From Catenulispora sp. MAP5-51 (GTDB lineage: Bacteria > Actinomycetota > Actinomycetes > Streptomycetales > Catenulisporaceae): DNA of 64,000 bases. Location of the stretch: positions 1 to 64,000 of the forward strand of contig NZ_JBGCCH010000043.1 of the NCBI RefSeq assembly GCF_041261205.1, written 5' to 3'. Within the stretch, counting starts at the first letter, position 1, and each line of letters starts with the position of its first letter. Below, piece by piece: positions 1-64,000 of the stretch. The notes beneath the pieces were generated by a model. The model was not told the origin of the DNA, did not search any database, and saw only the letters and a program-made list of their open reading frames with translations. The translations under genes were made by a program, and so were the position numbers.

Positions 1-2
1 TT

Positions 3-584
3 CGTCTCGGCTGTCTCACACCTCCGGCAGGATCAACGAAGCCTGATACACCGGCATTCCCGCAGGTCAGAGACGCCACTTTTGTTACGAGTCCTAAGGG
101 ACCGGTCGCCGGCGGCAACACCGTCACCATCACCGGCACCAACCTGACGCTCACCACGGCCGTCCACTTCGGCACCGCCGCCGCCACCGCGCTCGCGGTC
201 GTCTCGGACAACCAGATCACGGTCAAGGCCCCCAGCGGCTCCGGGACCGTGGCCGTCACGGTGACCGCACCGGGCGGCACCAGCCTGCCGGGCGTGGGCA
301 GCCCGTACTACACGTACGTCGCCGCCCCGGTCATCAGTGCCCTGATCCCCACGCAAGGTCCGGCGAGCGGCGGGAACGCGATCACCATCAGCGGGAGCAA
401 CCTCGGCTTGGCCGACTCCGTCCTGATCGGCGGCATCGAAGTACCCTTCGTCGCCCTGTCGGACACAGAGCTCGTCGCCACCAGCCCCGGCGGCACCCCC
501 GGCTCCGTCGCGGTGACGGTGACCACGCCGGGCGGCGTCAGCAGCCCCGCCACGTACCAACTGATCGCCGCTCCCAGCGTGTAA
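3..584 (+). CDS. IPT/TIG-repeat protein, 3' end (partial, runs off left edge)
   Basis: The frame is open from base 3 to the stop at 584 and has no ATG, GTG or TTG start before the GTG near 246, so the true start lies outside the window. The visible ~193 residues hold two immunoglobulin-like IPT/TIG modules: the first begins around a SPKGPVAGGNTVTITGTNL stretch, the second around PTQGPASGGNAITISGSNL. Each ends in a VAVTVT-type strand followed by a PGG turn. IPT/TIG domains are usually extracellular binding or spacer modules in secreted or surface proteins; this function is inferred from the family. The protein ends directly after the second module, with no anchor or sorting signal. The ATG at 249 would cut the first module in half and is not a credible start. 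Confidence 0.75.
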   Translation, partial: RLGCLTPPAGSTKPDTPAFPQVRDATFVTSPKGPVAGGNTVTITGTNLTLTTAVHFGTAAATALAVVSDNQITVKAPSGSGTVAVTVTAPGGTSLPGVGSPYYTYVAAPVISALIPTQGPASGGNAITISGSNLGLADSVLIGGIEVPFVALSDTELVATSPGGTPGSVAVTVTTPGGVSSPATYQLIAAPSV

Positions 585-662
585 CCGACTGCTTCTCCGC
601 TCAGTGTCCCGCGGCAGTCGGGAATTCACCGAGCGCTTGCCCCGCCTCATCAGGGTTGGGTT

Positions 663-1262
663 ATGGCGCGACTGTTCCGCCCGGCGCGGATCGAGTACGA
701 CATTCTCACCGCGCATCCCCATAGCGCGGAGGCCACAGACGCCTCGCCTTACTGGACCACGGCGGCGGTCGATGCTGTGGCACCGAATCCGCTGTCCGGG
801 CTGGACTTACTCAGGGAATACGCACTCGGCGTGGTACCGAGGCTTCAGGACTTCGCCGAGCACTTCTCCCCGGTCGGCCAGAGCCGGTCGCCGGCCTTGC
901 TCTACGACGCCTACCTCCGAGTCCGTTCGATGATCCGCGACAAGGACGGCAACGCCCTGGCCGAAGTCCACGCGACCGGCTGGGTCCTGCTCCCCGGTGA
1001 ATTCGAACCCGAAGTCAGCAGGGGCATCATCGGGCTGGTCAACTTCGGACTGCCCATGATTCTGCGCTCGGTAGACCGGGGCGAATACGAGACGGCCCTG
1101 GCCTCGCTGATGAAGGCGCGCAGCATTATCAATACAGCGCTTCAGGAAGTCCTGAACATAGCGGTCTCCGCGCCGGAGCCGCCGTCCCGCGACAAGCTCG
1201 CGGCAGCCCTGCACGTGGCACCGGCAGATCTCGATGACTGGTACAACGGCCGTCACTCGTAG
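663..1262 (+). CDS. Hypothetical protein, 199 aa
   Basis: I do not recognise this family. The protein is soluble in appearance: no signal peptide, no membrane segment, mixed composition. The centre (residues ~80-120) alternates charged and hydrophobic positions around a GWVLLPGEFEP stretch. The last ~60 residues are helix-rich and end in a DDWYNGRHS tail. It starts at an ATG 78 bp after the IPT-repeat gene, with no strong Shine-Dalgarno sequence in view. It is followed by a perfect hairpin at 1297-1333, so it probably forms its own unit or the end of one that began outside the window. The length and codon use look like a real gene; the role is unknown. Confidence 0.6.
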   Translation: MARLFRPARIEYDILTAHPHSAEATDASPYWTTAAVDAVAPNPLSGLDLLREYALGVVPRLQDFAEHFSPVGQSRSPALLYDAYLRVRSMIRDKDGNALAEVHATGWVLLPGEFEPEVSRGIIGLVNFGLPMILRSVDRGEYETALASLMKARSIINTALQEVLNIAVSAPEPPSRDKLAAALHVAPADLDDWYNGRHS

Positions 1263-1296
1263 GTCATGTCTTAGAAGCAGGGCGCCGGCTGCCCCG

Positions 1297-1333
1297 CTCG
1301 CCTCAGGTCGCCGGCGTGCCGACCTGAGGCGAG
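1297..1333. terminator. Bidirectional terminator hairpin
   Basis: A perfect inverted repeat has 14-bp arms at 1297-1310 (CTCGCCTCAGGTCG) and 1320-1333 and a 9-nt loop. It lies between the converging genes ending at 1262 and 1344. No T-run follows, as is common for actinomycete terminators. Confidence 0.7.
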
Positions 1334-1343
1334 ATGAGGACTC

Positions 1344-2267
1344 TCAGCCGTAGCTGTGGAACCCCCGTCCCGTCTTGCGACCCAGGTGCCCGGCTTCGAC
1401 CATGCGCGCCAGGAGCGGCGGTGGCGAGTGCTGCGGGTCCCTGAACTCCGCGTACATCGATTCCGCGATGGCTTTCACGGTGTCGAGTCCGATGAGGTCG
1501 GCCAGGGCCAGCGGGCCGAGCGGGTACGCGCAACCCAGGACCATGCCGCGGTCGATGTCCTGGACCGTGGCCAGGCCGGATTCCAGCATCCTGGTCGCGC
1601 TCAGGAGGTAGGGGATCAGCAGGGCGTTGACGATGAAACCGGCCCGGTCTCTGGCCCGGATCACCTCCTTGCCCAGGGCCCCGGTCGCGAAGCGGGTGGC
1701 GCGGGCCTCCGTCTCCGGGTCTGTAGCCAGCGAGGGCACAAGTTCGACCAGGCTCAGGACCGGGACCGGGTTGAAGAAGTGCAGGCCGATCACGTGGTCC
1801 GGACGGGAGGTCGCCGTCGCCAGGCGGATCACCGGGATGCTGGAGGTGTTCGTCGCCAGGATCGCGTCGCGGCGGCGGACCGTCGCGTCCAGGCGCGTGA
1901 AGACCGCCAGCTTGTGCGCCTCGTCCTCGGCCACCGCCTCGATCACCAGATCGCGGTCGGCCAGGCGGTCGAAGTCGGCGGTGACCGTGATCAGGCTCAG
2001 GGCCTTGTCGCGCTCCTGATCGGTGATCTTGCCCCGGTCCCGGGCGCGGCCCAGCGAGGCCTGGATGCGGGCCCGGCCGGCCTCGGCGGCCGCGGGGCCG
2101 GTCTCGGTGACGACCACCTCGAAGCCGGCGCGGGCGCAGACCTCTGCGATGCCCGAGCCCATCTGGCCGCAGCCGACGACGCCGATCAGGTGCACGTCGT
2201 CGGGCCCGGCGTCAGTCACGGTGTCAGTCATGGCGTCAGTCACAGCCGCAGCCACGCCCCCGCTCAC
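1344..2267 (-). CDS. 3-hydroxybutyryl-CoA dehydrogenase family protein
   Basis: NAD-dependent 3-hydroxyacyl-CoA dehydrogenase of the single-domain type (307 aa, usual ~285-300). The N-terminal Rossmann fold opens with GVVGCGQMGSGIAE at residues ~28-42. A GLHFFNPVPV stretch holds the catalytic His, and the C-terminal helical domain carries the DRAGFIVNALL and GCAYPLGPLALADLIGLD signatures. The reaction interconverts a 3-hydroxyacyl-CoA and a 3-ketoacyl-CoA. The GTG start at 2267 overlaps the stop of the upstream acyl-CoA dehydrogenase by 4 bp (GTGA), so the two are translationally coupled. The first ~24 residues are an extension with a TDAMTDTVTDA repeat from a short DNA tandem repeat; a later start is possible. 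It is the last gene of the minus-strand operon, and a hairpin follows. Confidence 0.85.
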   Translation of the reverse strand: MSGGVAAAVTDAMTDTVTDAGPDDVHLIGVVGCGQMGSGIAEVCARAGFEVVVTETGPAAAEAGRARIQASLGRARDRGKITDQERDKALSLITVTADFDRLADRDLVIEAVAEDEAHKLAVFTRLDATVRRRDAILATNTSSIPVIRLATATSRPDHVIGLHFFNPVPVLSLVELVPSLATDPETEARATRFATGALGKEVIRARDRAGFIVNALLIPYLLSATRMLESGLATVQDIDRGMVLGCAYPLGPLALADLIGLDTVKAIAESMYAEFRDPQHSPPPLLARMVEAGHLGRKTGRGFHSYG

Positions 2268-3430
2268 GACGGCAGCCGCAGGACGCCGGTCCCGCGCTTG
2301 ATCAGCTCGCCGGCGATGACCAGGCGCTGGATCTCCGAGGTGCCCTCCCAGATCCGGTCCACACGCAGCTCCCGGTACAGGCGCTCGACCGCGTAGGACC
2401 TGTCGTAGCCCCGGCCCCCGAAGATCTGGACGCAGCGGTCGATCACGCGGTTGGACGCCTCGCTCGCCGCCAGCTTCGCGATCGCGGCCTTGGCGTGCAA
2501 GGTCTTGCGGTCCGCGTCAGGCTGCGAGAGCTCCCAGGCGACCTGGAGGAAATACGCACGGTTGACCGCGATGTCGACCGCGCAGTCGGCGAGCATGCCC
2601 TGGATCAGCTGGAAGTTCGCGATCGGCTGCCCGAACTGCTCGCGGGTCACGGCCCAGTCGCGCGCCAGCTCCAGCGCCCGCTCGGCGGCCCCGATCGTGC
2701 GCGCGGCGATCATCAGGCGCTCCTCGGTGAACCAGGCGCGCGTGATGTCGTAGCCCTCGCCGATCCCCCCGAGCACCTGGTCCTCGGCCACGAAGACGTC
2801 GGTGAGGGTGAACTCCGGGTGCTCGTAGACGAAGGTGTGCATGAAACGCGGCGTGCGCTGTACCGCCACACCCTCGGTGGCCTTGTCCACCAGGAACAGC
2901 GTCGGCGCGGCGGCCTCGCCGGCGGCGGCCAGCACGATGAGGAAGTCCGCGTGGTCGCCGACCGTCACGAACCACTTCTCGCCGTTGAGCAGCCAGCCGC
3001 CGTCGGTCTTCGTCGCGGTCGTCGTCAGGTTCTGCGGGTCGGATCCGGCGTTCGGCTCGGTGACGGCGTAGCAGTCGCGGCGCTCGCCGCGGATCACCGG
3101 CTCCAGGAAGCGCTCCCGCTGCTCGGGCGTGCAGAAGCGCAGCGCGTTGGCCGGGCGCCACACCATGTCCCACAGCGCGCCGGTCAGGCGGCCCAGCTGC
3201 TCCTGCACCACGGCCTGCTCGAAGATGGTCAGGCCGGCGCCGCCCCATTCGGCCGGCATGTTGATCGCCTGCAGGCCGGCGGCCAGCACCGCGTCGCGGA
3301 CCTCGGCGTGCGCCGCCGGGGGCAAGCCGTTGTCCTCCTCGCAGGCCTGCTCGTACGTGGTCATGAAGTCGGCCAGTCCACGAGCCGCGGTCTGGAGGTC
3401 GAGCTGGCGCTGGGTGAGACGGAAGTCCAT
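2264..3430 (-). CDS. Acyl-CoA dehydrogenase (copy A)
   Basis: FAD-dependent acyl-CoA dehydrogenase, 388 aa. It shows AVTEPNAGSDP for flavin and substrate contact, a LNGEKWFVT strand, the R-x2-F-G-type contact in REQFGQPIANFQ, and the C-terminal QIFGGRGY and IWEGTSEIQ motifs; the Glu of WEGT is the expected catalytic base. It would oxidise an acyl-CoA to the 2,3-enoyl-CoA; chain type cannot be read from sequence. It lies 1 bp from a sister gene (3432-4664). Both begin MDFR, and their C-terminal halves are nearly identical over long stretches, pointing to tandem duplication. The family can form homotetramers or heteromers, so an A/B complex is possible. The ATG at 3430 fits the family start. 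Confidence 0.9.
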   Translation of the reverse strand: MDFRLTQRQLDLQTAARGLADFMTTYEQACEEDNGLPPAAHAEVRDAVLAAGLQAINMPAEWGGAGLTIFEQAVVQEQLGRLTGALWDMVWRPANALRFCTPEQRERFLEPVIRGERRDCYAVTEPNAGSDPQNLTTTATKTDGGWLLNGEKWFVTVGDHADFLIVLAAAGEAAAPTLFLVDKATEGVAVQRTPRFMHTFVYEHPEFTLTDVFVAEDQVLGGIGEGYDITRAWFTEERLMIAARTIGAAERALELARDWAVTREQFGQPIANFQLIQGMLADCAVDIAVNRAYFLQVAWELSQPDADRKTLHAKAAIAKLAASEASNRVIDRCVQIFGGRGYDRSYAVERLYRELRVDRIWEGTSEIQRLVIAGELIKRGTGVLRLPS

Positions 3431-3431
3431 A

Positions 3432-4664
3432 TCAGTTCTCTTTCGTGGAGTTCGTGGAGTTCGTGGCGGCGGGCCGGGGCAGGGCGAGCGAACGCGTACC
3501 GCGCTTGATCAGCTCGTTGGCGATGATCACGCGCTGGATCTCGGAGGTCCCCTCCCAGATCCGGTCCACGCGCAGCTCGCGGAAGATGCGCTCGACGGCG
3601 TACGCGCTGTCGTAGCCGCGCCCGCCGAAGATCTGCACGCACCGGTCGGCGACCCGGCCGGCCGCCTCGCTGGCGGCGAGCTTGGCGGTCGAGGCTTTGG
3701 CGTGCAGGGTCTTGCGGTCGGTGTCCGGCTGGTCGGCCTCCCACGCGACCTGGTGGGTGTAGGCGCGGTTCACCGCGATGTCCACGGCGCAGTCGGCGAG
3801 CATGCCCTGGATCAGCTGGAACTCGCCGATCGGCCTGCCGAACGCCTGGCGCTCGGCGGCCCAGTCGCGCGCCTCGGTCAACGCGCGCTCCGCGGCGCCG
3901 ACGGTGCGCGCCGCGATCATCAGGCGCTCGTCGGTGAACCACTCCTTGGTCAGCTCGTAGCCCTGGCCGACCTCGCCGAGCACGTCCTCGTCGGCGACGA
4001 AGACGTCGGTGAGCGTGAACTCGGGGTGCCCGTTGACCGCGTGGTGCATGAAGTGCGGGACGCGCGTCATCTCCAGGCCCGGCGCGCTCTTGTCGACGAA
4101 GAACAGCGTCGCGAGCTTCACCGGGCCGGAGCCGTCCGCGGCCTCCACCAGCGCGTCGGCCTGCACCAGCAGGAAGTCCGCGATGTCGCCGCAGGTGACG
4201 AACCACTTCTCGCCGTTGAGCAGCCAGCCGCCCGCGGTCCGGGTGGCGACCGTGACGCCGCTGCTCGGGTCCGATCCGGCCTCCGGTTCGGTGACCGCGA
4301 AGGCGTCGAACCTCTCGCCCCGGATGATCGGCAGCAGGTACTTCTCCCGCTGCTCGGCCGTGCCGTAGGCCAGGACGTTCGACGGCCGCCAGGGGATGTC
4401 CCACAGGCAGTTCGTCGCCTTGCCGAACTCCTCCTCGACGATCACCTGCTCCAGCAGCGACAGTCCCGGGCCGCCCCACTGGACCGGCATGTTGATCGCG
4501 TAGACGCCGGCGTCCATCGCGGCGCGGGTCAGCTCCCTGACGGTCTCCTTCGGGAGCGCGCCACGGGCCTGCTCGGCCTGGTCCTCGTACTGCATGAGGA
4601 GCTTGACGTAGTCGGCGGCGCGCTGTTTGAGGTCCTGCTGCGCGGGCGTGTATCGGAAGTCCAT
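3432..4664 (-). CDS. Acyl-CoA dehydrogenase (copy B)
   Basis: Second acyl-CoA dehydrogenase, 410 aa, paralogue of the neighbour at 2264-3430. It has the same signature series: AVTEPEAGSDP, LNGEKWFVTCGD, RQAFGRPIGEFQ, QIFGGRGYD and IWEGTSEIQ with the catalytic Glu, so both copies look active. The start chosen is the ATG at 4664, preceded by a GAGGAG ribosome binding site; the frame remains open 36 codons further upstream, but that extension is arginine- and proline-rich junk. The C-terminus adds an NSTNSTKEN tail from a 9-bp DNA repeat (TGGAGTTCG on the plus strand near 3447-3464). It sits 11 bp after the ADP-forming acyl-CoA synthetase and 1 bp before copy A. Confidence 0.9.
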   Translation of the reverse strand: MDFRYTPAQQDLKQRAADYVKLLMQYEDQAEQARGALPKETVRELTRAAMDAGVYAINMPVQWGGPGLSLLEQVIVEEEFGKATNCLWDIPWRPSNVLAYGTAEQREKYLLPIIRGERFDAFAVTEPEAGSDPSSGVTVATRTAGGWLLNGEKWFVTCGDIADFLLVQADALVEAADGSGPVKLATLFFVDKSAPGLEMTRVPHFMHHAVNGHPEFTLTDVFVADEDVLGEVGQGYELTKEWFTDERLMIAARTVGAAERALTEARDWAAERQAFGRPIGEFQLIQGMLADCAVDIAVNRAYTHQVAWEADQPDTDRKTLHAKASTAKLAASEAAGRVADRCVQIFGGRGYDSAYAVERIFRELRVDRIWEGTSEIQRVIIANELIKRGTRSLALPRPAATNSTNSTKEN

Positions 4665-4675
4665 GTCGGGGCTCC

Positions 4676-6823
4676 TCAGTAGTCGGAATGGGAGGGGGGA
4701 ACCAGCGGGACAGCTCGGGCGTCCAGGGCGAGCGCCCCGGACGGCAGGGCCAGCAGCGGGTTGACTTCGCACTCGGCGAGGTCGTGCTGGGCGGCGGCGA
4801 CCCGGGTGATCTGCTCGATCGCCTTCGCGGCGGCGGCCACGTCGACGGCCGGCCGGCCGCGCACCCCGTTCAGGAGGGCGGCGCAGCGCAGTCCGCGCAG
4901 CATCGCCTCGGCGCGGGCGGCGGAGACCGGGGCGAGGGCGAACGCGACGTCACCGAGGACTTCGGTGAACACCCCGCCCAAACCGACCATCGCGATGGGA
5001 CCGAAGCGCGGGTCGCGGTTCACGCCGACGATCAGCTCCACGCCCGCTGCCAGATCCGCCATCTGCTCCACGGAGTACGACGGGGCGGACAGCCGCGCAT
5101 GCATCTCCCGGTGTGCCGCGACCAGCGCTTCCTCGTCGGCGAGGTTCAGGACGACGCCGCCGGCATCGGACTTGTGCAGCAGATGCAGAGCCTTGAGAAC
5201 GAAGGGGCCTGATGCACCGCGCGCGAACTCCCGCACCTCGGCCTCGCTGCTGATCTCGGCCGAGGCCGGGAACCGCACGCCCGCCTCGGCCAGCAGGACA
5301 CGCGTGGCGTAGTAGCCGGTGTCGGTCATCGGCGGCGCGGCGTCGGGCAACGGTTCCATCGCCGCCGCGCCGCCACCACGACTGCTGTCCTGCGAATTCT
5401 CCGGGACCACGACGGCCGCCAGCGCGCGCGCCGCGTCCTCGATCGCCGCGAACACCGGGATGCCGGCCGCCTGCAAGTTCTGGCAGCTCGGCGCGTCCGG
5501 ATACATCGACTGCGCCACGACCGGCTTCGCGGACGCCCGCACCGCCCGGGCTATGGAGTCGGCGGCCTCGAGTTCGGTCGCGCCGAGTGTCCCCGCCGCA
5601 CCGCCGAGACCTCCCGAGTCGGCGGAGTACCCGCCGAAGTAGCCGGTCATCAGGACGGCGTCGACCTCGTCGGAGTCCAGCAGCGTGCGCACCACGGCCG
5701 CGTACGACATCGGGTCCTGCTCCCCCATGCCCGCCAGATCGACCGGGTTGCCGAGCGCCGAGGGACCCCACAACTGTCCGGCCAGCTTCTCCTGGACTCC
5801 CGGACCGAGCTCGGGGACCGCGAATCCGGCGGCCTCGGCGGCGTCAGCGGCGATGACGCCGTGTCCGCCGCCGTCGGTGAACACCGCGACCCGGCGGCCG
5901 TGCGCCCGGCGGCCGCCGGCGAGCGCCGCGAGGACGGCGGTCATCTCGCGCGGCGTGCGCACCAGTTCCACCCCGGCGTCCCGGCACGCGGCCGCGACGA
6001 TGTCGGAGGACGTCGTCAGCGCGCCGGTGTGCGACGCCGCGCTGCGGGCCGCCGCCGCTCCGCGTCCGGCGCTGAGCAGCACCACCGGCTTGCCGGCCGT
6101 GGCCGCCGCCTGCGCGAAGGCCCGGCCGTCGCCGAAGTCCTCGGCGTACACCGCGATCGCCTTGGTGGCGTCGTGGCGCGCGCAGTCCCGGACCAGGTCC
6201 ACGAGCGTGACGTCGGACTGGTTGCCGAGCGAGACGAACCGCGAGAAGCCCAGGCCGTGCGGGGCGAACGCGAGCTGGAGTTCCAGCGCGAGGTTGCCGC
6301 TCTGGCTCAGCAGCGCGACGCCGCCCAGGTCGAAGGCGTCAGAGGCCAGATACAGCTCGGTGGTGTTGTCGGCGATGCCCAGGCAGTTGGGTCCGACCAG
6401 GACCGCGCCGGCGGCCCGCACCTTCTCGGCGACGGCCCGCTGCCGCGCGAGCCCTTCGGCGCCGGTCTCGGCGAAGCCCGCGGTGACCGCGACGATCGCT
6501 TTGGCACCGCAGGCCAGGGCTTCGTCGACGGTCTGCTCGTACACCGGCGCCGGGACCGAGACCACGACCAGCCCGACCGGCTCGCCGAGCGCGCTCAGGC
6601 TGGGTGCCGCGCTCTGGCCGAGCACGGTGCCCGCGCGCCGGTTCACCAGGTGGATCGGCCGGCGGTGCGGCGCGCGCAGGGCCTGCGCGGCGATGGCGTG
6701 CCCGTACTTCGCCGGGTCGTCGCTCGCGCCGACCACGGCCACCGACACCGGATCGAACAGCGGCGCCAGGTCGCGGCTCAGCGGCACCAGTTCGCGGCTC
6801 AGCGGGGCCAGACCGCGGCTCAT
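4676..6823 (-). CDS. Acyl-CoA synthetase, ADP(NDP)-forming, fused alpha-beta
   Basis: A 715-aa fused protein of the ADP-forming acetate/acyl-CoA ligase superfamily. The alpha part starts with a CoA-binding Rossmann domain (SVAVVGASDDPAKYG) and has a succinyl-CoA-synthetase-like flavodoxin part with GPNCLGI, LLSQSGNLALE and the ASHTGAL loop, whose His is the phospho-His carrier. The beta part (residues ~525-715) is an ATP-grasp domain with FVLKALHLLHKSDAGGV and CEVNPLLAL. It would activate a free acid to its CoA thioester, or run in reverse to gain ATP. The ATG at 6823 overlaps the ferredoxin stop by 4 bp; the frame is open upstream, but that sequence is antisense-like. The N-terminus carries a repeated SRGLAPLSRELVPLSRDL motif. 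Confidence 0.85.
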   Translation of the reverse strand: MSRGLAPLSRELVPLSRDLAPLFDPVSVAVVGASDDPAKYGHAIAAQALRAPHRRPIHLVNRRAGTVLGQSAAPSLSALGEPVGLVVVSVPAPVYEQTVDEALACGAKAIVAVTAGFAETGAEGLARQRAVAEKVRAAGAVLVGPNCLGIADNTTELYLASDAFDLGGVALLSQSGNLALELQLAFAPHGLGFSRFVSLGNQSDVTLVDLVRDCARHDATKAIAVYAEDFGDGRAFAQAAATAGKPVVLLSAGRGAAAARSAASHTGALTTSSDIVAAACRDAGVELVRTPREMTAVLAALAGGRRAHGRRVAVFTDGGGHGVIAADAAEAAGFAVPELGPGVQEKLAGQLWGPSALGNPVDLAGMGEQDPMSYAAVVRTLLDSDEVDAVLMTGYFGGYSADSGGLGGAAGTLGATELEAADSIARAVRASAKPVVAQSMYPDAPSCQNLQAAGIPVFAAIEDAARALAAVVVPENSQDSSRGGGAAAMEPLPDAAPPMTDTGYYATRVLLAEAGVRFPASAEISSEAEVREFARGASGPFVLKALHLLHKSDAGGVVLNLADEEALVAAHREMHARLSAPSYSVEQMADLAAGVELIVGVNRDPRFGPIAMVGLGGVFTEVLGDVAFALAPVSAARAEAMLRGLRCAALLNGVRGRPAVDVAAAAKAIEQITRVAAAQHDLAECEVNPLLALPSGALALDARAVPLVPPSHSDY

Positions 6824-7017
6824 CGCTGCGACTCCAGGCGCAGCGCGCGGTTGGGGCAGGCCGCGACGGCAGCCTGGGCGGCCGTCTCGCCGTCGGCGGG
6901 GACCTCGGCCGCCCGGATCGCGGCGTAGCCGAAGTCGTCGAGTTCGATCTGGGCGGGGGCCTGTTCCTGGCACACGCCATAGCCCTCGCACAAGGTGGCG
7001 TCCAACAGCAGTTTCAT
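6820..7017 (-). CDS. Small 3Fe-4S-type ferredoxin
   Basis: A 65-residue ferredoxin of the short actinobacterial kind that often serves P450s and other oxygenases. The cluster ligands are Cys10 and Cys16 (CEGYGVC, a C-x5-C spacing in which Gly13-14 region replaces the second Cys of a 4Fe-4S site) and Cys54 in ACPNRAL. Three Cys suggests a 3Fe-4S cluster. The start is the ATG at 7017; the open frame further upstream has no domain content. It is translationally coupled to the acyl-CoA synthetase (ATGA overlap) and lies 7 bp after the NuoF-like gene. That order suggests electron flow between the NuoF-like flavoprotein and a partner such as the divergent Rieske oxygenase; the partner is inferred. 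Confidence 0.85.
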   Translation of the reverse strand: MKLLLDATLCEGYGVCQEQAPAQIELDDFGYAAIRAAEVPADGETAAQAAVAACPNRALRLESQR

Positions 7018-7024
7018 GGTTCCT

Positions 7025-8293
7025 CTATCGCGGTGCTGATACGGGGTGAGTGGTGGTTCGGACGGTCGGGGGCTCGGCCAGGAACCGGTCGGGGTCCGGC
7101 GCACGGTCGGCGGAGCAGTCGGTGCAGCGGGCTCCGAGGTGGGCTCCGAGGTGGGCTTCGGTGAGCGGGCCGAAGGAGCGCAGAAGCGAGGAGGCGAGGT
7201 TCGCCGCCGCGTCGAGCAGCCCGCACGCGCCGCGCCGCAGCAGGCTCTGCGACCACCGGGTGAGGCTGGCCAGGTCCTCCTGCCCGGCGGTGCCGTGGAC
7301 GACGGACGCCATCGTGCGCGCCAGCGCGGCGGTGCCGGAGACGCAGACCCCGCACTGGCGGCTGCTCTCGGCGGCGAGGCGGGCCAGACCGTCGGCGGCG
7401 AGCCCGACCGGGCACTCGCCGGCCGTCAGGAAGTGCACGGCCCCGCAGCCGAGCGCCGACCCCGCCGCGGCCAGTGCCGACGGTTCGAGCGTGGTCTTCA
7501 GACAGCCGGGGCCGAGAATTCCCCCGAACATCCCGCCCATGAGGACGCCGGGCGTGTCGAGGCGGTCCACGCGGTAGGCCAGAGCCTGCAGCGACGTGCC
7601 GACGGGCGCTTCGACCAGTTCCGGTTTCAACCCCCGGCCGGAGACCGTCAGCAACAGCGAGTCGGGGGTTCCCGGCCGGGCCGCCAGCAGTGCGATCCGG
7701 GCCAGGGTCTCGACGTTCGCGACGAGCGTGGGGACGCCGTCGACGCCGGCTTCGAAGGGCCGCGGGGGTTTCGCGGCCGGCAGCGCGGGCCCGCCGTTGA
7801 TCCGGCGGATCGCGGACGTCTCCTCGCCGGCGACGTAGGTGTGCTCAGGCCGCACGATCCACGTGGGAACGACAGGTTCGCGTTCGGCCAGCGCGCGGCG
7901 CATGCTGTCGGCGGCTTCGTCGTCGGCCACGTAGACGTAGCAGCGCGCGGCGCGGGTCATGTCGGCGGCCCGCAGCATGCCGTCCAGGACGAGGTGCGGC
8001 CGTGCCCGCATCAGCCAGCGGTCCTTGACCGATCCCGGTTCTCCTTCGGCGCCGTTGGCGACGACCACCGGAACCGAGCCGGAGGCCCGCACGGCCTGCA
8101 CCTTCGTGGCCGCCGGGAAACCGGCACCGCCGCGCCCGCGCAGCCCGGCGGCTTTGATCCGGTTGAACAACAGGTCGGGCGACAGATCGCGGTATCCGCC
8201 GGCCTGCCAGTAGGCGTCCCGGGTCTCCCGCCTGTAGGGATTCTCGCCGAGCAGCGGTGCGGGTCCGCGCATCAGGGAATGGATCTGGGTCAT
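7025..8293 (-). CDS. NuoF-like NADH dehydrogenase (51 kDa-type flavoprotein)
   Basis: A 422-aa homologue of the complex I 51-kDa subunit outside any nuo operon. It has the FMN/NADH-binding GLRGRGGAGFPAATK at residues ~50-65, NGAEGEPGSVKDRW, VPTLVANVETLARI, and an SLBB-type segment (VSGRGLKPELVEAPVG). The C-terminal iron-sulfur region is degenerate: the usual C-x2-C-x2-C reads QCGVCVSG here, so the third Cys is missing, and a later GACGLLDAA holds one more Cys. NADH oxidation by FMN is likely; the N3-type cluster is doubtful. The start is the ATG at 8293, which overlaps the previous stop by 4 bp. I infer that it reduces the adjacent ferredoxin, or accepts electrons from the dehydrogenases. Confidence 0.85.
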   Translation of the reverse strand: MTQIHSLMRGPAPLLGENPYRRETRDAYWQAGGYRDLSPDLLFNRIKAAGLRGRGGAGFPAATKVQAVRASGSVPVVVANGAEGEPGSVKDRWLMRARPHLVLDGMLRAADMTRAARCYVYVADDEAADSMRRALAEREPVVPTWIVRPEHTYVAGEETSAIRRINGGPALPAAKPPRPFEAGVDGVPTLVANVETLARIALLAARPGTPDSLLLTVSGRGLKPELVEAPVGTSLQALAYRVDRLDTPGVLMGGMFGGILGPGCLKTTLEPSALAAAGSALGCGAVHFLTAGECPVGLAADGLARLAAESSRQCGVCVSGTAALARTMASVVHGTAGQEDLASLTRWSQSLLRRGACGLLDAAANLASSLLRSFGPLTEAHLGAHLGARCTDCSADRAPDPDRFLAEPPTVRTTTHPVSAPR

Positions 8294-8754
8294 CTTCTGT
8301 CTCGTCCGTTCGGGAGTCGCTGCAGGACTCGCACTGCTTCGGCCAGAGCCGCACGCTGGGCCGCGGCCCGGCGGTAGGCGGGGCCGGGCAGGCCGATGAG
8401 CATCGTGTGATGGTCGAGGAGGACCTCGGCGGCGAGCAGCGCCCGGTCGGCGTCGACCGTGGCTGAAGCATCGACCGTGGCTGAAGCGTCGACCGTGACC
8501 GACGCGTCGGCCGCGGCCGCGCGCACCAGATCGGCGACCTCGTCCAGGTACCGCGACCACGACCGTTGACTGCCGCGGACCAGGAGCTCGCCGATGCGGC
8601 GGCGCTCGCGTTCCAGCAGTCTCATCGGATCCATGGGTTCTTCATCGGGTCGCGAGCGCATCCGCAGCGCGGCGACCGCCTCCGGCAGTTCGCGCTCGGG
8701 CTCCGCGGTGAGGCCGAGCCAGACCGGTCGGCGACGTGGGAAACGTTCTGACAC
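8290..8754 (-). CDS. Hypothetical protein at the head of the NuoF/ferredoxin operon
   Basis: A 154-aa protein of unknown family, taken from a GTG at 8754 (VSERFPRRRPVW). The open frame continues to 8898, but an earlier start would place the operators at 8795-8867 inside the gene. It is charged and helix-rich, with no Cys cluster and no membrane segment. Residues ~88-102 are three rounds of an ASATVD-type repeat, matching a 15-18 bp DNA tandem repeat at ~8459-8505. It is the first gene of the minus-strand operon and is coupled to the NuoF-like gene by an ATGA overlap. It could be a small accessory or assembly protein; no function can be assigned from sequence. Confidence 0.6.
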   Translation of the reverse strand: MSERFPRRRPVWLGLTAEPERELPEAVAALRMRSRPDEEPMDPMRLLERERRRIGELLVRGSQRSWSRYLDEVADLVRAAAADASVTVDASATVDASATVDADRALLAAEVLLDHHTMLIGLPGPAYRRAAAQRAALAEAVRVLQRLPNGRDRR

Positions 8755-8794
8755 CCTCCACCTCCGGGGAGTGTTGCGGTGGCCGGGAGCGTAA

Positions 8795-8814
8795 CTGACT
8801 AATTGATTAGTCAG
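8795..8814. promoter_or_regulatory. TetR-type operator 1
   Basis: Perfect palindrome CTGACTAATTGATTAGTCAG with 9-bp arms and a 2-bp centre, in the divergent promoter between the Rieske oxygenase gene and the NuoF-like operon. Its first 16 bp match operator 2 under the consensus CTGACYAATYGRTYAG. A TetR gene lies two genes away (10174-10812). Confidence 0.75.
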
Positions 8815-8851
8815 CAACCCTTGACAGCAAGGAAACATGGGTGGAACCTGA

Positions 8852-8867
8852 CTGACCAATCGGTCAG
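8852..8867. promoter_or_regulatory. TetR-type operator 2
   Basis: CTGACCAATCGGTCAG, 6-bp perfect arms around AATC, 57 bp from operator 1 and 20 bp before the Rieske GTG. A TTGACA hexamer at 8821-8826 is a plausible -35 for the Rieske gene, which would put this site close to the transcription start. Confidence 0.75.
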
Positions 8868-8887
8868 CTACCCCTGAAGGAGGATCT

Positions 8888-10177
8888 GTGTCGATCACCG
8901 AACCCGGCGTGGCGACCGCCGCGCCCAGCGCGAGGCCGGCCGAACCGCCCCCGCCGCCGGCCCTGGCCGCGCGCTACTACACCGATCCGGCCTTGGCCGA
9001 GGCCGAGCAGAACGCGGTCTTCGCCAAGAGCTGGCAGCTGGTCTGCCACGAATCCGACCTGCCGAACCCCGGCTCCCGGCTGACGGCCTGGGCCGCCGGC
9101 CGCGAGGTGCTCGTGGTCCGCGACGGCGAGGGCGGCCTGGCCGCGTTCCTCAACGTCTGCCGGCACCGCGGGACCCGCCTGGTCGACGCCCCGGAGCCCG
9201 AGCCCAAGACCGCCGGGGCGATCCGCTGCCCCTATCACGGCTGGACCTACAAACTCGACGGCTCGCTGGTCGGGGCGCCGGAGGGCCGCCAGATCCCCTG
9301 CCTGGACAAGCCGAAGCTCGGGCTGTTCACCGTCGCCGTGGAGTCCTTTCTGGGCTTCGTGTTCGTCAACGTCGACGGCACGGCCGCGCCACTGGCCCAG
9401 ACCTGCGCGGGCCTGGCCGACCACGTGGGCCACTACGCCGGGGGCGAACTGGTGCCGGTGGGCAAGGACCGGATCCACGATCTGGCCGGGGCCGAGGTCC
9501 AGGGCGCCAACTGGAAGGTCGCCGTCGACAACTACCTGGAGGGCTACCACGTGCCGGTCGCCCACCCCGGGCTGATGCGGCTGCTGGACTACCAGAACTA
9601 CCGGGTCACCGAGGTGGCCGAGGACTACGTCCTGTTCCAGACGCCGCTGCGCGACAAGCCGTCGTCCAACTGGCGCGAACGCCTCTACCAGCGGCTGGCC
9701 TCGACGATGCCGGGTCTGCGGGAGGAAGACCACCGGATGTGGCGCTACGCCGTCATCTATCCGAACACGCTGCTCGACTTCTACCCCGACCACGTACTCG
9801 CCTGGACCGCCATCCCCGCGGGCCAGGACCGCGTCGCCGTCCCCGGCGGCTTCTACACCCGCCGGGGCTCCAGCCAGCGGACCCGCCTGGCGCGCCGGCT
9901 CAACATCGCCATCGGCTGGATCACCAGCGACGAGGACGCCGAACTGCTGCGCCGGGTCCAGGCCGGCATCCGCACGCCCGGCTTCGAACCGGGGCCGCTG
10001 TCGCGTCGCGAAGCCGGAGTCGGCTGGTTCGCCGATAGGATCCGAGCCGATCTGGGTTCGCAGGGTTCGCAGGGTTCGCAGGGTTCGCAGGGTTCGCAAG
10101 GTTCACAGGGTTCGCAAGGTTCACAGGGTTCGCGAGGATCACAGAGATCATCCGAAGGGAGCGACGGGCGGCGATGA
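8888..10177 (+). CDS. Rieske non-haem iron oxygenase, alpha subunit
   Basis: A 429-aa ring-hydroxylating-type oxygenase. The N-terminal Rieske domain has both [2Fe-2S] ligand pairs (CRH near residue 95 and CPYHGW near 118). The catalytic domain has DNYLEGYHVPVAHPG near residues 218-232 with the two His ligands, and a YPNTLLDFYPDH region that can supply the Asp ligand. It would insert oxygen into an organic substrate using electrons from a reductase/ferredoxin; no beta subunit or classical FNR reductase lies nearby. Related alpha-only enzymes also act on quaternary amines. The start is the GTG at 8888 after GAAGGAGG. The C-terminal ~33 residues are (Gly-Ser-Gln)n from a 9-bp DNA repeat. The stop overlaps the TetR start (ATGA). 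Confidence 0.9.
   Translation: MSITEPGVATAAPSARPAEPPPPPALAARYYTDPALAEAEQNAVFAKSWQLVCHESDLPNPGSRLTAWAAGREVLVVRDGEGGLAAFLNVCRHRGTRLVDAPEPEPKTAGAIRCPYHGWTYKLDGSLVGAPEGRQIPCLDKPKLGLFTVAVESFLGFVFVNVDGTAAPLAQTCAGLADHVGHYAGGELVPVGKDRIHDLAGAEVQGANWKVAVDNYLEGYHVPVAHPGLMRLLDYQNYRVTEVAEDYVLFQTPLRDKPSSNWRERLYQRLASTMPGLREEDHRMWRYAVIYPNTLLDFYPDHVLAWTAIPAGQDRVAVPGGFYTRRGSSQRTRLARRLNIAIGWITSDEDAELLRRVQAGIRTPGFEPGPLSRREAGVGWFADRIRADLGSQGSQGSQGSQGSQGSQGSQGSQGSRGSQRSSEGSDGRR
10055..10144 (+). repeat. 9-bp tandem repeat encoding a Gly-Ser-Gln tail
   Basis: About ten copies of GGTTCGCAG, the later ones drifting to GGTTCACAG and GGATCACAG, at the 3' end of the Rieske gene. The unit is in frame and encodes repeated GSQ. 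Confidence 0.9.
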
Positions 10178-10812
10178 GCGCTGAGACCAGGACCGAGCAG
10201 ACGCGCGCGGTGATCCTGCGGGCGGCGTGCGAGGTGATCGCCGAGTCCGGGTTCGAGAAGGTCAGGATGCGGATGGTGGCCGAGCGGGCCGGCGTGTCCA
10301 CGGCCGCGCTGCACTATCACTTCGACACCCGCGAGAAGCTCTTCCTGGAAGCGCTGCGCTACTCCTACGACACCACGGGCTCTGAGAACACCGCGAGCGC
10401 GCCGCCGTCGGAGACCCCGCACTCCTGGCTCCTGGCCCGGGCCATCGACGACTGCCTGCCCGGCGACACCGAACTGCGGCGCGACTTCCTGCTGTGGCAG
10501 GAACTGCATCTGCGCGCCGTCCGGGATCCCGACTCGCGGTCCGTCGCCCGCGACCTGTACGCGAACCTGCGGGACTGGATCGCCGGCATCGTCCGCGACG
10601 GCCAGGGCGCCGGCGAGTTCGGGGCCTGCGACGTCGGGCGGCTGGCCGACCTGATCATCGCCCTCACCGACGGCTACGGCGCGCGGATCCTGCTCGGCGC
10701 CTCGGCGATGACGCTGGACGACGCGCGCGACCAGATCTGGGCCGTCGTCGCCCCGCAGCTCGGGGTGCACACGCCGATTCCGGCCACCGGTCCGCGGATC
10801 GCCGCCGGGTAG
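10174..10812 (+). CDS. TetR family transcriptional regulator
   Basis: A 212-aa TetR-type repressor. The N-terminal helix-turn-helix spans residues ~10-56, with AACEVIAESGFEKVRM, the recognition helix region GVSTAALHYHF and the following DTREKLF helix. The C-terminal ligand domain is helical and ends in a TLDDARDQIWAVVAPQL helix. It is coupled to the Rieske gene by a 4-bp overlap. The two matching palindromes at 8795 and 8852 sit in the promoter that divides the Rieske/tetR unit from the NuoF-like operon, so it probably controls both, including itself. The polyamine genes start 247 bp downstream. The inducer is unknown. Confidence 0.85.
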   Translation: MSAETRTEQTRAVILRAACEVIAESGFEKVRMRMVAERAGVSTAALHYHFDTREKLFLEALRYSYDTTGSENTASAPPSETPHSWLLARAIDDCLPGDTELRRDFLLWQELHLRAVRDPDSRSVARDLYANLRDWIAGIVRDGQGAGEFGACDVGRLADLIIALTDGYGARILLGASAMTLDDARDQIWAVVAPQLGVHTPIPATGPRIAAG

Positions 10813-11059
10813 GACCCGGCGAAGCCGGAGCCGACGACCCACATCTCCATAACCGTGCCGCGCCACCGCGGCAGTGCAGTGTGCAGAGCCCGCGTCGCAG
10901 CCACCGGCGCGCGGTGAAAAACAGGTCCCGCGTACCGCTTCGGGCCGGTGACTCCCCCTCATAGCGCTCGACCCCGCCACCGGCGGTCCTGGGTACCGCC
11001 TTGCCGCGAACCGGACGCCCGGTGCCGGGCCCCTCCCACCCACGACGAAAGGACAAGCC
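10813..11059. other. Intergenic region before potD
   Basis: A 247-bp gap. The only structure I see is a short inverted repeat at 10856-10873 (7-bp arms TGCCGCG/CGCGGCA, 4-nt loop), a possible weak terminator or operator. AAAGGA lies just before the potD GTG. No further operator of the CTGACYAATYGRTYAG type is visible. Confidence 0.4.
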
Positions 11060-12241
11060 GTGTCCCGCCAGTCTTCCGAGGAGTCCTTCGAGCCATCCCG
11101 CGAGCCATCCCGCCGATCGCTGCTGCGCGCCGGGGCGGCCGGGGCTGTGGCCCTGACCGCGGCCGGGTGCGGCTTCACCGGGTCGAACTCGGCCGCCGGA
11201 GCCGCAGGGTCCCCGGGCTCGGCGGCCGCTGCGTCGACCGAGCCGCCCATCGACGTCAAGGTGGACGGCGACCTGGTGTACTTCAACTGGGCCGACTACG
11301 TCGACCCGTCGGTCTTCGACGGGTTCCAGAAGGAGTACGGCGTCAAGGTCGTCCAGTCCAACTTCGACTCGATGGAGTCGATGGGCGCCAAGCTGGCCGC
11401 CGGGAACAAGTACGACATCGTCTTCCCCTCGGCCAAGTGGACCCAGCGCCTGGCCGCCGGCGGGAAGCTGCACCGCATCGACCACACGGCGCTGAAGAAC
11501 GCCCCGGCGATCTTCGACCACTACGACTACTTCCAGGACCCCTGGTACGACGACGCCTCCTCGCACAGTGTCCCGTTCACCATGTACAAGACCGGGATCG
11601 GCTGGCGCAAGGACAAGCTCGGGGACCTGACCGGCTCCTGGCAGGACCTGTGGTCCCCGGCCGCCGACGGCGACGTCTTCCTGCTGGACGACGAGGACGA
11701 GGTGCTGGGCATGGCCGCGCTGAAGCTCGGCCTGGCGATCAACACCGCCGACGCCGGCGACCTGGCGAAGATCGACGCGGAGCTGAAGAATCTGCGCCCG
11801 CGGCTGCGCGGCTTCTCCAGCGACGACTACAACAACCTGCTCAACGGCAACGCCCTGATGACCCAGGCCTGGAGCGGCGACATGGTCTCCGTGCTCAACC
11901 AGGCCAAGGACGCCTCGGTCTACGGGTTCCAGACGGCCAGGGAGGGCTCGCCGGTCAACACCGACTGCTACGTGATCCCGGCCAACGCCGAACACCCCGG
12001 CACGGCGATGCTCTTCATCGACTACATGCTGCGGCCGGAGAACGTCACCAAGAACATCGAATACATCGGCTACCCGATGCCCGTGAACGGCACCGAGGAC
12101 GCCTACGCGAAGCTCGTCGCGCAGTTCCCCCAATGCGTCATCAAGCCCGAGGACCTGGTGACGAACCGCATGTTCCAGAACGGCACGGCTGCCCAGGGGC
12201 ACGCCCGCGACGCCGTGTGGACCGACGTGAAAGCCGGCTGA
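11060..12241 (+). CDS. potD: Polyamine ABC transporter, substrate-binding lipoprotein (PotD-like)
   Basis: A 393-aa extracytoplasmic binding protein of the spermidine/putrescine type. The N-terminus combines an arginine pair (PSRRSLLRAG) with a hydrophobic stretch and the lipobox LTAAGC, so it is probably an exported lipoprotein, possibly through the Tat pathway. The mature part has the family fold: VYFNWADYVDPSVFDGFQK near its start, then KYDIVFPSAKW, a GIGWRKDKL stretch, and a PANAEHPGTAMLFIDYML region. GTG at 11060 follows AAAGGA. It heads the run potD-potB-potC-potA followed by amine oxidase and aldehyde dehydrogenase, which supports a polyamine or amine substrate; the exact ligand is not readable. 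Confidence 0.85.
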   Translation: MSRQSSEESFEPSREPSRRSLLRAGAAGAVALTAAGCGFTGSNSAAGAAGSPGSAAAASTEPPIDVKVDGDLVYFNWADYVDPSVFDGFQKEYGVKVVQSNFDSMESMGAKLAAGNKYDIVFPSAKWTQRLAAGGKLHRIDHTALKNAPAIFDHYDYFQDPWYDDASSHSVPFTMYKTGIGWRKDKLGDLTGSWQDLWSPAADGDVFLLDDEDEVLGMAALKLGLAINTADAGDLAKIDAELKNLRPRLRGFSSDDYNNLLNGNALMTQAWSGDMVSVLNQAKDASVYGFQTAREGSPVNTDCYVIPANAEHPGTAMLFIDYMLRPENVTKNIEYIGYPMPVNGTEDAYAKLVAQFPQCVIKPEDLVTNRMFQNGTAAQGHARDAVWTDVKAG

Positions 12242-12244
12242 GGC

Positions 12245-13204
12245 GTGCTCGACATCGTCCCCGAACCCACGACCGGCCCGAGCGGCCGGACCGATCCCGG
12301 CGGCCGGACCCGCCCGCGGCGCCCGCGCCGGACCCCGCGAAAGCGGCCGGCCGCGGCCGACACCCGGGTCTGGAACCGCCTGGCGCTGCCCGGCACGCTG
12401 TGGATGTCAGTGTTCTTCATCTCCTCGCTGCTGCTCGTCGCGGCGCTGTCCTTCGGGACCACCGACGATCTGGGCAACCCGCGCTTCGGCACCACGCTGG
12501 ACAACATCCGGCGGCTCGGGGCTCCGGCCTACCGGACCGTGATGTTCCGCTCGCTGGAGTACGCGGCCCTGACGTCCCTGCTGTGCCTGCTGATCGCCTA
12601 TCCGGTCGCCTACGCGATCGCGCTGCACGCCGGCAGGTTCAAGAACGCGCTGATCGCCGCGATCGTCGTGCCGTTCTTCGCCAACTACCTGGTCCGGATG
12701 TACGGCTGGTCGGTGGTGCTGTCCGACGACGGCCCCGTCCTGCGCTTCCTGCGCGCGATCGGCCTCGCCGACTCGCACACGAAGATCCTCAACACCGGGC
12801 CCGGCGTCATCGCCGGCCTGGTCTACGGATTCGTGGTGTTCATGATCATCCCGTTGTACGCGGCGCTGGAGCGCCTGGACACGTCGCTGATCGAGGCCGG
12901 GCGCGACCTGTACGGCGGCCCGCTGCGCACGTTCCTGTTCGTCACGGTCCCCGCGACCCGCCAGGGCGCGGCGGCCGGGATGGTGCTGGTGTTCCTGCCG
13001 GCCATGGGCGACTTCGTGTCCGCGCAGTTCCTGGGCGGCCCGAACCAGATCATGATCGGCAACCTGATCCAGGACAAGTTCTTCGAGGGCCAGGACTGGC
13101 CGCTGGGCTCGGCGCTGACGATGCTGCTGATGGCCGTGCTCCTGGTCGGCATGTTCGGCTACCTGCGGCGGGCCCGCAAGGACGAGGCGGAGGCGACCCG
13201 ATGA
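12245..13204 (+). CDS. potB: Polyamine ABC transporter permease (PotB-like)
   Basis: A 319-aa inner-membrane permease of the binding-protein-dependent type. The first ~45 residues are a proline/arginine-rich cytoplasmic tail. About six membrane helices follow, starting near LWMSVFFISSLLLVAAL. The cytoplasmic EAA loop, which contacts the ATPase, is at ~LIEAGRDLYGGPLRTFLFVTVP. It starts at a GTG 3 bp after potD and its stop overlaps the potC ATG by 4 bp. An ATG start near residue 56 would remove the first helix, so the GTG is preferred. It forms a heterodimer channel with PotC. Confidence 0.85.
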   Translation: MLDIVPEPTTGPSGRTDPGGRTRPRRPRRTPRKRPAAADTRVWNRLALPGTLWMSVFFISSLLLVAALSFGTTDDLGNPRFGTTLDNIRRLGAPAYRTVMFRSLEYAALTSLLCLLIAYPVAYAIALHAGRFKNALIAAIVVPFFANYLVRMYGWSVVLSDDGPVLRFLRAIGLADSHTKILNTGPGVIAGLVYGFVVFMIIPLYAALERLDTSLIEAGRDLYGGPLRTFLFVTVPATRQGAAAGMVLVFLPAMGDFVSAQFLGGPNQIMIGNLIQDKFFEGQDWPLGSALTMLLMAVLLVGMFGYLRRARKDEAEATR

Positions 13205-14040
13205 GCGCTGCGATCTTCCGGAACCGGCGCCGCGTGGAGGCCAAGCCCCGCTTCGCCTTCGTGGTCACCGTGCTCTTCTTCATCCTGCTCTACCTGCCGA
13301 TCGGCATGGTGGTGCTGTTCTCCTTCAACTCCCAGAAGTCGCTGACCGTCTTCAAGCACTTCAGCACCCGGTGGTACTCGGCCTTCTTCCACGACCACGT
13401 CCTGCTGTCCTCGCTCGGCATGAGCCTGAAGATCTCGCTGGTGGCGATGATCGGCTCGGTGGCCCTGGGCGTGGCGCTGGCCCTGGGCCTGGTGCGGGCA
13501 CGCGGCCGGCTGGGCTCCTACTCCGCCCTGATCATGCTGGTCCCGCTCATCACCCCGGAGATCGTCACCGGCGTGGCGTCGCTGATGCTCTACAAGGGTC
13601 TGAACATCACGCTGTCCACCGGCACGGTGATGATCTCCGAGATCACCTTCTCCATCTCCTACGTCACGGTGATCCTGCGCTCGCGGGTCGCCGCGCTCAA
13701 CCCGGAGGTCGAGGAGGCCGCCATGGACCTGGGCGCGACGCGGTGGCAGGCGCTGCGCCTGGTGACGCTGCCCGCGCTGCTGCCGGCCATCCTGGCCAGC
13801 GCGGTCCTGATCTTCGCCCTGGTCTTCGACGACTTCGTCCTGGCCTACTTCACCACCGGGGTGGACCCGCAGCCGCTGGCCGTCCGCATCTACTCCGCCA
13901 TCCGCTTCGGCGTCGAGCCGACCATCAACGCCGTCGGCACGCTGATGCTGGCCGGCTCCATCACCCTCATCGCCGCCGCTCTGTCCATCCCGCGCCTGTT
14001 CGGCCGCTCCGGCGGCCTCGACCTCCTGTCCGGGGACTGA
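13201..14040 (+). CDS. potC: Polyamine ABC transporter permease (PotC-like)
   Basis: A 279-aa membrane permease, partner of the upstream gene. The first helix is FVVTVLFFILLYLPIGMVVLF, and six transmembrane segments can be followed. The EAA loop reads EEAAMDLGATRWQALRLVTLP (residues ~178-198), with the conserved Gly. The ATG at 13201 overlaps the potB stop (ATGA), so the two are translationally coupled. It ends 5 bp before the ATPase gene. It is a typical partner of PotB in importing putrescine/spermidine-type cations; the substrate class is inferred from neighbours. Confidence 0.85.
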   Translation: MSAAIFRNRRRVEAKPRFAFVVTVLFFILLYLPIGMVVLFSFNSQKSLTVFKHFSTRWYSAFFHDHVLLSSLGMSLKISLVAMIGSVALGVALALGLVRARGRLGSYSALIMLVPLITPEIVTGVASLMLYKGLNITLSTGTVMISEITFSISYVTVILRSRVAALNPEVEEAAMDLGATRWQALRLVTLPALLPAILASAVLIFALVFDDFVLAYFTTGVDPQPLAVRIYSAIRFGVEPTINAVGTLMLAGSITLIAAALSIPRLFGRSGGLDLLSGD

Positions 14041-14045
14041 TACCC

Positions 14046-15182
14046 ATGAGCACCACCACTTCGGCCGCCTCTCCCGCCTCTCCCGCGGATCCCGCGGCGC
14101 CCGCCACCCCCGCCGTCCGGCTGGACCGGATCACCAAGAAGTTCGGCGGCGACGCCCTGGCCGCCGCCGTCGACGACCTGAGCCTGGACATCGCGCCCGG
14201 CGAGTTCTTCTCCCTGCTCGGGCCCTCCGGCTGCGGCAAGACCACGACCCTGCGGATGATCGGCGGCTTCGCCGATCCGACGGACGGGACGATCCTGCTC
14301 GCCGGGCAGGACGTGACCCGCCTGCCGCCGAACAAGCGCAACGTGAACACGGTGTTCCAGAGCTACGCGCTGTTCGACCACCTGTCGGTGGCCGACAACG
14401 TCGCCTTCGGCCTCAAGCGGGCCGGCGTCGCCCGGCCGGAGATCCGCCGCCGGGTCGGGGAGATGCTGGAGTTGGTACAGCTCGGCACGTTCGCCGACCG
14501 CAAGCCCCGCACCCTGTCCGGCGGCCAGCGCCAGCGCGTCGCGCTGGCCCGCGCCCTGGTCAACCAGCCGGCCGTGCTGCTGCTGGACGAGCCGCTGGCC
14601 GCCCTGGACCTGAAGCTGCGGCGGCAGATGCAGATCGAGCTCAAGCAGATCCAGCGCGAGGTCGGCATCACCTTCGTGTTCGTCACCCACGACCAGGACG
14701 AGGCGCTGACCATGTCCGACCGGGTGGCCGTGATGAACGCCGGGCACGTGGAGCACTGCGGCACGCCCGAGGACGTCTACGAGCGCCCCGAGACGAAGTT
14801 CGTCGCGTCCTTCATGGGGACCTCGAACCTCATGACCGGCGTCTACCGGTCCGGTGCCGGTGAGGTCCAGATCAGCGGCGGCCCGGCGATCGCCGTGGGG
14901 GCCTGCCCGGAGATCGCCGACGGCACGGAGGTCAGCGTCTCGATCCGGCCGGAGAAGATCTGGCTGTCAGACTTCGAGGCGGACATGCCGCGAGCCCGCG
15001 GCGTCATCAAGGACACCGTGTACTCGGGCCCGACCACGACCTACCTGATCGAGCTGGCACCCGGCGTGACCGTCGCGGCGCTGGAACAGAACACCGCGCG
15101 GTCCCGGAACGAGGACCGCTGGGAAGGCGGCGAATCGGTCGAGATCGCGTGGAAGACAGAACACTGTCTGGTCCTGGCCTGA
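14046..15182 (+). CDS. potA: Polyamine ABC transporter ATP-binding protein (PotA-like)
   Basis: A 378-aa ATPase subunit. Walker A is GPSGCGKTT near residue 60, the Q-loop lies in FQSYALF, the ABC signature is LSGGQRQR, Walker B is VLLLDEPLAALD, and the switch His is in FVTHDQDEA. The C-terminal ~130 residues form the TOBE domain of the PotA/MalK type, with VSVSIRPEKI. The N-terminal 25 residues are a low-complexity Ala/Ser/Pro stretch (SPASPADPAAPATP) from a short DNA repeat. The ATG at 14046 lies 5 bp after potC. It powers the PotBC channel. Confidence 0.88.
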   Translation: MSTTTSAASPASPADPAAPATPAVRLDRITKKFGGDALAAAVDDLSLDIAPGEFFSLLGPSGCGKTTTLRMIGGFADPTDGTILLAGQDVTRLPPNKRNVNTVFQSYALFDHLSVADNVAFGLKRAGVARPEIRRRVGEMLELVQLGTFADRKPRTLSGGQRQRVALARALVNQPAVLLLDEPLAALDLKLRRQMQIELKQIQREVGITFVFVTHDQDEALTMSDRVAVMNAGHVEHCGTPEDVYERPETKFVASFMGTSNLMTGVYRSGAGEVQISGGPAIAVGACPEIADGTEVSVSIRPEKIWLSDFEADMPRARGVIKDTVYSGPTTTYLIELAPGVTVAALEQNTARSRNEDRWEGGESVEIAWKTEHCLVLA

Positions 15183-15204
15183 CCCCGTCTTGGAAGGAGC
15201 GTTC

Positions 15205-16569
15205 ATGCACAACTACGACGTGATCGTCCTCGGCGCGGGCCTGGCCGGACTGTCCGCCGCGCGGGATCTGGCCGCCGGCGGCGCGGACGTCCTGGTCCTG
15301 GAAGCCCGGGACCGGGTCGGCGGCCGGGTCGAGCAGGCGGTGCTCGACGACGGCCGGATCGTGCAGCTCGGCGGCGAGGTGGTCGGACGCGCGCACACCG
15401 CGTATCTGGGCCTGGTCGCCGAACTCGGCCTGACGCTGGTCCCGAGCTACGTCGCCGAGCCCGGCATCATCGCGCGCTCCACGCCGGAGGGCATCTCGGC
15501 CGGGGATCCGCCGCACTGGTTCGGTCCGCACGACGAGGTCTGTCAGCGGCGGGTGACGCAGGAGTTCGTGGACCTCGCCCGAACCGTCGACCCGGACGAC
15601 CCGTGGTCGCACCCCGAGGCCGCGGCGCTCGACGCGCTGTCGGTGGGACAGTGGCTGCGGTCCGTCGGCGCGACTCCCGAGGTCGTGCGGCTGTGGGAGA
15701 TCGGGCAGCTGAGCCTGGCCAGCGGCTCGGTCGAGCGGACGTCGCTGCTCGGCGCGCTGCGCAAGAACGCGGCGGTGCCGAGCGCGGGGCACTACGACTA
15801 CGAGGACTGGGAAGGGCTGCGCGTCGCCGAGGGTTCGGCGACGGTGGCCCTGGCCATGACCGTCGAGCTGGGGCACCGGGTGCGGACCGGTGCCGCGGTG
15901 GCGGCTGTGGATGTGCGGGCTGGGTCGTCTGGGTCGTCTGGGTCCGCCGGGTCCGCCGCGTCCGGGCCGGGGCGCTGCACGGTCCGCCTTGTCGGCGGCG
16001 AGACGCTGACCGCCGACGCGGTGGTCAGCGCGCTGCCGGTGGGGCCGCTGCGGTCGGTCGCCGTGACCGGGGTGTCGGAGGCGCGGCTCGCCTCGCTGCA
16101 CGCGCAGCGCCAGGCGTGCGCGGCGAAGTTGGCGGTGGCGTACGAGCGGCCGTTCTGGCGCGAGCAGGGGATGAACGGTCTGTCCGAGTGCGAGGACGTG
16201 CTCGGCAGCACCTGGCCGCAGGGGGTCGGGCTGCTCTCGGCGCTGATCCCGCCCGAGCGGTACGGCGTGATGCTGGGGATGCCTCCGCAGGCACGTATGC
16301 GGGAGCTGATATCGGACATCGCGCGGCTCTACGGTCCCGAGGCCGAGCAGCCCACCGCCGCCTACTTGCGGATGTGGGGAACCGATCCGTGGACGCAGGG
16401 ATACGTGACGCAATGGGCTCCCGGAGACGTGATGCGGGTTGGACCGCTGCACGGCACGCATGAGCCGCCGTTCTACGTGTGCGGCTCGGATCAGTGGGTC
16501 GCCGGATACATGGAGGGCGCGGTCCGGACCGGCCGCGCGACGGCCACGGAGGTGCTGCGGCATGGCTGA
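15205..16569 (+). CDS. Flavin-containing amine oxidase (putrescine oxidase-like)
   Basis: A 454-aa FAD-dependent amine oxidase. The FAD fold opens with YDVIVLGAGLAGLSAARDL at residue ~4, followed by the VLEARDRVGGR motif of monoamine and polyamine oxidases. A C-terminal VAGYMEGAVRTGRATA region closes the FAD site. The reaction oxidises an amine to an aldehyde with release of H2O2 and ammonia. It follows potA by 22 bp with a GGAAGGAG ribosome site, and it overlaps the aldehyde dehydrogenase start by 8 bp. Import, oxidase and dehydrogenase together fit putrescine to 4-aminobutyraldehyde to GABA. A GSSGSSGSAGSAASG insertion near residue 240 comes from a short DNA repeat and is probably a surface loop. 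Confidence 0.85.
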   Translation: MHNYDVIVLGAGLAGLSAARDLAAGGADVLVLEARDRVGGRVEQAVLDDGRIVQLGGEVVGRAHTAYLGLVAELGLTLVPSYVAEPGIIARSTPEGISAGDPPHWFGPHDEVCQRRVTQEFVDLARTVDPDDPWSHPEAAALDALSVGQWLRSVGATPEVVRLWEIGQLSLASGSVERTSLLGALRKNAAVPSAGHYDYEDWEGLRVAEGSATVALAMTVELGHRVRTGAAVAAVDVRAGSSGSSGSAGSAASGPGRCTVRLVGGETLTADAVVSALPVGPLRSVAVTGVSEARLASLHAQRQACAAKLAVAYERPFWREQGMNGLSECEDVLGSTWPQGVGLLSALIPPERYGVMLGMPPQARMRELISDIARLYGPEAEQPTAAYLRMWGTDPWTQGYVTQWAPGDVMRVGPLHGTHEPPFYVCGSDQWVAGYMEGAVRTGRATATEVLRHG

Positions 16570-17992
16570 GATCCCCGCTGAGATCCCCACCGTCCTCAAC
16601 GTCATCGGCGGACGGGAGTCCGCGGCGGCCTCCGGCGCGCTCCTGGATCTCGTCGATCCCTCGACCGGCCGGGTCGCAGGCCGCTCGGCCTTGTCCGACG
16701 CCGCCGACGTCCACACGGCCTGCGCCGCGGCATCCTCCGCCTCCGACACCTGGTCGGTGACCACTCCCGCCGAACGCCAGCGGGCGTTGCTGCGCATCGC
16801 CGACGACGTCGAGGCGCGGGCCGGGGCGCTCGCCGACGCGGAGGTCCGGGAGACCGGCAAGCCCCGGGCCCTGTTCCTGCGGGACGAGTTCCCGGCGATC
16901 GTCGACGTGCTGCGGTTCTTCGCCGGGGCGGCCCGGAACCTGCCGGGCGCGGCGGCGGCCGAGTACATCGAGGGCCGGACGTCGATGCTGCGGCGCGAGC
17001 CGGTCGGGGTGTGCGCGCAGATCACGCCGTGGAACTACCCGCTGATGATGGCGGTGTGGAAGCTCGCGCCGGCGGTGGCCGCGGGCAACACCACGGTGCT
17101 GAAACCCGCCGACAGCACACCCTCCACGACGGCGCTGCTCGGGCGCATCGCCGCGGAGCACCTGCCCCCGGGCGTCGTCAACGTCGTGTGCGGCGACCGC
17201 GAGACCGGGCGCGCGCTGGTGGCGCATCCGGCGGTCGCGCTCGTCGCGGTGACCGGGAGCGTGCGCGCCGGCCGCCAGATCGCGGCCGCGTGCGCCGCCG
17301 ACCTCAAGCGCGTCCATCTGGAGCTCGGCGGCAACGCCCCGGTCGTCGTGCACGGCGACGTGGACGTGGAGGCGACGGCCGCCGCGCTGGCCGGCGTCGC
17401 GTTCTACAACGCGGGGCAGGACTGCACGGCGGCGACGCGGCTGCTGGTCGACCGGTCGATCCACGACGCGTTCGTGGCGGCGTTCACCGACCAGGTCAAG
17501 GCACTGCGCACCGGCCCCTCCCCCGACGCCGACTTCGGCCCCCTCAACAACGCCGCACAGCTGGCCGCGGTACGCGGCGTCCTGGAACGCCTGCCGCCGC
17601 ACGCGGAAGTGACGATCGGCGGCCGCGCCCTCGACGTCCCCGGCTGGTACCACGAACCGACGGTGGTCGTGCACGCCGCCCAGGAGGACGAGATCGTCCA
17701 GGAGGAGACCTTCGGCCCGGTCGTGACCGTGCAGTCGTTCGCCACCGAGGCCGAGGCCATGACGCTGGCCAACGGCGTCCGCCACGGACTGGCCGCGAGC
17801 GTGTGGACCCGCGACCACGACCGCGCGATGCGAGCCGTCCGCGGCTTCCGCTCCGGAATCGCCTGGGTGAACACGCACGGCACCACGGTGTCGGAGATGC
17901 CGCACGGCGGCATCGGGCACTCCGGCTACGGCAGCGATCTGTCGATGGCCGGGTTGCTGGACTACACGCAGGTCAAGCACGTCATGGTGTGA
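16562..17992 (+). CDS. Aldehyde dehydrogenase (aminobutyraldehyde dehydrogenase-like)
   Basis: A 476-aa NAD(P)-dependent aldehyde dehydrogenase. Cofactor-binding QITPWNYPLMMAVWK and VTGSVRAGRQI, the general base Glu in LELGGNAPV, and the nucleophile Cys in NAGQDCTAATR are all present, so the enzyme looks complete. ATG at 16562 overlaps the amine oxidase stop. It would oxidise the aldehyde made by the oxidase to an acid, for example 4-aminobutyraldehyde to GABA, as in polyamine catabolism. It is the last gene of the pot operon and converges with the HAD gene, 14 bp away; no hairpin is obvious in that gap. Confidence 0.87.
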   Translation: MAEIPAEIPTVLNVIGGRESAAASGALLDLVDPSTGRVAGRSALSDAADVHTACAAASSASDTWSVTTPAERQRALLRIADDVEARAGALADAEVRETGKPRALFLRDEFPAIVDVLRFFAGAARNLPGAAAAEYIEGRTSMLRREPVGVCAQITPWNYPLMMAVWKLAPAVAAGNTTVLKPADSTPSTTALLGRIAAEHLPPGVVNVVCGDRETGRALVAHPAVALVAVTGSVRAGRQIAAACAADLKRVHLELGGNAPVVVHGDVDVEATAAALAGVAFYNAGQDCTAATRLLVDRSIHDAFVAAFTDQVKALRTGPSPDADFGPLNNAAQLAAVRGVLERLPPHAEVTIGGRALDVPGWYHEPTVVVHAAQEDEIVQEETFGPVVTVQSFATEAEAMTLANGVRHGLAASVWTRDHDRAMRAVRGFRSGIAWVNTHGTTVSEMPHGGIGHSGYGSDLSMAGLLDYTQVKHVMV

Positions 17993-18006
17993 GGGGGTTC
18001 GCGGCC

Positions 18007-18729
18007 TCACCCCGCCGCCGAAAGGCTTGTGGGGATGGACATGAGGTCCGAGCAGATCTCGACTCCCTCAAGGCGAACCCGAACGTCCTCCGGGAGGGTG
18101 GAGCGCCTGTCGGTGCGGTCCAGCCATATCGACCGCAGGCCGGCCTCACGAGCCGCGGCCGCGTCGGTGATCGGCTCGTCACCGACGTAGAGCGCCTCGT
18201 GGGGCTCGACGCCTATCACCGAGCAGGCGGTGAGGAACGCGTCGGGGTGCGGCTTGGCGGCCGGGAGCTCCTCCAGGCCCAGGAAACACGCGAAGCGGCC
18301 CGGGTCGATGCGGCACCGCTGGAGCTTCTCCAGTTGGAACGTGGAGAACATGTTGGTGACGATGCCCAGCGTCATCCCCGCCCCGGCGAGCGCGTCGAGC
18401 GTCGGTTCGACGTCGGCGAAGGCCGTCAGGGCAGCGGTCATGAGGGAGTAGAACCCGTTGAACCAGAGGTCCGCCTCGGCGTCGGAGAAGTCCGCCCTGC
18501 GGCTCATCGCCCGGGCCCGGCCACGGCGCTGCTCCTGGAAGCCGAGCTCGCCCGCCATGAACCGGCCGATGTAGACGTCCTCGTATTCCTTCCAGCGAAG
18601 GTATTCGTCTTCACCGGCGGGAAGGCCGAGCGCACCGAGGTGGGCCTGGATGCCATGCCGCGTGGCACCTTCCAGGTCCACCAGGGTGCGGTCGAGGTCG
18701 AACAGGACGGCACGGATCGGCGTGTGCAT
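18007..18729 (-). CDS. HAD-superfamily hydrolase
   Basis: A 240-aa phosphatase-like HAD protein. Motif I is VLFDLDRTLVDLEG (nucleophile Asp and acid Asp at residues ~10 and 12), motif II is the Thr in GIVTNMFSTF, motif III the Lys in AAKPHPDAF, and motif IV the GDEPITD acidic pair. A helical cap lies between motifs I and II. It probably hydrolyses a small phosphoester; the substrate is unknown. It is the most downstream gene of a minus-strand run, 9 bp after the SRPBCC gene, and ATG at 18729 is a clean start. Confidence 0.82.
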   Translation of the reverse strand: MHTPIRAVLFDLDRTLVDLEGATRHGIQAHLGALGLPAGEDEYLRWKEYEDVYIGRFMAGELGFQEQRRGRARAMSRRADFSDAEADLWFNGFYSLMTAALTAFADVEPTLDALAGAGMTLGIVTNMFSTFQLEKLQRCRIDPGRFACFLGLEELPAAKPHPDAFLTACSVIGVEPHEALYVGDEPITDAAAAREAGLRSIWLDRTDRRSTLPEDVRVRLEGVEICSDLMSIPTSLSAAG

Positions 18730-18738
18730 GATCCGAGC

Positions 18739-19272
18739 CTAACCAGCGGCGGGCGTCCCAAGCGCCGCGCGATCCTCGCCGAAGTGCTTGGCGAGTGCTC
18801 GCAGAGTCCGCTCCATGGTGGCGACGTGGCCGATGATGTGGCGGGACACGAAGCGGAACAGCGGGCTGTGGATCTCGCCGCACTCGACGACGGTGACACG
18901 GCAGCCCTGCGCCGTGGGTTCGATCGTCCACGTCCACGTCCCGCCGAACGGCAATCCGGTGTCGGCGATGCGTGTGACGTACCGCCTCGGCACGTCCGCC
19001 TCCACCACCTCGTAGGTGATCGTCCCGTGGCGGTCGTGTTCGCGCCACCGGGTCCGGCCGTCCACCTCCGGCAGCGCTTCGGCCCGTTTCAGGCCGGGGC
19101 GCCACGCGCTCAGGCCGTCGATGTCGGTGACGGCCCGCCACACCTCCTGCGGCTGCCTGCCCAAGCCCAGGCTCCGGGCGGCTTCATGCTCGACCGGCAG
19201 CCCGCGACCGATCAGCAGGACGGCCGCGGCCGCGGCGATCAGCACTCCGACGGCGATCAGCAGCACCCACAT
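18739..19272 (-). CDS. Membrane-anchored SRPBCC (START-like) protein
   Basis: A 177-aa protein with one N-terminal membrane helix (residues ~2-22) followed by a polyketide-cyclase/START-like SRPBCC domain: PQEVWRAVTDIDGLSAWRP near the start, TITYEVVEADVPRRYVTRI in the sheet, and a long C-terminal helix (MERTLRALAKHFGED). Such domains bind hydrophobic ligands in a cavity. It is 6 bp downstream of the VOC gene and probably cotranscribed with it and the ArsR gene. ArsR-SRPBCC-VOC groupings are common in actinomycetes; the ligand is unknown. Confidence 0.75.
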   Translation of the reverse strand: MWVLLIAVGVLIAAAAAVLLIGRGLPVEHEAARSLGLGRQPQEVWRAVTDIDGLSAWRPGLKRAEALPEVDGRTRWREHDRHGTITYEVVEADVPRRYVTRIADTGLPFGGTWTWTIEPTAQGCRVTVVECGEIHSPLFRFVSRHIIGHVATMERTLRALAKHFGEDRAALGTPAAG

Positions 19273-19278
19273 CGCTTG

Positions 19279-19629
19279 TCACGCCTGAATCAGGGTGAGC
19301 ACGTTCCCGGAAGGGTCGGTGACCTGAGCCTTGACCACCCAGCCGTTGTCCGTCGGGGGCATCACGACCGCGCCGCCGAGCTCCGTGGCACGCCGCACAG
19401 CCTGCTCGAGGTCCGGAACCGCCACACCGAGCGTGACAGCGGGCCGCTCCGCCTCGACGATCCCGCCGCGCAGCCCCCCGGGGGTCTGCACCAGCGCGTA
19501 ACCCGGGCCCTTGGACACGATCTCCCAGTCCAGCAGGTCCCCGTAGAAGTGGCGCAGACGCTCGTCGTCCGGGCCGCTGATGTCGAAGTGCACCACCGCG
19601 TTCGCGGCGTGCACGGTCTGGTCACTCAT
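19279..19629 (-). CDS. Glyoxalase/VOC-superfamily protein
   Basis: A 116-aa single vicinal-oxygen-chelate unit. It starts at the ATG at 19629, which overlaps the ArsR stop (ATGA). The beta-alpha-beta-beta-beta pattern is visible: VVHFDISGPDDERLRHFYGD, then YALVQTPGG, VTLGVAVPDLEQAVRRATELG, and a terminal VTDPSGNVLTLIQ strand. VOC proteins act as lyases, dioxygenases or antibiotic-binding proteins; here the role is unknown. The open frame upstream (to 19869) lies antisense-like in the ArsR gene and is not used. Confidence 0.8.
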   Translation of the reverse strand: MSDQTVHAANAVVHFDISGPDDERLRHFYGDLLDWEIVSKGPGYALVQTPGGLRGGIVEAERPAVTLGVAVPDLEQAVRRATELGGAVVMPPTDNGWVVKAQVTDPSGNVLTLIQA

Positions 19630-19973
19630 CCGCCTACCTCCTGTGAATGTCCGCCTTCGCCGGCCGGCTCGATACCCGGGAACACCCGGGTGAGCAGCTC
19701 GACCAGGTGGCCGAGCCGCTCCGGCACCGCCCGATAGAGCCGGAAGGTGCCGTCCACCCTCATGGCCACCAGGCCGTGCTTGCGCAGCACCCTGAGATGC
19801 TCGGACACACTGGCCGGGGCCAGCTCGAGCAGCTCGGCCAGGTCCCCGGCACTGCGTTCCCGATCCCACACCCGGACCAGGATGTGCCGACGGTGCCCGC
19901 TGGCCACGGCCCGCAGGAGGTCATCGAGGTCAGCATGGTCATCAAGGTCGTCGAGATCTTCCGGCTCAACCAT
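19626..19973 (-). CDS. ArsR family transcriptional regulator
   Basis: A 115-aa winged-helix regulator without metal-site cysteines. The helix-turn-helix lies at ASGHRRHILVRVWDRERSAGDLAELL followed by the recognition helix SVSEHLRVLRKHGLV and a wing (MRVDGTFRLYR). The N-terminus carries a DLDDLDDHADLDD acidic repeat. I chose the ATG at 19973 over the TTG at 19997, because the latter falls in an imperfect palindrome (19982-20009) that looks like the gene's own operator. It is the first gene of the ArsR-VOC-SRPBCC-HAD run and probably represses that run. Confidence 0.8.
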   Translation of the reverse strand: MVEPEDLDDLDDHADLDDLLRAVASGHRRHILVRVWDRERSAGDLAELLELAPASVSEHLRVLRKHGLVAMRVDGTFRLYRAVPERLGHLVELLTRVFPGIEPAGEGGHSQEVGG

Positions 19974-19981
19974 GACGGCAA

Positions 19982-20009
19982 TGCTACTTCGGATCAAAAC
20001 GAAATAGCA
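19982..20009. promoter_or_regulatory. Imperfect palindrome, candidate ArsR operator
   Basis: Arms TGCTACTTCG (19982-19991) and CGAAATAGCA (20000-20009) pair with one mismatch around an 8-bp centre, just upstream of the ArsR start. The site is A+T-rich relative to its surroundings. Candidate autoregulatory operator. Confidence 0.5.
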
Positions 20010-20024
20010 AGGTCAAGCAGATGA

Positions 20025-20717
20025 TCACGGCGCGAGCGCAGCATCGAGGGCCGCCTGGCAGTGCAACGCGGTGGTCGGGAAGACCGGAACATCGAGGTCG
20101 CCGATCCGAACACTGAGCTCGAGCTCGGTACATCCGAGGACGATCCCGCGCGCTCCCCGGCCCACCAGCCGCTCCCCGATCGCGATGAGCAGCTCACGCG
20201 ATTCCTCGGTCACGACCCCGACGCAGAGCTCGTCGTAGATGATCCGCTGCACCTGCTCCCGATCCGCCTCGTCCGGGATCAGCGACTCCACTCCCCCGTC
20301 CGCGAGGCGCTGCCGGTAGAAGTCCTGCTCCATGGTGTAGCGGGTAGCCAGCAGCCCGATGCGCTCCAGCCCGGCGGCACGCACCGCGCGCGCCGTGACG
20401 TCGCCCAGGTGCAGCACCGGGCAGTCGACCGCCGCCGCGACCTGGTCATAGACCTTGTGCATCGTATTGGTCCCGATCATGATCAGCTCGGCACCCGCAT
20501 CCCGCAACGCCCGAGCCTCGCCGGCCAGCACCTCGCCCGAAGCCTCCCAGTCCCCGCTCTGCTGCATCTCCTCGATCGGCGCGAAGTCCACCGACGCCAC
20601 GAGCACCCAGGCCGAATGCAGTCCGCCCAGACGATCCCGGACCCCCTGATTCAGCAGCCGATAGTATTCGGCAGTTGATTCCCAGCTCATGCCACCGATC
20701 AAGCCGATTTTTCGCAT
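20025..20717 (-). CDS. Aspartate/glutamate racemase family protein (YgeA-like)
   Basis: A 230-aa amino-acid racemase of the YgeA branch, as the opening KIGLIGGMSWEST shows. The two catalytic positions are GTNTMHK, where most racemases have Cys and this branch has Thr, and LGCTEL with the second Cys. The broad-specificity E. coli YgeA has the same Thr/Cys pair. A D-amino-acid role in wall or signalling metabolism is possible but not shown. It stands alone: the next minus-strand gene upstream is 384 bp away, and the ArsR gene begins 52 bp downstream. Confidence 0.85.
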   Translation of the reverse strand: MRKIGLIGGMSWESTAEYYRLLNQGVRDRLGGLHSAWVLVASVDFAPIEEMQQSGDWEASGEVLAGEARALRDAGAELIMIGTNTMHKVYDQVAAAVDCPVLHLGDVTARAVRAAGLERIGLLATRYTMEQDFYRQRLADGGVESLIPDEADREQVQRIIYDELCVGVVTEESRELLIAIGERLVGRGARGIVLGCTELELSVRIGDLDVPVFPTTALHCQAALDAALAP

Positions 20718-21101
20718 ACGTCAACCGTGGACCGGCCCGGGATCTGGCCGCAAATCGATGTGGGCCGGGCCGGCACCAGCAGCGCCGCCGAGGATTGGGC
20801 GCTTCTGACCTGTGTGTGGGTGAGTTCCTCGTGCGGGTGCGGGTGCGGGTGCAGCTGGGGTGGGGGCTTACAGGCCTTCTACGGCTTCGCGCACGGTTTG
20901 CGGGATCCGCTGGTGGCGCGGGCTGGGGTGGCGCTGGTTTCGCGGGGCGGCGGTGGTGTGGGCAGGTGGCGCTGTCTACTGCGACAGTCAAGGTCAAGAG
21001 CGACAGTCAAAGCCCACAGTCAAAAGCCACAATCAAGGTCAAGAGCGCCTGAACCGCTCCGGATTTGATCCAGACTCGTTCTGTTTGTAAGGATCAAGTC
21101 G
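20718..21101. other. Intergenic region with G+C-skewed and direct repeats
   Basis: 384 bp with no gene I can support. The first part is G-rich with GCGGGT iterations (20835-20852). The second part (20981-21047) has two copies of TCAAGGTCAAGAGCG at 20988-21002 and 21033-21047, separated by spaced ACAGTCAA copies. A promoter for the racemase must lie near 20718-20760, but I see no convincing hexamers. Confidence 0.6.
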
Positions 21102-21635
21102 TTATGCCTCACTGTCGTCCAGCTCGAACATGAACGCCGTCATGCTGACATGCACCCTTCCCTCGGCCCGCGGCTGACCCGCCTTGTCGTGGATGAGCTG
21201 TATGGCCTGGAAGACCAGGTCGCACGCCTCATCCCAGACCTCGCGGCCCACCCACACCTCGGCGTCGGTGGTCGACCGCTGCCTGGTCATCACCTGCATG
21301 CGGCGGCGGAGGTCGGTGAACGTCGCCTCATACAGCAGCTCCCGACCGCTGGAGGTGTCCAGGCGATGGGCGCTGGCCGGGTCGTATCGATAGAGCACCG
21401 GTGCCCGCCCGCGGCCGACAGGGATGTCCGGGTCCTTGACCTCCTCGACCCGCTGCAGGAACCCGGCCGCGGCTAGCTGTCGCAGATGGTAGCTCGCCGA
21501 CGCGTGCGCGATGCCGAGCTCCTGCGCCACCTCGGTCGCCGACATCGCCGCGCCTATCAGCAACGACACGATGCGCAGGCGCAATGGGTTGGCCAGGGCT
21601 CGGAGGGGAACCAGCCCGGTATTATCCAAAGACAT
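21102..21635 (-). CDS. ArsR/HTH_20-type transcriptional regulator
   Basis: A 177-aa winged-helix regulator. Residues ~10-70 are the DNA-binding domain (LANPLRLRIVSLLIGAAMSATEVAQELGI, recognition helix HASASYHLRQL). The C-terminal half has a VLYRYDP strand and long helices, probably for ligand or dimer contacts. Its first codons lie inside a 26-bp element (21621-21646) repeated almost exactly upstream of the neighbouring permease gene (22742-22767), so it probably represses itself and the permease. Starts at ATG 21635, 75 bp downstream of the permease stop on the same strand. Confidence 0.82.
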   Translation of the reverse strand: MSLDNTGLVPLRALANPLRLRIVSLLIGAAMSATEVAQELGIAHASASYHLRQLAAAGFLQRVEEVKDPDIPVGRGRAPVLYRYDPASAHRLDTSSGRELLYEATFTDLRRRMQVMTRQRSTTDAEVWVGREVWDEACDLVFQAIQLIHDKAGQPRAEGRVHVSMTAFMFELDDSEA

Positions 21636-21646
21636 GTTGGGATGCT
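21621..21646. promoter_or_regulatory. Regulatory element, copy 1 (overlaps regulator start codon)
   Basis: ATTATCC, then a 12-bp centre containing GACATGTTG, then GGATGCT. It shares 23 of 26 positions with 22742-22767. It covers the start codon of the ArsR-like gene, a fitting place for autorepression. Confidence 0.6.
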
Positions 21647-21710
21647 ACGCATCGCTTGGTTAGCGCACAACATGTGCGGCATGCCCGGCTTCGCAAGACG
21701 AATCCCTTGC

Positions 21711-22721
21711 TCATGAGCCCCTCACCCGGGGGTCGACGACGCCGTACAGCAGGTCGACGACCAGGTTCCCCAGCACGATGAAGGCGGTGGCCACGATCGT
21801 GACGCCCATGAGGACGGGCAGATCGGACTGGCCCACCGCGTCGACCGCCTCGCGGCCGATGCCCGGCAGGTTGAAGACCTGCTCGGCCAGCGCGACGCCG
21901 CCGAGGGCGAAGCCGAGGTCCATCCCGAAGATCGTGACGATCGGGGTCAGGGCGGCGCGCAGCGCGTGCTTGAAGACGACCGTCCGCTCCGGCAGGCCCT
22001 TGGCCCGCGCCGTGCGGATGAAGTCCTCGTTCATGGTGTCCAGCATGCCGACCCGGGTGAGGCGGGCGTATAGGGCCGCCAGGCCGAAGGCCACGGCGAT
22101 CCAGGGCAGCAGCAGGTGCGTGAACCAGTTCCACGGATCCTGGCTGATCGGAACGTAGCCCGGGTCCGGGAAGATGTGCCAGTTGACCACGAACACCAGC
22201 GCCAGCAGCGGGCCGACGAAGTACACCGGCAGGGACACCCCGACCAGCGCGGTGATCATGCCGGCCCGGTCGATGAACGAGCCCTTCTTCAGGGCCGAGG
22301 CGACGCCCACGGCGACACCGAAGACCAGCCACAGGATCGAGGAGCCGATCGCCAGCGAGATCGTGACCGGGAGCCACTGGCTGATGCTGTGGGTCACCAG
22401 TTCGTTGGTCTTGAAGGAGTAGCCCAGGCACGGGGCCGGGCAGTGCGACATCTGCGTACCGGTGTCGTAGTCGTACCCGACGAAGATGCCCTTGATGAAA
22501 CGGCCGTACTGAGTCCAGACCGACTGGTCGAACCCGAAGCGGTGGATGACCGCCTGGATCGCGGCAGGGTTCTGGGTCTTGCCGACGTACTGTTCCGCCA
22601 TCGACTCCGCAGTCTGCCCGCCCAGGCGCGGGAAGACGTAGAAGATGAAGAACGTGATCAGAGAGATCACGAACAGCAGCACGACTGCTGAGAACAGACG
22701 CCTGATGATGTAGGTGATCAC
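21711..22721 (-). CDS. Orphan ABC transporter permease, DppB/OppB-like
   Basis: A 336-aa inner-membrane permease of the dipeptide/oligopeptide/nickel importer family. The first helix is in IIRRLFSAVVLLFVISLITFF, five more follow, and the cytoplasmic EAA loop reads DFIRTARAKGLPERTVVFKHALRAAL. It ends in the family-typical VVDLLYGVVDPRVRG. GTG at 22721. Such permeases normally work with a DppC-type permease, two ATPases and a binding protein; none is present on either side here. It is followed by the ArsR-like regulator and preceded by a copy of that regulator's putative operator. It may serve with distant partners or be a relic of a larger operon. Confidence 0.85.
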   Translation of the reverse strand: MITYIIRRLFSAVVLLFVISLITFFIFYVFPRLGGQTAESMAEQYVGKTQNPAAIQAVIHRFGFDQSVWTQYGRFIKGIFVGYDYDTGTQMSHCPAPCLGYSFKTNELVTHSISQWLPVTISLAIGSSILWLVFGVAVGVASALKKGSFIDRAGMITALVGVSLPVYFVGPLLALVFVVNWHIFPDPGYVPISQDPWNWFTHLLLPWIAVAFGLAALYARLTRVGMLDTMNEDFIRTARAKGLPERTVVFKHALRAALTPIVTIFGMDLGFALGGVALAEQVFNLPGIGREAVDAVGQSDLPVLMGVTIVATAFIVLGNLVVDLLYGVVDPRVRGS

Positions 22722-22741
22722 GGCGTGCGGCGGCGGTCGGC

Positions 22742-22767
22742 ATTATCCAAAGGCATGTTGGGATAAT
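22742..22767. promoter_or_regulatory. Regulatory element, copy 2 (permease promoter)
   Basis: ATTATCC and GGATAAT are perfect 7-bp inverted arms around AAAGGCATGTTG, 21 bp upstream of the permease GTG. On the minus strand it also contains a 12-codon reading frame (ATG at 22756) that resembles the first codons of the ArsR-like gene. Confidence 0.6.
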
Positions 22768-22853
22768 AGGCACTGCCCACGGGACAGGCAAGACGCGCTG
22801 GCTCCTCGGCCGATCAGTCGTGATGGCATGCACGGGCATCGACGGGCCCTGTC

Positions 22854-24059
22854 GTGTTTGCACGCACGTCGGTCGGCCCCCGCCCCCTCGTGTCGCCGGA
22901 GTGTGCGAAAGGTACGAGAGTTGGAGATGTGGCCCACGACCGAGGAGTCAGCGCGCCCGAGGGTGCTGTGGCGGAGGCCGCGCCGGCGGGTGCGGCCAGG
23001 CCCGCCGCGCTGCCCGGGCGGTCGCGCTGGCTGCTGACCGGGGCGTACGTCCTGATCGCCGTGGCCATCCTCTTGGACCTGCTCACCGGGCCCAAGACCA
23101 CCTTCTCCTCGATACTCGCCGCGGTCCCGGCGCTGGCGGCGGCGGGGGCCAGGTCCGCCCGGGTGCCCCTGGCCGCCGGAGCGCTCGCGGCCATCGCCGT
23201 CGGGCTGCTCGCCCTGGCCAACCAGGACGTGGCGGCCGCCGTGCACCTCGAGGCGGTGGCCGCCGTGGTGGCCGTGACCTTGGCCAGCGCCGCCGGCGTC
23301 GTCCTGGTCAAGACGCGGGAGCGGGAGCTCCAGCAGGTCCGCACGGTCGCCGAGGCGGCCCAGCGTGCCCTGCTGCGTCCCGTCCCGGGCAGGATCGGCC
23401 GGCTGCGGGTCGGCGTGCGGTACCTGGCCGCCGCGGCGGAGGCCAGGATCGGCGGGGATCTCTACGAGGTCCTGGAGACCGGGTACGGCACCCGGGTGCT
23501 GCTCGGCGACGTGCAGGGCAAGGGCCTGGCCGCGGTCGACACCGCCGCGGACGTCCTCGGCGTTTTCCGAGCGGAAGCCCGGATCGAACCGGACCTCGCC
23601 CGGCTCGCGGAGCGCCTGGACAGCGCACTCGCGCAGAACCGGCAGAACGAGCGGTTCGTCACCGCGGTGCTGCTCGCGATCCCGCCGACGCAGGACCTCG
23701 TCGAGGTCGTCAACTGCGGCCACCCGCCCCCGCTCCTGCGGCGCCGTTCCGGGACCGTGAGCGAGGTCGAGCCGCCCGCCTACGCACCGCCCCTGGGGCT
23801 GCGAGCGCTCACCGGTGCCCCTCTCCGCGGCAGGACGGTCGACCTCGAGCCCGGCGACCTGCTTCTGCTGCACACCGACGGCGTATCGGAAACACGCGAC
23901 AGCCACGACCGGTTCTACCCGCTTGCCACCAGGCTGGCGACCTTCCGCGCGCAGGAACCCGGCGCGCTCCTCGACGAGCTGCTCGCGGACGTGGTGGCCT
24001 ACTCCGCCGACGGGATGACCGACGACGCGGCGGTGCTCGCGGTCCGCCGCGAGGCTTGA
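22854..24059 (+). CDS. SpoIIE-type PP2C phosphatase with membrane segments
   Basis: A 401-aa protein with about four hydrophobic helices (residues ~58-150), a linker helix with RERELQQVRTVAEAAQRALL, and a C-terminal SpoIIE/PP2C phosphatase domain. The metal-site motifs are IGGDLYEV, GDVQGKGLAA, LLLLHTDGVSETRD and a terminal GMTDDAAVLAVRR. Such enzymes usually dephosphorylate anti-anti-sigma proteins in partner switching; no partner gene lies nearby. The start is uncertain: GTG 22854 is used, with a later GTG at the VAHDRG position (~22929) also possible. It diverges from the permease gene. A paralogue is at 40274-41449. Confidence 0.82.
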   Translation: MFARTSVGPRPLVSPECAKGTRVGDVAHDRGVSAPEGAVAEAAPAGAARPAALPGRSRWLLTGAYVLIAVAILLDLLTGPKTTFSSILAAVPALAAAGARSARVPLAAGALAAIAVGLLALANQDVAAAVHLEAVAAVVAVTLASAAGVVLVKTRERELQQVRTVAEAAQRALLRPVPGRIGRLRVGVRYLAAAAEARIGGDLYEVLETGYGTRVLLGDVQGKGLAAVDTAADVLGVFRAEARIEPDLARLAERLDSALAQNRQNERFVTAVLLAIPPTQDLVEVVNCGHPPPLLRRRSGTVSEVEPPAYAPPLGLRALTGAPLRGRTVDLEPGDLLLLHTDGVSETRDSHDRFYPLATRLATFRAQEPGALLDELLADVVAYSADGMTDDAAVLAVRREA

Positions 24060-24070
24060 ACCCTGTTCAG

Positions 24071-24124
24071 CTCAGGAAACCCTGTTCGCTCAGGAAACCC
24101 TGTTCGCTCAGGAAACCCTGTCCA
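24071..24124. repeat. 18-bp tandem repeat at the recD2 3' end
   Basis: Three copies of CTCAGGAAACCCTGTTCG, the last diverging at its end. The helicase stop codon (24108-24110) lies inside the third copy, so copies 1 and 2 are just beyond the gene. Confidence 0.9.
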
Positions 24125-26354
24125 GCTCTGCCTCGAACCGCCGGGCCAGGGCGGTGTTGCGGTCTCGGCTCGCGCTGTGGACGGCGATCTCCAGGGCGCG
24201 GCGCTGGCCGACCAGGACGACGAGCTTCCTGGCCCGGGTGACCAAGGTGTAGAGCAGGTTCCGGTACAGCATCAAGGGCCCCGTCTCCGTGGTCAGCGGA
24301 GCGACGACATACGGGTACTCGCTGCCTTGAGAGCGGTGGACGCTGATGGCGTAGGCATGCAGGAGGTCGTCGAGTTCGTCGAAGTCGTAGACGGCGATGT
24401 CGCCGTCGTCGGTGCGCAGCTGCACGGTCCGCGACTGCGTGTCGAGGCCGGAGACGACGGCGGTGGTGCCGTTGAAGATGCCGGAGCTGCCCTTGTTCGG
24501 GTCGTTGCGGATCGGCATCACCTTGTCCCCGATCCGGAACACCGAGGTGCCGGCCCAGTACTCGGCCTTGTCCGGGTCGGCGGGATTGAGGCGTTCCTGG
24601 AGACGACGGCCCAGCTCCACGGTACCGGTCACGCCGCGACGGCTCGGGGCCAGGACCTGGACGTCGGACGGCGGGACGCCGTGCGAGGTCGGGATCCGGA
24701 CCGTGGCGATGTCCAGGATCCGCTCGGCGGCCTGCGCCGAGTCCTCGGCCTCCTCGAACCAGAACTCGCTGGTGCGCGGGTTCGGCATCCGTCCGGCCCG
24801 GATCAGGTGGGCGTTGACGGTGATGGAGGAGCCCTCGCCCTGGCGGAACACGTGAGTCAGTTCGGTGCGCGCGATTTCGGGCACCCGCAGCAGGTCTTCC
24901 AGGACGCTGCCCGGACCGATGGACGGCAGCTGGTCGACATCCCCGACGAGCAGCAGGTGCGTACCCGGCGGAACCTGGCGGGCGAGTTTGAGGCCGAGGA
25001 ACACGTCCAGCATGGACGCCTCGTCGACGACGATCAGGTCGGCCATCAGGGGACTGTCGTCGAACAACGCGTCCGGATCGGCGTCGGGGAGATCGGCCAC
25101 CAGCCGATGGACGGTCATCGCCGGCATCCCGACCAGCTCCGAGAGCCGCTTGGCGGCCTTGCCCGTGGGAGCCGCCAGGGTCACCCGGCCGCCGCCGGCC
25201 TTCACGATCTGCGCGATCGTCTTCACGGTATGGCTCTTGCCACAACCCGGACCGCCGGTGAGCACCGACACGGTGTGGGTCAACGCCATCCGCACCGCCG
25301 CGCGCTGGCCGTCGTGCAGGCCGGGATGGTCGACGTCGAGCGTCTCGGCACGCCGCCGGGCCGCGGCGGGGACATCGGAGTCGGCGCGCAGCAAGGTGGT
25401 GATCGCGGCGGCAAGGGCCCGCTCGGTGTGGTGCAGCACCTTGGCGAAGACGACAATCGCCGACGAGCCGGCGTCCGCCGAATCAGGGTTCGTATCAGGA
25501 TACAGATCAGGGTTCGGATCAGGCTCGACGACCACCGCCCGCAGCGCGGCCAACTGGTCCAGCTCGATGCGCACCAGCTCCCGATCCTGCCCCACCAGCC
25601 GGGCCGCCTCCAGGAGCAGGCGGGTGCGGTTCACATAGCAATGGCCGTCGCGCCGGGCGGCATCCAGCCGGTCGGCCAACGCCGCCCGCAGGCGCTTCGG
25701 ATCCTGCTCGGCAACGCCGGAAGCCAGCGCGATCTTGTCCGCGACCGCGAAGCCGATGCCGCGGACCTTCTCGATGAGCAGGTACGGGTCCTTGCGCACC
25801 ACCGCCGGCGAGTCCGCCCCGAACTCGGCGTAGATCTTCGCGGCCATCAGCGGCGAGATCCCGAACCCCTGCAGCACGACCATCAGATCCCGGATCACCT
25901 TCTGCCCGACCCAGGAGGACACGATCCGGTCCTTGCGGACCGCGCCGATCCCGTTCACCTCGGTGAGCCGCGCCGGATCGGCGTCGATGACCTTCAGCGT
26001 GTCCGCACCGAAGCGCTCGACGATCGCGGCGGCCAGTCCCGGTCCGATGCCGCGGATCAGACCCGAGCCCAGGTACATGCGGATGCCGCGGATGTGCGAC
26101 GGCAACACGCATTCGCACGCACGCACCGACAACTGCGCCCCGAACCGGGAGTGCTGCGTCCAGCGTCCGTCCAACAACACGACGGAACCGGGCTGTACAC
26201 CCGCCAACGCCGCACCGGCAGCGGTGAACTCCCCCTGCTCCTCGGACAGGAGGCGAGCCACGGTGTATTCGTCGGCGCGCACAAAGATCAGGCGCTCCAC
26301 CGCGGCCTCAAGCCGGACCTCGCCGACCGGGTCGGACTCACTCACGGCCGACAC
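24108..26354 (-). CDS. recD2: ATP-dependent RecD2-like DNA helicase
   Basis: A 748-aa SF1B 5'-3' helicase of the RecD2 branch (no RecBC). The N-terminal ~300 residues hold an OB-like segment and helix-hairpin-helix repeats (GIGPGLAAAIVERFG, VNGIGAVRKDRI, VRGIGFAVADKIA). The motor follows: Walker A in TGGPGCGKSHT, Walker B in LIVVDEASM, LLLVGDVDQLPSIG, a LTHVFRQ motif, and the C-terminal AYAISVHRSQGSEY and LYTLVTRARK motifs. It acts in DNA repair or replication fork processing. A DPNPDLYPDTNPDS stretch near residue 290 is a repeat-derived insertion. ATG at 26354. It converges with the SpoIIE gene. Confidence 0.9.
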   Translation of the reverse strand: MSAVSESDPVGEVRLEAAVERLIFVRADEYTVARLLSEEQGEFTAAGAALAGVQPGSVVLLDGRWTQHSRFGAQLSVRACECVLPSHIRGIRMYLGSGLIRGIGPGLAAAIVERFGADTLKVIDADPARLTEVNGIGAVRKDRIVSSWVGQKVIRDLMVVLQGFGISPLMAAKIYAEFGADSPAVVRKDPYLLIEKVRGIGFAVADKIALASGVAEQDPKRLRAALADRLDAARRDGHCYVNRTRLLLEAARLVGQDRELVRIELDQLAALRAVVVEPDPNPDLYPDTNPDSADAGSSAIVVFAKVLHHTERALAAAITTLLRADSDVPAAARRRAETLDVDHPGLHDGQRAAVRMALTHTVSVLTGGPGCGKSHTVKTIAQIVKAGGGRVTLAAPTGKAAKRLSELVGMPAMTVHRLVADLPDADPDALFDDSPLMADLIVVDEASMLDVFLGLKLARQVPPGTHLLLVGDVDQLPSIGPGSVLEDLLRVPEIARTELTHVFRQGEGSSITVNAHLIRAGRMPNPRTSEFWFEEAEDSAQAAERILDIATVRIPTSHGVPPSDVQVLAPSRRGVTGTVELGRRLQERLNPADPDKAEYWAGTSVFRIGDKVMPIRNDPNKGSSGIFNGTTAVVSGLDTQSRTVQLRTDDGDIAVYDFDELDDLLHAYAISVHRSQGSEYPYVVAPLTTETGPLMLYRNLLYTLVTRARKLVVLVGQRRALEIAVHSASRDRNTALARRFEAELDRVS

Positions 26355-26530
26355 GCACTTCCCCTCGGCACTGGGTACGAGCGGGGAATCCAGCCCTCAG
26401 CGGTCGGCACAGCATGGCTTCGCCAGTGTAATCGCGGCCACCACCAGACGTGCGGCTCCGTCTGTCGCGCGTCTTCGACGTCCGCGGCGCAACCAGCCGC
26501 CGAGCTGATGCCCTGCGTAGGGTGGCCCTC

Positions 26531-27289
26531 GTGCCGTTCACCCTTGCCCATCCCGCAGCTGTCCTCCCGCTGATGCACCGTGGCCAGGCGCGAGGGGGGC
26601 TGATCGGCTCCGCTCTGGTCTTCGGCGCCATGGCGCCCGACGTCCCCTACTTCGCCGGAGCGTTCGCGCTCGGCGATCTCGCGCACACGTGGGCGGCCGT
26701 GCCCACACTCGACGTGGCGATCACCGTCGCACTCGCCGCCGCCTGGCACCTGCTGCTGCGCGCGCCGCTGGTGCGCCTGCTGCCGGCACGCTGGGCCGCG
26801 GCCGCGGAGGAGCTGACGGCGCCCCGGGAAAGAAGGATGCGGCTCTCCTTAGTGCCGTGGTTCGTTCTGTCCGCCGTCATCGGCGCGGTGACCCACGTGG
26901 CATGGGACGGCTTCACCCACCCCGGCCGTTTCGGGGTCAGGCTCTTCCCGGTGCTACAGAACGCCCGCATCTTCGGCGAACCGCCATACGTCCTACTCCA
27001 GTACGGATGCTCGGTGCTGGGTGTCGCGGCGCTCGGGTACTGGACCGTGCAGGAGATGCGCCGCGCCGCACGATCGGGCACGAACACGGCGCCCCCGGCA
27101 GGCAACCGCCGACTGGCCTTCGGCCTGATCGCCGGCTTCGCAGTCCTGGGCACCGCCTACCGCGCCACCGAGTGGGCTCGTCCGGGCATGCCGTGGACCT
27201 CGCTGGTCCCCGTCCTCGCCTTCGGCGCGGTCGCCGGCGCCGCGGTCGCGGTGTTTCTCTACGCGCTACTGGCCCTGCGCCGTGCCTAG
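26531..27289 (+). CDS. DUF4184 family membrane protein
   Basis: A 252-aa multi-pass membrane protein whose start matches DUF4184 (MPFTLAHPAAVLPL after the GTG at 26531). Other family marks are AMAPDVPYF and HVAWDGFTHPGRFG, with conserved His and Asp residues at the membrane face that resemble metal-hydrolase-type motifs. Four to six helices are visible, the last in FGAVAGAAVAVFLYALLAL. The function of the family is unknown. The open frame begins 27 codons earlier, but that leader has no family resemblance. Divergent from recD2, with a 176-bp gap. Confidence 0.82.
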   Translation: MPFTLAHPAAVLPLMHRGQARGGLIGSALVFGAMAPDVPYFAGAFALGDLAHTWAAVPTLDVAITVALAAAWHLLLRAPLVRLLPARWAAAAEELTAPRERRMRLSLVPWFVLSAVIGAVTHVAWDGFTHPGRFGVRLFPVLQNARIFGEPPYVLLQYGCSVLGVAALGYWTVQEMRRAARSGTNTAPPAGNRRLAFGLIAGFAVLGTAYRATEWARPGMPWTSLVPVLAFGAVAGAAVAVFLYALLALRRA

Positions 27290-27295
27290 AACGAC

Positions 27296-27685
27296 CTACG
27301 CCAAGTACTCGGCGAGCGGCACGTAGCCATCGTTCGCCGGCGTGGCGATCCGGATGTCGGCGCACCGGGCCTCGGCCCAGGCAACGGCTTCGTCCGGGCG
27401 CTCGGACTCGATATCGCCGCTCTGCTCGATGATCATGTCCTTGCCTTCGAAACCGAGGCCCGTCGCGTGCCACCACACCGCGGTCCAATAAGTGGGATGG
27501 TGGCTTGCCCGCGGATAGCACGTGATCGTGACGTGCTCTGGAACGTCGTGTCGGACATCCGGCCCATGGGGCCCGGCATCTGTGGACGTTCCCGCCTCGA
27601 TCGACGCGGGATCGTGCGCGTCCCGGTCACCCGGCATGTTGCCGGCCGCCAGGTAGTCCTCGAGTCTTCGTTCGGACGGGGTCAT
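27296..27685 (-). CDS. Hypothetical protein, 129 aa
   Basis: A short soluble acidic protein of unknown family, taken from the ATG at 27685 (MTPSERRLEDYLAAGNMPG). The middle has a VTITCYPRASHHPTYW strand-turn rich in His and aromatic residues, and the end a DEAVAWAEARCADIRIA helix followed by a PANDGYVPLAEYLA tail. It converges with the DUF4184 gene 6 bp away and follows the secreted-protein gene on the same strand by 16 bp, so these two may be cotranscribed. Confidence 0.6.
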   Translation of the reverse strand: MTPSERRLEDYLAAGNMPGDRDAHDPASIEAGTSTDAGPHGPDVRHDVPEHVTITCYPRASHHPTYWTAVWWHATGLGFEGKDMIIEQSGDIESERPDEAVAWAEARCADIRIATPANDGYVPLAEYLA

Positions 27686-27701
27686 CCTCAACCTCAGGCT
27701 T

Positions 27702-28502
27702 CTAGTCGTGCCAGCCACCGCCGTGGGACTGCGCCGGCTCCCTGCTCGCGTCGATGCCCAGGAAGTGGAACCCCCCGTACGGCTTGGTCGACCACGCCGT
27801 GGTGGCAATCGGGCTCTTGACGAAGAAGTACCAGTACCCAGGGTACCCGGCCAGGCTCCAGGCCTCCTCCTGCACCGAGGTCCTGTTGAAGTTCTGGTTG
27901 TCCGAAGCCTGGTATCCGGGCGGAGGCCAGGCGGCCGAGAACACCAGGCCCGGGAAGCTGTGCTGTTCGTAGGTGCCGCCGATGACGCTGCCCACCTGCC
28001 CGGGCGGCGGGTTCATCAGCTGGCCGGACATGGTGACGGTGTTGGTGTCCTCCGAGTTGCTGTACGTGAACGGCTTGCAGGTCATGAGGGTTCCGTTCAA
28101 AGTCCACTCGAAGACGCCCGACATGGTGCCGAGCGTCGTCGAACCGTAGCCCCAGTTGCTGCTGTCGCTGTCGAACTGGACGTCGTACTGGCTGTTCTCG
28201 TAATAACAGCCTGCAGCGTCACACCAGCCCGTGGCCGGCTTCAGCCGCGGGGCGCTGGTCGGGCACGACCAACCGCCGACGCGCTGGGCGATCGGCTTGG
28301 CGCACTGGTCACTCGACGCGGCCGTCGCGGTGACTGATCCCGTGAGGTAGTCCTGGTACTTGTGCTGACTCGGTGTCGGCGTTGTGTTGCCCGCGTCCTT
28401 CGCCGCCGCCGACGTCGTGAACACGGCTGCCAGCATGATCACAAAGCTTGTCACGCCGACAAGCGCTCGACGTCGTGGAGCAATGGGTATTCGACGCGCC
28501 AC
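27702..28502 (-). CDS. Secreted protein with a Cys-paired N-terminal module
   Basis: A 266-aa exported protein. The GTG at 28502 follows GGGGAGAAT. A signal peptide (VARRIPIAPRRRALVG basic part, then a VTSFVIMLAAVFTTSA core) ends near SAAAKDA. The mature protein opens with a KYQDYLTG motif, then QCAKPIAQRVGGWSCP. The rest is rich in Trp, Tyr, Gly and Asn with several Cys (GWCDAAGCYYENSQ), resembling beta-sheet secreted proteins. I do not know the family. A divergent small gene (28798-29040) encodes a secreted peptide with the same opening module. The frame is open upstream to 28730, but that stretch has no signal-peptide character. Confidence 0.72.
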   Translation of the reverse strand: MARRIPIAPRRRALVGVTSFVIMLAAVFTTSAAAKDAGNTTPTPSQHKYQDYLTGSVTATAASSDQCAKPIAQRVGGWSCPTSAPRLKPATGWCDAAGCYYENSQYDVQFDSDSSNWGYGSTTLGTMSGVFEWTLNGTLMTCKPFTYSNSEDTNTVTMSGQLMNPPPGQVGSVIGGTYEQHSFPGLVFSAAWPPPGYQASDNQNFNRTSVQEEAWSLAGYPGYWYFFVKSPIATTAWSTKPYGGFHFLGIDASREPAQSHGGGWHD

Positions 28503-28797
28503 TGGATTCTCCCCGGTTTGTTGGTGGCAGTCGGCCGATATGGGCCGACAGTCAATCAGAACACTGAGTCTCTGACGAGCGCGCGCCGCACGAGTAAAAG
28601 CCGCGTAAAACCACGCAGCGTGACAGCCGCTCCGCGGCGGCTTCAGCAACCAGCTGACCAGGCTCGCACCTGTGGGCCGGGTGAACGAGCAGCGCATCGG
28701 ACAAGCCGCGGTTCGCATCAGATGCCGCATTCAGGTGGTTTACTTGCAGGGAAGACCGCAGAGCGCGGTGAACGCCACGTGCCGGGGAGGCCGTCCA
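28503..28797. other. Divergent promoter region of the two secreted-protein genes
   Basis: 295 bp between divergent starts at 28502 and 28798. It holds both ribosome sites (GGGGAGAAT on the minus strand, GGGGAGG on the plus strand). I see no strong palindrome. Confidence 0.5.
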
Positions 28798-29040
28798 GTG
28801 ACCAACCACCCCATCGCCGCGCGGCGTCGTGCAACGATCGTCAGCTCGGCAGCCCTGCTTCTCGGCATGGCCGCCGCGGTCACCGCGACCGCCGCATCGT
28901 CTGGAGGCGCCGACAGGCCCGCGGGACCCCCATCCCGGTACCAGGACTACATCGGCGGCCAGCCCAACGAACAGTGCTCCGTGCCGCCCGCACAGCGCAA
29001 CGGCGGGTGGGTGTGCCCACCGGCGGACGGTCGGCGCTAG
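28798..29040 (+). CDS. Small secreted peptide related to the divergent protein's N-terminus
   Basis: An 80-aa protein. The start is the GTG at 28798 after GGGGAGG. A signal peptide (AARRRATIVSSAALLLGMAA core, cleavage near ATAASSG) leaves a mature peptide of about 50 residues. Its module, RYQDYIGG then QCSVPPAQRNGGWVCP, matches the opening of the mature neighbour (KYQDYLTG, QCAKPIAQRVGGWSCP) in order and spacing, including two Cys. It then stops at DGRR, where the larger protein continues. It may be a truncated duplicate or a real short partner carrying just the module. Its own signal peptide and ribosome site favour a working gene. Confidence 0.65.
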   Translation: MTNHPIAARRRATIVSSAALLLGMAAAVTATAASSGGADRPAGPPSRYQDYIGGQPNEQCSVPPAQRNGGWVCPPADGRR

Positions 29041-29148
29041 CACCAGCCTGACTCGACGTGCGGACGAAGCCAGGGTGCTGCCGTTGTCAGCTGCTGTGCT
29101 GATCTGCTGGATGTAGTGGACCCCTCGCTGTGCCTCGGGACCACCGGT

Positions 29149-30018
29149 ATGTTCCCTGTGGTGACCTTGACGGAGACGCGGGGCCTGGCTCCGATGACCG
29201 ACGGGGCGCAGATTGGTTGGATCGCGCTCGGAGACAAGGCACGGACGCCGCCTGTCGTCATGCTCCACGGCGGGCCGGGGCTGCCGGACTACCTGGGCGA
29301 GGTCGCCGCCATGGTCGCCGATCTGGTGCCGGTGTACCGGTACGACCAGCGTGGCACGGGGCGTTCCGGGTGGCAGGGCCGTCATTGCTTCGCCCGGCAC
29401 GTCGACGATCTCGCCGAGTTGCTCGATGCCTGGGATGCGCCTGAAGCGGTGCTGATCGGGCACTCCTACGGCACCGATCTGGCGAGCCGTTTCTGTCTGG
29501 GGCACCCTGACCGGGTGGCTGCGATGGTGCTGCTGTGCGGACCGTTTGTCGGTGACTGGCGGGCCGGCTATCGAGCCGAACGCGACCGTCGCATGTCCGC
29601 CGCTCAGCAAATGCGGCTTCGCGAACTGGAAGAGCTGACCCCGCGGACGAACGAGCAGGAGGTCGAGCTCCTCGCGCTGGCCTGGTTCACCGACCATGCC
29701 GATCCTGAACGCAGTTGGCGCTGGGCCATGCGGGGAGCTTCGCAGCGTCGGCCCGTCAACTGGGCCATGAACAGCGAGTTGGGCGACGAGGGACGTTCGG
29801 ATCCGCTGGAGCGGCACGTGGATCAGCTGCGCGCGTGCCTTCCCGCACGAACCGAGGTCCTCGGCGGAGCCGACGACCCCCGCCCCCTGTCGGCGCTGGA
29901 GGCGCTGGCGCTGCGGCTCGACGTTCCGCTGACGCGGATCGAGGGCGCCGGGCACGAGCCTTGGCTGGAGCAGTTCGACGTGGTGCGCGCCCACCTGCGG
30001 AGGTTCCTGCTGGCGTGA
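29149..30018 (+). CDS. Alpha/beta hydrolase (proline iminopeptidase-like)
   Basis: A 289-aa alpha/beta-hydrolase. The oxyanion-hole motif HGGPGLPDY, the YDQRGTGRSG turn typical of proline iminopeptidases, the nucleophile elbow GHSYGTDLA and the terminal GAGHEPW with the catalytic His are all present. It could cleave N-terminal residues from peptides or hydrolyse esters; the precise substrate is open. The cap domain (residues ~145-215) is helical and Arg-rich. Start choice is uncertain: ATG 29149 is used, with GTG 29116 and GTG 29161 as alternatives. Confidence 0.78.
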   Translation: MFPVVTLTETRGLAPMTDGAQIGWIALGDKARTPPVVMLHGGPGLPDYLGEVAAMVADLVPVYRYDQRGTGRSGWQGRHCFARHVDDLAELLDAWDAPEAVLIGHSYGTDLASRFCLGHPDRVAAMVLLCGPFVGDWRAGYRAERDRRMSAAQQMRLRELEELTPRTNEQEVELLALAWFTDHADPERSWRWAMRGASQRRPVNWAMNSELGDEGRSDPLERHVDQLRACLPARTEVLGGADDPRPLSALEALALRLDVPLTRIEGAGHEPWLEQFDVVRAHLRRFLLA

Positions 30019-30022
30019 CGCC

Positions 30023-30095
30023 CGGGTGTCCTTGCCTACCGGGTGTCCCTGCGGACCGGGGGTCCCGCGAACCAGGTGTCCCCGCGAACCGCGCG
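30023..30095. repeat. Degenerate ~16-bp tandem repeat
   Basis: Four to five drifting copies of a unit like CCGGGTGTCCCTGCGGA fill the gap between the hydrolase and antiporter genes. Confidence 0.65.
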
Positions 30096-30122
30096 GAAAC
30101 GGCCACGGCAAGATGACCGTCA

Positions 30123-31814
30123 ATGGAACTGACACTCATCGCCGTCGCCGGCGTCATCAGCATCGTGGCCGTGGCCGCGTTCTCGGAGAAGCTCGGGCTG
30201 GCCGCGCCGCTGAGTCTGGTGATCGTCGGGATCGCGCTCAGCTACGTCCCCGGCGTTCCGCGGATCCGCGTCGATCCCGAGGTGGTGCTCACCGGGGTGC
30301 TGCCGCCGCTGCTGTATGCGGCGGCGGTCAATATGCCGGCCACCGATTTCCGGCGGAACCTGAAGTCGATCAGTGGTCTGGCCGTGCTGCTGGTCGCGGC
30401 GACGACGCTGGGGACCGGCTGGCTTTTTCACGCGCTGCTGCCGGGGATCGGGTGGCCGGCGGCGTTCGCGCTCGGGGCGGTGGTCAGTCCGACCGACGCG
30501 GTGGCGGCCAGCTCGATCGGGCACAAGCTGGGGTTGCCGTCCCGGCTGCTGGCGGTGTTGGAGGGCGAGGGGCTGGTCAACGACGCTTCCGCGCTGGTGC
30601 TGCTGCGGTCGGCGGTGGCGGCGATCGCCAGTTCGGTGTCGATGGGGGGTCTGGCCTGGGACTTCGTCAAGGCGGTCGTGATCGCCGCGGTGATCGGACT
30701 GGTCGTCGGGTATGTCAACGTCCGCATCCGGGGGCTGCTGCACGACGGCGTGCTCAACACCGCGATCTCGTTCGTGGTGCCGTTCCTGGCCTTCGTGCCC
30801 GCCGAGGAGCTGCGCGCGTCCGGGGTGCTGGCCGTGGTGGTCGCCGGCCTGGTCAGCGGGGAGATGAGTCCGCGCTACGTGCGCGCGGCCGACCGGATGA
30901 CCGAGCGGATGAACTGGCGGACCTTGGCCTTCCTGCTGGAGAGCGGCATCTTCCTGCTGATGGGCCTGGGACTGCGTTCCCTGATCGACGACGTCGGCGG
31001 CGAACACCTCTCGGCCTGGACCGGGCTGTGGGTGGGCCTGGCCGCCTCGGCGGCGGTGATCCTGCTGCGGATCGGCTTCGTGGCCCCGCTGGTGGCGGTG
31101 CTGCGCAGGGATCGCCGGCGCGCCGAGGAGGCCAAGCCGCGCCTGGAGCGGATGAAGACCCGGATCGACGAACACGACCTCACCGAGCGCTTCAGCCCGC
31201 GGCAGGCCGAGCGCATCACGCACCGCGTGGTCCGGGTCGCCGCCGACATCGAATTCCAGCTCAACGAGGACCTGGGCTGGCGCGGCGGCGTGGTCCTGGC
31301 CTGGTCCGGCATGCGCGGCGCGATCACCGTGGCCGCCGCCGAGACGTTGCCGGCGGACCTCACCAGGCGCCCGCAGATGATCCTGATCGCCACCGTGGTC
31401 GCGCTGACGACCCTGCTGGTGAACGGCCTGACCCTGCCGGCGGTGATCCGCGCGGTCCGGATCCCGGGCGACGACGAGGGACGTATCCGCGCGGAGTACG
31501 CCGACCTGATGGCCACGCTGACGGCCGCGGGGCGGGAGTACCTCGCCGATCCCGGACCGGACGTGGACCCGCAGGTCGTCGCCGAGGTGCGCGAAAGGCT
31601 GGAGCAGCCGCTGCGGAACGTGGAGCAGGAGGCACGGCGCGATCTGCGGGACGAGTACCTGCGGGTGACCCTCGGCGTGTTGGAGGCGGAGCAGGCGCGG
31701 CTGCTGCGCGCCCGATCCGAGGGGGTCTACAGCTCGCGGACGCTGACCCAGATTCAGCGCAGGCTGGACATCCAGACCGCGACGATGCAGCGGATCGGGG
31801 ACGAGGAAGGCTAG
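30123..31814 (+). CDS. Na+/H+ antiporter (CPA1/NhaP type)
   Basis: A 563-aa sodium/proton exchanger. About twelve membrane helices occupy residues 1-420; ALGAVVSPTDAVAASSI and EGEGLVNDASALVLLR are the CPA1 transport-site motifs with the Asp pair, and SGMRGAITVAAAETLP lies in a late helix. The C-terminal ~150 residues are a charged cytoplasmic helical tail (EYADLMATLTAAGREY, then a DEYLRVTLGVLEAEQ helix). It exports Na+ in exchange for protons and helps pH and salt balance. ATG at 30123. It appears to be monocistronic. Confidence 0.9.
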   Translation: MELTLIAVAGVISIVAVAAFSEKLGLAAPLSLVIVGIALSYVPGVPRIRVDPEVVLTGVLPPLLYAAAVNMPATDFRRNLKSISGLAVLLVAATTLGTGWLFHALLPGIGWPAAFALGAVVSPTDAVAASSIGHKLGLPSRLLAVLEGEGLVNDASALVLLRSAVAAIASSVSMGGLAWDFVKAVVIAAVIGLVVGYVNVRIRGLLHDGVLNTAISFVVPFLAFVPAEELRASGVLAVVVAGLVSGEMSPRYVRAADRMTERMNWRTLAFLLESGIFLLMGLGLRSLIDDVGGEHLSAWTGLWVGLAASAAVILLRIGFVAPLVAVLRRDRRRAEEAKPRLERMKTRIDEHDLTERFSPRQAERITHRVVRVAADIEFQLNEDLGWRGGVVLAWSGMRGAITVAAAETLPADLTRRPQMILIATVVALTTLLVNGLTLPAVIRAVRIPGDDEGRIRAEYADLMATLTAAGREYLADPGPDVDPQVVAEVRERLEQPLRNVEQEARRDLRDEYLRVTLGVLEAEQARLLRARSEGVYSSRTLTQIQRRLDIQTATMQRIGDEEG

Positions 31815-31858
31815 CGCCACCCGACGAGGAGAGGTAGCGCCACCCTGAGACACCAGTT

Positions 31859-31879
31859 CGATCAGTGCTCGACTGATCG
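31859..31879. promoter_or_regulatory. Inverted repeat before the kinase gene
   Basis: CGATCAGT and ACTGATCG are perfect 8-bp arms with a 5-nt centre, 45 bp after the antiporter stop and 34 bp before the kinase start. TATCCT at 31881-31886 right after it may be a -10, so an operator is as likely as a weak terminator. Confidence 0.5.
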
Positions 31880-31912
31880 CTATCCTGACTCCGCCACAAC
31901 GGAGGAGGGGTC

Positions 31913-33631
31913 TTGGAACCGCTGCTGTCTGCCGATCCGCGCACGATCGCCCGGTTCCGGCTGCTGGCCCGGCTCGGCTCGGGGGGCATGGGCGAGGTCT
32001 TCCTGGCGCTGACCCCCGACGGCCGGCAGGTCGCGGTCAAGGTCGTGCGGGGCGGCTTCGAGAGCACCGAGGCGATGGCCCGGTTCCGGCACGAGGTGGA
32101 GGCCGTCGGAAGGCTGCGCAGCCGGTGGACCGCCGCGCTGGAGGACGCCGACCTGACCGGCAGGCCCATCTGGCTGGCCACGGAGTACGTGCCCGGCCCG
32201 ACGCTGGCCGCTGCGGTCGCGCGGTTCGGCGCGATGCCGCCGAGCGTGGTGCGGCACCTGGCCGCGGGGCTCGCCGAAGCGGTCGCCGACGTGCACGCCC
32301 ACGGCGTCCTGCACCGCGACCTGAAGCCGAACAACGTCATCATGTCGCCGTCCGGCCCGCGGCTGATCGACTTCGGGATCGCCCGGACCGGCGACCAGAC
32401 GGCGCTGACCCACACCGGCAGTGCGGTCGGCACGCCCGGGTACCTGGCGCCGGAGGTCGTGCGCGGCGGCGCGCCGAGCCCGGCGGCCGACATCTTCGCC
32501 GTCGGCGCGATGCTCGCCTACGCCGCGACCGGCCGTCCGCCGTTCGGGGTCGGCGACCCGCACGCGATCATGTTCCGCAGCGTCGAGAACCCGGCGGACA
32601 CCGACGGCGTCGAGCCGGCCCTGGCCGCCCTGATCGCCGAGTACACGGCCAAGGACCCGGCGGCCCGGCCGGCCGCCGCCGATCTGCTCGCCGCGGTCGC
32701 GGGCCGGGCGACGGCCGACGACGCGCGGGCCGTCGCGGCGTTCTACGACGCTCTGTCCACGATCGCCGACACCGCGCCGCAGGACGTGCAGACCGCCACC
32801 GGGATGGGCCTTCTTCCCCCGAGCACGTCCGACGCCGAAGCGGTGCCGCGAAGGACCCGCCGGCTCGCGGTGGCTCTCGTCTCGGCCGTCGCGGTCATCG
32901 CGGTCGCGCTGGCGGTGGAGTTCTTCCCGGGCACCACCGATCACACGCAGCACGGCGCGAGCGGCGGCCTGGCGCCGACGTCCACGCCTACGCCGTCGGC
33001 CGACGGGTCGCTCGCGGCGAAGGCCATCAGCGGCTCGAACGCCGCCACGACTACGACCACGGCCACGACCACAGCCACGGGCGGCGAAGGCGGCACCACG
33101 ACCGGCACGACCTCCCCGGCGACCCCGTCGTCGGCGAGCACCGCTCCCCCGACCACGTTCCTGCGCGACCGCCCGGGCACCCAGGCCGTCGAGAACACGA
33201 CCCAGTGGAATCCGCAGACGTTCCAGTGCGAGAACAGCCCGACTCGCGAGGAAACCCTGCCGAACACCTTCGGATTCCAGAGCTCCGTCGCCCGCGACCC
33301 GGTCGCGAAGGGCACGCCGGTCACCATCGGCTTCCGCAGCAAGGAGCCGAATCCGGGAGCCCCGTACTACATGGCCGCCGAAGTCGTTCCCCCGGCGGAC
33401 TTCGGCGGCAACGCCGTGGTCTTCCGGTGGAACGACAAGCCCCAGCCGTTGGGCGTCGACTGGACGAACGCCACCTTCCCCAAGGACTTCACCTCCACGC
33501 TCAGTGCGCCCGGCGCCGAAAGTTCTCCGGCCGCGACCGACTTCCCCGGGAACTACGTCGTCCTGTGGTTCCACGTCCACAGCGACGGCGAGGCCTACTA
33601 CGTGTCCTGCGACGGTTTCACCGTCCACTGA
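31913..33631 (+). CDS. Membrane Ser/Thr protein kinase (Hanks type) with extracellular domain
   Basis: A 572-aa transmembrane kinase. The kinase domain (residues ~15-270) has the glycine loop LGSGGMGEVF, VAVKVV with the ATP-binding Lys, the catalytic loop VLHRDLKPNNVIM, IDFGIAR (DFG), and the GTPGYLAPEV activation segment end. A membrane helix follows at ~322-342, then a Thr/Ser/Gly-rich linker with TTTTATTTATG repeats and an extracellular domain of ~170 residues with two Cys and no PASTA repeats. It starts at TTG 31913 behind GGAGGAGGGG. It probably senses an outside signal and phosphorylates cytoplasmic proteins. The extracellular family is unknown to me. Confidence 0.88.
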   Translation: MEPLLSADPRTIARFRLLARLGSGGMGEVFLALTPDGRQVAVKVVRGGFESTEAMARFRHEVEAVGRLRSRWTAALEDADLTGRPIWLATEYVPGPTLAAAVARFGAMPPSVVRHLAAGLAEAVADVHAHGVLHRDLKPNNVIMSPSGPRLIDFGIARTGDQTALTHTGSAVGTPGYLAPEVVRGGAPSPAADIFAVGAMLAYAATGRPPFGVGDPHAIMFRSVENPADTDGVEPALAALIAEYTAKDPAARPAAADLLAAVAGRATADDARAVAAFYDALSTIADTAPQDVQTATGMGLLPPSTSDAEAVPRRTRRLAVALVSAVAVIAVALAVEFFPGTTDHTQHGASGGLAPTSTPTPSADGSLAAKAISGSNAATTTTTATTTATGGEGGTTTGTTSPATPSSASTAPPTTFLRDRPGTQAVENTTQWNPQTFQCENSPTREETLPNTFGFQSSVARDPVAKGTPVTIGFRSKEPNPGAPYYMAAEVVPPADFGGNAVVFRWNDKPQPLGVDWTNATFPKDFTSTLSAPGAESSPAATDFPGNYVVLWFHVHSDGEAYYVSCDGFTVH

Positions 33632-33632
33632 T

Positions 33633-33656
33633 CGGGTGAATACGAGCCCTCACCCG
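33633..33656 (+). terminator. Possible weak terminator hairpin
   Basis: CGGGTGA and TCACCCG form 7-bp arms with a 10-nt loop directly after the kinase stop. There is no T-run. A candidate only. Confidence 0.4.
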
Positions 33657-33732
33657 GGACGAAATCCGGCCTTGAGAGGACAATCTGACATGTAGGTCGC
33701 TCAGGCCACTGTCAACGGGAGGCCGGAACCCC

Positions 33733-34272
33733 ATGAACCCCCACCCCCAGGCCGCCGCACGGGTCGAGCACGTCTTCGACCTCTTCGACACCGACGGCAA
33801 CGGCTTCATCGAGGCCGCCGACATCGCGCTCATGACGAACCGGGTGGTCGCGGCCGCGACCGGATCGGACCGGGCCGCCAAGGACGCGATGCGCGCCGCC
33901 TTCGACCGCTACTGGACCACGATGGCCGACGAGCTCGACCGGAACGGCGACGGGCGGATCAGCGCCGAGGAGTTCCGGGCCTTCGTGCTCAGCCCGGAGC
34001 GTTTCGGCGCGGCCGTCGAGCAGTTCGCCGAGGCGCTGTCCGCACTCGGCGACCCCGACGGCGACGGGCTCATCGAGCGCCCGGTCTTCGAGGCGCTGAT
34101 GACGGCGATCGGCTTCGGGCACGAGAACCTGCACGCGCTCTTCGACTCCTTCGGCCCCACCGCGCAGGACCAGGTCGAGGCGGAGGTGTGGCGGGCCGCG
34201 ATCGTGGAGTTCTACGACCCGGGCGACGGCGACACCCGCGGCAACCACCTGATCCCCGCGCAACAGCGCTGA
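33733..34272 (+). CDS. EF-hand calcium-binding protein (calerythrin-like)
   Basis: A 179-aa soluble four-EF-hand protein. Three canonical loops are visible: [12 protein letters not shown] near residue 19, [12 protein letters not shown] near 69, and [12 protein letters not shown] near 108. A fourth hand near residue 142 is degenerate ([15 protein letters not shown]). This arrangement matches bacterial sarcoplasmic-type proteins such as calerythrin, which buffer or sense Ca2+. ATG at 33733 lies just after GGGAGG. The furan synthase gene begins 23 bp after the stop, so the two are probably cotranscribed. Why a Ca2+ protein would lead this set is unclear. Confidence 0.85.
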
Positions 34273-34295
34273 GCCCCCGCGGAAAGGAGAAGGCG

Positions 34296-35084
34296 TTGCT
34301 GCTGCTCATATCCCCGGCCGACGTCGAAGAAGCCCGCGAGTGCGCGAAGGCGTCGCAGTACCTGGACATCGTCGACGTCAAGAAGCCGGACGAGGGCTCG
34401 CTCGGCGCGAACTTCCCGTGGGTGATCCGGGAGATCCGCGACGCCGTGCCGGCGGACAAGCCGGTGTCCGCGACAGTGGGGGACGTGCCCTACAAACCCG
34501 GCACGGTCGCCCAGGCAGCCCTGGGCGCGGCCGTCTCGGGCGCCACGTACATCAAGGTCGGCCTCTTCGGCTGCTCGACGCCCGACCAGGCCGTCACCGT
34601 CATGCGCGCCGTCGTGCGGGCGGTGAAGGACTACCGGCCGGACGCGCTCGTCGTCGCCTCGGGCTATGCCGACGCCCACCGCATCGGCTGCGTCAACCCG
34701 CTCGCGCTGCCCGACATCGCCGGCCGCTCCGGCTGCGACGCGGCCATGCTCGACACCGCCGTCAAGGACGGGACCCGGCTGTTCGACCACGTGCCGCCCG
34801 ACCTGTGCGCGGAGTTCGTCCGGCGGGCCCACGACTCCGGCCTGTTCGCGGCGCTCGCGGGCAGCGTCAGGGCGGACGACCTGGGCACGCTCACCGCCAT
34901 CGGCACGGACATCGTGGGCGTGCGCGGGGCGGTGTGCGAGCGCGGCGACCGCACCACCGGACGGATCCAACCGCATCTGGTGGCGGCGTTCCGGGCCGAG
35001 ATGGACCGGCACAGGGACCTGCACAGCCAGGAACAGAGCCGGGAACAGAACCGGGAACAGAGCACCGTCCCCGCCGGGAACTGA
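34296..35084 (+). CDS. mfnB: (5-formylfuran-3-yl)methyl phosphate synthase (MfnB-like, DUF556)
   Basis: A 262-aa homologue of MfnB, the enzyme that condenses two glyceraldehyde-3-phosphates into the furan precursor of methanofuran. All five residues I recall as functional in the methanogen enzyme MJ1099 (Asp25, Lys27, Lys85, Asp151, Lys155) are present at a constant offset of +2: Asp27 and Lys29 in [11 protein letters not shown], Lys87 in YIKVG, Asp153 and Lys157 in MLDTAVKDG. The start is the TTG at 34296 behind AAAGGAGAAGG; the open frame upstream overlaps the EF-hand gene. The C-terminal 20 residues are a [12 protein letters not shown] repeat tail. Methanofuran is not expected in this host, so another furan product is inferred. 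The aldehyde dehydrogenase follows by 9 bp. Confidence 0.85.
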
Positions 35085-35093
35085 CCCATCGGC

Positions 35094-36509
35094 ATGCCGA
35101 CGCCCCAGCCCCGCCGCCCGCACCAGACCCGCAGCGGCCGCGGCAGCTTCGCGGTCCTGGACCCCGCGACCGGCGAACCCTTCGACGAGGCGCCCGACCA
35201 ACGCCCCGAGGAACTGGACGCGATCGTCGACCGGGCCCACACGGCCTGGCTCCACTGGCGCGCCGACACCAACGCCGACGCCCGCGCCGCCGCACTGCTC
35301 GCGGCGGCCGACGCGGTGGAGCAGGCCGGGCCGGACCTGGCCCCCCTGCTCACCCGCGAGCAGGGCAAGCCGCTGCCGGAGTCCTACGCGGAGGTGGCCC
35401 GCACCGCGGCCCGCCTGCGCTACTTCGCCACGCTCGCCCCGCAGACCCAGCCGATCCAGGACGGCCGAGCCGTGCGCAGCGAGATCCGCTGGCGGCCGCT
35501 GGGTCCGGTCGCCGCGATCGTCCCGTGGAACTTCCCGCTCCAACTCGCCTCCGCAAAGTTCGCTCCGGCGCTGGCCGCGGGCAACACGGTGGTGCTCAAA
35601 CCCTCCCCCTTCACGCCGCTGGCCACCAGGATGCTGGGATCGGTCCTGGCCGCCGTCCTGCCCGAGGACGTCCTCACGATCGTCACCGGCCGCGAACCCC
35701 TCGGCGAGCGCCTCGCCTCCCACCCGGGGATCCGCCACGTCACCTTCACCGGCTCGGTGCCCACCGGCCGCGCCGTGGCGCGGGGCGCGGCGTCCTCACT
35801 GGCCAGGGTCACCCTGGAGCTGGGCGGCAACGACGCCGCGATCCTGCTCGACGACGTGGACGTGGAGCAGATCGCGGACCGGCTGTTCTGGGCGGCGTTC
35901 CGCAACTGCGGGCAGATCTGCATGGCGGTCAAGCGCGTCTACGCCCCGGTCCGGCTCTACTCCGAGGTCGTCGAAGCCCTCGCGCAGCGCGCGAATCAGA
36001 CCGTCGTGGGGCCGGGTCTGGAAGCGGGATCGCAACTGGGACCGGTCAACAACGCTCCTCAGCTCGCCCGGATCGAGCGCTACGCGGCCGGGGCCCTGGC
36101 AGCCGGCGCCCGCGCGGCGGCCGGCGGAGGCCGGCTCGACAGGCCGGGCTACTTCTTCGCCCCGACGATCCTGGCCGACGTCCCGGCCCAAAGCCCGGTG
36201 GTCACTCAGGAGCAGTTCGGCCCGGTACTGCCGGTACTGCCGTATCAAAGTGTTGAGCAGGCCGTCGAAGCGGCCAACGACACCGGCTTCGGCCTCGGCG
36301 GCTCGGTGTGGGGAACCGATCTGGACCGGGCCGAGCAGGTGGCCGGACGGCTCGAATGCGGGACGGTCTGGATCAACCACCACGGCGAACTCTCCCTGGC
36401 CCAGCCGTTCGCGGGCGCCAAGGAAAGCGGCGTGGGTGTCGCGGGCGGGCCGTGGGGCTTGTCCGGGAACCTGCGACCGTTCGTCGTGCACCGGCCTCTG
36501 GAGGCGTGA
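35094..36509 (+). CDS. Aldehyde dehydrogenase in the furan gene set
   Basis: A 471-aa NAD(P)-dependent aldehyde dehydrogenase. Motifs: IVPWNFPLQLASAK and LKPSPFTPLAT for cofactor binding, TGSVPTGRAV, base Glu in LELGGND, nucleophile Cys in NCGQICMAVKR, and a C-terminal QPFAGAKESGVGV. All catalytic residues are intact. Standing between mfnB and an aryl-alcohol dehydrogenase, it could oxidise the formyl group of the furan to a carboxylate; this is inferred from context. ATG at 35094 lies 9 bp after mfnB, and the alcohol dehydrogenase GTG follows the stop by 1 bp. It is distinct from the polyamine-linked paralogue at 16562-17992. Confidence 0.87.
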   Translation: MPTPQPRRPHQTRSGRGSFAVLDPATGEPFDEAPDQRPEELDAIVDRAHTAWLHWRADTNADARAAALLAAADAVEQAGPDLAPLLTREQGKPLPESYAEVARTAARLRYFATLAPQTQPIQDGRAVRSEIRWRPLGPVAAIVPWNFPLQLASAKFAPALAAGNTVVLKPSPFTPLATRMLGSVLAAVLPEDVLTIVTGREPLGERLASHPGIRHVTFTGSVPTGRAVARGAASSLARVTLELGGNDAAILLDDVDVEQIADRLFWAAFRNCGQICMAVKRVYAPVRLYSEVVEALAQRANQTVVGPGLEAGSQLGPVNNAPQLARIERYAAGALAAGARAAAGGGRLDRPGYFFAPTILADVPAQSPVVTQEQFGPVLPVLPYQSVEQAVEAANDTGFGLGGSVWGTDLDRAEQVAGRLECGTVWINHHGELSLAQPFAGAKESGVGVAGGPWGLSGNLRPFVVHRPLEA

Positions 36510-36510
36510 C

Positions 36511-37608
36511 GTGGGCATCCGGTTCGGCGCGGCGGTACTGCGTTCCCCCGAGGGCCGGTTCACCGTCGAGCAGGTGGCCTTGGACGCGGGACCGGCGCCG
36601 GACGAGGTGCTGGTCAGGATCGCGGGGTGCGGGATGTGCCGCACCGACCTGGCCGTCCGCCGCTCGGCGGGCCGCTCGCCGCTGCCGGCGGTCCTCGGCC
36701 ACGAGGGCGCCGGGGTCGTCGTGGAGACGGGAGGCCCGGACACCCGGCCGGCCGTCGGCGACCACGTCGTACTGAGCTTCGACTCCTGCGGACACTGCCA
36801 CGCCTGTCTCGGCGGCGCCCCCGCCTACTGTGATTCCTTCGCCGAGCTCAACCTGTTCGGTGGGCGTACCGAGAACGCAGCGCGGTTCGCCGACGCGGCC
36901 GGAATCCCCTTGGCGCCCCGGTGGTTCGGCCAGTCCTCGTTCGCCGAGTACGCGATGGTCCCGGCCCGCAACGCCGTCCGGGTCGATCCCGCGCTGCCCG
37001 TGGAACTGCTCGGCCCGCTCGGCTGCGGCTTCCTCACCGGCGCCGGGGCCGTCCTGAACACCTTCGGCGCCGGGCCCGGCGATGCCCTCGCCGTCCTCGG
37101 CGCGGGCGCCGTGGGCCTGGCGGCGATCATGGCGGCGGCCGCTGCCGGGGCCGTGGTCGTGGCCGTCGACCGGCACCCCGAGCGCCTGGCGATGGCCGAG
37201 CGCTTCGGCGCCGTCCCGCTGTACGGGACCGGCGGCCTCGCCGACCGTATCAGGCGGCTGACGGACGGCGGGGTGCGGTACGCGCTGGACACCACGGTCT
37301 CGCCGGAACTGATCAACGAAGCACTCAGGGCTCTGCGACCGACCGGCCATCTCGGCCTGGTGGCACGGCTCCACCAGACGCTGCCGCTGGAGCCCGGTGC
37401 TCTGGACCGAGGCCGGAAGCTGTCCCACATCTGCGAGGGCGACGCGGTGCCCGGCCTGCTCATCCCACGGCTGACCAAGCTCTGGCAGGCCGGCCGTTTC
37501 CCCTTCGACCAGCTCATTCGCACCTACCCGCTCGACGAGATCAACGAGGCCGAGCACGACTGCGAGACGGGGCGCGTCGTCAAGCCGGTCCTGATACCCG
37601 CGTCCTGA
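36511..37608 (+). CDS. Zinc-dependent aryl-alcohol dehydrogenase-like protein
   Basis: A 365-aa medium-chain alcohol dehydrogenase. Catalytic zinc ligands are in GCGMCRTDL and GHEGAG; the structural zinc site is C-x2-C-x2-C-x7-C (SCGHCHACLGGAPAYC). A GPLGCGFLTGAGAVLN segment and the NAD fold LAVLGAGAVGLAA follow. The GPLGCG-TGAGAVLN pattern is typical of benzyl/aryl-alcohol dehydrogenases, which act on a CH2OH next to an aromatic ring; a hydroxymethylfuran would suit. The start is the GTG at 36511, 1 bp after the previous stop. The frame is open far upstream, but that is a shadow of the aldehyde dehydrogenase. Confidence 0.87.
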   Translation: MGIRFGAAVLRSPEGRFTVEQVALDAGPAPDEVLVRIAGCGMCRTDLAVRRSAGRSPLPAVLGHEGAGVVVETGGPDTRPAVGDHVVLSFDSCGHCHACLGGAPAYCDSFAELNLFGGRTENAARFADAAGIPLAPRWFGQSSFAEYAMVPARNAVRVDPALPVELLGPLGCGFLTGAGAVLNTFGAGPGDALAVLGAGAVGLAAIMAAAAAGAVVVAVDRHPERLAMAERFGAVPLYGTGGLADRIRRLTDGGVRYALDTTVSPELINEALRALRPTGHLGLVARLHQTLPLEPGALDRGRKLSHICEGDAVPGLLIPRLTKLWQAGRFPFDQLIRTYPLDEINEAEHDCETGRVVKPVLIPAS

Positions 37609-37649
37609 TATCCCGTCCTGATCCCGCCGCGCAGCAAGAAGGAGCATCC

Positions 37650-38558
37650 ATGACGGCCGACCTGACGCAGCCGAACACCGGCACGGGAGGCGTGGACGGC
37701 GGCGTCGGCGTCACCGCCCTCCTGGTCGCCGCGGCCCGCGCGATCGAGACCCACCGCCCCGACAGCCTCGCCCAGGACCTGTTCGCCGAACACTTCGTGC
37801 ACAGCGCGCCGGCCTCGGCGGGTTGGCCGGTGCGCATCGACCAGGTCCCGGACGGCGACGCGAACCCGTTGTGGGGCCGCTTCGCCCGCTACTTCGGCCT
37901 GCGGACCAGGGTCTTCGACGACTTCCTCCTACAAGCGGTCCACGCCGGCGCACACCAGGTCGTCCTGCTCGGAGCCGGGCTCGACGCGCGGGCCTACCGG
38001 CTCGACTGGCCCGCCGGCTGCGTGATCTTCGAGCTGGACCGGGAAGGCGTGCTGGCGTTCAAGCACAGGGTGCTCAAGGGCCTGGCGGCCACCCCGAAGG
38101 CGGCACGTGTCCCGATCCCGACCGACCTGCGCGCCGACTGGGTCAGGGCCCTGACAGACGCGGGCTTCGACCCGGCGGCCCCGAGCGCCTGGCTGGCCGA
38201 GGGCCTGCTGTTCTACCTGCCCGGCGCCGCCGAGACGCAGCTCGTCACCGCGGTGGACCGGCTGGCCGCGCCCGGAAGCGAGCTGGCCTTCGAAGTGAAA
38301 CTCGATGAGGACCTGATGGCACACCGGGACAGCCCCCTCTACACCGAGACCAGGCGCCAGATCGGCATCGACCTGCTCGACCTGTTCGCGAAGGAGGCGC
38401 GACCGGACTCCGCGGGCGACTTGGCGCGCAGAGGCTGGTCCACGTCAGTCGCCACCCCGTACGAATACACCGTCCGCCTCGGCCGCGGTCCGCTGCCCGA
38501 GCCGAACGACGCGCTGGGCGGGAACCGGTGGGTGTTCGCCGATCGCCGGACGCCATGA
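37650..38558 (+). CDS. SAM-dependent methyltransferase, leucine carboxyl methyltransferase (LCMT) family
   Basis: A 302-aa class I methyltransferase of the LCMT/PPM family. SAM-binding VVLLGAGLDARAYRLDWP near residue 108 is followed by an acidic ribose contact (FELDRE) and an AWLAEGLLFYLP motif typical of the family. Members methylate carboxyl groups of proteins or of secondary metabolites (TcmP-type), so it could make a methyl ester of a furan carboxylate; this is context-based. ATG at 37650 follows AAGAAGGAG. The gap from the dehydrogenase is 41 bp, consistent with the same operon. Confidence 0.82.
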   Translation: MTADLTQPNTGTGGVDGGVGVTALLVAAARAIETHRPDSLAQDLFAEHFVHSAPASAGWPVRIDQVPDGDANPLWGRFARYFGLRTRVFDDFLLQAVHAGAHQVVLLGAGLDARAYRLDWPAGCVIFELDREGVLAFKHRVLKGLAATPKAARVPIPTDLRADWVRALTDAGFDPAAPSAWLAEGLLFYLPGAAETQLVTAVDRLAAPGSELAFEVKLDEDLMAHRDSPLYTETRRQIGIDLLDLFAKEARPDSAGDLARRGWSTSVATPYEYTVRLGRGPLPEPNDALGGNRWVFADRRTP

Positions 38559-38663
38559 AAAGATCTTGAGGAGTCACCGTCGGTCGGGCAAGATCTACGC
38601 GTGCCCGGCGGCCCCGCGCCGCGCTTCGGGGCAGGTCGCGGATTCTGACGAGGTGGACTGACA

Positions 38664-39725
38664 GTGGCAATACCCTTGGCAATACCCTTCGACGCCGGGC
38701 TGCTGGACGTGTATCGCACGATGCGGGAGACGGCCGGAACACCGATGAGCATGGAGCGGCTCGCGGAGATCCGGGCCGAGGACGCCGCCGAGCTGCCGAC
38801 GCTCGACGAGCTGTCCCGGGGTGGCCGCTTCGACGTGGCTTCGTACTCGGTGCCGGTATCGGCATCGGCATCGGCGTCCGCGGCGGCATCGGAATCAGCG
38901 TCCGCGACATCCGGCGAACCCGAGGTCACGCTGCTGGTCTGCACGCCGGTGTCGGCCCCGGCCACCGAGCGCCCCGCGATCTACGTCACGCACGGCGGCG
39001 GCTACTTCAGCGGCGATCACCGGCACCTGTTCTTCCTCGACCCGCTGCTGGACGACGCCGCGCACTTCGGGGCCTCGGTGGTCTCGGTCGGGTACCGGCT
39101 CGCGCCGGAGCATCCATATCCGGCGCAGATCGACGACGTCTACTCCGGACTGCTCTGGACCGCCGGCCACGCGGCCGAACTCGGACTGGACCCGGAGCGG
39201 ATCGTCGTCGCGGGCACCAGCGCCGGCGGCGGTCTGACGGCGGCGCTGGCCTCGCTGGTGCGCGACCAGGGCGGCCCGCGACTGCTCGGGCAGATGTTGA
39301 TGTGCCCGATGCTCGACGACCGAAACGACAGCGACTCGGCGTACCAGATGGACGGTGCCGACGTCTGGGACCGGAGCTGGAACGGGTTCGGGTGGCAGGC
39401 CATGCTGGGGTCCGCGCGCGGCGGCCCGGACGTGTCGCCCTACGCCGCGCCGGCCCGGGCCACGGACCTGTCCGGTCTGCCGCCGGCGTTCATCGACGTC
39501 GGCTCGGCGGAGACGCTGCGCGACGAGGCCCTCGCCCACGCCGACCGCATCTGGCGGGCCGGCGGCTCGGCCGAGCTGCACGTGTGGCCCGGCGGCTTCC
39601 ACGCGTTCGATCTCGTGGTCCCGGACGCCGCACTCAGCCGGGAGGCTCGGCGGGCGCGTCGTTCGTGGTTGGGGCGGGTCTTGGCCGCTGGAGCGCTTCC
39701 GGCTCGGGAACCGGCGCAGTCCTAG
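38664..39725 (+). CDS. Alpha/beta hydrolase, hormone-sensitive-lipase type esterase
   Basis: A 353-aa esterase of the HSL (family IV) group. The oxyanion motif is THGGGYFSGD, the nucleophile elbow is GTSAGGGLTAAL, and the Asp and His of the triad lie in the IDVGSAETLRDEA and GGFHAFD regions. An N-terminal cap helix segment precedes a low-complexity PVSASASASAAASESASA stretch (residues ~64-81) from a 6-bp-type DNA repeat. It starts at GTG 38664, 105 bp after the methyltransferase. It may be a last member of the furan set (ester hydrolysis or acyl transfer) or independent. Confidence 0.82.
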   Translation: MAIPLAIPFDAGLLDVYRTMRETAGTPMSMERLAEIRAEDAAELPTLDELSRGGRFDVASYSVPVSASASASAAASESASATSGEPEVTLLVCTPVSAPATERPAIYVTHGGGYFSGDHRHLFFLDPLLDDAAHFGASVVSVGYRLAPEHPYPAQIDDVYSGLLWTAGHAAELGLDPERIVVAGTSAGGGLTAALASLVRDQGGPRLLGQMLMCPMLDDRNDSDSAYQMDGADVWDRSWNGFGWQAMLGSARGGPDVSPYAAPARATDLSGLPPAFIDVGSAETLRDEALAHADRIWRAGGSAELHVWPGGFHAFDLVVPDAALSREARRARRSWLGRVLAAGALPAREPAQS

Positions 39726-39800
39726 CGCCGCGGGGCATGCGCGGCACGCCGGTCACGCAAGGTACGCGTTGGGGGGGGAGCCTCTCAAGCAGGCGGTTTC

Positions 39801-40247
39801 TCACCGGGCGTTCGAATAGATCCGCGTCGGGTTGATCAGGACGGCGGCGCGCCGCTCCTCGGCCATGACCCGGTCGTAGGTCGGCCAGTCGTCGTGCGTG
39901 CCGCCCGCCGCCGTGAAGATCGCCCTGAGCAGGAGGCGAAGCGCCTCGGCATCGGTCCCGGCGTACTCGTCGTCCGGACCGATGAGCTCCACGTCGCCCT
40001 CCACGGCGGCCCAGTCCCACCCGGCGCGCGCCACGAGCGTGGCGTGCGGCCGGGCCCGCAGGTGGGTCAGCTTCCTGGAACCGCCGATGGCCACGAAGGC
40101 GGCGACGTCGTGGTCGCCCCCGGGGTGGCGCAGGACGCCGGCGTTGACGACGGAGCTGTGGATCGTGCCATCGGCCCTCAGCGTGGAGGCCACGCACAGG
40201 CCGTGGTCGGCGGCGGCGATCCGGGCGAAGTCCGCGAGTTCGGTCAT
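39801..40247 (-). CDS. Pyridoxamine 5'-phosphate oxidase-fold (FMN/F420) protein
   Basis: A 148-aa split-barrel flavin/deazaflavin-binding protein. It opens with a helix (MTELADFARIAAADHG) then the ADGTIHSSVVNAGV strand pair and a GGSRKLTHLRARPHATLVA segment typical of the family's phosphate-binding part, and ends with AAVLINPTRIYS. Such proteins reduce small molecules with F420 or bind FMN or haem; the cofactor cannot be told from sequence. It converges with the esterase; the 75-bp gap contains an 8-G run at 39772-39779. Confidence 0.78.
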   Translation of the reverse strand: MTELADFARIAAADHGLCVASTLRADGTIHSSVVNAGVLRHPGGDHDVAAFVAIGGSRKLTHLRARPHATLVARAGWDWAAVEGDVELIGPDDEYAGTDAEALRLLLRAIFTAAGGTHDDWPTYDRVMAEERRAAVLINPTRIYSNAR

Positions 40248-40273
40248 GTCAGTACCTTAATGCGCGGTCGCAC

Positions 40274-41449
40274 TCACCAGCCCAGCGGATCCGCCTCATA
40301 CAGCCGTCGGGCGTCAGAGTCCTGCTCGATCAGCTTCGCGGCGTCGCGCCGGATGACCACGATCGCCGCGTCATCGGAAGGCCCTTTGCGCCGGTACCGG
40401 GTGACGTCCGCGATCAGGGCGTCGCGCAGGCTGTCGGGCCCGGGTCCGCGTCCGGGCTCAAGCTCGGGCCCGTCAACGGCCATGGCCCGCAGTCGATCGA
40501 TCAGGGGGTAGAAGTCGCCGAGGGAGTCACGGCTCTCGGTGATGCCGTCGGTCACCAGCACCAGCAGGTCACCGGCCTGGAACGGCAAGCGCTTCACAGC
40601 CGGTGGCCCGACTGCCAACTCCCCCAGGCCCAGCGGCGGTGCCGAGTCGAACTCGATCTCGGTGAGCGTTCCCTCTCCCGGGTTCAGCACCAACGCCGGC
40701 ACGTGTCCGAAGTCGATCACATCCATGCAGCCCTCGCTGATGTTCAGCAACAGCGCCGTCGCGAACCCGTCATGGTCGCGCCCCTCCACTGTTCGGGCCC
40801 AGATGTTGTGGCGCTGCATGCAGATCTCCAGACGGCGCGCCACTTCCTGGAGGCTGGCCTCGTGATATCCCGCTTCCCGAAACGCGCCCAACAGCGCCGC
40901 CGAGGCATCAACGGCGGCAAGCCCTTTTCCGCTGACGTCTCCGATCACCACACGCACGCCATAGCGGGACGGCTGTACGTCGTACCAGTCGCCGCCGATC
41001 AACGCGCCTTCCGCCGCCGGCAGATACGCCTCGGCGACACGCAGATCGGCGATCGTGCTCGGCAGCGGGCGCAGCACCGCACGCTGCACAGCTCGCGCGA
41101 CCTCGTCGGAGACGGCCAACCGGCGCCGCTGCTGCTCACGCACAGCCGCGACGAACAGTGCGGCGACAAGGCAGCCGACCACCAAGATGACGTACCCGCT
41201 GGTGAACTCGACTGCCGACCCGGCCCACGCCAGGTAGACGAAGGCTCCTATCGCGCCGGCGACCGTCAGCGCGGTGATCAATATCGAGGAGGTCAGGGCC
41301 GCGGCGACCGGTACCAGCAACAGCAGCGAGCGCGCGTGGAACCAGGCAGGTGTGAGCACGTCGGAGAGCACGATGGCTCCCACGGTCATCAGCAGCGCCA
41401 GCCCGGTCCAAAGCGGTCTCGGGCCGGACGGCGCCGCACTGAGACTCAT
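40274..41449 (-). CDS. SpoIIE-type PP2C phosphatase with membrane segments (second copy)
   Basis: A 391-aa membrane-linked phosphatase built like the one at 22854: four hydrophobic helices (residues ~15-105), a linker helix, then a SpoIIE domain with IGGDWYDV, GDVSGKGLAA, VLVTDGITESRD and a terminal GPSDDAAIVVIRR. It probably acts on an anti-anti-sigma factor or similar phosphoprotein; the partner is not in view. I prefer the ATG at 41449 to the GTG at 41461, because GGGAAGG just upstream of the ATG would serve as its ribosome site. The promoter region upstream (41490-41550) is unusually A+T-rich. Confidence 0.85.
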   Translation of the reverse strand: MSLSAAPSGPRPLWTGLALLMTVGAIVLSDVLTPAWFHARSLLLLVPVAAALTSSILITALTVAGAIGAFVYLAWAGSAVEFTSGYVILVVGCLVAALFVAAVREQQRRRLAVSDEVARAVQRAVLRPLPSTIADLRVAEAYLPAAEGALIGGDWYDVQPSRYGVRVVIGDVSGKGLAAVDASAALLGAFREAGYHEASLQEVARRLEICMQRHNIWARTVEGRDHDGFATALLLNISEGCMDVIDFGHVPALVLNPGEGTLTEIEFDSAPPLGLGELAVGPPAVKRLPFQAGDLLVLVTDGITESRDSLGDFYPLIDRLRAMAVDGPELEPGRGPGPDSLRDALIADVTRYRRKGPSDDAAIVVIRRDAAKLIEQDSDARRLYEADPLGW

Positions 41450-41552
41450 TGGCCTTCCCACTGGCTGGCGCCTTTCGCTGGGCCGTGTGCGAATTATTTG
41501 CCTATTCTATCCGAATTCATGCCAAATCATTGGAATATTGAAATACCCCCAG

Positions 41553-42005
41553 TCATTCCCGGTCGGCGGCGAAGGGGCCCTCGTCGAGGAAGCGCCGCAG
41601 GAGGCGCGCGAAGGTTTGTGCGTCGCCTTCCGGCCAGGCCGCCAGGGATTCGTCGATCCCCGCGTCCAACCGCTGCCGGCTCACCGCGATGACGGTGCGG
41701 CCGTCTTCGGTGAGCGCCAGGAGGGTGGCGCGGCCGTCGGCCGGGTCCGGCCGGCGCTCAAGCAGGCCCGCGCGTTCCAGGCGGTCGGCGCGGCGGGTGA
41801 CGGTGGTGCGGTCCAGTCCGATCTCGCGGCCCAGGTCGGCGGCGCTGCACGCGCCGGTGCGGGCCAGGCCGCTGAGGACCGGGTAGGTGAGCTCGTCGAC
41901 GGCTTCCCCCAACCCGTCGGTCAGCCGCGTGTAGAAGTGCTCACGGGTGCCTCGTCGCAGGAGTTGCCCGAGGGATTCGGCGATGTCGTGTCCGGTCGAG
42001 TTCAC
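41553..42005 (-). CDS. MarR family transcriptional regulator
   Basis: A 150-aa winged-helix regulator of the MarR type: dimer helix at the N-terminus, DNA-binding part ACSAADLGREIGLDRTTVTRRADRLERAGLL, and wing residues RRPDPADGRATLLALT. It diverges from a SnoaL-like gene (42123), and the 117-bp gap has two strong palindromes (42017-42035 and 42051-42075) that share the GCGTGC/GCACGC core. It probably represses both itself and the neighbour, with release by a small ligand. Confidence 0.87.
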   Translation of the reverse strand: MNSTGHDIAESLGQLLRRGTREHFYTRLTDGLGEAVDELTYPVLSGLARTGACSAADLGREIGLDRTTVTRRADRLERAGLLERRPDPADGRATLLALTEDGRTVIAVSRQRLDAGIDESLAAWPEGDAQTFARLLRRFLDEGPFAADRE

Positions 42006-42016
42006 CGCTCCAGATT

Positions 42017-42035
42017 AGCGTGCGCGACGCACGCT
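42017..42035. promoter_or_regulatory. MarR operator candidate 1
   Basis: AGCGTGCG, CGA, CGCACGCT: perfect 8-bp arms with a 3-bp centre, 12 bp from the MarR start. Confidence 0.7.
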
Positions 42036-42050
42036 TCTTCTGCTATCGTC

Positions 42051-42075
42051 AGATGCGTGCCCGAGGCACGCATCT
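42051..42075. promoter_or_regulatory. MarR operator candidate 2
   Basis: AGATGCGTGC and GCACGCATCT are perfect 10-bp arms with a 5-bp centre. A TATCGT hexamer between the two operators (42044-42049) may be a -10 for the rightward gene. Confidence 0.7.
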
Positions 42076-42122
42076 CAGAACGATCCAGGCGGGCACACCC
42101 CGCGCGCACCCGGAGGAATCCC

Positions 42123-42515
42123 ATGAACACCACCGACATCCGCACCGCTCTCACCGACCTGCTCCTGACCCCCGGCCTGGACCTGGACGAGGCCGCCGAG
42201 CGGCACTTCGCCCCCGACTACCGCCAGCGCACCGACGGCGACTGGGCCGACCGCACCGAGTTCCTCGCCCACATCGCCCACCTGCGCACCATCACCGCCG
42301 GCGGCTCGGTCGAGGTCCACGACGAGCTCTCCCGCGACAACCGGTACGCCGACCGCCACACGATGGAGATCGTCAAGACCGACGGATCCACAGTCCGCAT
42401 GGAGGTCTACCTCTTCGCCGAGTTCGCCCCCGACGGCCGCTTCCGCCGCATCGAGGAGACGACCCTGATGCTCTCCGGCTCCGACAGCGACCGGAACCTC
42501 GGCAGCGCCCGCTGA
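42123..42515 (+). CDS. SnoaL/NTF2-like protein
   Basis: A 130-aa single-domain protein with the cone-shaped NTF2-like pattern: N-terminal helix, AERHFAPDYRQRTDGDW, a FLAHIAHLRT helix, and C-terminal strands with MEVYLFAEFAPDGRFRRIEETTL. The family includes ligand-binding proteins and small isomerases or hydrolases; the role here is unknown. It is divergent from and probably controlled by the MarR regulator. ATG at 42123 follows GGAGG. Confidence 0.75.
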   Translation: MNTTDIRTALTDLLLTPGLDLDEAAERHFAPDYRQRTDGDWADRTEFLAHIAHLRTITAGGSVEVHDELSRDNRYADRHTMEIVKTDGSTVRMEVYLFAEFAPDGRFRRIEETTLMLSGSDSDRNLGSAR

Positions 42516-42652
42516 GCTCGCGCGTCACACCTCACATCGGCGCTCCGTGAAGACCTCACAGAGATCGAAGTGCTCCGGAGCGCATGTTCTGGCCACGTCT
42601 GGGCAGCCGGGTGCTGCAAGTCCACCACCCAGCTGAACCGAGAGGGACCAGC

Positions 42653-43123
42653 ATGAAGCACCTGACGCACAAGGCGCCGGAACGCAGTCGTCTTGGCGAG
42701 GTCGGGCACACCGTGTCCGAGCGCACCGCCGAGGCCGGACACAAGCTCCGCGAAGAGTTCGACGAGGTGGCGCCCAAGGTCACCACGGCCGCGTCGAGGG
42801 CGGCGCACACGGTCGCGCACACCACGGCCGAACGCACCCGCCCGATCCGGGCCGAGGCCGCCTCCCGGGGTTCGGCGGCACTGTCCGGCCTGCTCGGCGA
42901 GGTGAGCCCGGCCCAGATCGAGCGGATCTCGCGGCATGGGACGCGCGGCGGCGGGTCCCGGTCCCGCGGCAGGATCGCGCTGCTGCTGGCCGCGGTGGGC
43001 GGCGTGCTGGTCTGGGTGATGTGGTGGAAGCGCTCCGACCCGACCCTGAGCCCGTGGCCGGAGGACGCCTCCGCGCTGGCACCGGAACCGGTCGCGGGTG
43101 CGGCTGAGCCGAAGACGCCCTGA
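42653..43123 (+). CDS. Single-pass membrane protein, helical (DUF5324-like, tentative)
   Basis: A 156-aa protein. Residues 1-95 form long charged helices with VSERTAEAGHKLREEF and AHTTAERTRPIRAEA, resembling the YtxH/DUF5324 type of actinomycete proteins. A membrane helix follows at ~108-124 (IALLLAAVGGVLVWVMWW), then a short Pro/Ala tail. No catalytic motif is seen. ATG at 42653 follows GAGAGGGA. The family name is a tentative match from memory; it appears to be monocistronic. Confidence 0.65.
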   Translation: MKHLTHKAPERSRLGEVGHTVSERTAEAGHKLREEFDEVAPKVTTAASRAAHTVAHTTAERTRPIRAEAASRGSAALSGLLGEVSPAQIERISRHGTRGGGSRSRGRIALLLAAVGGVLVWVMWWKRSDPTLSPWPEDASALAPEPVAGAAEPKTP

Positions 43124-43135
43124 GCGGGTATCGGT

Positions 43136-43240
43136 CGCCGGGCCGCCGGACCACCGGACCACCGGACCACCGGGCCGCCGGGCTGCCGGGTCGCCGGGTT
43201 GCCGGACCACCGGGTTGCCAGGCCGCCGAGCCGCCGAGCC
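43136..43240. repeat. 9-bp G+C-rich tandem repeat between converging genes
   Basis: About eleven drifting copies of a 9-bp unit such as CCGGACCAC, CCGGGCCGC or CCGGGTTGC fill the gap between the membrane-protein gene and the LysR gene. Confidence 0.8.
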
Positions 43241-43257
43241 CAACCGTCGCAGACCTC

Positions 43258-44244
43258 TCAGCCGGCCCACGAGTCGGCACTCGTCCACACGTCCGGGTGC
43301 TCGTCGGCCAAGGCGGCAGCCGCGTCCCGGGTCTGGGCGACGAACCTCTGCACGGTGGCCGGCAGCCCGGTCGCGCGCCTGAGCAGGGTCGTGGTGTTGG
43401 TCTGGTCGGCGACCGGGATGAAAGCCAGTTCCGGATCGGCAGCCAGGCGGAAGGACCCCGGCACCACCGAGATGCCCAGTCCGCCCCGGACGAGGTTCAG
43501 CACTGCCGAGGGTGCGGTCTGGACAGGCCGGATCGACACCCCCGAGGCGTCCGCGGCGGTCCGCAGCAGGTGCCAGCAGTGGCCGCGTTCCTGGACGGGA
43601 AACAGCACCGGATAGGAGCTGAGGTCCTTGGGCCCGATGCTGTCCAGCGCGGACAGGGCATGGCCGGCCGGGACGACGGCGTAGCTCTTCTCGGTCAGCA
43701 AGGGCTCGGCGAGCAAACCGGGCGTGTCGGGCTCGTCCCGGGAATCCCAGGAATCCCAGGACAGGGCCAGATCGATGTCTCCCCGGGACACGGCGGCGGC
43801 CTGCTCCTGGTCGGGCAGTTCCAGAACCTCGACCGGGACTTCGGGATAGTCGCGCCGGAACTCCCGCAACGCCTGGGCGATCAGGCTCTGGGAAGGCAGC
43901 GGCATCGGCGCGGCGATGCGGACCGCGGCGACCGGCCCGCCGGCCAGCATCGCAGAGACCTGCAGGATCCAGTCGTTCTGAGCCAGAGCCTGCCTGGCCT
44001 CCGGCAGGATCCGGGCACCGGCCGCGGTCAGGGCGGCCCCGCGCGGGGTCCGCGTGAACAGCTCCAATCCCAGCTGCCGTTCGAGCTGCTGGATCTGCCG
44101 GCTCAGGGCGGGCTGCGCGATGGCCAGCCGGGACGCCGCGTTCCCGAAGTGGCCCTCCTCCGCGACGGCGACGAAGCCGCGGAGCAAACGGGGATCGAGG
44201 TCCGCCCGATCCTGCGGCGCTTGTCTGCCCATCCGCCCCATCAT
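43258..44244 (-). CDS. LysR family transcriptional regulator (copy 1)
   Basis: A 328-aa LysR regulator. The N-terminal winged helix shows LLRGFVAVAEEGHFGNAASRL, recognition helix QPALSRQIQQLERQLG, and LFTRTPRGAALTAAG. The C-terminal domain is a periplasmic-binding-like effector domain. A WDSWDSRD repeat near residue 165 comes from a 9-bp DNA duplication. The start is uncertain among clustered ATGs at 44265, 44244, 44241 and 44232; GGGGAAGG favours 44244 or 44241. It diverges from a cupin gene. The shared 17-bp motif at 44298-44314 links it to the paralogous LysR pair at 48062-49745. Confidence 0.85.
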   Translation of the reverse strand: MMGRMGRQAPQDRADLDPRLLRGFVAVAEEGHFGNAASRLAIAQPALSRQIQQLERQLGLELFTRTPRGAALTAAGARILPEARQALAQNDWILQVSAMLAGGPVAAVRIAAPMPLPSQSLIAQALREFRRDYPEVPVEVLELPDQEQAAAVSRGDIDLALSWDSWDSRDEPDTPGLLAEPLLTEKSYAVVPAGHALSALDSIGPKDLSSYPVLFPVQERGHCWHLLRTAADASGVSIRPVQTAPSAVLNLVRGGLGISVVPGSFRLAADPELAFIPVADQTNTTTLLRRATGLPATVQRFVAQTRDAAAALADEHPDVWTSADSWAG

Positions 44245-44297
44245 CCCTTCCCCACCTTGCCTCATGCCGCCTCGACGTCGGGTGATGCCGGCGATGC

Positions 44298-44318
44298 CTT
44301 GGACGCCCCATCGGGGCG
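44298..44318 (+). promoter_or_regulatory. LysR-associated promoter motif, copy 1
   Basis: CTTGGACGCCCCATCGG (44298-44314) is identical to 48981-48997. Here it extends into a palindrome CGCCCC-ATC-GGGGCG (44304-44318). It ends 21 bp before the cupin ATG. Confidence 0.65.
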
Positions 44319-44335
44319 CGAACGACAGTGGAGCC

Positions 44336-44806
44336 ATGACACAGCCTCGGGGCGGGACAAGTACACCCGTCATCACAACTCCCGACAATCAGGCCTCCAT
44401 TCCGTTCCTCGGCGCACTCCTGCGTCTGCGCGCCGGCTCAGAACACACCGGCGGGACTTTCGCACTCCTGGAGCACACCGGGGAACGCGGCTACATGTCC
44501 CCGCTGCACCTGCACCGCGACGGCGAGGAGACCTTCCTGGTCCTGGAAGGAGAGCTGCGAGTCGAGGTCGGCGACGACCGGCACCAGGTCGGCCCCGGCG
44601 GCCTGGCACTGCTCCCCCGCGACCTGCCCCACGGCTTCGTCGTCGTCTCGCCCCAGGCCCGCTTCCTGACCCTGCACACCCCGGGAGGCTTCGAGCGCTT
44701 CGTCGCGAAGGCCGCGGCCCACGGCGAGCCGCTCGGACCGGACGAGCTGACCCGCCTGGCCGCCGAGTTCGGCGTCGAGATCGTGGGGCCGCCGTTGCTG
44801 CCGTAA
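44336..44806 (+). CDS. Cupin-domain protein
   Basis: A 156-aa protein with one cupin barrel. Motif 1 is SPLHLHRDGEETFLVLEGE (two His, Glu and a later His as metal ligands), and motif 2 is LLPRDLPHGFVV. The C-terminal ~40 residues form helices that include DELTRLAAEFGVEI. Small cupins of this kind act as dioxygenases, isomerases or binding proteins; no substrate can be named. ATG at 44336. It is divergent from a LysR gene with a 91-bp gap that holds the LysR motif. Confidence 0.8.
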   Translation: MTQPRGGTSTPVITTPDNQASIPFLGALLRLRAGSEHTGGTFALLEHTGERGYMSPLHLHRDGEETFLVLEGELRVEVGDDRHQVGPGGLALLPRDLPHGFVVVSPQARFLTLHTPGGFERFVAKAAAHGEPLGPDELTRLAAEFGVEIVGPPLLP

Positions 44807-44811
44807 GCGGA

Positions 44812-45234
44812 TCAGTCTTCGGATTCGGCGCCGCTGTCACCGGTGTCGCGCAACTCCTCACCGGGAAGTTCTGGATGTCGCCGGCCGAGGTCTCCAAGTG
44901 CAGTTCGATGCCGGGTCCGGGGTTGAAGCCGTCGGTGTACTCGACGACGACCGTGCTGTGGTTCAGCAGCTCGCCCGGGCGGAATCCGATCTCCAGGCAG
45001 GGCCGGACGGCCTCGGCGTCGATGCGCGCCATGAGGCCGTCCGGAAGGTCTTCGCCATCCGAGGGGTGGTCACATGCCACAGGCGTGGCCGTTCGCGCAG
45101 CCGGCGGAGGTGAACGAGCCCGTGATGGTGAGGGTCGCGTGGCCGGTGTCGCCGTCGACCTTGTCGTTCAGCGCCGTCCTGTCGATCGCCGCGTTCGCTG
45201 CGATACCCGCCCAGGCGAGCCGTCGATCAAGATT
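44812..45234 (-). pseudogene. Decayed gene(s), unknown family, with frameshifts
   Basis: Two overlapping minus-strand fragments look protein-like but lack an intact gene. Fragment A (45070-45234) has no start codon and reads LAWAGIAANAAIDRTALND, later LTITGSFTSAGCANGHACGM, then stops. Fragment B starts at GTG 45080 in another frame (LPDGLMARIDAEAV, then LEIGFRPGELLNHSTVVVEY). Near 44875 a change of frame leads to a natural-looking acidic end (ELPGEELRDTGDSGAESED) and a TGA at 44812; without it the frame runs on, antisense to the cupin gene. This pattern fits a small truncated, frameshifted remnant. The family is unknown. Confidence 0.45.
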
Positions 45235-45342
45235 TCAGGACCCGTACATGCGCATCAACCTGCGTGTGATGAACGCGTGGCAAAGCTCTGATGCAGACGG
45301 CAAGCGTGGGCGCTGCTACCTCTTCCGCGCCCGTCGACAAAT

Positions 45343-45407
45343 CTAGGTCGGGCCTAAATTTGTGCTTGACATAGAGCTAGGTCGGACCTAAATTCTAGGT
45401 CGAACCC
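45343..45407 (+). promoter_or_regulatory. Promoter with three repeated operators
   Basis: TTGACA at 45366-45371 and TAAATT at 45389-45394 are separated by exactly 17 bp. Three copies of CTAGGTCGRRCCYAAATT-type elements begin at 45343, 45377 and 45395 (the last lacks its end). Copy 2 holds a perfect palindrome TAGGTC-G-GACCTA and lies between -35 and -10. It drives the gene at 45440. No regulator gene is adjacent. Confidence 0.75.
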
Positions 45408-45439
45408 AGTTACTTGAACCGCATCCGAGGAGCCCCGCC

Positions 45440-45943
45440 ATGAGCCTGACCGACACCCTCAGCCCCGTCCGTCGCGCCGCTTCGAAGCGCTCCGGGGGCG
45501 CCGCGCAGGTCGACGTCTCGCAGGTGCGGCCGCTGCCGACGTGGTTCTTCGCCTTCGAGGGCGTCCTGGCCGGCTCCTACGACCTCGTGAAGATGAGCCC
45601 GAAGGCGCTGCCGGTCCTCGTCGGGCTGGGCCTGGTCAACGGGCTCGTGTCGGCGACCGTGCTGCGCCGGCGGATCAAGCTGGTCCGCGCCATGCTGCGC
45701 GGCAAGCGCACCCGCGCCATCGCCGTCGGCCTGATCGGCCTGCGGATGGGGACGCATCTGCTGCTGGGCGCGGCCGGGGCCGCCATCACCACCGCGACCG
45801 GGCACGCGATCATGGCGGTGGTCATGGCCGGGCTGACCGTCGCGCTGCTGCGCTTCGACCAGACCGTCACCTTCCGCGCTCTGGCCACCGATGCCAACGC
45901 CAATGCCGCTGCCGATGCCGTCGCCCCGCGCGAAGGCGCGTGA
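45440..45943 (+). CDS. Small membrane protein, unknown family
   Basis: A 167-aa protein with 3-4 hydrophobic segments: around WFFAFEGVLAGSYDL, ALPVLVGLGLVNGLV, GLRMGTHLLLGAAGAAI and TGHAIMAVVMAGLTVALL. The N-terminal ~30 residues are basic and soluble. The C-terminus is an Ala/Asn/Asp repeat (DANANAAADAVA) from a 6-bp DNA repeat. ATG at 45440 follows GAGGAG. It is strongly promoter-controlled (see the three-operator promoter), which suggests an inducible, perhaps stress or drug-linked, role; nothing in the protein shows it. Confidence 0.68.
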   Translation: MSLTDTLSPVRRAASKRSGGAAQVDVSQVRPLPTWFFAFEGVLAGSYDLVKMSPKALPVLVGLGLVNGLVSATVLRRRIKLVRAMLRGKRTRAIAVGLIGLRMGTHLLLGAAGAAITTATGHAIMAVVMAGLTVALLRFDQTVTFRALATDANANAAADAVAPREGA

Positions 45944-45949
45944 CGCTGT

Positions 45950-45989
45950 ACTTCCAGACTTCCAGACTTCCAGACTTCCAGACTTCCAG
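45950..45989. repeat. 8-bp tandem repeat
   Basis: Five exact copies of ACTTCCAG between converging genes, 6 bp from each stop. Confidence 0.95.
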
Positions 45990-45994
45990 GTCGA

Positions 45995-46810
45995 CTACGT
46001 GCTCGCCGACGTCGGCGTGGCAGCACCGCGGTGGTGCTCGGAAGGTCGCTCCCGACCCATCGCGTTGCGCAAGGCGGGCGGCGGCGCCTTGAGCACGATC
46101 ATCCGGCGGTAGCCGCCCAGCCGCTCATAGCAGTACACGGCATGGGAACCGAGTGCGAGCACCATCTGCTTCCACCGCGGCCACTCCAGAATCCGCCCCA
46201 TGTGCTTCATCACCGCGAGGCTCACCGCGCGGTAGACGCGGATCTCCGCGAGCGCGGTGGTGCGCAGCAGGCTCTCGATCTCGTCGCGGTGCCCCTGCGC
46301 GGACAGCCGGAGCAGCTCCTCGTGGCAGTACGCGAGGTGGTTGTTCTCGTCGGCACAGATCATCCGGACCGCACGCCCGAGCTCCGGGTCGTCGCCGAAG
46401 ATCTTGCGCAGCAGGCGCATCTGCTCGGCCGCGCGCTGCTCGGTCACCCGGCTGTGTACGAGGTAGACGAGCACGTCGTGCTCGGTCAGCGGCTCGTCGC
46501 GGCCCAGCCGCTCATGGGCCAGGCCGATGCCCTGCCGTTCCAGGAGCATCGTGTAGTCGGTCTCGGGCGGCACCTGGACCGGCTCGAGCCCGCGCTTGCG
46601 CAGCAGGCTGCGGAAGATGCGGCCGTGCTTGTCCTCGTCCGCGCCGTGCCTGGCCACCTTCGGCGCCAGGACGCGGTCGGGGACCAGCCGGGCGATGCGT
46701 CCGTTCTCCCAGCCGCCCTGGCTCTCCCCCTGCATGGCGATGCTGCAGAACAGCCGGTAGGACTGGTCGTCGTCGCGGATCTCGCCGAAAAGGCTCGCGG
46801 CCGTCAGCAT
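45995..46810 (-). CDS. Ferritin-like di-iron protein
   Basis: A 271-aa four-helix-bundle protein. The candidate iron ligands are a Glu in the first helix (CSIAMQGESQGGW), the E-x2-H pair in GADEDKHGRIF, Glu residues of the RVTEQRAAEQM helix, and a second E-x2-H in CADENNHLAYCHEE. This spacing matches ferritin-like oxidases and storage proteins. A C-terminal part with KHMGRILEWPRWKQMVLAL and a basic tail follows. The start is the ATG at 46810; the frame is open upstream, but that stretch is antisense to the cupin gene. The two diverge over a 144-bp gap. Confidence 0.75.
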   Translation of the reverse strand: MLTAASLFGEIRDDDQSYRLFCSIAMQGESQGGWENGRIARLVPDRVLAPKVARHGADEDKHGRIFRSLLRKRGLEPVQVPPETDYTMLLERQGIGLAHERLGRDEPLTEHDVLVYLVHSRVTEQRAAEQMRLLRKIFGDDPELGRAVRMICADENNHLAYCHEELLRLSAQGHRDEIESLLRTTALAEIRVYRAVSLAVMKHMGRILEWPRWKQMVLALGSHAVYCYERLGGYRRMIVLKAPPPALRNAMGRERPSEHHRGAATPTSAST

Positions 46811-46954
46811 CCTGCACCGCCTTCCGCGGTAACGCCTCTGTACGTAGCCACAAGTCAAAGCCGCACCACCGCACCCCGCCAGTCCCTCAGCGGCGGCACT
46901 AGCCCGAACGATGGACGCCGGGGTCCCGGCGCAGGTGGCGCTAGCCTGGTCCGC

Positions 46955-47461
46955 ATGAGCGATGTCATCGGAGAGGCGCCCCGCGGCTTCGTGCTCGGCC
47001 AGGGCGAAGGCGGACGGCTCGACCTCCCGGATTGGGACATGGCGGTCAAGGTCGGGGCCGCGGACACCGGTGGTGCGCTCACCGTCGTCGAGGGCGTCCT
47101 CAAACCGGGGCACCCGGGCCCGGCGCCGCATGTGCACCAGGGACACGACGAGTGTTTCGTCCTGCTTGAAGGCCGCATGCGGTTCCGGATCGATGCGGGC
47201 TTCCGGACCGCGGCGGCAGGCGACACCGTGTTCGCCGGACGCGGTCTGGCCCACGGCTTCGCCAATCCGTTCGCCGAATCGGCACGCTACATCGTCATGC
47301 TCACGCCCAGCGGCTACGAAGACTACTTCGCCGAACTGGCCGCGCGGATCGGCGAGCTCGGGCACGCGCCGGATCCGGAATGGATCGAAGCGCTGATGGC
47401 CCGCTACGCGACCCGGCCAGTGCCGGCGGTACCCGACCTGGACCTCCCGGCCACGACGTAG
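46955..47461 (+). CDS. Cupin-domain protein
   Basis: A 168-aa single cupin. Metal-ligand motif 1 is PAPHVHQGHDECFVLLEG (His, His, Glu), and motif 2 is FAGRGLAHGFANPF. The C-terminus (YEDYFAELAARIGEL, then a PEWIEALMARY helix) is typical of small quercetinase-like cupins. The substrate is unknown. ATG at 46955. Divergent from the ferritin-like gene. Confidence 0.8.
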   Translation: MSDVIGEAPRGFVLGQGEGGRLDLPDWDMAVKVGAADTGGALTVVEGVLKPGHPGPAPHVHQGHDECFVLLEGRMRFRIDAGFRTAAAGDTVFAGRGLAHGFANPFAESARYIVMLTPSGYEDYFAELAARIGELGHAPDPEWIEALMARYATRPVPAVPDLDLPATT

Positions 47462-47527
47462 TACGAGACTCGCCGGGCCTTCTGGCGCTCTCGGGCCGCG
47501 GCCAGGCCGGTTGCCCGCTCAGCACGA

Positions 47528-48052
47528 TCAGGCGAAGCGCCAGCGGTCGAAGGCGGAGGACGGGTCCTCGGGCGACGACCACCGGATGACGATGCGCCGC
47601 TGATCCCAGGTCTTCTCTGCGCCGTTCTTCTCTGCGCCCTTCTTCTCTGCGCCGTCCTCACTGCGATCCATCAGATAGGCGCGGAACAACAGCATTTCGC
47701 CACCGCCGACACCGATCGCCGGGTGGTCGTCGGGGTTGAGTTCCCATTCCAGGCGGTACTCGCGGGTCACGGCTCCGGGCGAGAGGTCCACGGCGCACTC
47801 GATGTGGCGGGGGTCCTCGCCCGGGACGATCACCGCGTCGCGCTCCGGCCCCAGAACGGAGCCGTCCTGCGCGCAGTCGTGGTAGCGCAGCAGGGTCACG
47901 TGCGGCAGGTAGCGGCGCAGCCGCAGGATCGTGCCGGCTCCGTCGTCCGTCGGCCGGATCAGGATACGAGCATGGCCGCGAACCGTGCCGACGGGCTGCT
48001 CCATGGTGAATTCCGCCGTCAGTTCAGGACTCTCTTGGCTCGATGCCGCCAT
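47528..48052 (-). CDS. Hypothetical protein, 174 aa
   Basis: A soluble protein of unknown family. It appears to be mostly beta-sheet: VGTVRGHARILIRPTDDG, ILRLRRYLPHVTLLRYHDC, then EYRLEWELNPDDHPAIGVGG. An EKKGAEKNGAEKTW segment near residue 137 derives from a 15-bp DNA repeat. ATG at 48052. It follows the LysR gene's end by 9 bp on the same strand and may be cotranscribed with it. No function can be assigned. Confidence 0.6.
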   Translation of the reverse strand: MAASSQESPELTAEFTMEQPVGTVRGHARILIRPTDDGAGTILRLRRYLPHVTLLRYHDCAQDGSVLGPERDAVIVPGEDPRHIECAVDLSPGAVTREYRLEWELNPDDHPAIGVGGGEMLLFRAYLMDRSEDGAEKKGAEKNGAEKTWDQRRIVIRWSSPEDPSSAFDRWRFA

Positions 48053-48061
48053 ACGAGCAGC

Positions 48062-48913
48062 CTAAAGGCGAATCGCGGTGCGAACGAGGTCGGCGACGGC
48101 TTGGGATCTGCTGTGCGGCGGCCAGGCGATGACGGTCGTGACCGCCGGCGCGTCCGGCACCGGCACGGTGGCGTGACCGTCGCGCAGCTCGGCTCGCAGC
48201 GACTCGGGCACGAGAGCGCAGGCCCGGCCGAGCGCGATCAGTTGGAACAGCTGGGTGTGGTTGCGCACCTGCGGGCCCGGGCCGTCCGGATAGCTGCCGT
48301 CGCATCGAGGCCAGCGCGGCCGGGGCAAGTCCGGCAGAGCGGCTATCTCGGCCATCGACACGTGGGAGCGGCCGCTGAGCGGATGCCCCGCGGGCAGGAC
48401 CACGATCTGCTGCTCGGTGTACAGGTCCTCGGTGTCGAATCCGGCGGTCGTGTCGAAGGGACGTTGGAGCAGGGCGACGTCGGCACGCCCGTCGCGCAGC
48501 ATCCCCACCTGTTCGCCGGGCCCGCACAGCACCACCTCGACGGCGACGGCGACGGCGCCGGGTTCGGCGGCGTAGGCGTCCAGCAGCTTCGCCAACAGTT
48601 CGCCGGCCGCTCCGGCCTTCGCGGCCAGCACCACGCCGGGCCGACCGTCGACGGCGGCGGCGCGGCGTGTGCGGCGCTCGGCGGCCTCGACCGCGGCGAG
48701 CGCGGCCCGGGCCTCCCGCAGCAGCACCGATCCGGCCTCGGTCAAGGCGATCGACCGAGGGGTTCGGTGCAGCAGAACGACTCCGAGCCGCCGTTCGAGC
48801 TGCCGGATCGCCCGCGACAGCGGCGGCTGGGCCATCGCGAGCCGCTGCGCCGCGCGCCCGAAGTGCAGCTCCTCCGCGACGGCGACGAAGTACCGCAGCT
48901 CCCGGGTCTCCAC
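48062..48913 (-). CDS. LysR family transcriptional regulator (copy 2)
   Basis: A 283-aa LysR regulator from the GTG at 48913 (VETRELRYFVAVAEE). The HTH has LHFGRAAQRLAMAQPPLSRAIRQLERRLG in outline, then LLHRTPRSIALTEAGS. The effector domain follows, with LDAYAAEPGAVAVAVEVV and VVLPAGHPLSGRSHVS. It diverges from an SDR gene. The open frame upstream to 49060 overlaps the SDR gene and is rejected. The shared promoter motif and similar DNA-binding helix mark it as a sister of the LysR at 43258. Confidence 0.87.
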   Translation of the reverse strand: METRELRYFVAVAEELHFGRAAQRLAMAQPPLSRAIRQLERRLGVVLLHRTPRSIALTEAGSVLLREARAALAAVEAAERRTRRAAAVDGRPGVVLAAKAGAAGELLAKLLDAYAAEPGAVAVAVEVVLCGPGEQVGMLRDGRADVALLQRPFDTTAGFDTEDLYTEQQIVVLPAGHPLSGRSHVSMAEIAALPDLPRPRWPRCDGSYPDGPGPQVRNHTQLFQLIALGRACALVPESLRAELRDGHATVPVPDAPAVTTVIAWPPHSRSQAVADLVRTAIRL

Positions 48914-48980
48914 CGCGTCATCGTATCCGGGCGCCGACCACGGCCGATATCCGTGCGGTATCGCCGCCCACCCACTCGGT

Positions 48981-48997
48981 CTTGGACGCCCCATCGG
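48981..48997 (+). promoter_or_regulatory. LysR-associated promoter motif, copy 2
   Basis: CTTGGACGCCCCATCGG, identical to 44298-44314, ends 22 bp before the SDR ATG. Both copies sit between a LysR gene and a divergent target at nearly the same distance from the target start. Confidence 0.65.
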
Positions 48998-49019
48998 AGT
49001 CCGCACCAGGATCGACGGC

Positions 49020-49745
49020 ATGAGCGAACAGAGGATCGCGCTGGTGACCGGCGCGAACAAGGGAATCGGCTACGAGATCGCCGCGGGCCTGGGCGCCCTC
49101 GGCTGGCGCGTCGGCGTGGGCGCACGAGACCAGCAGCGGCGCGACACCGCGGTGGAGAAGCTGCGCGCGGGAGGGGCCGACGCGTTCGGCGTCGCGCTGG
49201 ACGTGTCCGACGACGCCAGCGTGGCCGCCGCGGCCGAGCTGATCGCCGACCGGGCCGGCGGGCTCGACGTCCTGGTCAACAACGCCGCGATCACCGGGGG
49301 CATGCCGCAGACACCCGCCACGGTCGATCCCGCGACGGTACGGGGCGTCGTGGAGACCAACGTGATCGGGGTCATCCGCGTCACCAACGCGATGCTGCCG
49401 CTGCTGCGCGCCTCGGCGGCACCGCGGATCGTGAACATGTCCAGCAGCGTCGGCTCGCTGACGCTGCAGACCACGCCCGGCGTCGACATGGGCCCGGTTC
49501 CGGCCGTGTACCTGGCGTCGAAGACGTTCCTGAACGCCGTCACCGTCCAATACGCCAAGGAACTGGGCGATACCAGCATCCTGATCAACTGCGGCTGTCC
49601 CGGCTTCACCGCCACCGATCTCAACAGCTTCCAGGGCGTCCGCACTCCGCACCAGGGTGCTGCGATCGCGATTCGCCTCGCGACCCTGCCCGACGACGGA
49701 CCGACCGGCGGGTTCTTCGACGACGCCGGACCGGTGGCCTGGTAA
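49020..49745 (+). CDS. Short-chain dehydrogenase/reductase
   Basis: A 241-aa NAD(P)-dependent SDR. Cofactor motif TGANKGIGYEIA near residue 10, GARDQQRR hinting at NADPH, NNAAITGG, the catalytic Ser in VNMSSSVGSL, Tyr and Lys in YLASKTFLN (YxxxK), and an INCGCPGFTATDLN segment. It resembles carbonyl reductase-like SDRs. Divergent from the LysR copy 2, which probably controls it. ATG at 49020. Confidence 0.88.
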   Translation: MSEQRIALVTGANKGIGYEIAAGLGALGWRVGVGARDQQRRDTAVEKLRAGGADAFGVALDVSDDASVAAAAELIADRAGGLDVLVNNAAITGGMPQTPATVDPATVRGVVETNVIGVIRVTNAMLPLLRASAAPRIVNMSSSVGSLTLQTTPGVDMGPVPAVYLASKTFLNAVTVQYAKELGDTSILINCGCPGFTATDLNSFQGVRTPHQGAAIAIRLATLPDDGPTGGFFDDAGPVAW

Positions 49746-49765
49746 CGAGCTCGGGCCCGGGTCGC

Positions 49766-49831
49766 GATCGGGCCGAGGCGATCGGGTCGAGGCGGTCAGG
49801 TCGAGGCGGTCAGTTCGAGGCGGTCAGGTCA
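49766..49831. repeat. 14-bp tandem repeat
   Basis: Four full units plus a partial unit of a GGTCAGGTCGAGGC-like 14-mer between converging genes. It runs into the last codons of the DUF6008-like gene. Confidence 0.85.
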
Positions 49832-50567
49832 GCGCGTCGACCGGCACCGGCGGGTGCACCGGGGCGTCACGGAACGAATCGGCGATCTCGCCCCGTTCCC
49901 GGCGCAGATGCCACAACGCCATGGCGAAGATGAACGAACCCATGACGTTGGCCCAGAAATGCCACCACACGCGATACGTGACGGCCCCCGGCCCGGGGGT
50001 CAGCTGACCGAACCACGTGGACAGCCCGACCGCCTCCTTGGCGCCCAGCCAGATAGACACGGTCAGCGACAGGTGCTCCAGGCCGTGGATGCCCTGCATC
50101 CACACGCCCATCCTTCCCCACCACCGGGTGCGGGTGGCCCGGGCACGGCGGGTCAGGACCATGACGGCGGCCAGGCCGGCCAGGAAGATGAAGTTGCCGA
50201 CCAGATGCAGGATCTCCATGCCCAGGGTCTTCCTGCCGGGGTCGATCTGCTGGAACCCGTTGGCCAGACCCGTACCCCACGGCGTCATCCACGACGGCGC
50301 CTCCGGATGCCAGATCCAGTAGCCGGCCTGCGCGACGTGCTCGGCCAGGTGCCCGATCTGGCCGATCACGCCGATCACGATGACGGTCAGGCCGGCCTTG
50401 TACAGCCAGGCCCGCCTACCCCGCCGATCGACGAAGGCCAGCACCGCGACCGCCAGCCACATGGCCACGGCCCACGCCAGCAACCCCACCGCACCCACTG
50501 TGTCGAGCACCGGCACATGGTGCCCGGCGCCCATGGCCATCCCCGGCATGCCAGGCATGTTCGGCAC
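49824..50567 (-). CDS. Polytopic membrane protein (DUF6008-like)
   Basis: A 247-aa integral membrane protein with five or six helices. The N-terminus is a Met/Pro/Gly/His-rich stretch (MPNMPGMPGMAMGAGHH) that could bind metal. Conserved-looking His and Trp positions line the helices (HLAEHVAQAGYWIWHP, MEILHLVGNFIFL, GIHGLEHLSLTVSIWLG, YRVWWHFWANVMGS). It resembles the actinomycete DUF6008 family, as I recall it; the function is unknown. GTG at 50567. The 3' end overlaps a 14-bp repeat array. Confidence 0.75.
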   Translation of the reverse strand: MPNMPGMPGMAMGAGHHVPVLDTVGAVGLLAWAVAMWLAVAVLAFVDRRGRRAWLYKAGLTVIVIGVIGQIGHLAEHVAQAGYWIWHPEAPSWMTPWGTGLANGFQQIDPGRKTLGMEILHLVGNFIFLAGLAAVMVLTRRARATRTRWWGRMGVWMQGIHGLEHLSLTVSIWLGAKEAVGLSTWFGQLTPGPGAVTYRVWWHFWANVMGSFIFAMALWHLRRERGEIADSFRDAPVHPPVPVDALT

Positions 50568-50678
50568 GACATCCCCTCCGACCTCGTCCGATCTGGACTC
50601 CTGCGAGGGAACCTAGGACCGTCGGGTGCGTGGACGCTTCTTCCAAAATGCCGACCGTGACCGGATACCGTGCGTTTC

Positions 50679-51581
50679 TCACCGCGACGGCGGCAGCACC
50701 GCCAACTCCAGCCGCTCCAGCCGCCGCGGATCGGCGATCACGGAGTACTCGGCGATCCTGTCGTCCTTCAGCACGAACGCCAGGACCAGCCGCATCCGCC
50801 CGCGCGGTGCGACGACCAGGCCGATCGCGCCGTCGACGAGCACGACGTCGGCGAACATCGCGTTGCGGGTGAGCAGCAGCGTCTCCTCCACGATCGCGTC
50901 CGCTCCCCTGACCTCCAGCGGTACGCCCGGGGGCAGGCCGGCGGCGTCGGCGTGGCGTACGGCGTCCGGGGCCAGGACCGCCAGCAGGCCGGCGATGTCG
51001 CGGCCGCGGGCGGCGGCGAGGAAGGACTCGACGACGCGGCGGTGCCACAGGACGTCGATCTCCCCCGGTTCGGTGGCCGGCGTGCCTTCGATGCGCCGGC
51101 GTGCGCGGCTGGCGAGCTTCTTGGCCGCCACCGGGGTCCGGTCCACGATCGCGGCGATCTCGTCGAACGGGACCGAGAACATGTCGTGCAGGACGAAGGC
51201 GACCCGCTCGGCCGGCGAGAGGCGGTCCAGGACGACGAGCATCGCCCGGCCCACCGACTCCACGAGCAGCGTCTCCTGCTCCGGTTCGGCCATGCGGTCC
51301 CCTGGCATGGCCGCCACGGCGTCGTCGTCGCCGGCCACTTCGCGGCGGGCTTTGCGGGTGCGGAGCATGTCCAGGCAGATGCGTCCGACGACCGTCGTCA
51401 GCCAGCCCGGGAGGTTCTCCACCTGGTGAGCGTCGTGCGCGCCGGCGCGGTCGAGGCGGACCCAGGCTTCCTGGACGGCGTCCTCGGCGTCGGTCAGGGA
51501 GCCGAGCATGCGGAAGGCGACGGCCTGCAGATGGCCGCGGCTGGCCTCGAAGCGCTCGGCGAGTCGCTCCCGGTCGTCCAT
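50679..51581 (-). CDS. ECF41-type RNA polymerase sigma factor (SigJ-like)
   Basis: A 300-aa ECF sigma factor of the self-regulated ECF41 kind. Region 2 is HLQAVAFRMLGSLTDAEDAVQEAWVR, region 4 is LSPAERVAFVLHDMFSVPFDEIAAIV, and a fused C-terminal SnoaL-like domain (residues ~185-300) takes the place of an anti-sigma factor. The family's regulatory NPDKL-type motif appears to correspond to DPRRLERL near residue 288. ECF41 factors usually switch on one adjacent oxidoreductase-type gene; the divergent flavoprotein gene fits, and it is preceded by a GGTCACC-N16-CGTC promoter. ATG at 51581. Confidence 0.88.
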   Translation of the reverse strand: MDDRERLAERFEASRGHLQAVAFRMLGSLTDAEDAVQEAWVRLDRAGAHDAHQVENLPGWLTTVVGRICLDMLRTRKARREVAGDDDAVAAMPGDRMAEPEQETLLVESVGRAMLVVLDRLSPAERVAFVLHDMFSVPFDEIAAIVDRTPVAAKKLASRARRRIEGTPATEPGEIDVLWHRRVVESFLAAARGRDIAGLLAVLAPDAVRHADAAGLPPGVPLEVRGADAIVEETLLLTRNAMFADVVLVDGAIGLVVAPRGRMRLVLAFVLKDDRIAEYSVIADPRRLERLELAVLPPSR

Positions 51582-51583
51582 GA

Positions 51584-51610
51584 GGTCACCTTTCCGCGTG
51601 CCGCTCCGTC
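51584..51610 (+). promoter_or_regulatory. ECF41-type promoter
   Basis: GGTCACC (51584-51590), 16 bp, then CGTC (51607-51610). This is one G and one C away from the published-style ECF41 consensus TGTCACA-N16-CGTC. It points at the flavoprotein gene (ATG 51674). Confidence 0.7.
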
Positions 51611-51673
51611 ATACCTGCGCCCGGCCCGGATCCCTCCGCGACGGGCTTCGAGACCTCCACGAAAGAGCATGTC

Positions 51674-52384
51674 ATGACTGAGACAACGCGATCGGACGCC
51701 TTCCTGGTCGAGCTGGTCGAGCTGGTCGAGCCGATTGAGCCGGTGGAGCCGATGGAGCCGGTCGAGCCGGTGCGCATAGCCGTCGCCTTCCACAGCGGCT
51801 TCGGGCACACCGCCCGGCAGGCCGCGGCCGTGGCCGAAGGTGCCGGGTCGGTCGCCGGGACGGTGGTGGACCTGGTGACCGTCGACGACCCCGACGCCCC
51901 CGCCCTGTGGCCCACCCTGGACGCCGCCGACGCGATCGTCTTCGGCACTCCCACCTACATGGGCAGCCCCTCCTCGGTGTTCAAGGCCTTCGCCGAACGG
52001 ACCAGCAAGGTCCTGGCCGACGACCTGCGCTGGCGCGACAAGATCGCAGCCGGCTTCACCACCAGCGGCGGCAAGAGCGGCGACAAGTTCAACACCCTGG
52101 TCGACCTGGCAGTACTGGCCGCCCAGCACGGCATGATCTGGGTCGGCCTGGACCTGCCCGCCGGCTGGACCACCAGCACCGGCACCGAGCACGACCTGAA
52201 CCGCCTCGGCAGCTGGCTCGGGGCGATGGCGCAGGCCAACGCCGACCAGGGGCCGGACGTCGCACCGCCGGACGCGGACCTACGGACCGCCTTCCGGTTG
52301 GGAGAGCGCATCGCGGAGATCACAGGGGTCTACCGGCGGGGAATCCGCGCGCAGCGTTCTGCGGGGCTGTCGACTGTGGGCTGA
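51674..52384 (+). CDS. Flavodoxin-fold NAD(P)H oxidoreductase (WrbA-like)
   Basis: A 236-aa flavodoxin-like protein. The FMN phosphate loop is HSGFGHTARQAA near residue 42, and the isoalloxazine region is FGTPTYMGSPSSVFKAF, then a TTSGGKSGDK stretch. It is probably a quinone reductase or a related flavoprotein. Residues 9-32 are a repeat tail (LVELVEPIEPVEPMEPVEPV) from a 6-bp DNA repeat ahead of the fold. ATG at 51674. It is the likely target of the divergent ECF41 sigma factor, and a hairpin terminator (52399-52436) follows. Confidence 0.85.
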   Translation: MTETTRSDAFLVELVELVEPIEPVEPMEPVEPVRIAVAFHSGFGHTARQAAAVAEGAGSVAGTVVDLVTVDDPDAPALWPTLDAADAIVFGTPTYMGSPSSVFKAFAERTSKVLADDLRWRDKIAAGFTTSGGKSGDKFNTLVDLAVLAAQHGMIWVGLDLPAGWTTSTGTEHDLNRLGSWLGAMAQANADQGPDVAPPDADLRTAFRLGERIAEITGVYRRGIRAQRSAGLSTVG

Positions 52385-52398
52385 CGGTCCGGCAGTTA

Positions 52399-52436
52399 GC
52401 GTGGCGGCCCGCAAGTACGAAGGCGGGCCGCCACGC
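52399..52436 (+). terminator. Strong hairpin terminator
   Basis: A 14-bp perfect stem: GCGTGGCGGCCCGC (52399-52412) pairs with 52423-52436 around a 10-nt loop, 15 bp after the flavoprotein stop. No T-run. Confidence 0.75.
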
Positions 52437-52494
52437 CATGCCGCGCCGAAGCGCCTCTATGCGAACTGACCGCACGATCTTGTAGCTTGCCTTC

Positions 52495-53205
52495 GTGACA
52501 GCAAAGGCACGCTTCCTGGTGATCGCGACGGCCGTCGGCGCCCTGGCCGGCTGCGGCGCTTCGGGGTCTCATACGACGGAGCGGCCGGCGGGCAAAGCGA
52601 TCCCCGCCGTCGCGCAGCCCACGCGGTCTTTCTCCTCCGCGGCGTTGTCCGCGCTCCTGCTGAACGCGGACTCCGTCCCGTCCGGATTCACCACAAAGGC
52701 GGCGAGCCAGACCCCGGCGGATCAGGGAGCCCAGCGCCCTCCGGCCGACGCGCCCTGTTCGCAGGCCCTCATCCCGCTGCTGTCAGCCACGCAGTTGACC
52801 GGGACCGCGAGCGCGAGGGCCTCGAGCACCCTCACCAACGACACCGACCCGGACCGCTTCTGGGTGGGCACCGAAGTGCTCTGGAGCTACACCGGCGACG
52901 CCGCCGAGCAGGCGATGGCCGAGGTGCGGACGCTGGTCGGCCGGTGCCCGGTCGTCACGACGTCCGATGCGGGCGGCAAAGACGTCTTCCGCTTCGCGGT
53001 GGCGTCGGCGCCGAAGCTCGGCGACGACAGCGTGCACATCAGCTGCAGCATGACCGGCGACTCCGATCCGCTGGAGTGCGACAGCCTCCTGGTCAGGATC
53101 GGAACCACGGTGCTGGCCGTCAACGAGCAGGGAAACGATCCCGGCGGCGATCGCTACCTGCCCCAGCTCGCCGAGGCCGGGCTGCGCGAGTATCAGGGCC
53201 AGTAG
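52495..53205 (+). CDS. Putative lipoprotein
   Basis: A 236-aa exported lipoprotein: signal peptide VTAKARFLVIATAVGALAGC with the lipobox LAGC, starting at GTG 52495. The mature part resembles the sensor-type lipoproteins of actinomycetes (PknH-like or LppX-like folds are possibilities only). It has four Cys besides the lipidated one (around DAPCSQAL, VGRCPVV, HISCSMTG and LECDSL), probably two disulfides. The function is unknown. Its stop lies at the start of a 7-bp tandem repeat (53201-53243). Confidence 0.7.
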   Translation: MTAKARFLVIATAVGALAGCGASGSHTTERPAGKAIPAVAQPTRSFSSAALSALLLNADSVPSGFTTKAASQTPADQGAQRPPADAPCSQALIPLLSATQLTGTASARASSTLTNDTDPDRFWVGTEVLWSYTGDAAEQAMAEVRTLVGRCPVVTTSDAGGKDVFRFAVASAPKLGDDSVHISCSMTGDSDPLECDSLLVRIGTTVLAVNEQGNDPGGDRYLPQLAEAGLREYQGQ

Positions 53206-53243
53206 CTAGTAGCTAGTAGCTAGTAGCTAGTAGCTAGTAGCCA
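53201..53243. repeat. 7-bp tandem repeat
   Basis: Six copies of AGTAGCT. It covers the stop codons of both the lipoprotein gene and the phosphotransferase remnant, which converge here. Confidence 0.95.
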
Positions 53244-53536
53244 GTACGACGCAGGCGCTCCTCGGCTTCGACCGGTGTCAGTGTACTGAGGCCGTCCAGC
53301 AGGAACTTCTTGGCGTTGAACGCGCGGATCCACAGCCCCGCGGCCCAGGTCTCCTGGATCTGCTCGGCGGAGTACCGTCTGCCGCGCGCCTGCTGGTAGG
53401 CGTCGAGGAAGTCCTGGCTTTGGTCGAGACTCGCCCCGGCACATCGGCCGTCGGCCGGCCACATCGCCGCCGCCACGCCGACGATGACCGTCTCGGGGGC
53501 GGATACGACGCTGTGCCAGTCGTGGACGGCCCAAAC
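53234..53536 (-). pseudogene. 5'-truncated aminoglycoside phosphotransferase-family gene
   Basis: Only ~100 C-terminal residues remain. They start abruptly at VWAVHDWHSVVSAPE and continue through GRCAGASLDQSQDFLDAYQQ and WAAGLWIRAFNAKKFLLDGL, the C-terminal lobe of APH-like phosphotransferases. The HDW stretch corresponds to the segment just before or around the metal-binding Asp; the whole nucleotide-binding lobe and catalytic loop are missing. At ~53536 the coding sequence meets a plus-strand gene that is also beheaded. No promoter or plausible start remains, so it is not functional. Confidence 0.7.
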
Positions 53537-54261
53537 TGGCCACCGTCGCCGACGCCACGCCTCAAGTCGTCTGGGACACGATCGTGCGTCCGGCATGTTC
53601 TGGGGTCTACGACGCCGACCGGCGTTCTCGCACGTTCTTCCCCGTGCCGGACGGCGCCGACCAGACGTTGTGGGCGAAAGCGATGAGCCGCATGCACTTC
53701 GCCGCGGCCGCCTGCGACACCGCGAAAGACGCCTCTGACGATGTGCCGTTCCTCGCCATCGTCAACGACCTCTTCGACGCCGTCGCCGATGTGACAGCTC
53801 TGAACGACCGGATCCTGCCCGCCGGCTCGACATCACCTGACGCGGCGAAACTCCAGCAAGGCCTCTGGCCCTCGGTGGGCACGCAACAGTCCGCGACCGC
53901 GGACAGCGGGTCCAGCTATCGGGTCACCGTCCGCGACTACACCACGCGTCCGGACCACACGGCCACGGTCCATGTCCAAACGTGCCTCGACCACGGCCCC
54001 GCAGGCGCCACAGAGGCAGTCGACTGGGCGCCGTGGTACGTCATCATGGCGGACGGCACCAAGGCCAAGCCGCTCAAGCAGAAGCCGCGCAACGGTCTGG
54101 GTGGACCGCTGTACCCCGATGGCGACGGCAAGCCGCTTTCCGTGGGTTCATGCGTCAGTGGTCTGATTGCGTTCGCTCTCCCCGCCGGCGCCACCGGCCA
54201 AGCAGTCGAGGTGGTTCGAGACGCGCCGGACTTCGTCTGGTCGGTCCAACAGCCTGGGTAG
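53533..54261 (+). pseudogene. 5'-truncated gene, DUF4352-like exported protein
   Basis: The frame reads naturally from KLATVADATPQVVWDTIVRP (53533 on), through a Cys-containing region, to a C-terminal beta-sandwich (YRVTVRDYTTRPDHTATVHV, then LSVGSCVSGLIAFALPAGA), which resembles the DUF4352-type extracellular domain. The first GTG in frame is at 53584, inside conserved-looking sequence, so the true N-terminus, probably with a signal peptide, has been lost. The left edge abuts the phosphotransferase remnant. A short product from 53584 could still be made, but no ribosome site is evident. Confidence 0.6.
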
Positions 54262-54285
54262 CGGCAGTGCTACGCCGCCGCAGCT

Positions 54286-54903
54286 CTACTCCGCCGTGAC
54301 CGGCTGACGCAGAATGGTCCGCAGCTTCGCCGGCTCGACCTTCCGGAAGTCGCTGAGGTAGATCTCGTGGTGCTTGCCGGTCATCTTCAGGTCTGATGCC
54401 GGGATGAACTCGTGGTGCATGCGTTCGAGGGTCTCGGCTTCGTCGTCGAAGGATCCGAGGTGCAGGGTCTGCACGCAGCGTCCCTCGTCCAGGGATTCCA
54501 GGCGCACGTCGTCGAGGCGGGGCGGCGGGTTCTTCGCACCGGCCTTGGCCACCGCGGCGTCGGCCATGTCGGCGGTGATCCACTCGGGGACCAGTGTCAT
54601 CATGGTCCAGTCCCAGGTCGACTTGTCGCGGGCGGTGGTGAACGTCGCCATGTCCTCGGCCCACCACAGGCCTTCCAGGGGCATGACGACGTAGTCGCGC
54701 TCCAGCTCCAGTTTGCTGGCGAACTTCAGCTTGTACGCCACCGGATACAGGGCCTGGAGCGCCTCGGCGAACACCGGCGAGGAGTTGGGGTCGCCGTGTC
54801 CGTCGATCATCAGGTAGCGCATCGGCGGCATGTCGAGGACGCGGAACTGGCCGCTCTTGGCCTGGTAGGAGTCGAGGGTCTGCTTGAGGTCGATCTTCGT
54901 CAT
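54286..54903 (-). CDS. GyrI-like small-molecule-binding protein
   Basis: A 205-aa protein of the GyrI-like (SOUL/GyrI-type ligand-binding) superfamily. It opens with MTKIDLKQTLDSYQAKSG, then a FRVLDMPPMRYLMIDGHGDP strand, and includes SPVFAEALQALYPVAYKLKF and WWAEDMATF; the C-terminal half repeats the SHS2-like fold with RCVQTLHLGSFDDEAETLERM and HHEIYLSD. Such domains bind drugs or small lipophilic ligands. ATG at 54903. Divergent from the gene at 54962. Confidence 0.8.
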   Translation of the reverse strand: MTKIDLKQTLDSYQAKSGQFRVLDMPPMRYLMIDGHGDPNSSPVFAEALQALYPVAYKLKFASKLELERDYVVMPLEGLWWAEDMATFTTARDKSTWDWTMMTLVPEWITADMADAAVAKAGAKNPPPRLDDVRLESLDEGRCVQTLHLGSFDDEAETLERMHHEFIPASDLKMTGKHHEIYLSDFRKVEPAKLRTILRQPVTAE

Positions 54904-54961
54904 GGAGCGTCGGCGCCCTTCGTGAGTAGTACCGTCCCGCGGACTCTGCCAGGATCCTGAC

Positions 54962-55675
54962 GTGGACAGTGTCGTCGAACAAGATCTCCAGCTTCCGCCG
55001 GCCGCGGCCGCCTTCACAGCCGCGAATGGTATCGACTGGCCCCATCTCAACGTCGGCCACGTGCGCGAGCTGGCCGCGGCCGTCCGCGACTTCGCCGTCT
55101 CGATGCAGGGCACCAACGACGAGATGGGCCTGGTCGTCCACCAGGTCGTCGCCCTGTTCGGCGGCGGCCCGGCGGGCCGGCAGGTCCTGGAGTCCTGGGA
55201 GCAGTGGACGGTGGAGCACATCGAGGAGCTGGTCTTCCGCTGCCGCGTGGCCGCGCAGGCGGTCGACGCCTGCGCCGAGTACTACATCGAGCACGCGAGC
55301 AGCGCGATCGCCCGCCTGACCACGACGGCCCTCGAACACGCCGCGGCCGACGATCCCGACCGCGCGGCGGAAATGGCCGCCGCCGGCCACCAGGAGGCCG
55401 CGGACCTCACGGAAGCCGTCATGTCCTTCATGCGGACCTACCTCATCGGCAAAGCGATCGAGCCCTTGGAGGAGGCCGTCAACAGGCTGGTCGACGGCGC
55501 CGGCTGGCACCTCGGGTGGCACGAGATGACAACGAGCGGCGACGCGCACCCCGGTGCCCGCGCCAACACCGCGGAGATCCTGCGCATGGCCGACGTGATG
55601 GACGGGCTGGCCGACGCGACACTCCGGCACGCCGCGGAGTTCTCGCGGCGTGCCGGTGCGCTCAGCTTCCAGTAA
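54962..55675 (+). CDS. WXG100/ESX-like helical protein (tentative)
   Basis: A 237-aa all-helical protein. The opening LPPAAAAFTAANGIDWPHLNV recalls the N-terminal helical domains of type VII secretion substrates and polymorphic toxins. Long Ala-rich helices follow, with LFGGGPAGRQVLESWEQW in the middle (a WxG-like turn is lacking). There is no toxin domain and no signal peptide, and no ESX genes are near. GTG at 54962. The family call is weak; it may simply be a lone helical protein. Confidence 0.55.
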   Translation: MDSVVEQDLQLPPAAAAFTAANGIDWPHLNVGHVRELAAAVRDFAVSMQGTNDEMGLVVHQVVALFGGGPAGRQVLESWEQWTVEHIEELVFRCRVAAQAVDACAEYYIEHASSAIARLTTTALEHAAADDPDRAAEMAAAGHQEAADLTEAVMSFMRTYLIGKAIEPLEEAVNRLVDGAGWHLGWHEMTTSGDAHPGARANTAEILRMADVMDGLADATLRHAAEFSRRAGALSFQ

Positions 55676-55780
55676 GCACTCCCGCCGGGATCAGGAGCCC
55701 GATACTCTTCGGCCAGGCGCCCTGTGCGCCCATCCTCGCAGCGTCGTCGACATCGACGACGTCGCAAGCCCCGAGCCACC

Positions 55781-57004
55781 TCACGGCGTGGACGGGGTGG
55801 CCGCGGCATCGGGGCCGTGGTCCACATCGCTGACGGCCAGCACCGCGCCCGCCGCGTTGTAGGACACCGCACGCAGCGGCGGCCGGGCCTTGTCCAGGTA
55901 GGCCCCGACGAAGCGGTGCCCGCCGATGTCGACCGGTGTGACCACCTGGTGGGTACCGTCTGGGAATTCCAGCACGACATGGTCCACGGCGTCCGTGACC
56001 TCGTTGGCCGCCCATTCGGAGCCGTGGGCGATCCTCATCGTGCCGAGGGCGGAGCTGACGTCGAGTCCGTCGGACGGGTGCGACTCCGACGGACCGAACC
56101 CGATCGGGCTTTCGTCGATGTAGATACCGAACGGTCCGACATACGCGGTGACGGCGGCTCCCTCCGTGGTTTTGCCGACGCCGGCCCGGGAGGCCACGAC
56201 GCCAGACGCGGACGGCCCATCGGGAACGGCCGCGGACGGATACCAGACGGCCCAGGCGGAGGACCCGTTGGGGAAGTTCAGCGCGACGGTGGTCTTGTCC
56301 CCGGTGGGCAGGTGGGCCACGATGTGGTCGATCGGGTAGCTGTGCGGCAGCCGCAGGACCGCGAGATGGTGCCCTTGATACGGCGTGGGCTGGAGCCGCA
56401 GGTCCGTTCCGTCGTCCAGGTAGACGTCCACGCTGGTCACCGCCGGGGCCATGCCGATGAGGTAGGCGTCGACGTCGCGTCCGGTCACGCTCTGTTCGAT
56501 GCCCACCGGTGTGCCGACCTCGTCGTCGGGACGCGCGTTGGTACACGGGTAGCCACCGGTGACGCAGATCAAGGACGTCTCCAGCGCCCCGGCCTGGACC
56601 GACCAGCGGACTCCGTCGATGGATCCAGACCAGATCGGTGCGCCGTCCGACGCGGTGCGCGTCGGGTCGACCGTCACCTTGTGCGGGGCGGTCGCCGGGT
56701 GGTTGGTCCACGGCGCCAGCGGGGGCTCGACGGGCCGGGAGCGCAGCGCGAAGGGCAGCACCACCCCGGCCACGGCCACGGCCACCGCCGACAGCACGCC
56801 GGCCTGCGTGGCGCGCCGCCGCGTCTTCATCGCCTTGCCCCAGCCCATGGCGGGTCCGATCGGCGCCGCGCCGACGTCGAAGGCGCCGAGGTCCTCGGTC
56901 AGGCGCCTGACCAGGTCGGCCTCGGCCTCCGTCCCGGCCCCGTTGCCGCCCTCGGTCTCGATCCCGGTCTCGGCCTCGGTCTCGGCGCTCCAGTCCTCGT
57001 TCAT
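55781..57004 (-). CDS. Membrane protein partner of the SigE-type sigma factor
   Basis: A 407-aa single-pass protein. The cytoplasmic N-terminus (residues 1-66) starts with an ETEAETGIETEGGNGAGTE repeat and has a LVRRLTEDLGAFDVGAAP helix. A membrane helix at ~67-87 (GVLSAVAVAVAGVVLPFAL) is followed by a large extracellular beta-rich domain with two Cys. Its start codon touches the sigma factor stop (TGATG), so it is coupled to it; in this sigma group such a gene usually encodes the regulator of the sigma factor. No zinc-finger anti-sigma motif is present. Function by context only. Confidence 0.7.
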   Translation of the reverse strand: MNEDWSAETEAETGIETEGGNGAGTEAEADLVRRLTEDLGAFDVGAAPIGPAMGWGKAMKTRRRATQAGVLSAVAVAVAGVVLPFALRSRPVEPPLAPWTNHPATAPHKVTVDPTRTASDGAPIWSGSIDGVRWSVQAGALETSLICVTGGYPCTNARPDDEVGTPVGIEQSVTGRDVDAYLIGMAPAVTSVDVYLDDGTDLRLQPTPYQGHHLAVLRLPHSYPIDHIVAHLPTGDKTTVALNFPNGSSAWAVWYPSAAVPDGPSASGVVASRAGVGKTTEGAAVTAYVGPFGIYIDESPIGFGPSESHPSDGLDVSSALGTMRIAHGSEWAANEVTDAVDHVVLEFPDGTHQVVTPVDIGGHRFVGAYLDKARPPLRAVSYNAAGAVLAVSDVDHGPDAAATPSTP

Positions 57005-57534
57005 CACGCCGGGCTCCCGTCCCGCAGTTGTGCGCTCGTCCGCAGTTTGGCCAGGGCCCGCGACGCCTGACTCTTCACGTTGCCCACCGAGCAGCCCAGG
57101 ATGGCCGCCGTCTGGGCCTCGGTGAAGCCGTCCCAGTAGCGCAGGACGACCACCTCGCGCTGCTTGGGCGGCAGCTCCATCAGTGCCGCGACCAGCGCCG
57201 AGCGCTCGTCCAGGAAGCCGGTCCGGTCGGCGACCGCCAGGTCCGGCACGGCGGCGGTGAAGCGTTCGGGAACGCGCGGGCTGCGGAAGCGGCGATGGTT
57301 GGCGTTGATGAGGATCTTGCGGACGTAGGCGTCCGGGTCGTCGGCCGCCCGCACCCGGCCCCACTTGGCGTAGGCCTTGGCCAGAGCGACCTGCGCGAGG
57401 TCCTCGGCATGGCCGCGATCGCCGGTCAGCCCGTAGGCGAACCGGACGAGCGTGGGCCAACGGCCGAGCATGAACGCGCGGAACTCCGCGTCATAGTCCG
57501 GCGGCTCCCCCGCGGCGGGATCGATCTGGGTCAA
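57004..57534 (-). CDS. SigE-family ECF RNA polymerase sigma factor
   Basis: A 176-aa ECF sigma factor of the SigE/SigM-like actinobacterial type: region 2 with WPTLVRFAYGLTGDRGHAEDLAQVAL (promoter melting and core binding), and region 4 with LPPKQREVVVLRYWDGFTEAQTAAILGCSVGNVKSQ (-35 recognition helix). It directs RNA polymerase to a small regulon in response to a signal probably sensed by the coupled membrane protein. ATG at 57534. It is the first gene of a two-gene unit. Confidence 0.88.
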   Translation of the reverse strand: MTQIDPAAGEPPDYDAEFRAFMLGRWPTLVRFAYGLTGDRGHAEDLAQVALAKAYAKWGRVRAADDPDAYVRKILINANHRRFRSPRVPERFTAAVPDLAVADRTGFLDERSALVAALMELPPKQREVVVLRYWDGFTEAQTAAILGCSVGNVKSQASRALAKLRTSAQLRDGSPA

Positions 57535-57711
57535 CGCCGCCTCCCCGTGGTCTCCATACCCCCGGAGAGACCACGCGCCGGACGGATGGTTGCATGCTGA
57601 TTCCCGTACCCCGCCGATCCCGTCCGGCCTCGCCTCGATGGCGCAGCCGGAGCGGCGCGGGTCGGCGTCGGGGCTTAGAGTCCGAGCGTCGAGCTGTGAG
57701 AGCGGGAACGG
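57535..57711. other. Intergenic gap upstream of the SigE gene
   Basis: 177 bp with no gene or clear hairpin. It includes the promoter of the sigma gene and the right-hand breakpoint of the dikinase scrap. Confidence 0.4.
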
Positions 57712-58032
57712 TCATGTCATCCGGCAGCGGCATCGTACCCGGAGCAGGTAGCAGTCCCAGGCGAAGCGCTCGTCGCCAGACCGTCGCGCGAGCCCGACGA
57801 CTGTGACGTCGTTCAGCCCCACGTTCAAGACGGTGTCCATCATCCCGGGCATCGAATGCTGCGCTCCGGAACGCACCGACACCAACAGCGGATCCTCGGC
57901 GTCTCCGAGCCGCAGCCCGGTGCTGGACTCGAGTCTGTTCAGGTGTTCGTCCACCTGCTCGTGCAGACCCTGCGGCATGCTGCCCGCAGCGAGAAAAGCG
58001 CGGCACGCCTCGTCGTATATATAGGTGCTCAT
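57712..58032 (-). pseudogene. Pyruvate phosphate dikinase fragment
   Basis: A 106-aa frame matching about residues 40-140 of pyruvate phosphate dikinase (normally ~880 aa): [16 protein letters not shown], then [20 protein letters not shown], then TVLNVGLND and [11 protein letters not shown]. The SVRSGA Arg of the ATP-grasp part is kept; the N-terminal PPGF region, the phospho-His domain and the PEP domain are gone. After DCYLL the sequence is unrelated (RVRCRCRMT). It has its own ATG (58032) with GGAAG before it, 9 bp after the enzyme I stop, so a small product could still be made. Most likely a relic. Confidence 0.75.
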
Positions 58033-58041
58033 ATTCTTCCG

Positions 58042-59724
58042 TCAGGGCATCGAGGGCCAGCACTGCCGGCGCACTATCTGGTGGACATGGTCGAGACGGT
58101 CGCAGTCCAGCGCCTGAGCGGCGGCGTCGGCGCAGGCGCGCGCGTCCAGGCGCCGGATCCGTACGCGCACCTCGTCCAGCGCGGCCGGCGCCACGGACAG
58201 CACGTCGCAGCCGAGCCCGATCAGCAGCGGGATGACCAGCGGGTGCGCCGCTGCGTCTCCGCACACTGATACCGGGATGCCTCGCCGGTGCGCGGCCTGC
58301 ACGGTGCGGGCGACGGCCGCCAGGATTCGGGGGTGCGCGGCCAGCGCGGGGGTCACCGCCGGATCGCGCCGGTCCAGCCCCAGGATCTGGCTGGTCAGGT
58401 CGTTGCTGCCGATCGAGAAGAACGCCGCCTCGCGGGCCAGCTCGTCGGCGGCGGCGACAGCCTCGGGGAGCTCGATCATGGCGCCGATCGGCGGCGGTGC
58501 GAACCCCAGGTCGTCAGCGGCCGCGGCCAGGATCTCCTTGCAAGCGGCCAGTTCCCCGACGTCGGCCACCATGGGGATCATGACGCGCAGATCGCACGCC
58601 TCCCCGGCGGTGAGGATCGCACGGAACTGATGCGCGAAGGCCTTCGGGTCGGCGAGCATGTGCGGCAGGCCCCGGCCCAGGTGCCCGTCCACGGCCTGGT
58701 CGGCCAGGAACGGCGGGAACTTGTCGTCGGCGAAGTCCAGCGTGCGCACGGTCACCGGCTGCCCGGCCAGCTTGCCGAGAATGGGCCGCAGAACGGCCGC
58801 GTGCTGGTTCTCGGTGGGCCAGCCGCGCGCGTCGAGGAAGGGCAGCTCGGTACGGAGCAAACCCACGCCGCCGGCGTTCGCGGCGTTGGCGGCTTTGGCC
58901 TCGACCGGTGTGGCGATGTTCGCCCGCAGGCCGATGTCCACGCCGTCGAGCGACCGGCTGGGCAGATCGCGCTCGGTCGCGAGGATCTCGCGGCGGCGCC
59001 GGGCGGCGTCCATCGTGGTGAGGGCGGTGCCGCGCTCGTCGTCGTCCGGATACAGGGTGATGCTGGAGTACTCGGCGTCGATGAGGGCCTCGGTGCCGTC
59101 CGGATGCTCCAGCACGGCCGGGTCGATACCCAGGATCAGCGGGATGCCCAGCGAGCGCGCGATGATCGAGGCGTGCGAGTTCGGCCCGCCGATCACGGAG
59201 GCCGCCGCGACCACCGTCTCGCCGTGCTCCAGCAGGTCCGCGGCGCCGACCTCGTGGGCGACCAGCACCAGCGGGCCGTCCGGCGCGGCGGCCCCGGAGC
59301 CGGAGAGGTAGGCCAGGACGCGGCGTCCGACCTGGCGGACGTCCGCCGCGCGCTCGGCGAGGGTCGCGTCCTCGAGCGCGGCGAGCATGTCGGCGTATTC
59401 GTGGACGGCGTGGGAGACGGCGTGCGTCACCGAATCGCCTTCGCCGATCCTGCGGACAGCGGCTCCACGCAGCTCCTTGTCCAGAGCGATGTAACTGTTG
59501 GCCTCGACGATGTCGGCCAGGTCGCTCTGCCCCGAGGCACGCAGGCTCAACGCCAGCTCCTGAAGCTGCCCGGCCACGGCGTCAAAGGACTCTGCGACGG
59601 TGTCGGGCGCACCGCTGTCCGCACGGCGCGGCCGGATCTCGGCCGGCGGTGCGTCGATGCGGTGCAGCACGCCCAGAGCGGTGCCCGGCGAGGCCAGCTG
59701 GCCGGGGAAGTTCTGTCGGCTCAC
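58042..59724 (-). CDS. ptsI: PTS enzyme I (PEP-protein phosphotransferase) of the Dha system
   Basis: A 560-aa enzyme I. The GTG at 59724 overlaps the dhaL stop (GTGA). The N-terminal His domain has the phospho-His in GGPNSHASIIARSLGIP, and the helical HPr-binding subdomain lies before it. The C-terminal PEP barrel has GVGLLRTELPFL, MIPMVADVGEL, IGAMIELPEAV, FSIGSNDLTSQ and a final VCGDAAAHP with the Cys. It takes phosphate from PEP and passes it to the HPr domain of DhaM (62550). Being inside a dha operon, it is probably a dedicated copy. The frame is open far upstream, overlapping dhaL; that part is not used. Confidence 0.9.
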   Translation of the reverse strand: MSRQNFPGQLASPGTALGVLHRIDAPPAEIRPRRADSGAPDTVAESFDAVAGQLQELALSLRASGQSDLADIVEANSYIALDKELRGAAVRRIGEGDSVTHAVSHAVHEYADMLAALEDATLAERAADVRQVGRRVLAYLSGSGAAAPDGPLVLVAHEVGAADLLEHGETVVAAASVIGGPNSHASIIARSLGIPLILGIDPAVLEHPDGTEALIDAEYSSITLYPDDDERGTALTTMDAARRRREILATERDLPSRSLDGVDIGLRANIATPVEAKAANAANAGGVGLLRTELPFLDARGWPTENQHAAVLRPILGKLAGQPVTVRTLDFADDKFPPFLADQAVDGHLGRGLPHMLADPKAFAHQFRAILTAGEACDLRVMIPMVADVGELAACKEILAAAADDLGFAPPPIGAMIELPEAVAAADELAREAAFFSIGSNDLTSQILGLDRRDPAVTPALAAHPRILAAVARTVQAAHRRGIPVSVCGDAAAHPLVIPLLIGLGCDVLSVAPAALDEVRVRIRRLDARACADAAAQALDCDRLDHVHQIVRRQCWPSMP

Positions 59725-60329
59725 GGCTGAAGCACCTCCACCAGCGCACGGAAAATCAGCGCGGCGGACGTGGCGCCGGGATCCTGGTGGCCGACGCTGC
59801 GGGCTCCGAGGTAGGAGGCACGGCCTTTGCGCGCCTGCATCGGGATGGTCCCGCGCATGCCCGCCTCGGCGGCGTCGGCGGCCTTCGCCGCTGCCGCTGC
59901 GGGCGCTTCGGAGTCGAACGCGGCCAGGGCCGGCATCAGGGCGTCGACCATGGTCTTGTCCCCCGGCACGGCGGCACCGAGTTTCTGCAATCCGCGCAGG
60001 CCGGCGCCCAGCGCGGACGCGAGCTCGCCGCCGTCGGCGGTCGGGGCGGTCAGCTGCTTGCCCGCGGTACGGAAGAAGGTGCCATACAGCGGGCCGGCGG
60101 CGCCGCCGACGCTGGAGATCAGCGTGGTCCCGGTCTTGACGAGTACGTCGCCGACGTTCTCGGCTTCGTAGCCGTCCAGCGCGGCCACGACGGCGGTGAA
60201 GCCGCGCTGCATGTTCACGCCGTGGTCGGCGTCGCCGATGGCCGAATCCACCTGGGTCAGGCGATTTTTGTGGAGGTCCATCGCCGTGGCGACGGCCCGC
60301 ATCCACAGTCGGGTCAGGTGAGTGTCCAT
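59721..60329 (-). CDS. dhaL: Dihydroxyacetone kinase subunit DhaL (ADP-binding)
   Basis: A 202-aa DhaL: an eight-helix barrel with the Mg-ADP site. Key motifs are DSAIGDADHGVNMQRGF with the Mg-binding Asp residues, then SSVGGAAGPLYGTFF, GDKTMVDALMPAL, and the C-terminal GARSVGHQDPGATSAAL. It holds ADP permanently, is rephosphorylated by DhaM, and gives the phosphate to DhaK-bound dihydroxyacetone. ATG at 60329 has AAGGAG well placed; a GTG sits just before it. It is 18 bp after dhaK and coupled to ptsI. Confidence 0.92.
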   Translation of the reverse strand: MDTHLTRLWMRAVATAMDLHKNRLTQVDSAIGDADHGVNMQRGFTAVVAALDGYEAENVGDVLVKTGTTLISSVGGAAGPLYGTFFRTAGKQLTAPTADGGELASALGAGLRGLQKLGAAVPGDKTMVDALMPALAAFDSEAPAAAAAKAADAAEAGMRGTIPMQARKGRASYLGARSVGHQDPGATSAALIFRALVEVLQP

Positions 60330-60347
60330 CACTCGGCTCCTTCGTCC

Positions 60348-61346
60348 TCAGGCGCCCCAGCGCAGGGCTGGGGTGTTCACCGGTGCGTCCCAGAGGGCGA
60401 GCATCTGCTCGTCGGCCTTGCACACGGTCAGCGAGACGCCGGCCATGTCCAGGCTGGTGATGTAGTTGCCGACGAGGTTCCGGGCGATACGCACACCGCG
60501 CTCAGCGAAGTACTTGGCGACTTCGGCGTAGGCCACGTAGAGCTCGATCAGCGGGGTGCCGCCGAGGCCGTTGACCATCACGATGGTCTCGTCACCGGCA
60601 GCCAGCGGCTGATCGGCGAAGATCGCGTCCAGGGAACGGGCCACGATCGCCGAGGCCGGCTCCAGCTTCTCCCGGCTGCGGCCGGGCTCGCCGTGGATAC
60701 CGACACCGACCTCCATCTCATCCTCGGCCAACTCGAACCCGGGCTTACCGGCCGCAGGCGTCGTACACGCAGTCAACGCCACCGCGAAACTGCGCGAGGC
60801 CGCATTCACCCGACGACCCAACTCGGCCACCTCGCCCAGGCCCGCACCCTGCTCGGCAAAAGCCCCGGCGATCTTCTCCACGAACACCGTCGCACCAGTA
60901 CCGCGACGACCGGCCGTCCAGGTCGAGTCCTTCACCGCGACATCGTCATCGACCAGAACCGTCGCCACCTCGATACCGTCATCGGCAGCCAACTCCGCAG
61001 CCATCTGGAAGTTCATGACATCACCGGTGTAGTTCTTCACAATGAACACCACCCCGGCACCGCCGTTCACCGCCTGCGCCGCCGCCACCATCTGATCCGG
61101 CACCGGCGAGGTGAACACCTCCCCCGGACACGCCGCATGCAACATCCCCGCGCCGACGAACCCACCATGCAGGGGCTCATGACCCGAACCACCACCGGAG
61201 ATCAGCGCCACCTTGCCCACCGAGGGCCCGCCGGCCCGGGTGATGACGCAAGTCTGCGTATCCACACTCTGATTCGAGTGGGCCGCGGAGATCCCGGCGA
61301 GGGCGTCGGCCAGAACGGTGTCAGGGGAATTGATCAGCTTCTTCAT
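60348..61346 (-). CDS. dhaK: Dihydroxyacetone kinase subunit DhaK
   Basis: A 332-aa DhaK, full length. ISGGGSGHEPLHGGFVG near residues 49-65 holds the substrate-binding GSGHEP loop, with the covalent-binding His appearing in the GVGIHGEPG segment. VIVKNY-like FIVKNYTGDVMNF is also conserved. It binds dihydroxyacetone as a hemiaminal and receives phosphate from DhaL, giving dihydroxyacetone phosphate. The ATG at 61346 overlaps the aquaporin stop (ATGA); the frame open upstream is a shadow of the channel gene. Confidence 0.92.
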   Translation of the reverse strand: MKKLINSPDTVLADALAGISAAHSNQSVDTQTCVITRAGGPSVGKVALISGGGSGHEPLHGGFVGAGMLHAACPGEVFTSPVPDQMVAAAQAVNGGAGVVFIVKNYTGDVMNFQMAAELAADDGIEVATVLVDDDVAVKDSTWTAGRRGTGATVFVEKIAGAFAEQGAGLGEVAELGRRVNAASRSFAVALTACTTPAAGKPGFELAEDEMEVGVGIHGEPGRSREKLEPASAIVARSLDAIFADQPLAAGDETIVMVNGLGGTPLIELYVAYAEVAKYFAERGVRIARNLVGNYITSLDMAGVSLTVCKADEQMLALWDAPVNTPALRWGA

Positions 61347-62107
61347 GCCGGGACTCCTTCGGCGGACGCCGGGACGGACTGCGCGGCGGGTGCCGTCGCG
61401 CGCTTGGGGTTCAGCAGGCTGTACAGGAACCCGGCGGCCACCCCGCCGCAGACCTCTGCGACCAGGTAGACCCAGAGCTGGTTCCAGTGCACGGTTCCGC
61501 CGAAGAACTGGCCGATGAGCATCGGGCCGATGGTGCGGGCCGGGTTGATGGAGGCGCCGGTGGCCGGGGCGACGGGGATGATGATCGCGAACACCGCCAG
61601 GCCGATCGCCAGGCCCGCGAACGAGCCCTGGGCCCGGGCGTCCACCGCCGCGCCGAACACCACGAACACCAGGATCGCGGTGCCGATGGCCTCGGCCAGG
61701 AACGCCCGGCCGGTGCCGACGCCGGAGCCGTAGGAGGCGATGCCCAGCCCGACGTCGACCGCCTTGTGCCCGAGCACGCCGACGATGGCCCAGGCCCCCA
61801 CGGTGGCCCCGGCGACCTGCGCGGCGAGGTACCCGGGCACGTCGCGCCAGGGCATCTTGCCGGTGGCGGCCAGCGCGAGGGTCACCGCCGGGTTGATCTG
61901 GCAGCCGGAGACGTGGCCGAGCGTGTAGACCAGCGCGACCACCGCCAGGGCGAACGCGAAGGAGATCATGCCGAGTTCGGCCATGGTGAACGGGGCCTTG
62001 CCGCCCTCGATCAGGGTGGCCGGCACGGAGCCGACACCGATGAAGACCAGCACCGCGGTGCCGATCAGCTCCGCCAGGAGCTTCTGGGGGAACGAGTTTT
62101 CTGCCAT
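61343..62107 (-). CDS. glpF: Glycerol uptake facilitator / aquaglyceroporin (MIP family)
   Basis: A 254-aa MIP channel with six membrane helices and the two pore half-helices: INPAVTLA after the second helix and INPARTIG after the fifth. The start MAENSFPQKLLAELIGTAVLV is typical. It is the first gene of the minus-strand dha operon, so it probably brings in dihydroxyacetone or glycerol. The C-terminal tail is Ala/Pro-rich. ATG at 62107; the stop overlaps dhaK. Confidence 0.9.
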   Translation of the reverse strand: MAENSFPQKLLAELIGTAVLVFIGVGSVPATLIEGGKAPFTMAELGMISFAFALAVVALVYTLGHVSGCQINPAVTLALAATGKMPWRDVPGYLAAQVAGATVGAWAIVGVLGHKAVDVGLGIASYGSGVGTGRAFLAEAIGTAILVFVVFGAAVDARAQGSFAGLAIGLAVFAIIIPVAPATGASINPARTIGPMLIGQFFGGTVHWNQLWVYLVAEVCGGVAAGFLYSLLNPKRATAPAAQSVPASAEGVPA

Positions 62108-62268
62108 GATCCGCCCGACCGGGAGCCGGCGGGCGTCTCACCTCCTCTGAGGGGACAGGAGCGCGGGGACACGGGATGGTGTGCCGCTGAGCAGGGGCTG
62201 GAGGGGGAAGGTCGGGGTCGGACCGGCTCTCCGGCGCATCGCCAGCAGGCGTTAACGTGACTGACATG

Positions 62269-62286
62269 TGTTCGTCATCACTGAAC
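62269..62286. promoter_or_regulatory. Operator candidate, dha promoter left site
   Basis: TGTTCGTCATCACTGAAC: GTTC and GAAC separated by 9 bp, the same spacing as the right site. It is followed by GATGTTC, adding an overlapping half-site. Confidence 0.5.
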
Positions 62287-62503
62287 GATGTTCGGAAGTT
62301 AGACCGGGCGGATGGCGCTGTCAAGACATGGCGCGCGGTCGTGACCTTCGCGAGACCTCGCGGCGCGGGCCCAGCGCAGCAAACCCGCATCGACCTGCGC
62401 TAGGCCAAATGGGTGATGCTCTGGCGAGTCCGCCTGCTCCCCTCGCGCAGCCGGTCGACCAGCGACGCGGTCGACACCGGCGAAGGCATTGAACGTTTCC
62501 GTC

Positions 62504-62522
62504 TGTTCAGTATTGCTGAACA
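62504..62522. promoter_or_regulatory. Operator candidate, dha promoter right site
   Basis: TGTTCAG-TATTG-CTGAACA: perfect 7-bp arms, 27 bp before the dhaM ATG. It shares the GTTC-N9-GAAC pattern with the left site. Confidence 0.65.
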
Positions 62523-62549
62523 GCGTTACGAGACCTACGATCACTGTCC

Positions 62550-63239
62550 ATGAACCAGTCCATCGGCATCGTCCTCGTCTCACACAGCGCCCACCTGGCC
62601 TCGGGCCTGCGGGAACTGCTCGCACAGATCGGCTCGGACCGGGTCCCGGTGGCCGCGGCGGGCGGCACGCGGGACGGCGGCATCGGCACCAGCTACGACC
62701 TGATCCTGGCGGCGATAGCCGAGGCCGACCGCGGCCACGGCGTCGTGATCCTGCCGGACCTGGGCAGCTCGGTGCTGACGGCGCTCGCCGTCCTGGAGGA
62801 CCATCCGCGCGCCGACGTGCTGCTCGTGGACGCGCCCTTCGTCGAGGGCGCGGTGGCCGCCGCCGTGACCGCCGCCGCCGGCGCGGACCTGGCGGCCGTG
62901 GCCGACGCGGCTCGCCAGGCGCGCGGCGTGGCCAAGTTCGACGACGGCTCGGGGCCCGGATCGGCGCCGGAACCGGAAGTGCCGGTCCGCTCCTCCTCGC
63001 AGGTGACGCTGCCGGCCAACCTCCACGCCCGGCCCGCGGGCAAGCTCGCGCAGGAGGCCGCGAAGTTCTCCAGCGACATCCGGCTCGAATACGGCGGCCG
63101 GTCGATCGACCCCACCGGGGTGCTGGCGGTGATGAGCCTGGGCGCCACGCTCGGCAGCACCGTGACCGTGCACGCCGAGGGGCAGGACGCCGACACCGCG
63201 ATCAGGACCCTGACCAGGATCCTGGCGGAGGCCGAGTGA
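62550..63239 (+). CDS. dhaM: DhaM-HPr fusion phosphotransferase
   Basis: A 229-aa two-domain protein. Residues 1-130 are the EIIA-Dha (DhaM) domain: IGIVLVSHSAHLASGL with the phospho-His in VSHS, then AAGGTRDGGIGTS and VVILPDLGSSVLTAL. Residues ~145-229 are an HPr domain with the phospho-His in LPANLHARPAGKL and a VLAVMSLGA stretch. It links enzyme I to DhaL-ADP. E. coli DhaM also carries an enzyme I part; here enzyme I is a separate gene across the divergent promoter. ATG at 62550. Confidence 0.9.
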   Translation: MNQSIGIVLVSHSAHLASGLRELLAQIGSDRVPVAAAGGTRDGGIGTSYDLILAAIAEADRGHGVVILPDLGSSVLTALAVLEDHPRADVLLVDAPFVEGAVAAAVTAAAGADLAAVADAARQARGVAKFDDGSGPGSAPEPEVPVRSSSQVTLPANLHARPAGKLAQEAAKFSSDIRLEYGGRSIDPTGVLAVMSLGATLGSTVTVHAEGQDADTAIRTLTRILAEAE

Positions 63240-63311
63240 TGACGGCCTCCGGAACCAAGACCCGGCTCACGAGGCATCTCGGAGCCAGATCACCGAACAC
63301 CCAGCAAGGCG

Positions 63312-63581
63312 GTGACTGTCATGGTGATCACCATCCCCCTGGCCGAGCGACCGACGCTGAGCGCGTTTCCGCGACCGCGCCGATTCTGTCCGCACGACCC
63401 GGCCTGTCCGAGCGCCGACGCCCCCGACCGTGACGCGGCACGCTGCGTGGCGCGCCATCCCGAGCAGGGATGGAGCCAGCTGTGCAACGGCGTCGTCTGC
63501 TTCGAGGACACCGGGGAACTACTGCCGGACGGCCGGACCGTCGCCCCGCACCGCCCCACCGACCGGCAGCCCGCCCGATGA
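63312..63581 (+). CDS. DUF5999 family protein
   Basis: A small Cys-containing protein (89 aa from the GTG at 63312; 86 aa from the ATG at 63321). The body matches the actinomycete DUF5999 pattern: CPHDPACPSADAPDRDAARC, then RHPEQGWSQLCNGVVCFEDT and GELLPDGRTVAPHRP. It has five Cys, some of which may bind metal. The function of the family is unknown; it is widespread in Streptomyces relatives. It follows dhaM by 72 bp with no clear link. Confidence 0.8.
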   Translation: MTVMVITIPLAERPTLSAFPRPRRFCPHDPACPSADAPDRDAARCVARHPEQGWSQLCNGVVCFEDTGELLPDGRTVAPHRPTDRQPAR

Positions 63582-63592
63582 AGCTCTCCCGG

Positions 63593-64000
63593 CTACATCT
63601 CCTTGACCATGTCGACGAGGAAGTCAGTGCTGCCGGCCGCCGGAAGCGCGTCCAGGCACAGCTGATCCATGACCTTTGTATACGCGTCCAGGTCATCGGT
63701 CTTGTCCAGGAAGGTCGCGCCGGTGAGGTGCTCCAGGTACACGATGTCGCCCAACGCCGCCTCGGCGAAGCGCAGCAGCGTGAAGCGGTGGCTGCCGGCG
63801 TCGGCGTAGCCGCCGCGGTGGAACGGCACGACCTGGATGGTCACGTGCGGCAGCCTGGACAGCTCCAGCATGTGCTCGATCTGAGCCTGCATCGTGTCGT
63901 GGCTGCCGGGCGGGCGCCGGAGCACAGCCTCATCAAGGATCGCCCAGAGCTTGGGCGGATGCGGGCGGTGCAGCAGGCGGGCACGGCGCATGCGCAAAGC
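63593..64000 (-). CDS. Scr1/DUF5753-type regulator, C-terminal part (partial, right edge)
   Basis: The frame is open from the stop at 63593 to the window's right edge, so the gene's 5' end, normally an XRE-type helix-turn-helix domain, lies outside. The visible ~135 residues match the DUF5753 ligand/partner domain: RPPKLWAILDEAVLRRPPG-like start, IEHMLELSRLPHVTIQVVPFHRGGY, SHRFTLLRFAEAALGDIVYLEHL, and a terminal FLVDMVKEM. Such regulators often pair with a small DUF397 protein; none is seen downstream in this window. Confidence 0.85.
   Translation of the reverse strand, partial: ALRMRRARLLHRPHPPKLWAILDEAVLRRPPGSHDTMQAQIEHMLELSRLPHVTIQVVPFHRGGYADAGSHRFTLLRFAEAALGDIVYLEHLTGATFLDKTDDLDAYTKVMDQLCLDALPAAGSTDFLVDMVKEM

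What the first reader, a model, noticed from the sequence alone, without database searches (positions are those of the whole stretch)
34296..38558. Methanofuran-type furan synthase in a compact actinomycete gene set
Seen: an MfnB homologue with all five functional residues I recall at a constant +2 offset, followed without gaps by an aldehyde dehydrogenase, an aryl-alcohol-type dehydrogenase and an LCMT-type methyltransferase. Known: MfnB makes (5-formylfuran-3-yl)methyl phosphate from two glyceraldehyde-3-phosphates. Inferred: after phosphate loss, the formyl and hydroxymethyl groups could be oxidised and a carboxylate methylated, giving a small furan (mono- or dicarboxylate, perhaps a methyl ester). 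I know of no described pathway of this form; it is the best candidate here for a new system.
Basis: partly seen in the sequence, partly recalled or inferred. Interest (0 to 1): 0.82.

Follow-up and report, generated by a model that had tools for sequence, protein, structure and literature searches.

The report
Travelling four-gene furan-making cassette
Catenulispora and many Streptomyces carry a compact, co-inherited gene set that borrows the furan-ring enzyme of the methanofuran coenzyme and pairs it with two dehydrogenases and a carboxyl-methyltransferase, probably to make a small furan ester; I found no description of it and no product is known.

Summary
MfnB passes the curated furan-synthase model; its five catalytic positions are unchanged in 81 of 81 sequences. 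Plasmids carry the cassette too. It is not a methanofuran pathway: MCH and FTR are absent from all 24 carriers, while two distant actinobacterial mfnB genomes have FTR and one also MCH. Two findings modify the reading. ALDH is internally deleted in 5 of 78 loci and nearly gone on one plasmid, while mfnB, ADH and LCM persist, so the core is MfnB-ADH-LCM. An EF-hand gene co-occurs strongly and also partners LCM in a different cassette. Most likely product: a small 2,4-disubstituted furan carboxylate methyl ester (inferred; phosphatase and product unknown). Ten literature searches found no description.

The parts
33733..34272 (+). EF-hand protein, 179 aa; first gene of the run in Catenulispora, probable accessory or regulatory member
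   Evidence: PF13499/PF00036; 23 nt before mfnB; orthologue (E<=1e-20) in 21 of 24 mfnB+ and 3 of 75 mfnB- related genomes (Fisher p 2e-15, not corrected for kinship)
34281..34289 (+). ribosome-binding-site-like GGAAAGGAG before the TTG start of mfnB
   Evidence: read directly; a similar GAAGGAG-type stretch precedes mfnB in the relatives printed
34296..35084 (+). [quoted passage not shown]
   Evidence: NF002573 402 bits, cut-off 341; PDB 4rc1/4u9p MJ1099 E 2e-83; catalytic positions 81 of 81
35094..36509 (+). aldehyde dehydrogenase, 471 aa; catalytic E242 and C276 present (roles recalled)
   Evidence: PF00171; internally deleted in 5 of 78 relatives
36511..37608 (+). zinc MDR alcohol dehydrogenase of the benzyl-alcohol type, 365 aa
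   Evidence: PF08240 and PF00107; PDB 5tnx, 1f8f; C43, H64, C172 and C93/C96/C99/C107 in 79 of 79
37650..38558 (+). LCM-family (TIGR00027) SAM methyltransferase, 302 aa
   Evidence: PF04072 188 bits, TIGR00027 266 bits against cut-off 93.55; PDB 2ckd, 6id6

Best explanation
A self-contained, horizontally mobile furan biosynthetic cassette. MfnB condenses two glyceraldehyde-3-phosphates to (5-formylfuran-3-yl)methyl phosphate (reaction known for the family; here inferred from sequence). A general host phosphatase releases 4-hydroxymethylfurfural (inferred). The benzyl-alcohol-type ADH and the ALDH, an XylB/XylC-like pair, set the oxidation state of the two side carbons (inferred); where the cassette ALDH is lost, a housekeeping ALDH may do this. 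The LCM-type methyltransferase caps a carboxylate as a methyl ester (inferred from the family), giving a small neutral furan such as methyl 4-(hydroxymethyl)furan-2-carboxylate, its 4-formyl analogue or a 2,4-dicarboxylate methyl ester, which could leave the cell as a signal, volatile or antibiotic. The EF-hand protein is a probable calcium-responsive accessory. Subjective sub-confidences: dedicated co-inherited unit 0.95; MfnB makes the furan phosphate 0.85; product a furan carboxylate methyl ester 0.5.
For: Unit: of the 80 closest mfnB loci, ADH in 78 of 78 and LCM in 77 of 77 that reach them; in 99 related genomes mfnB in 24, ADH at >=76% identity in the same 24, LCM at >=70% in the same 24, ALDH at >=77% in 23 of the 24 (in the 24th, G094, the fetched mfnB stretch breaks off after mfnB and ADH and LCM lie on another contig). 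Protein distances of the four genes correlate, r 0.79-0.85, over 69 full loci. Outside the cassette and EF-hand families no gene family recurs in more than 12 of 81 loci (crude gene calls). Plasmid copies. Active sites conserved. Not methanofuran: MCH and FTR 0 of 24 each, with positives in the two more distant mfnB genomes. Close spacing: 9, 1 and 41 nt.
Against: No phosphatase in the cassette. ALDH internally deleted in L023, L031, L063, L079, L083 (5 of 78) and nearly gone on pSCAT, frameshifted in L044 and L069, so the step given to it is not required in all carriers. LCM is inverted in 11 of 77 loci and about 3 kb further off in L065, so it is not always in the operon; L081 and L088 have it in two pieces and L069 with an internal stop. 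LCM and EF-hand also occur with unrelated enzymes in three mfnB-negative genomes, so the LCM substrate need not be a furan. The only PDB relatives of LCM (2ckd, 6id6) have, as far as I recall, no known substrate. No transporter or receptor was seen to recur. The correlations are not corrected for kinship of the hosts. No chemistry was done.
Confidence: 0.55

Rival explanations
1. Reductive or mixed variant: ADH reduces the formyl group, giving 2,4-bis(hydroxymethyl)furan or a phosphate of it; ALDH only removes stray aldehyde; LCM acts on a different carboxylate of the same pathway.
For: Core kept without the cassette ALDH in 5 of 78 loci and on pSCAT; zinc MDR ADHs are reversible (general knowledge).
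Against: ALDH is covered over its whole length in 73 of 78 loci that reach beyond it (two of the 73, L044 and L069, with a frameshift), and where the positions exist E242 is kept in 74 of 75 and C276 in 75 of 75, so it usually matters; LCM-type enzymes are known for carboxylates (recalled).
Confidence: 0.2
2. The cassette supplies a furan building block to a larger natural product made by genes elsewhere.
For: The EF-hand orthologue lies on another contig or more than 180 kb away in 9 of the 21 EF-positive mfnB+ genomes, so partners can lie apart.
Against: No shared biosynthetic genes around the cassette in 81 loci by a crude gene caller; the annotated plasmid copies sit in unrelated contexts; terminal methylation suits an end product.
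Confidence: 0.12
3. MfnB has drifted to another aldol-type condensation and the set is an aldehyde-handling or catabolic operon.
For: I found no assay of an enzyme of this clade in print (ten searches); ALDH and ADH often belong to catabolism.
Against: MfnB is over the curated cut-off, all five catalytic positions are unchanged in 81 of 81, and it is the best conserved of the four (mean pairwise identity 90%).
Confidence: 0.08
4. A methanofuran- or methylofuran-like C1 coenzyme is made.
For: MfnB is otherwise known from that pathway.
Against: MCH and FTR in 0 of 24 carriers, while the distant actinobacterial mfnB genome G140 has both and G365 has FTR (but no MCH; 88% complete); the one Azospirillum mfnB region read lies near formylmethanofuran dehydrogenase genes.
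Confidence: 0.03

Closest known systems
MfnB of Methanocaldococcus jannaschii (MJ1099, PDB 4rc1/4u9p)
   Same: Full-length homology, same NCBIfam equivalog, same catalytic residues
   Different: There it feeds methanofuran; here the neighbours are ALDH, ADH and a methyltransferase, and two C1 marker enzymes are absent
Methylofuran biosynthesis in methylotrophic bacteria (MfnB = Orf22 in M. extorquens; PMC8141765, passages read)
   Same: Bacterial use of mfnB
   Different: Assumed to continue by a transaminase, MfnE, MfnF and glutamate ligases; in Azospirillum, mfnB (37% identical) lies with kinase-, DUF447-, formylmethanofuran dehydrogenase and fhcD genes
Methylenomycin furans (MmfL/MmfH/MmfP; review PMC6604932, passages read)
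   Same: Small furan carboxylate made in part from a triose phosphate in Streptomyces
   Different: [quoted passage not shown] no AfsA-type domain among the cassette proteins
XylB/XylC benzyl-alcohol and benzaldehyde dehydrogenase pair (pair recalled; ADH match 1f8f)
   Same: Zinc benzyl-alcohol-type ADH beside an ALDH
   Different: Catabolic for toluene-type compounds; here tied to a ring-forming enzyme
TcmP-type carboxyl methyltransferases (recalled; no call identified one)
   Same: LCM-family methyltransferase in a Streptomyces biosynthetic setting
   Different: TcmP acts on a polyketide carboxylate; the only PDB relatives of this enzyme by sequence are mycobacterial ML2640 and Rv0731c

Membership tests
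[quoted passage not shown]
   NF002573 402.3 bits against 341; PF04476 270.7 against 22.4
[quoted passage not shown] K27 Schiff base from PMC6604932 and K155 from PMC11365854, passages read; the others recalled) | tested here: met
   Aligned; unchanged in 81 of 81
[quoted passage not shown]
   needs an assay
Methanofuran/methylofuran biosynthesis and C1 use | Genome holds FTR and MCH of the formyl-methanofuran route | tested here: not met
   0 of 24 carriers for each; G140 positive for both, G365 for FTR only
Methanofuran/methylofuran biosynthesis and C1 use | mfnB beside MfnE-type kinase, ligase or formyl-MFR genes | tested here: not met
   Neighbours are ALDH, ADH, LCM; contrast one Azospirillum region. 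MfnC, MfnE and MfnF were not searched for elsewhere in the genome
Methylenomycin-furan / gamma-butyrolactone class | AfsA-type (MmfL-like) condensing enzyme in the cluster | tested here: not met
   None among the Pfam hits of the 8 window ORFs scanned, all five cassette proteins among them
Benzyl/aryl-alcohol dehydrogenase (zinc MDR) | Catalytic and structural zinc ligands and similarity to known members | tested here: met
   C43, H64, C172 and four structural Cys in 79 of 79 (roles recalled); 1f8f E 2e-78. It is below the cut-off of every NCBIfam equivalog listed, so the substrate is open
LCM carboxyl methyltransferase | PF04072 domain and SAM motif | tested here: met
   188 bits; G108, G110, D112, R114 of the GAGLDxR motif in 78 of 78
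LCM carboxyl methyltransferase | Methylates a carboxylate | not testable with these tools
   needs an assay

The most novel reading that the evidence does not exclude
A mobile pathway that makes a diffusible furan methyl ester (signal, volatile or antibiotic) straight from glycolytic triose phosphate, present in about a fifth of the genomes sampled from one related genus (17 of 84 of genus g4, unnamed, presumably Streptomyces) and on plasmids, and one of a wider set of EF-hand plus LCM cassettes that methyl-cap different small acids under calcium control.
Probability: 0.25. Interest if true: 0.82.

Novelty: new variant of a known kind. Interest (0 to 1): 0.64.

Why it matters
It shows a coenzyme-pathway ring synthase moved into what looks like small-molecule biosynthesis in antibiotic-producing actinomycetes. 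Four or five small genes suffice for expression and mass spectrometry, so a common but apparently undescribed metabolite is directly testable. MfnB-derived 2,4-furans are also wanted as bio-based building blocks (PMC6604932, passages read), and this would be a natural MfnB plus dehydrogenase set.

Tried and rejected
Methanofuran-type coenzyme: rejected by absence of MCH and FTR in 24 of 24 carriers. Downstream alpha/beta hydrolase (38664-39725): not taken as part of the unit; no match in 79 of 80 relatives' loci and a 38% match in L084, but some loci end soon after LCM (L010 and L011 among them), so within Catenulispora only L009 tests it. Other recurring neighbours such as a phosphatase, transporter or regulator: none found, with a crude gene caller that split or missed genes (LCM itself was not picked out as a separate family), so a weak negative. 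Unlinked EF-hand genes as pointers to a second pathway locus: L132-L136 share a chromosomal setting (P450-like and type III polyketide-synthase-like proteins, judged by eye), which looks like vertical inheritance in one clade. One stop reported inside the ADH matches of six genomes (G016, G046, G060, G079, G092, G093): fetched and aligned, no stop within the aligned gene; it is the normal end. RNA element in the conserved leader upstream of Streptomyces mfnB: only weak covariation, -0.46 kcal/mol in 25 sequences; no Rfam match in the window. Defence-system membership: no PADLOC match. Literature: ten searches; the library lacks most subscription papers, so prior description cannot be excluded. 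Structure prediction was not run, because solved homologues cover the four enzymes.
Full report
What is there. The window lies in a Catenulispora-like genome of 10.9 Mb (size; the nearest named loci are C. rubra, C. pinistramenti and C. pinisilvae). At 34296-38558, + strand, four genes follow closely: mfnB (TTG start after the ribosome-binding-site-like GGAAAGGAG), ALDH, zinc ADH (GTG start) and an LCM-family methyltransferase, with gaps of 9, 1 and 41 nt. An EF-hand gene ends 23 nt before mfnB. An alpha/beta hydrolase gene follows 105 nt after LCM; it was matched in only 1 of 80 relatives' loci, at 38%, though some of those loci end too early to tell.

MfnB. It scores 402 bits against the curated model NF002573 (cut-off 341) and aligns over residues 1-231 with M. 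jannaschii MJ1099 (PDB 4rc1). K27 as the Schiff-base lysine is from PMC6604932 and K155 as catalytic from PMC11365854 (passages read); the other residues I recall from the primary papers.

Conservation of the set. A pattern scan of the genome collection found 201 relatives and kept the best 80. In those 80 loci the ALDH gene, or part or a remnant of it, follows mfnB in 80; two (L037, L053) break off inside it at a contig end. ADH follows in 78 of 78 that reach it. LCM is found in 77 of 77 that reach it (L033 ends after ADH); it is on the other strand in 11 of the 77 and about 3 kb further off in L065. The hosts are Streptomyces, Kitasatospora, Streptacidiphilus, Actinacidiphila and Catenulispora (titles). 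These are the closest 80, so this says nothing of remoter mfnB genes.

Co-occurrence. In 99 related genomes, the window's own included: mfnB in 24; ADH at 76% identity or more in the same 24, and one other at 53%; LCM at 70% or more in the same 24, three mfnB-negative genomes at 62-63% and four at 44-46%; ALDH at 77% or more in 23 of the 24, and two others at 47%. In the exception, G094, the fetched mfnB stretch (L111, 2453 bases) breaks off after mfnB, and ADH and LCM lie on another contig. Six ADH matches were listed with one stop; on fetching them the stop proved to be the normal end of the gene. Distance matrices of the four proteins over 69 full loci correlate at r 0.79-0.85, 0 of 999 permutations reaching the value; shared descent of the hosts contributes to this. 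Across the phylum the family is rare: 5 of 296 genomes, the window's own included.

Mobility. In the plasmid collection 13 of 38 matching records are 80-90% identical (Streptomyces and Streptantibioticus). I read 5 of those 13: four hold all four genes, and the S. cattleyicolor megaplasmid pSCAT holds mfnB, ADH and an inverted LCM, with no ALDH match and, by eye, only the last codons of ALDH left. An EF-hand match lies within the fetched stretch in 3 of the 5.

Not methanofuran. MCH and FTR families are absent from all 24 carriers, while the distant actinobacterial mfnB genome G140 has both and G365 has FTR but no MCH (it is 88% complete). An Azospirillum mfnB region (1 read of the 25 plasmid records under 60% identity) lies near formylmethanofuran dehydrogenase genes, and a paper on Burkholderia insect symbionts lists the synthase in a region together with formylmethanofuran dehydrogenase subunit B (PMC9088363, passage read). 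So the cassette mfnB appears to have left that pathway. MfnC, MfnE and MfnF were not searched for.

ALDH is dispensable. In L023, L031, L063, L079 and L083 (5 of the 78 loci that reach beyond ALDH) large internal deletions with different end points leave a remnant whose frame stays open up to ADH; in L031 the usual start codon lies in another frame. L044 and L069 have frameshifts. In the five deletion loci LCM and mfnB are covered as fully as elsewhere; ADH is in one piece in four, and in L031 in two frames. In four of those five genomes the best other ALDH is only 36-44% identical; in the fifth, that of L023, nothing but the remnant reached E 1e-80. So the gene has not moved elsewhere. Because ALDH ends 1 nt before ADH in the window, kept open frames may preserve translational coupling (inference). 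The methyltransferase therefore does not depend on this ALDH in every carrier: another ALDH may serve, or the substrate differs.

EF-hand partner. EF-hand orthologues (E up to 1e-20) occur in 24 of 99 genomes: 21 of the 24 with mfnB (missing in G034, G073, G092; one stop inside the match of G065) and 3 of the 75 without (Fisher p 2e-15, and 1e-10 within the 84 genomes of genus g4, unnamed but presumably Streptomyces; neither corrected for kinship). Within 9 kb of mfnB it is found in 33 of 80 loci. In nine mfnB+ genomes it lies on another contig or more than 180 kb away, five of these in one shared chromosomal setting, so part of the correlation is clade effect. The three mfnB-negative genomes with it, G026, G051 and G058, are exactly those with LCM at 62-63%; there an EF-hand gene, an Iso_dh-family dehydrogenase, an isochorismatase-family hydrolase and LCM stand in one run. 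Pfam confirmed Iso_dh in L121 and L122, isochorismatase in L121 and LCM in L122; the rest rests on blastp and on reading the frames, and the LCM match in G051 has one stop inside. EF-hand plus LCM thus looks like a reusable module.

Upstream region. In Streptomyces-type loci a leader of about 170 nt before mfnB is conserved in different genomic settings (judged by eye); in the Catenulispora loci the EF-hand gene takes its place. RNA covariation is weak, so I regard it as promoter and leader DNA.

Mechanism. Shown: gene order, families, active-site residues, co-inheritance, absence of two C1 markers. Inferred: MfnB makes (5-formylfuran-3-yl)methyl phosphate; a host phosphatase acts; the benzyl-alcohol-type ADH (nearest PDB 5tnx and 1f8f) and ALDH set oxidation levels; LCM esterifies a carboxylate. 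A furan methyl ester is my best guess for the product, at about even odds.

Literature. Ten searches turned up no account of mfnB outside C1 coenzymes in actinomycetes. I read passages of PMC6604932, PMC9088363, PMC11365854, PMC9966152 and PMC8141765, and otherwise saw search listings only. The library lacks most subscription papers.

Noticed in passing
L121:4656-8036, L122:4043-7415, L141:6841-10071: Second type of cassette in three mfnB-negative genomes: EF-hand, Iso_dh-family dehydrogenase, isochorismatase-family hydrolase, LCM methyltransferase (62-63% identical to the window's LCM; one stop inside the match in L121).
   Followed up: partly
L023, L031, L063, L079, L083 about 10800-11550; L125:9757-9847: Repeated internal deletions of the cassette ALDH with remnant frames open up to ADH, and near-total loss on pSCAT.
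   Followed up: yes
L120:4973-8778 (minus strand): HAD-family hydrolase, a 202-aa protein linked to the EF-hand group only by single-linkage blastp and without a Pfam match, an ADH 52-53% identical to the cassette ADH, and a P450-like protein (judged by eye), in one run.
   Followed up: partly
about 170 nt upstream of mfnB in Streptomyces-type loci among L012-L088: Conserved leader that travels with the cassette in Streptomyces but is not seen in Catenulispora.
   Followed up: partly
window 31913-33631 (+): Protein kinase domain protein (PF00069) upstream of the EF-hand gene; link to the cassette not tested.
   Followed up: no
window 16439-17992 (+): A second ALDH-family gene in the window (PF00171); the match in this region is 37% identical to the cassette ALDH (L004).
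   Followed up: no
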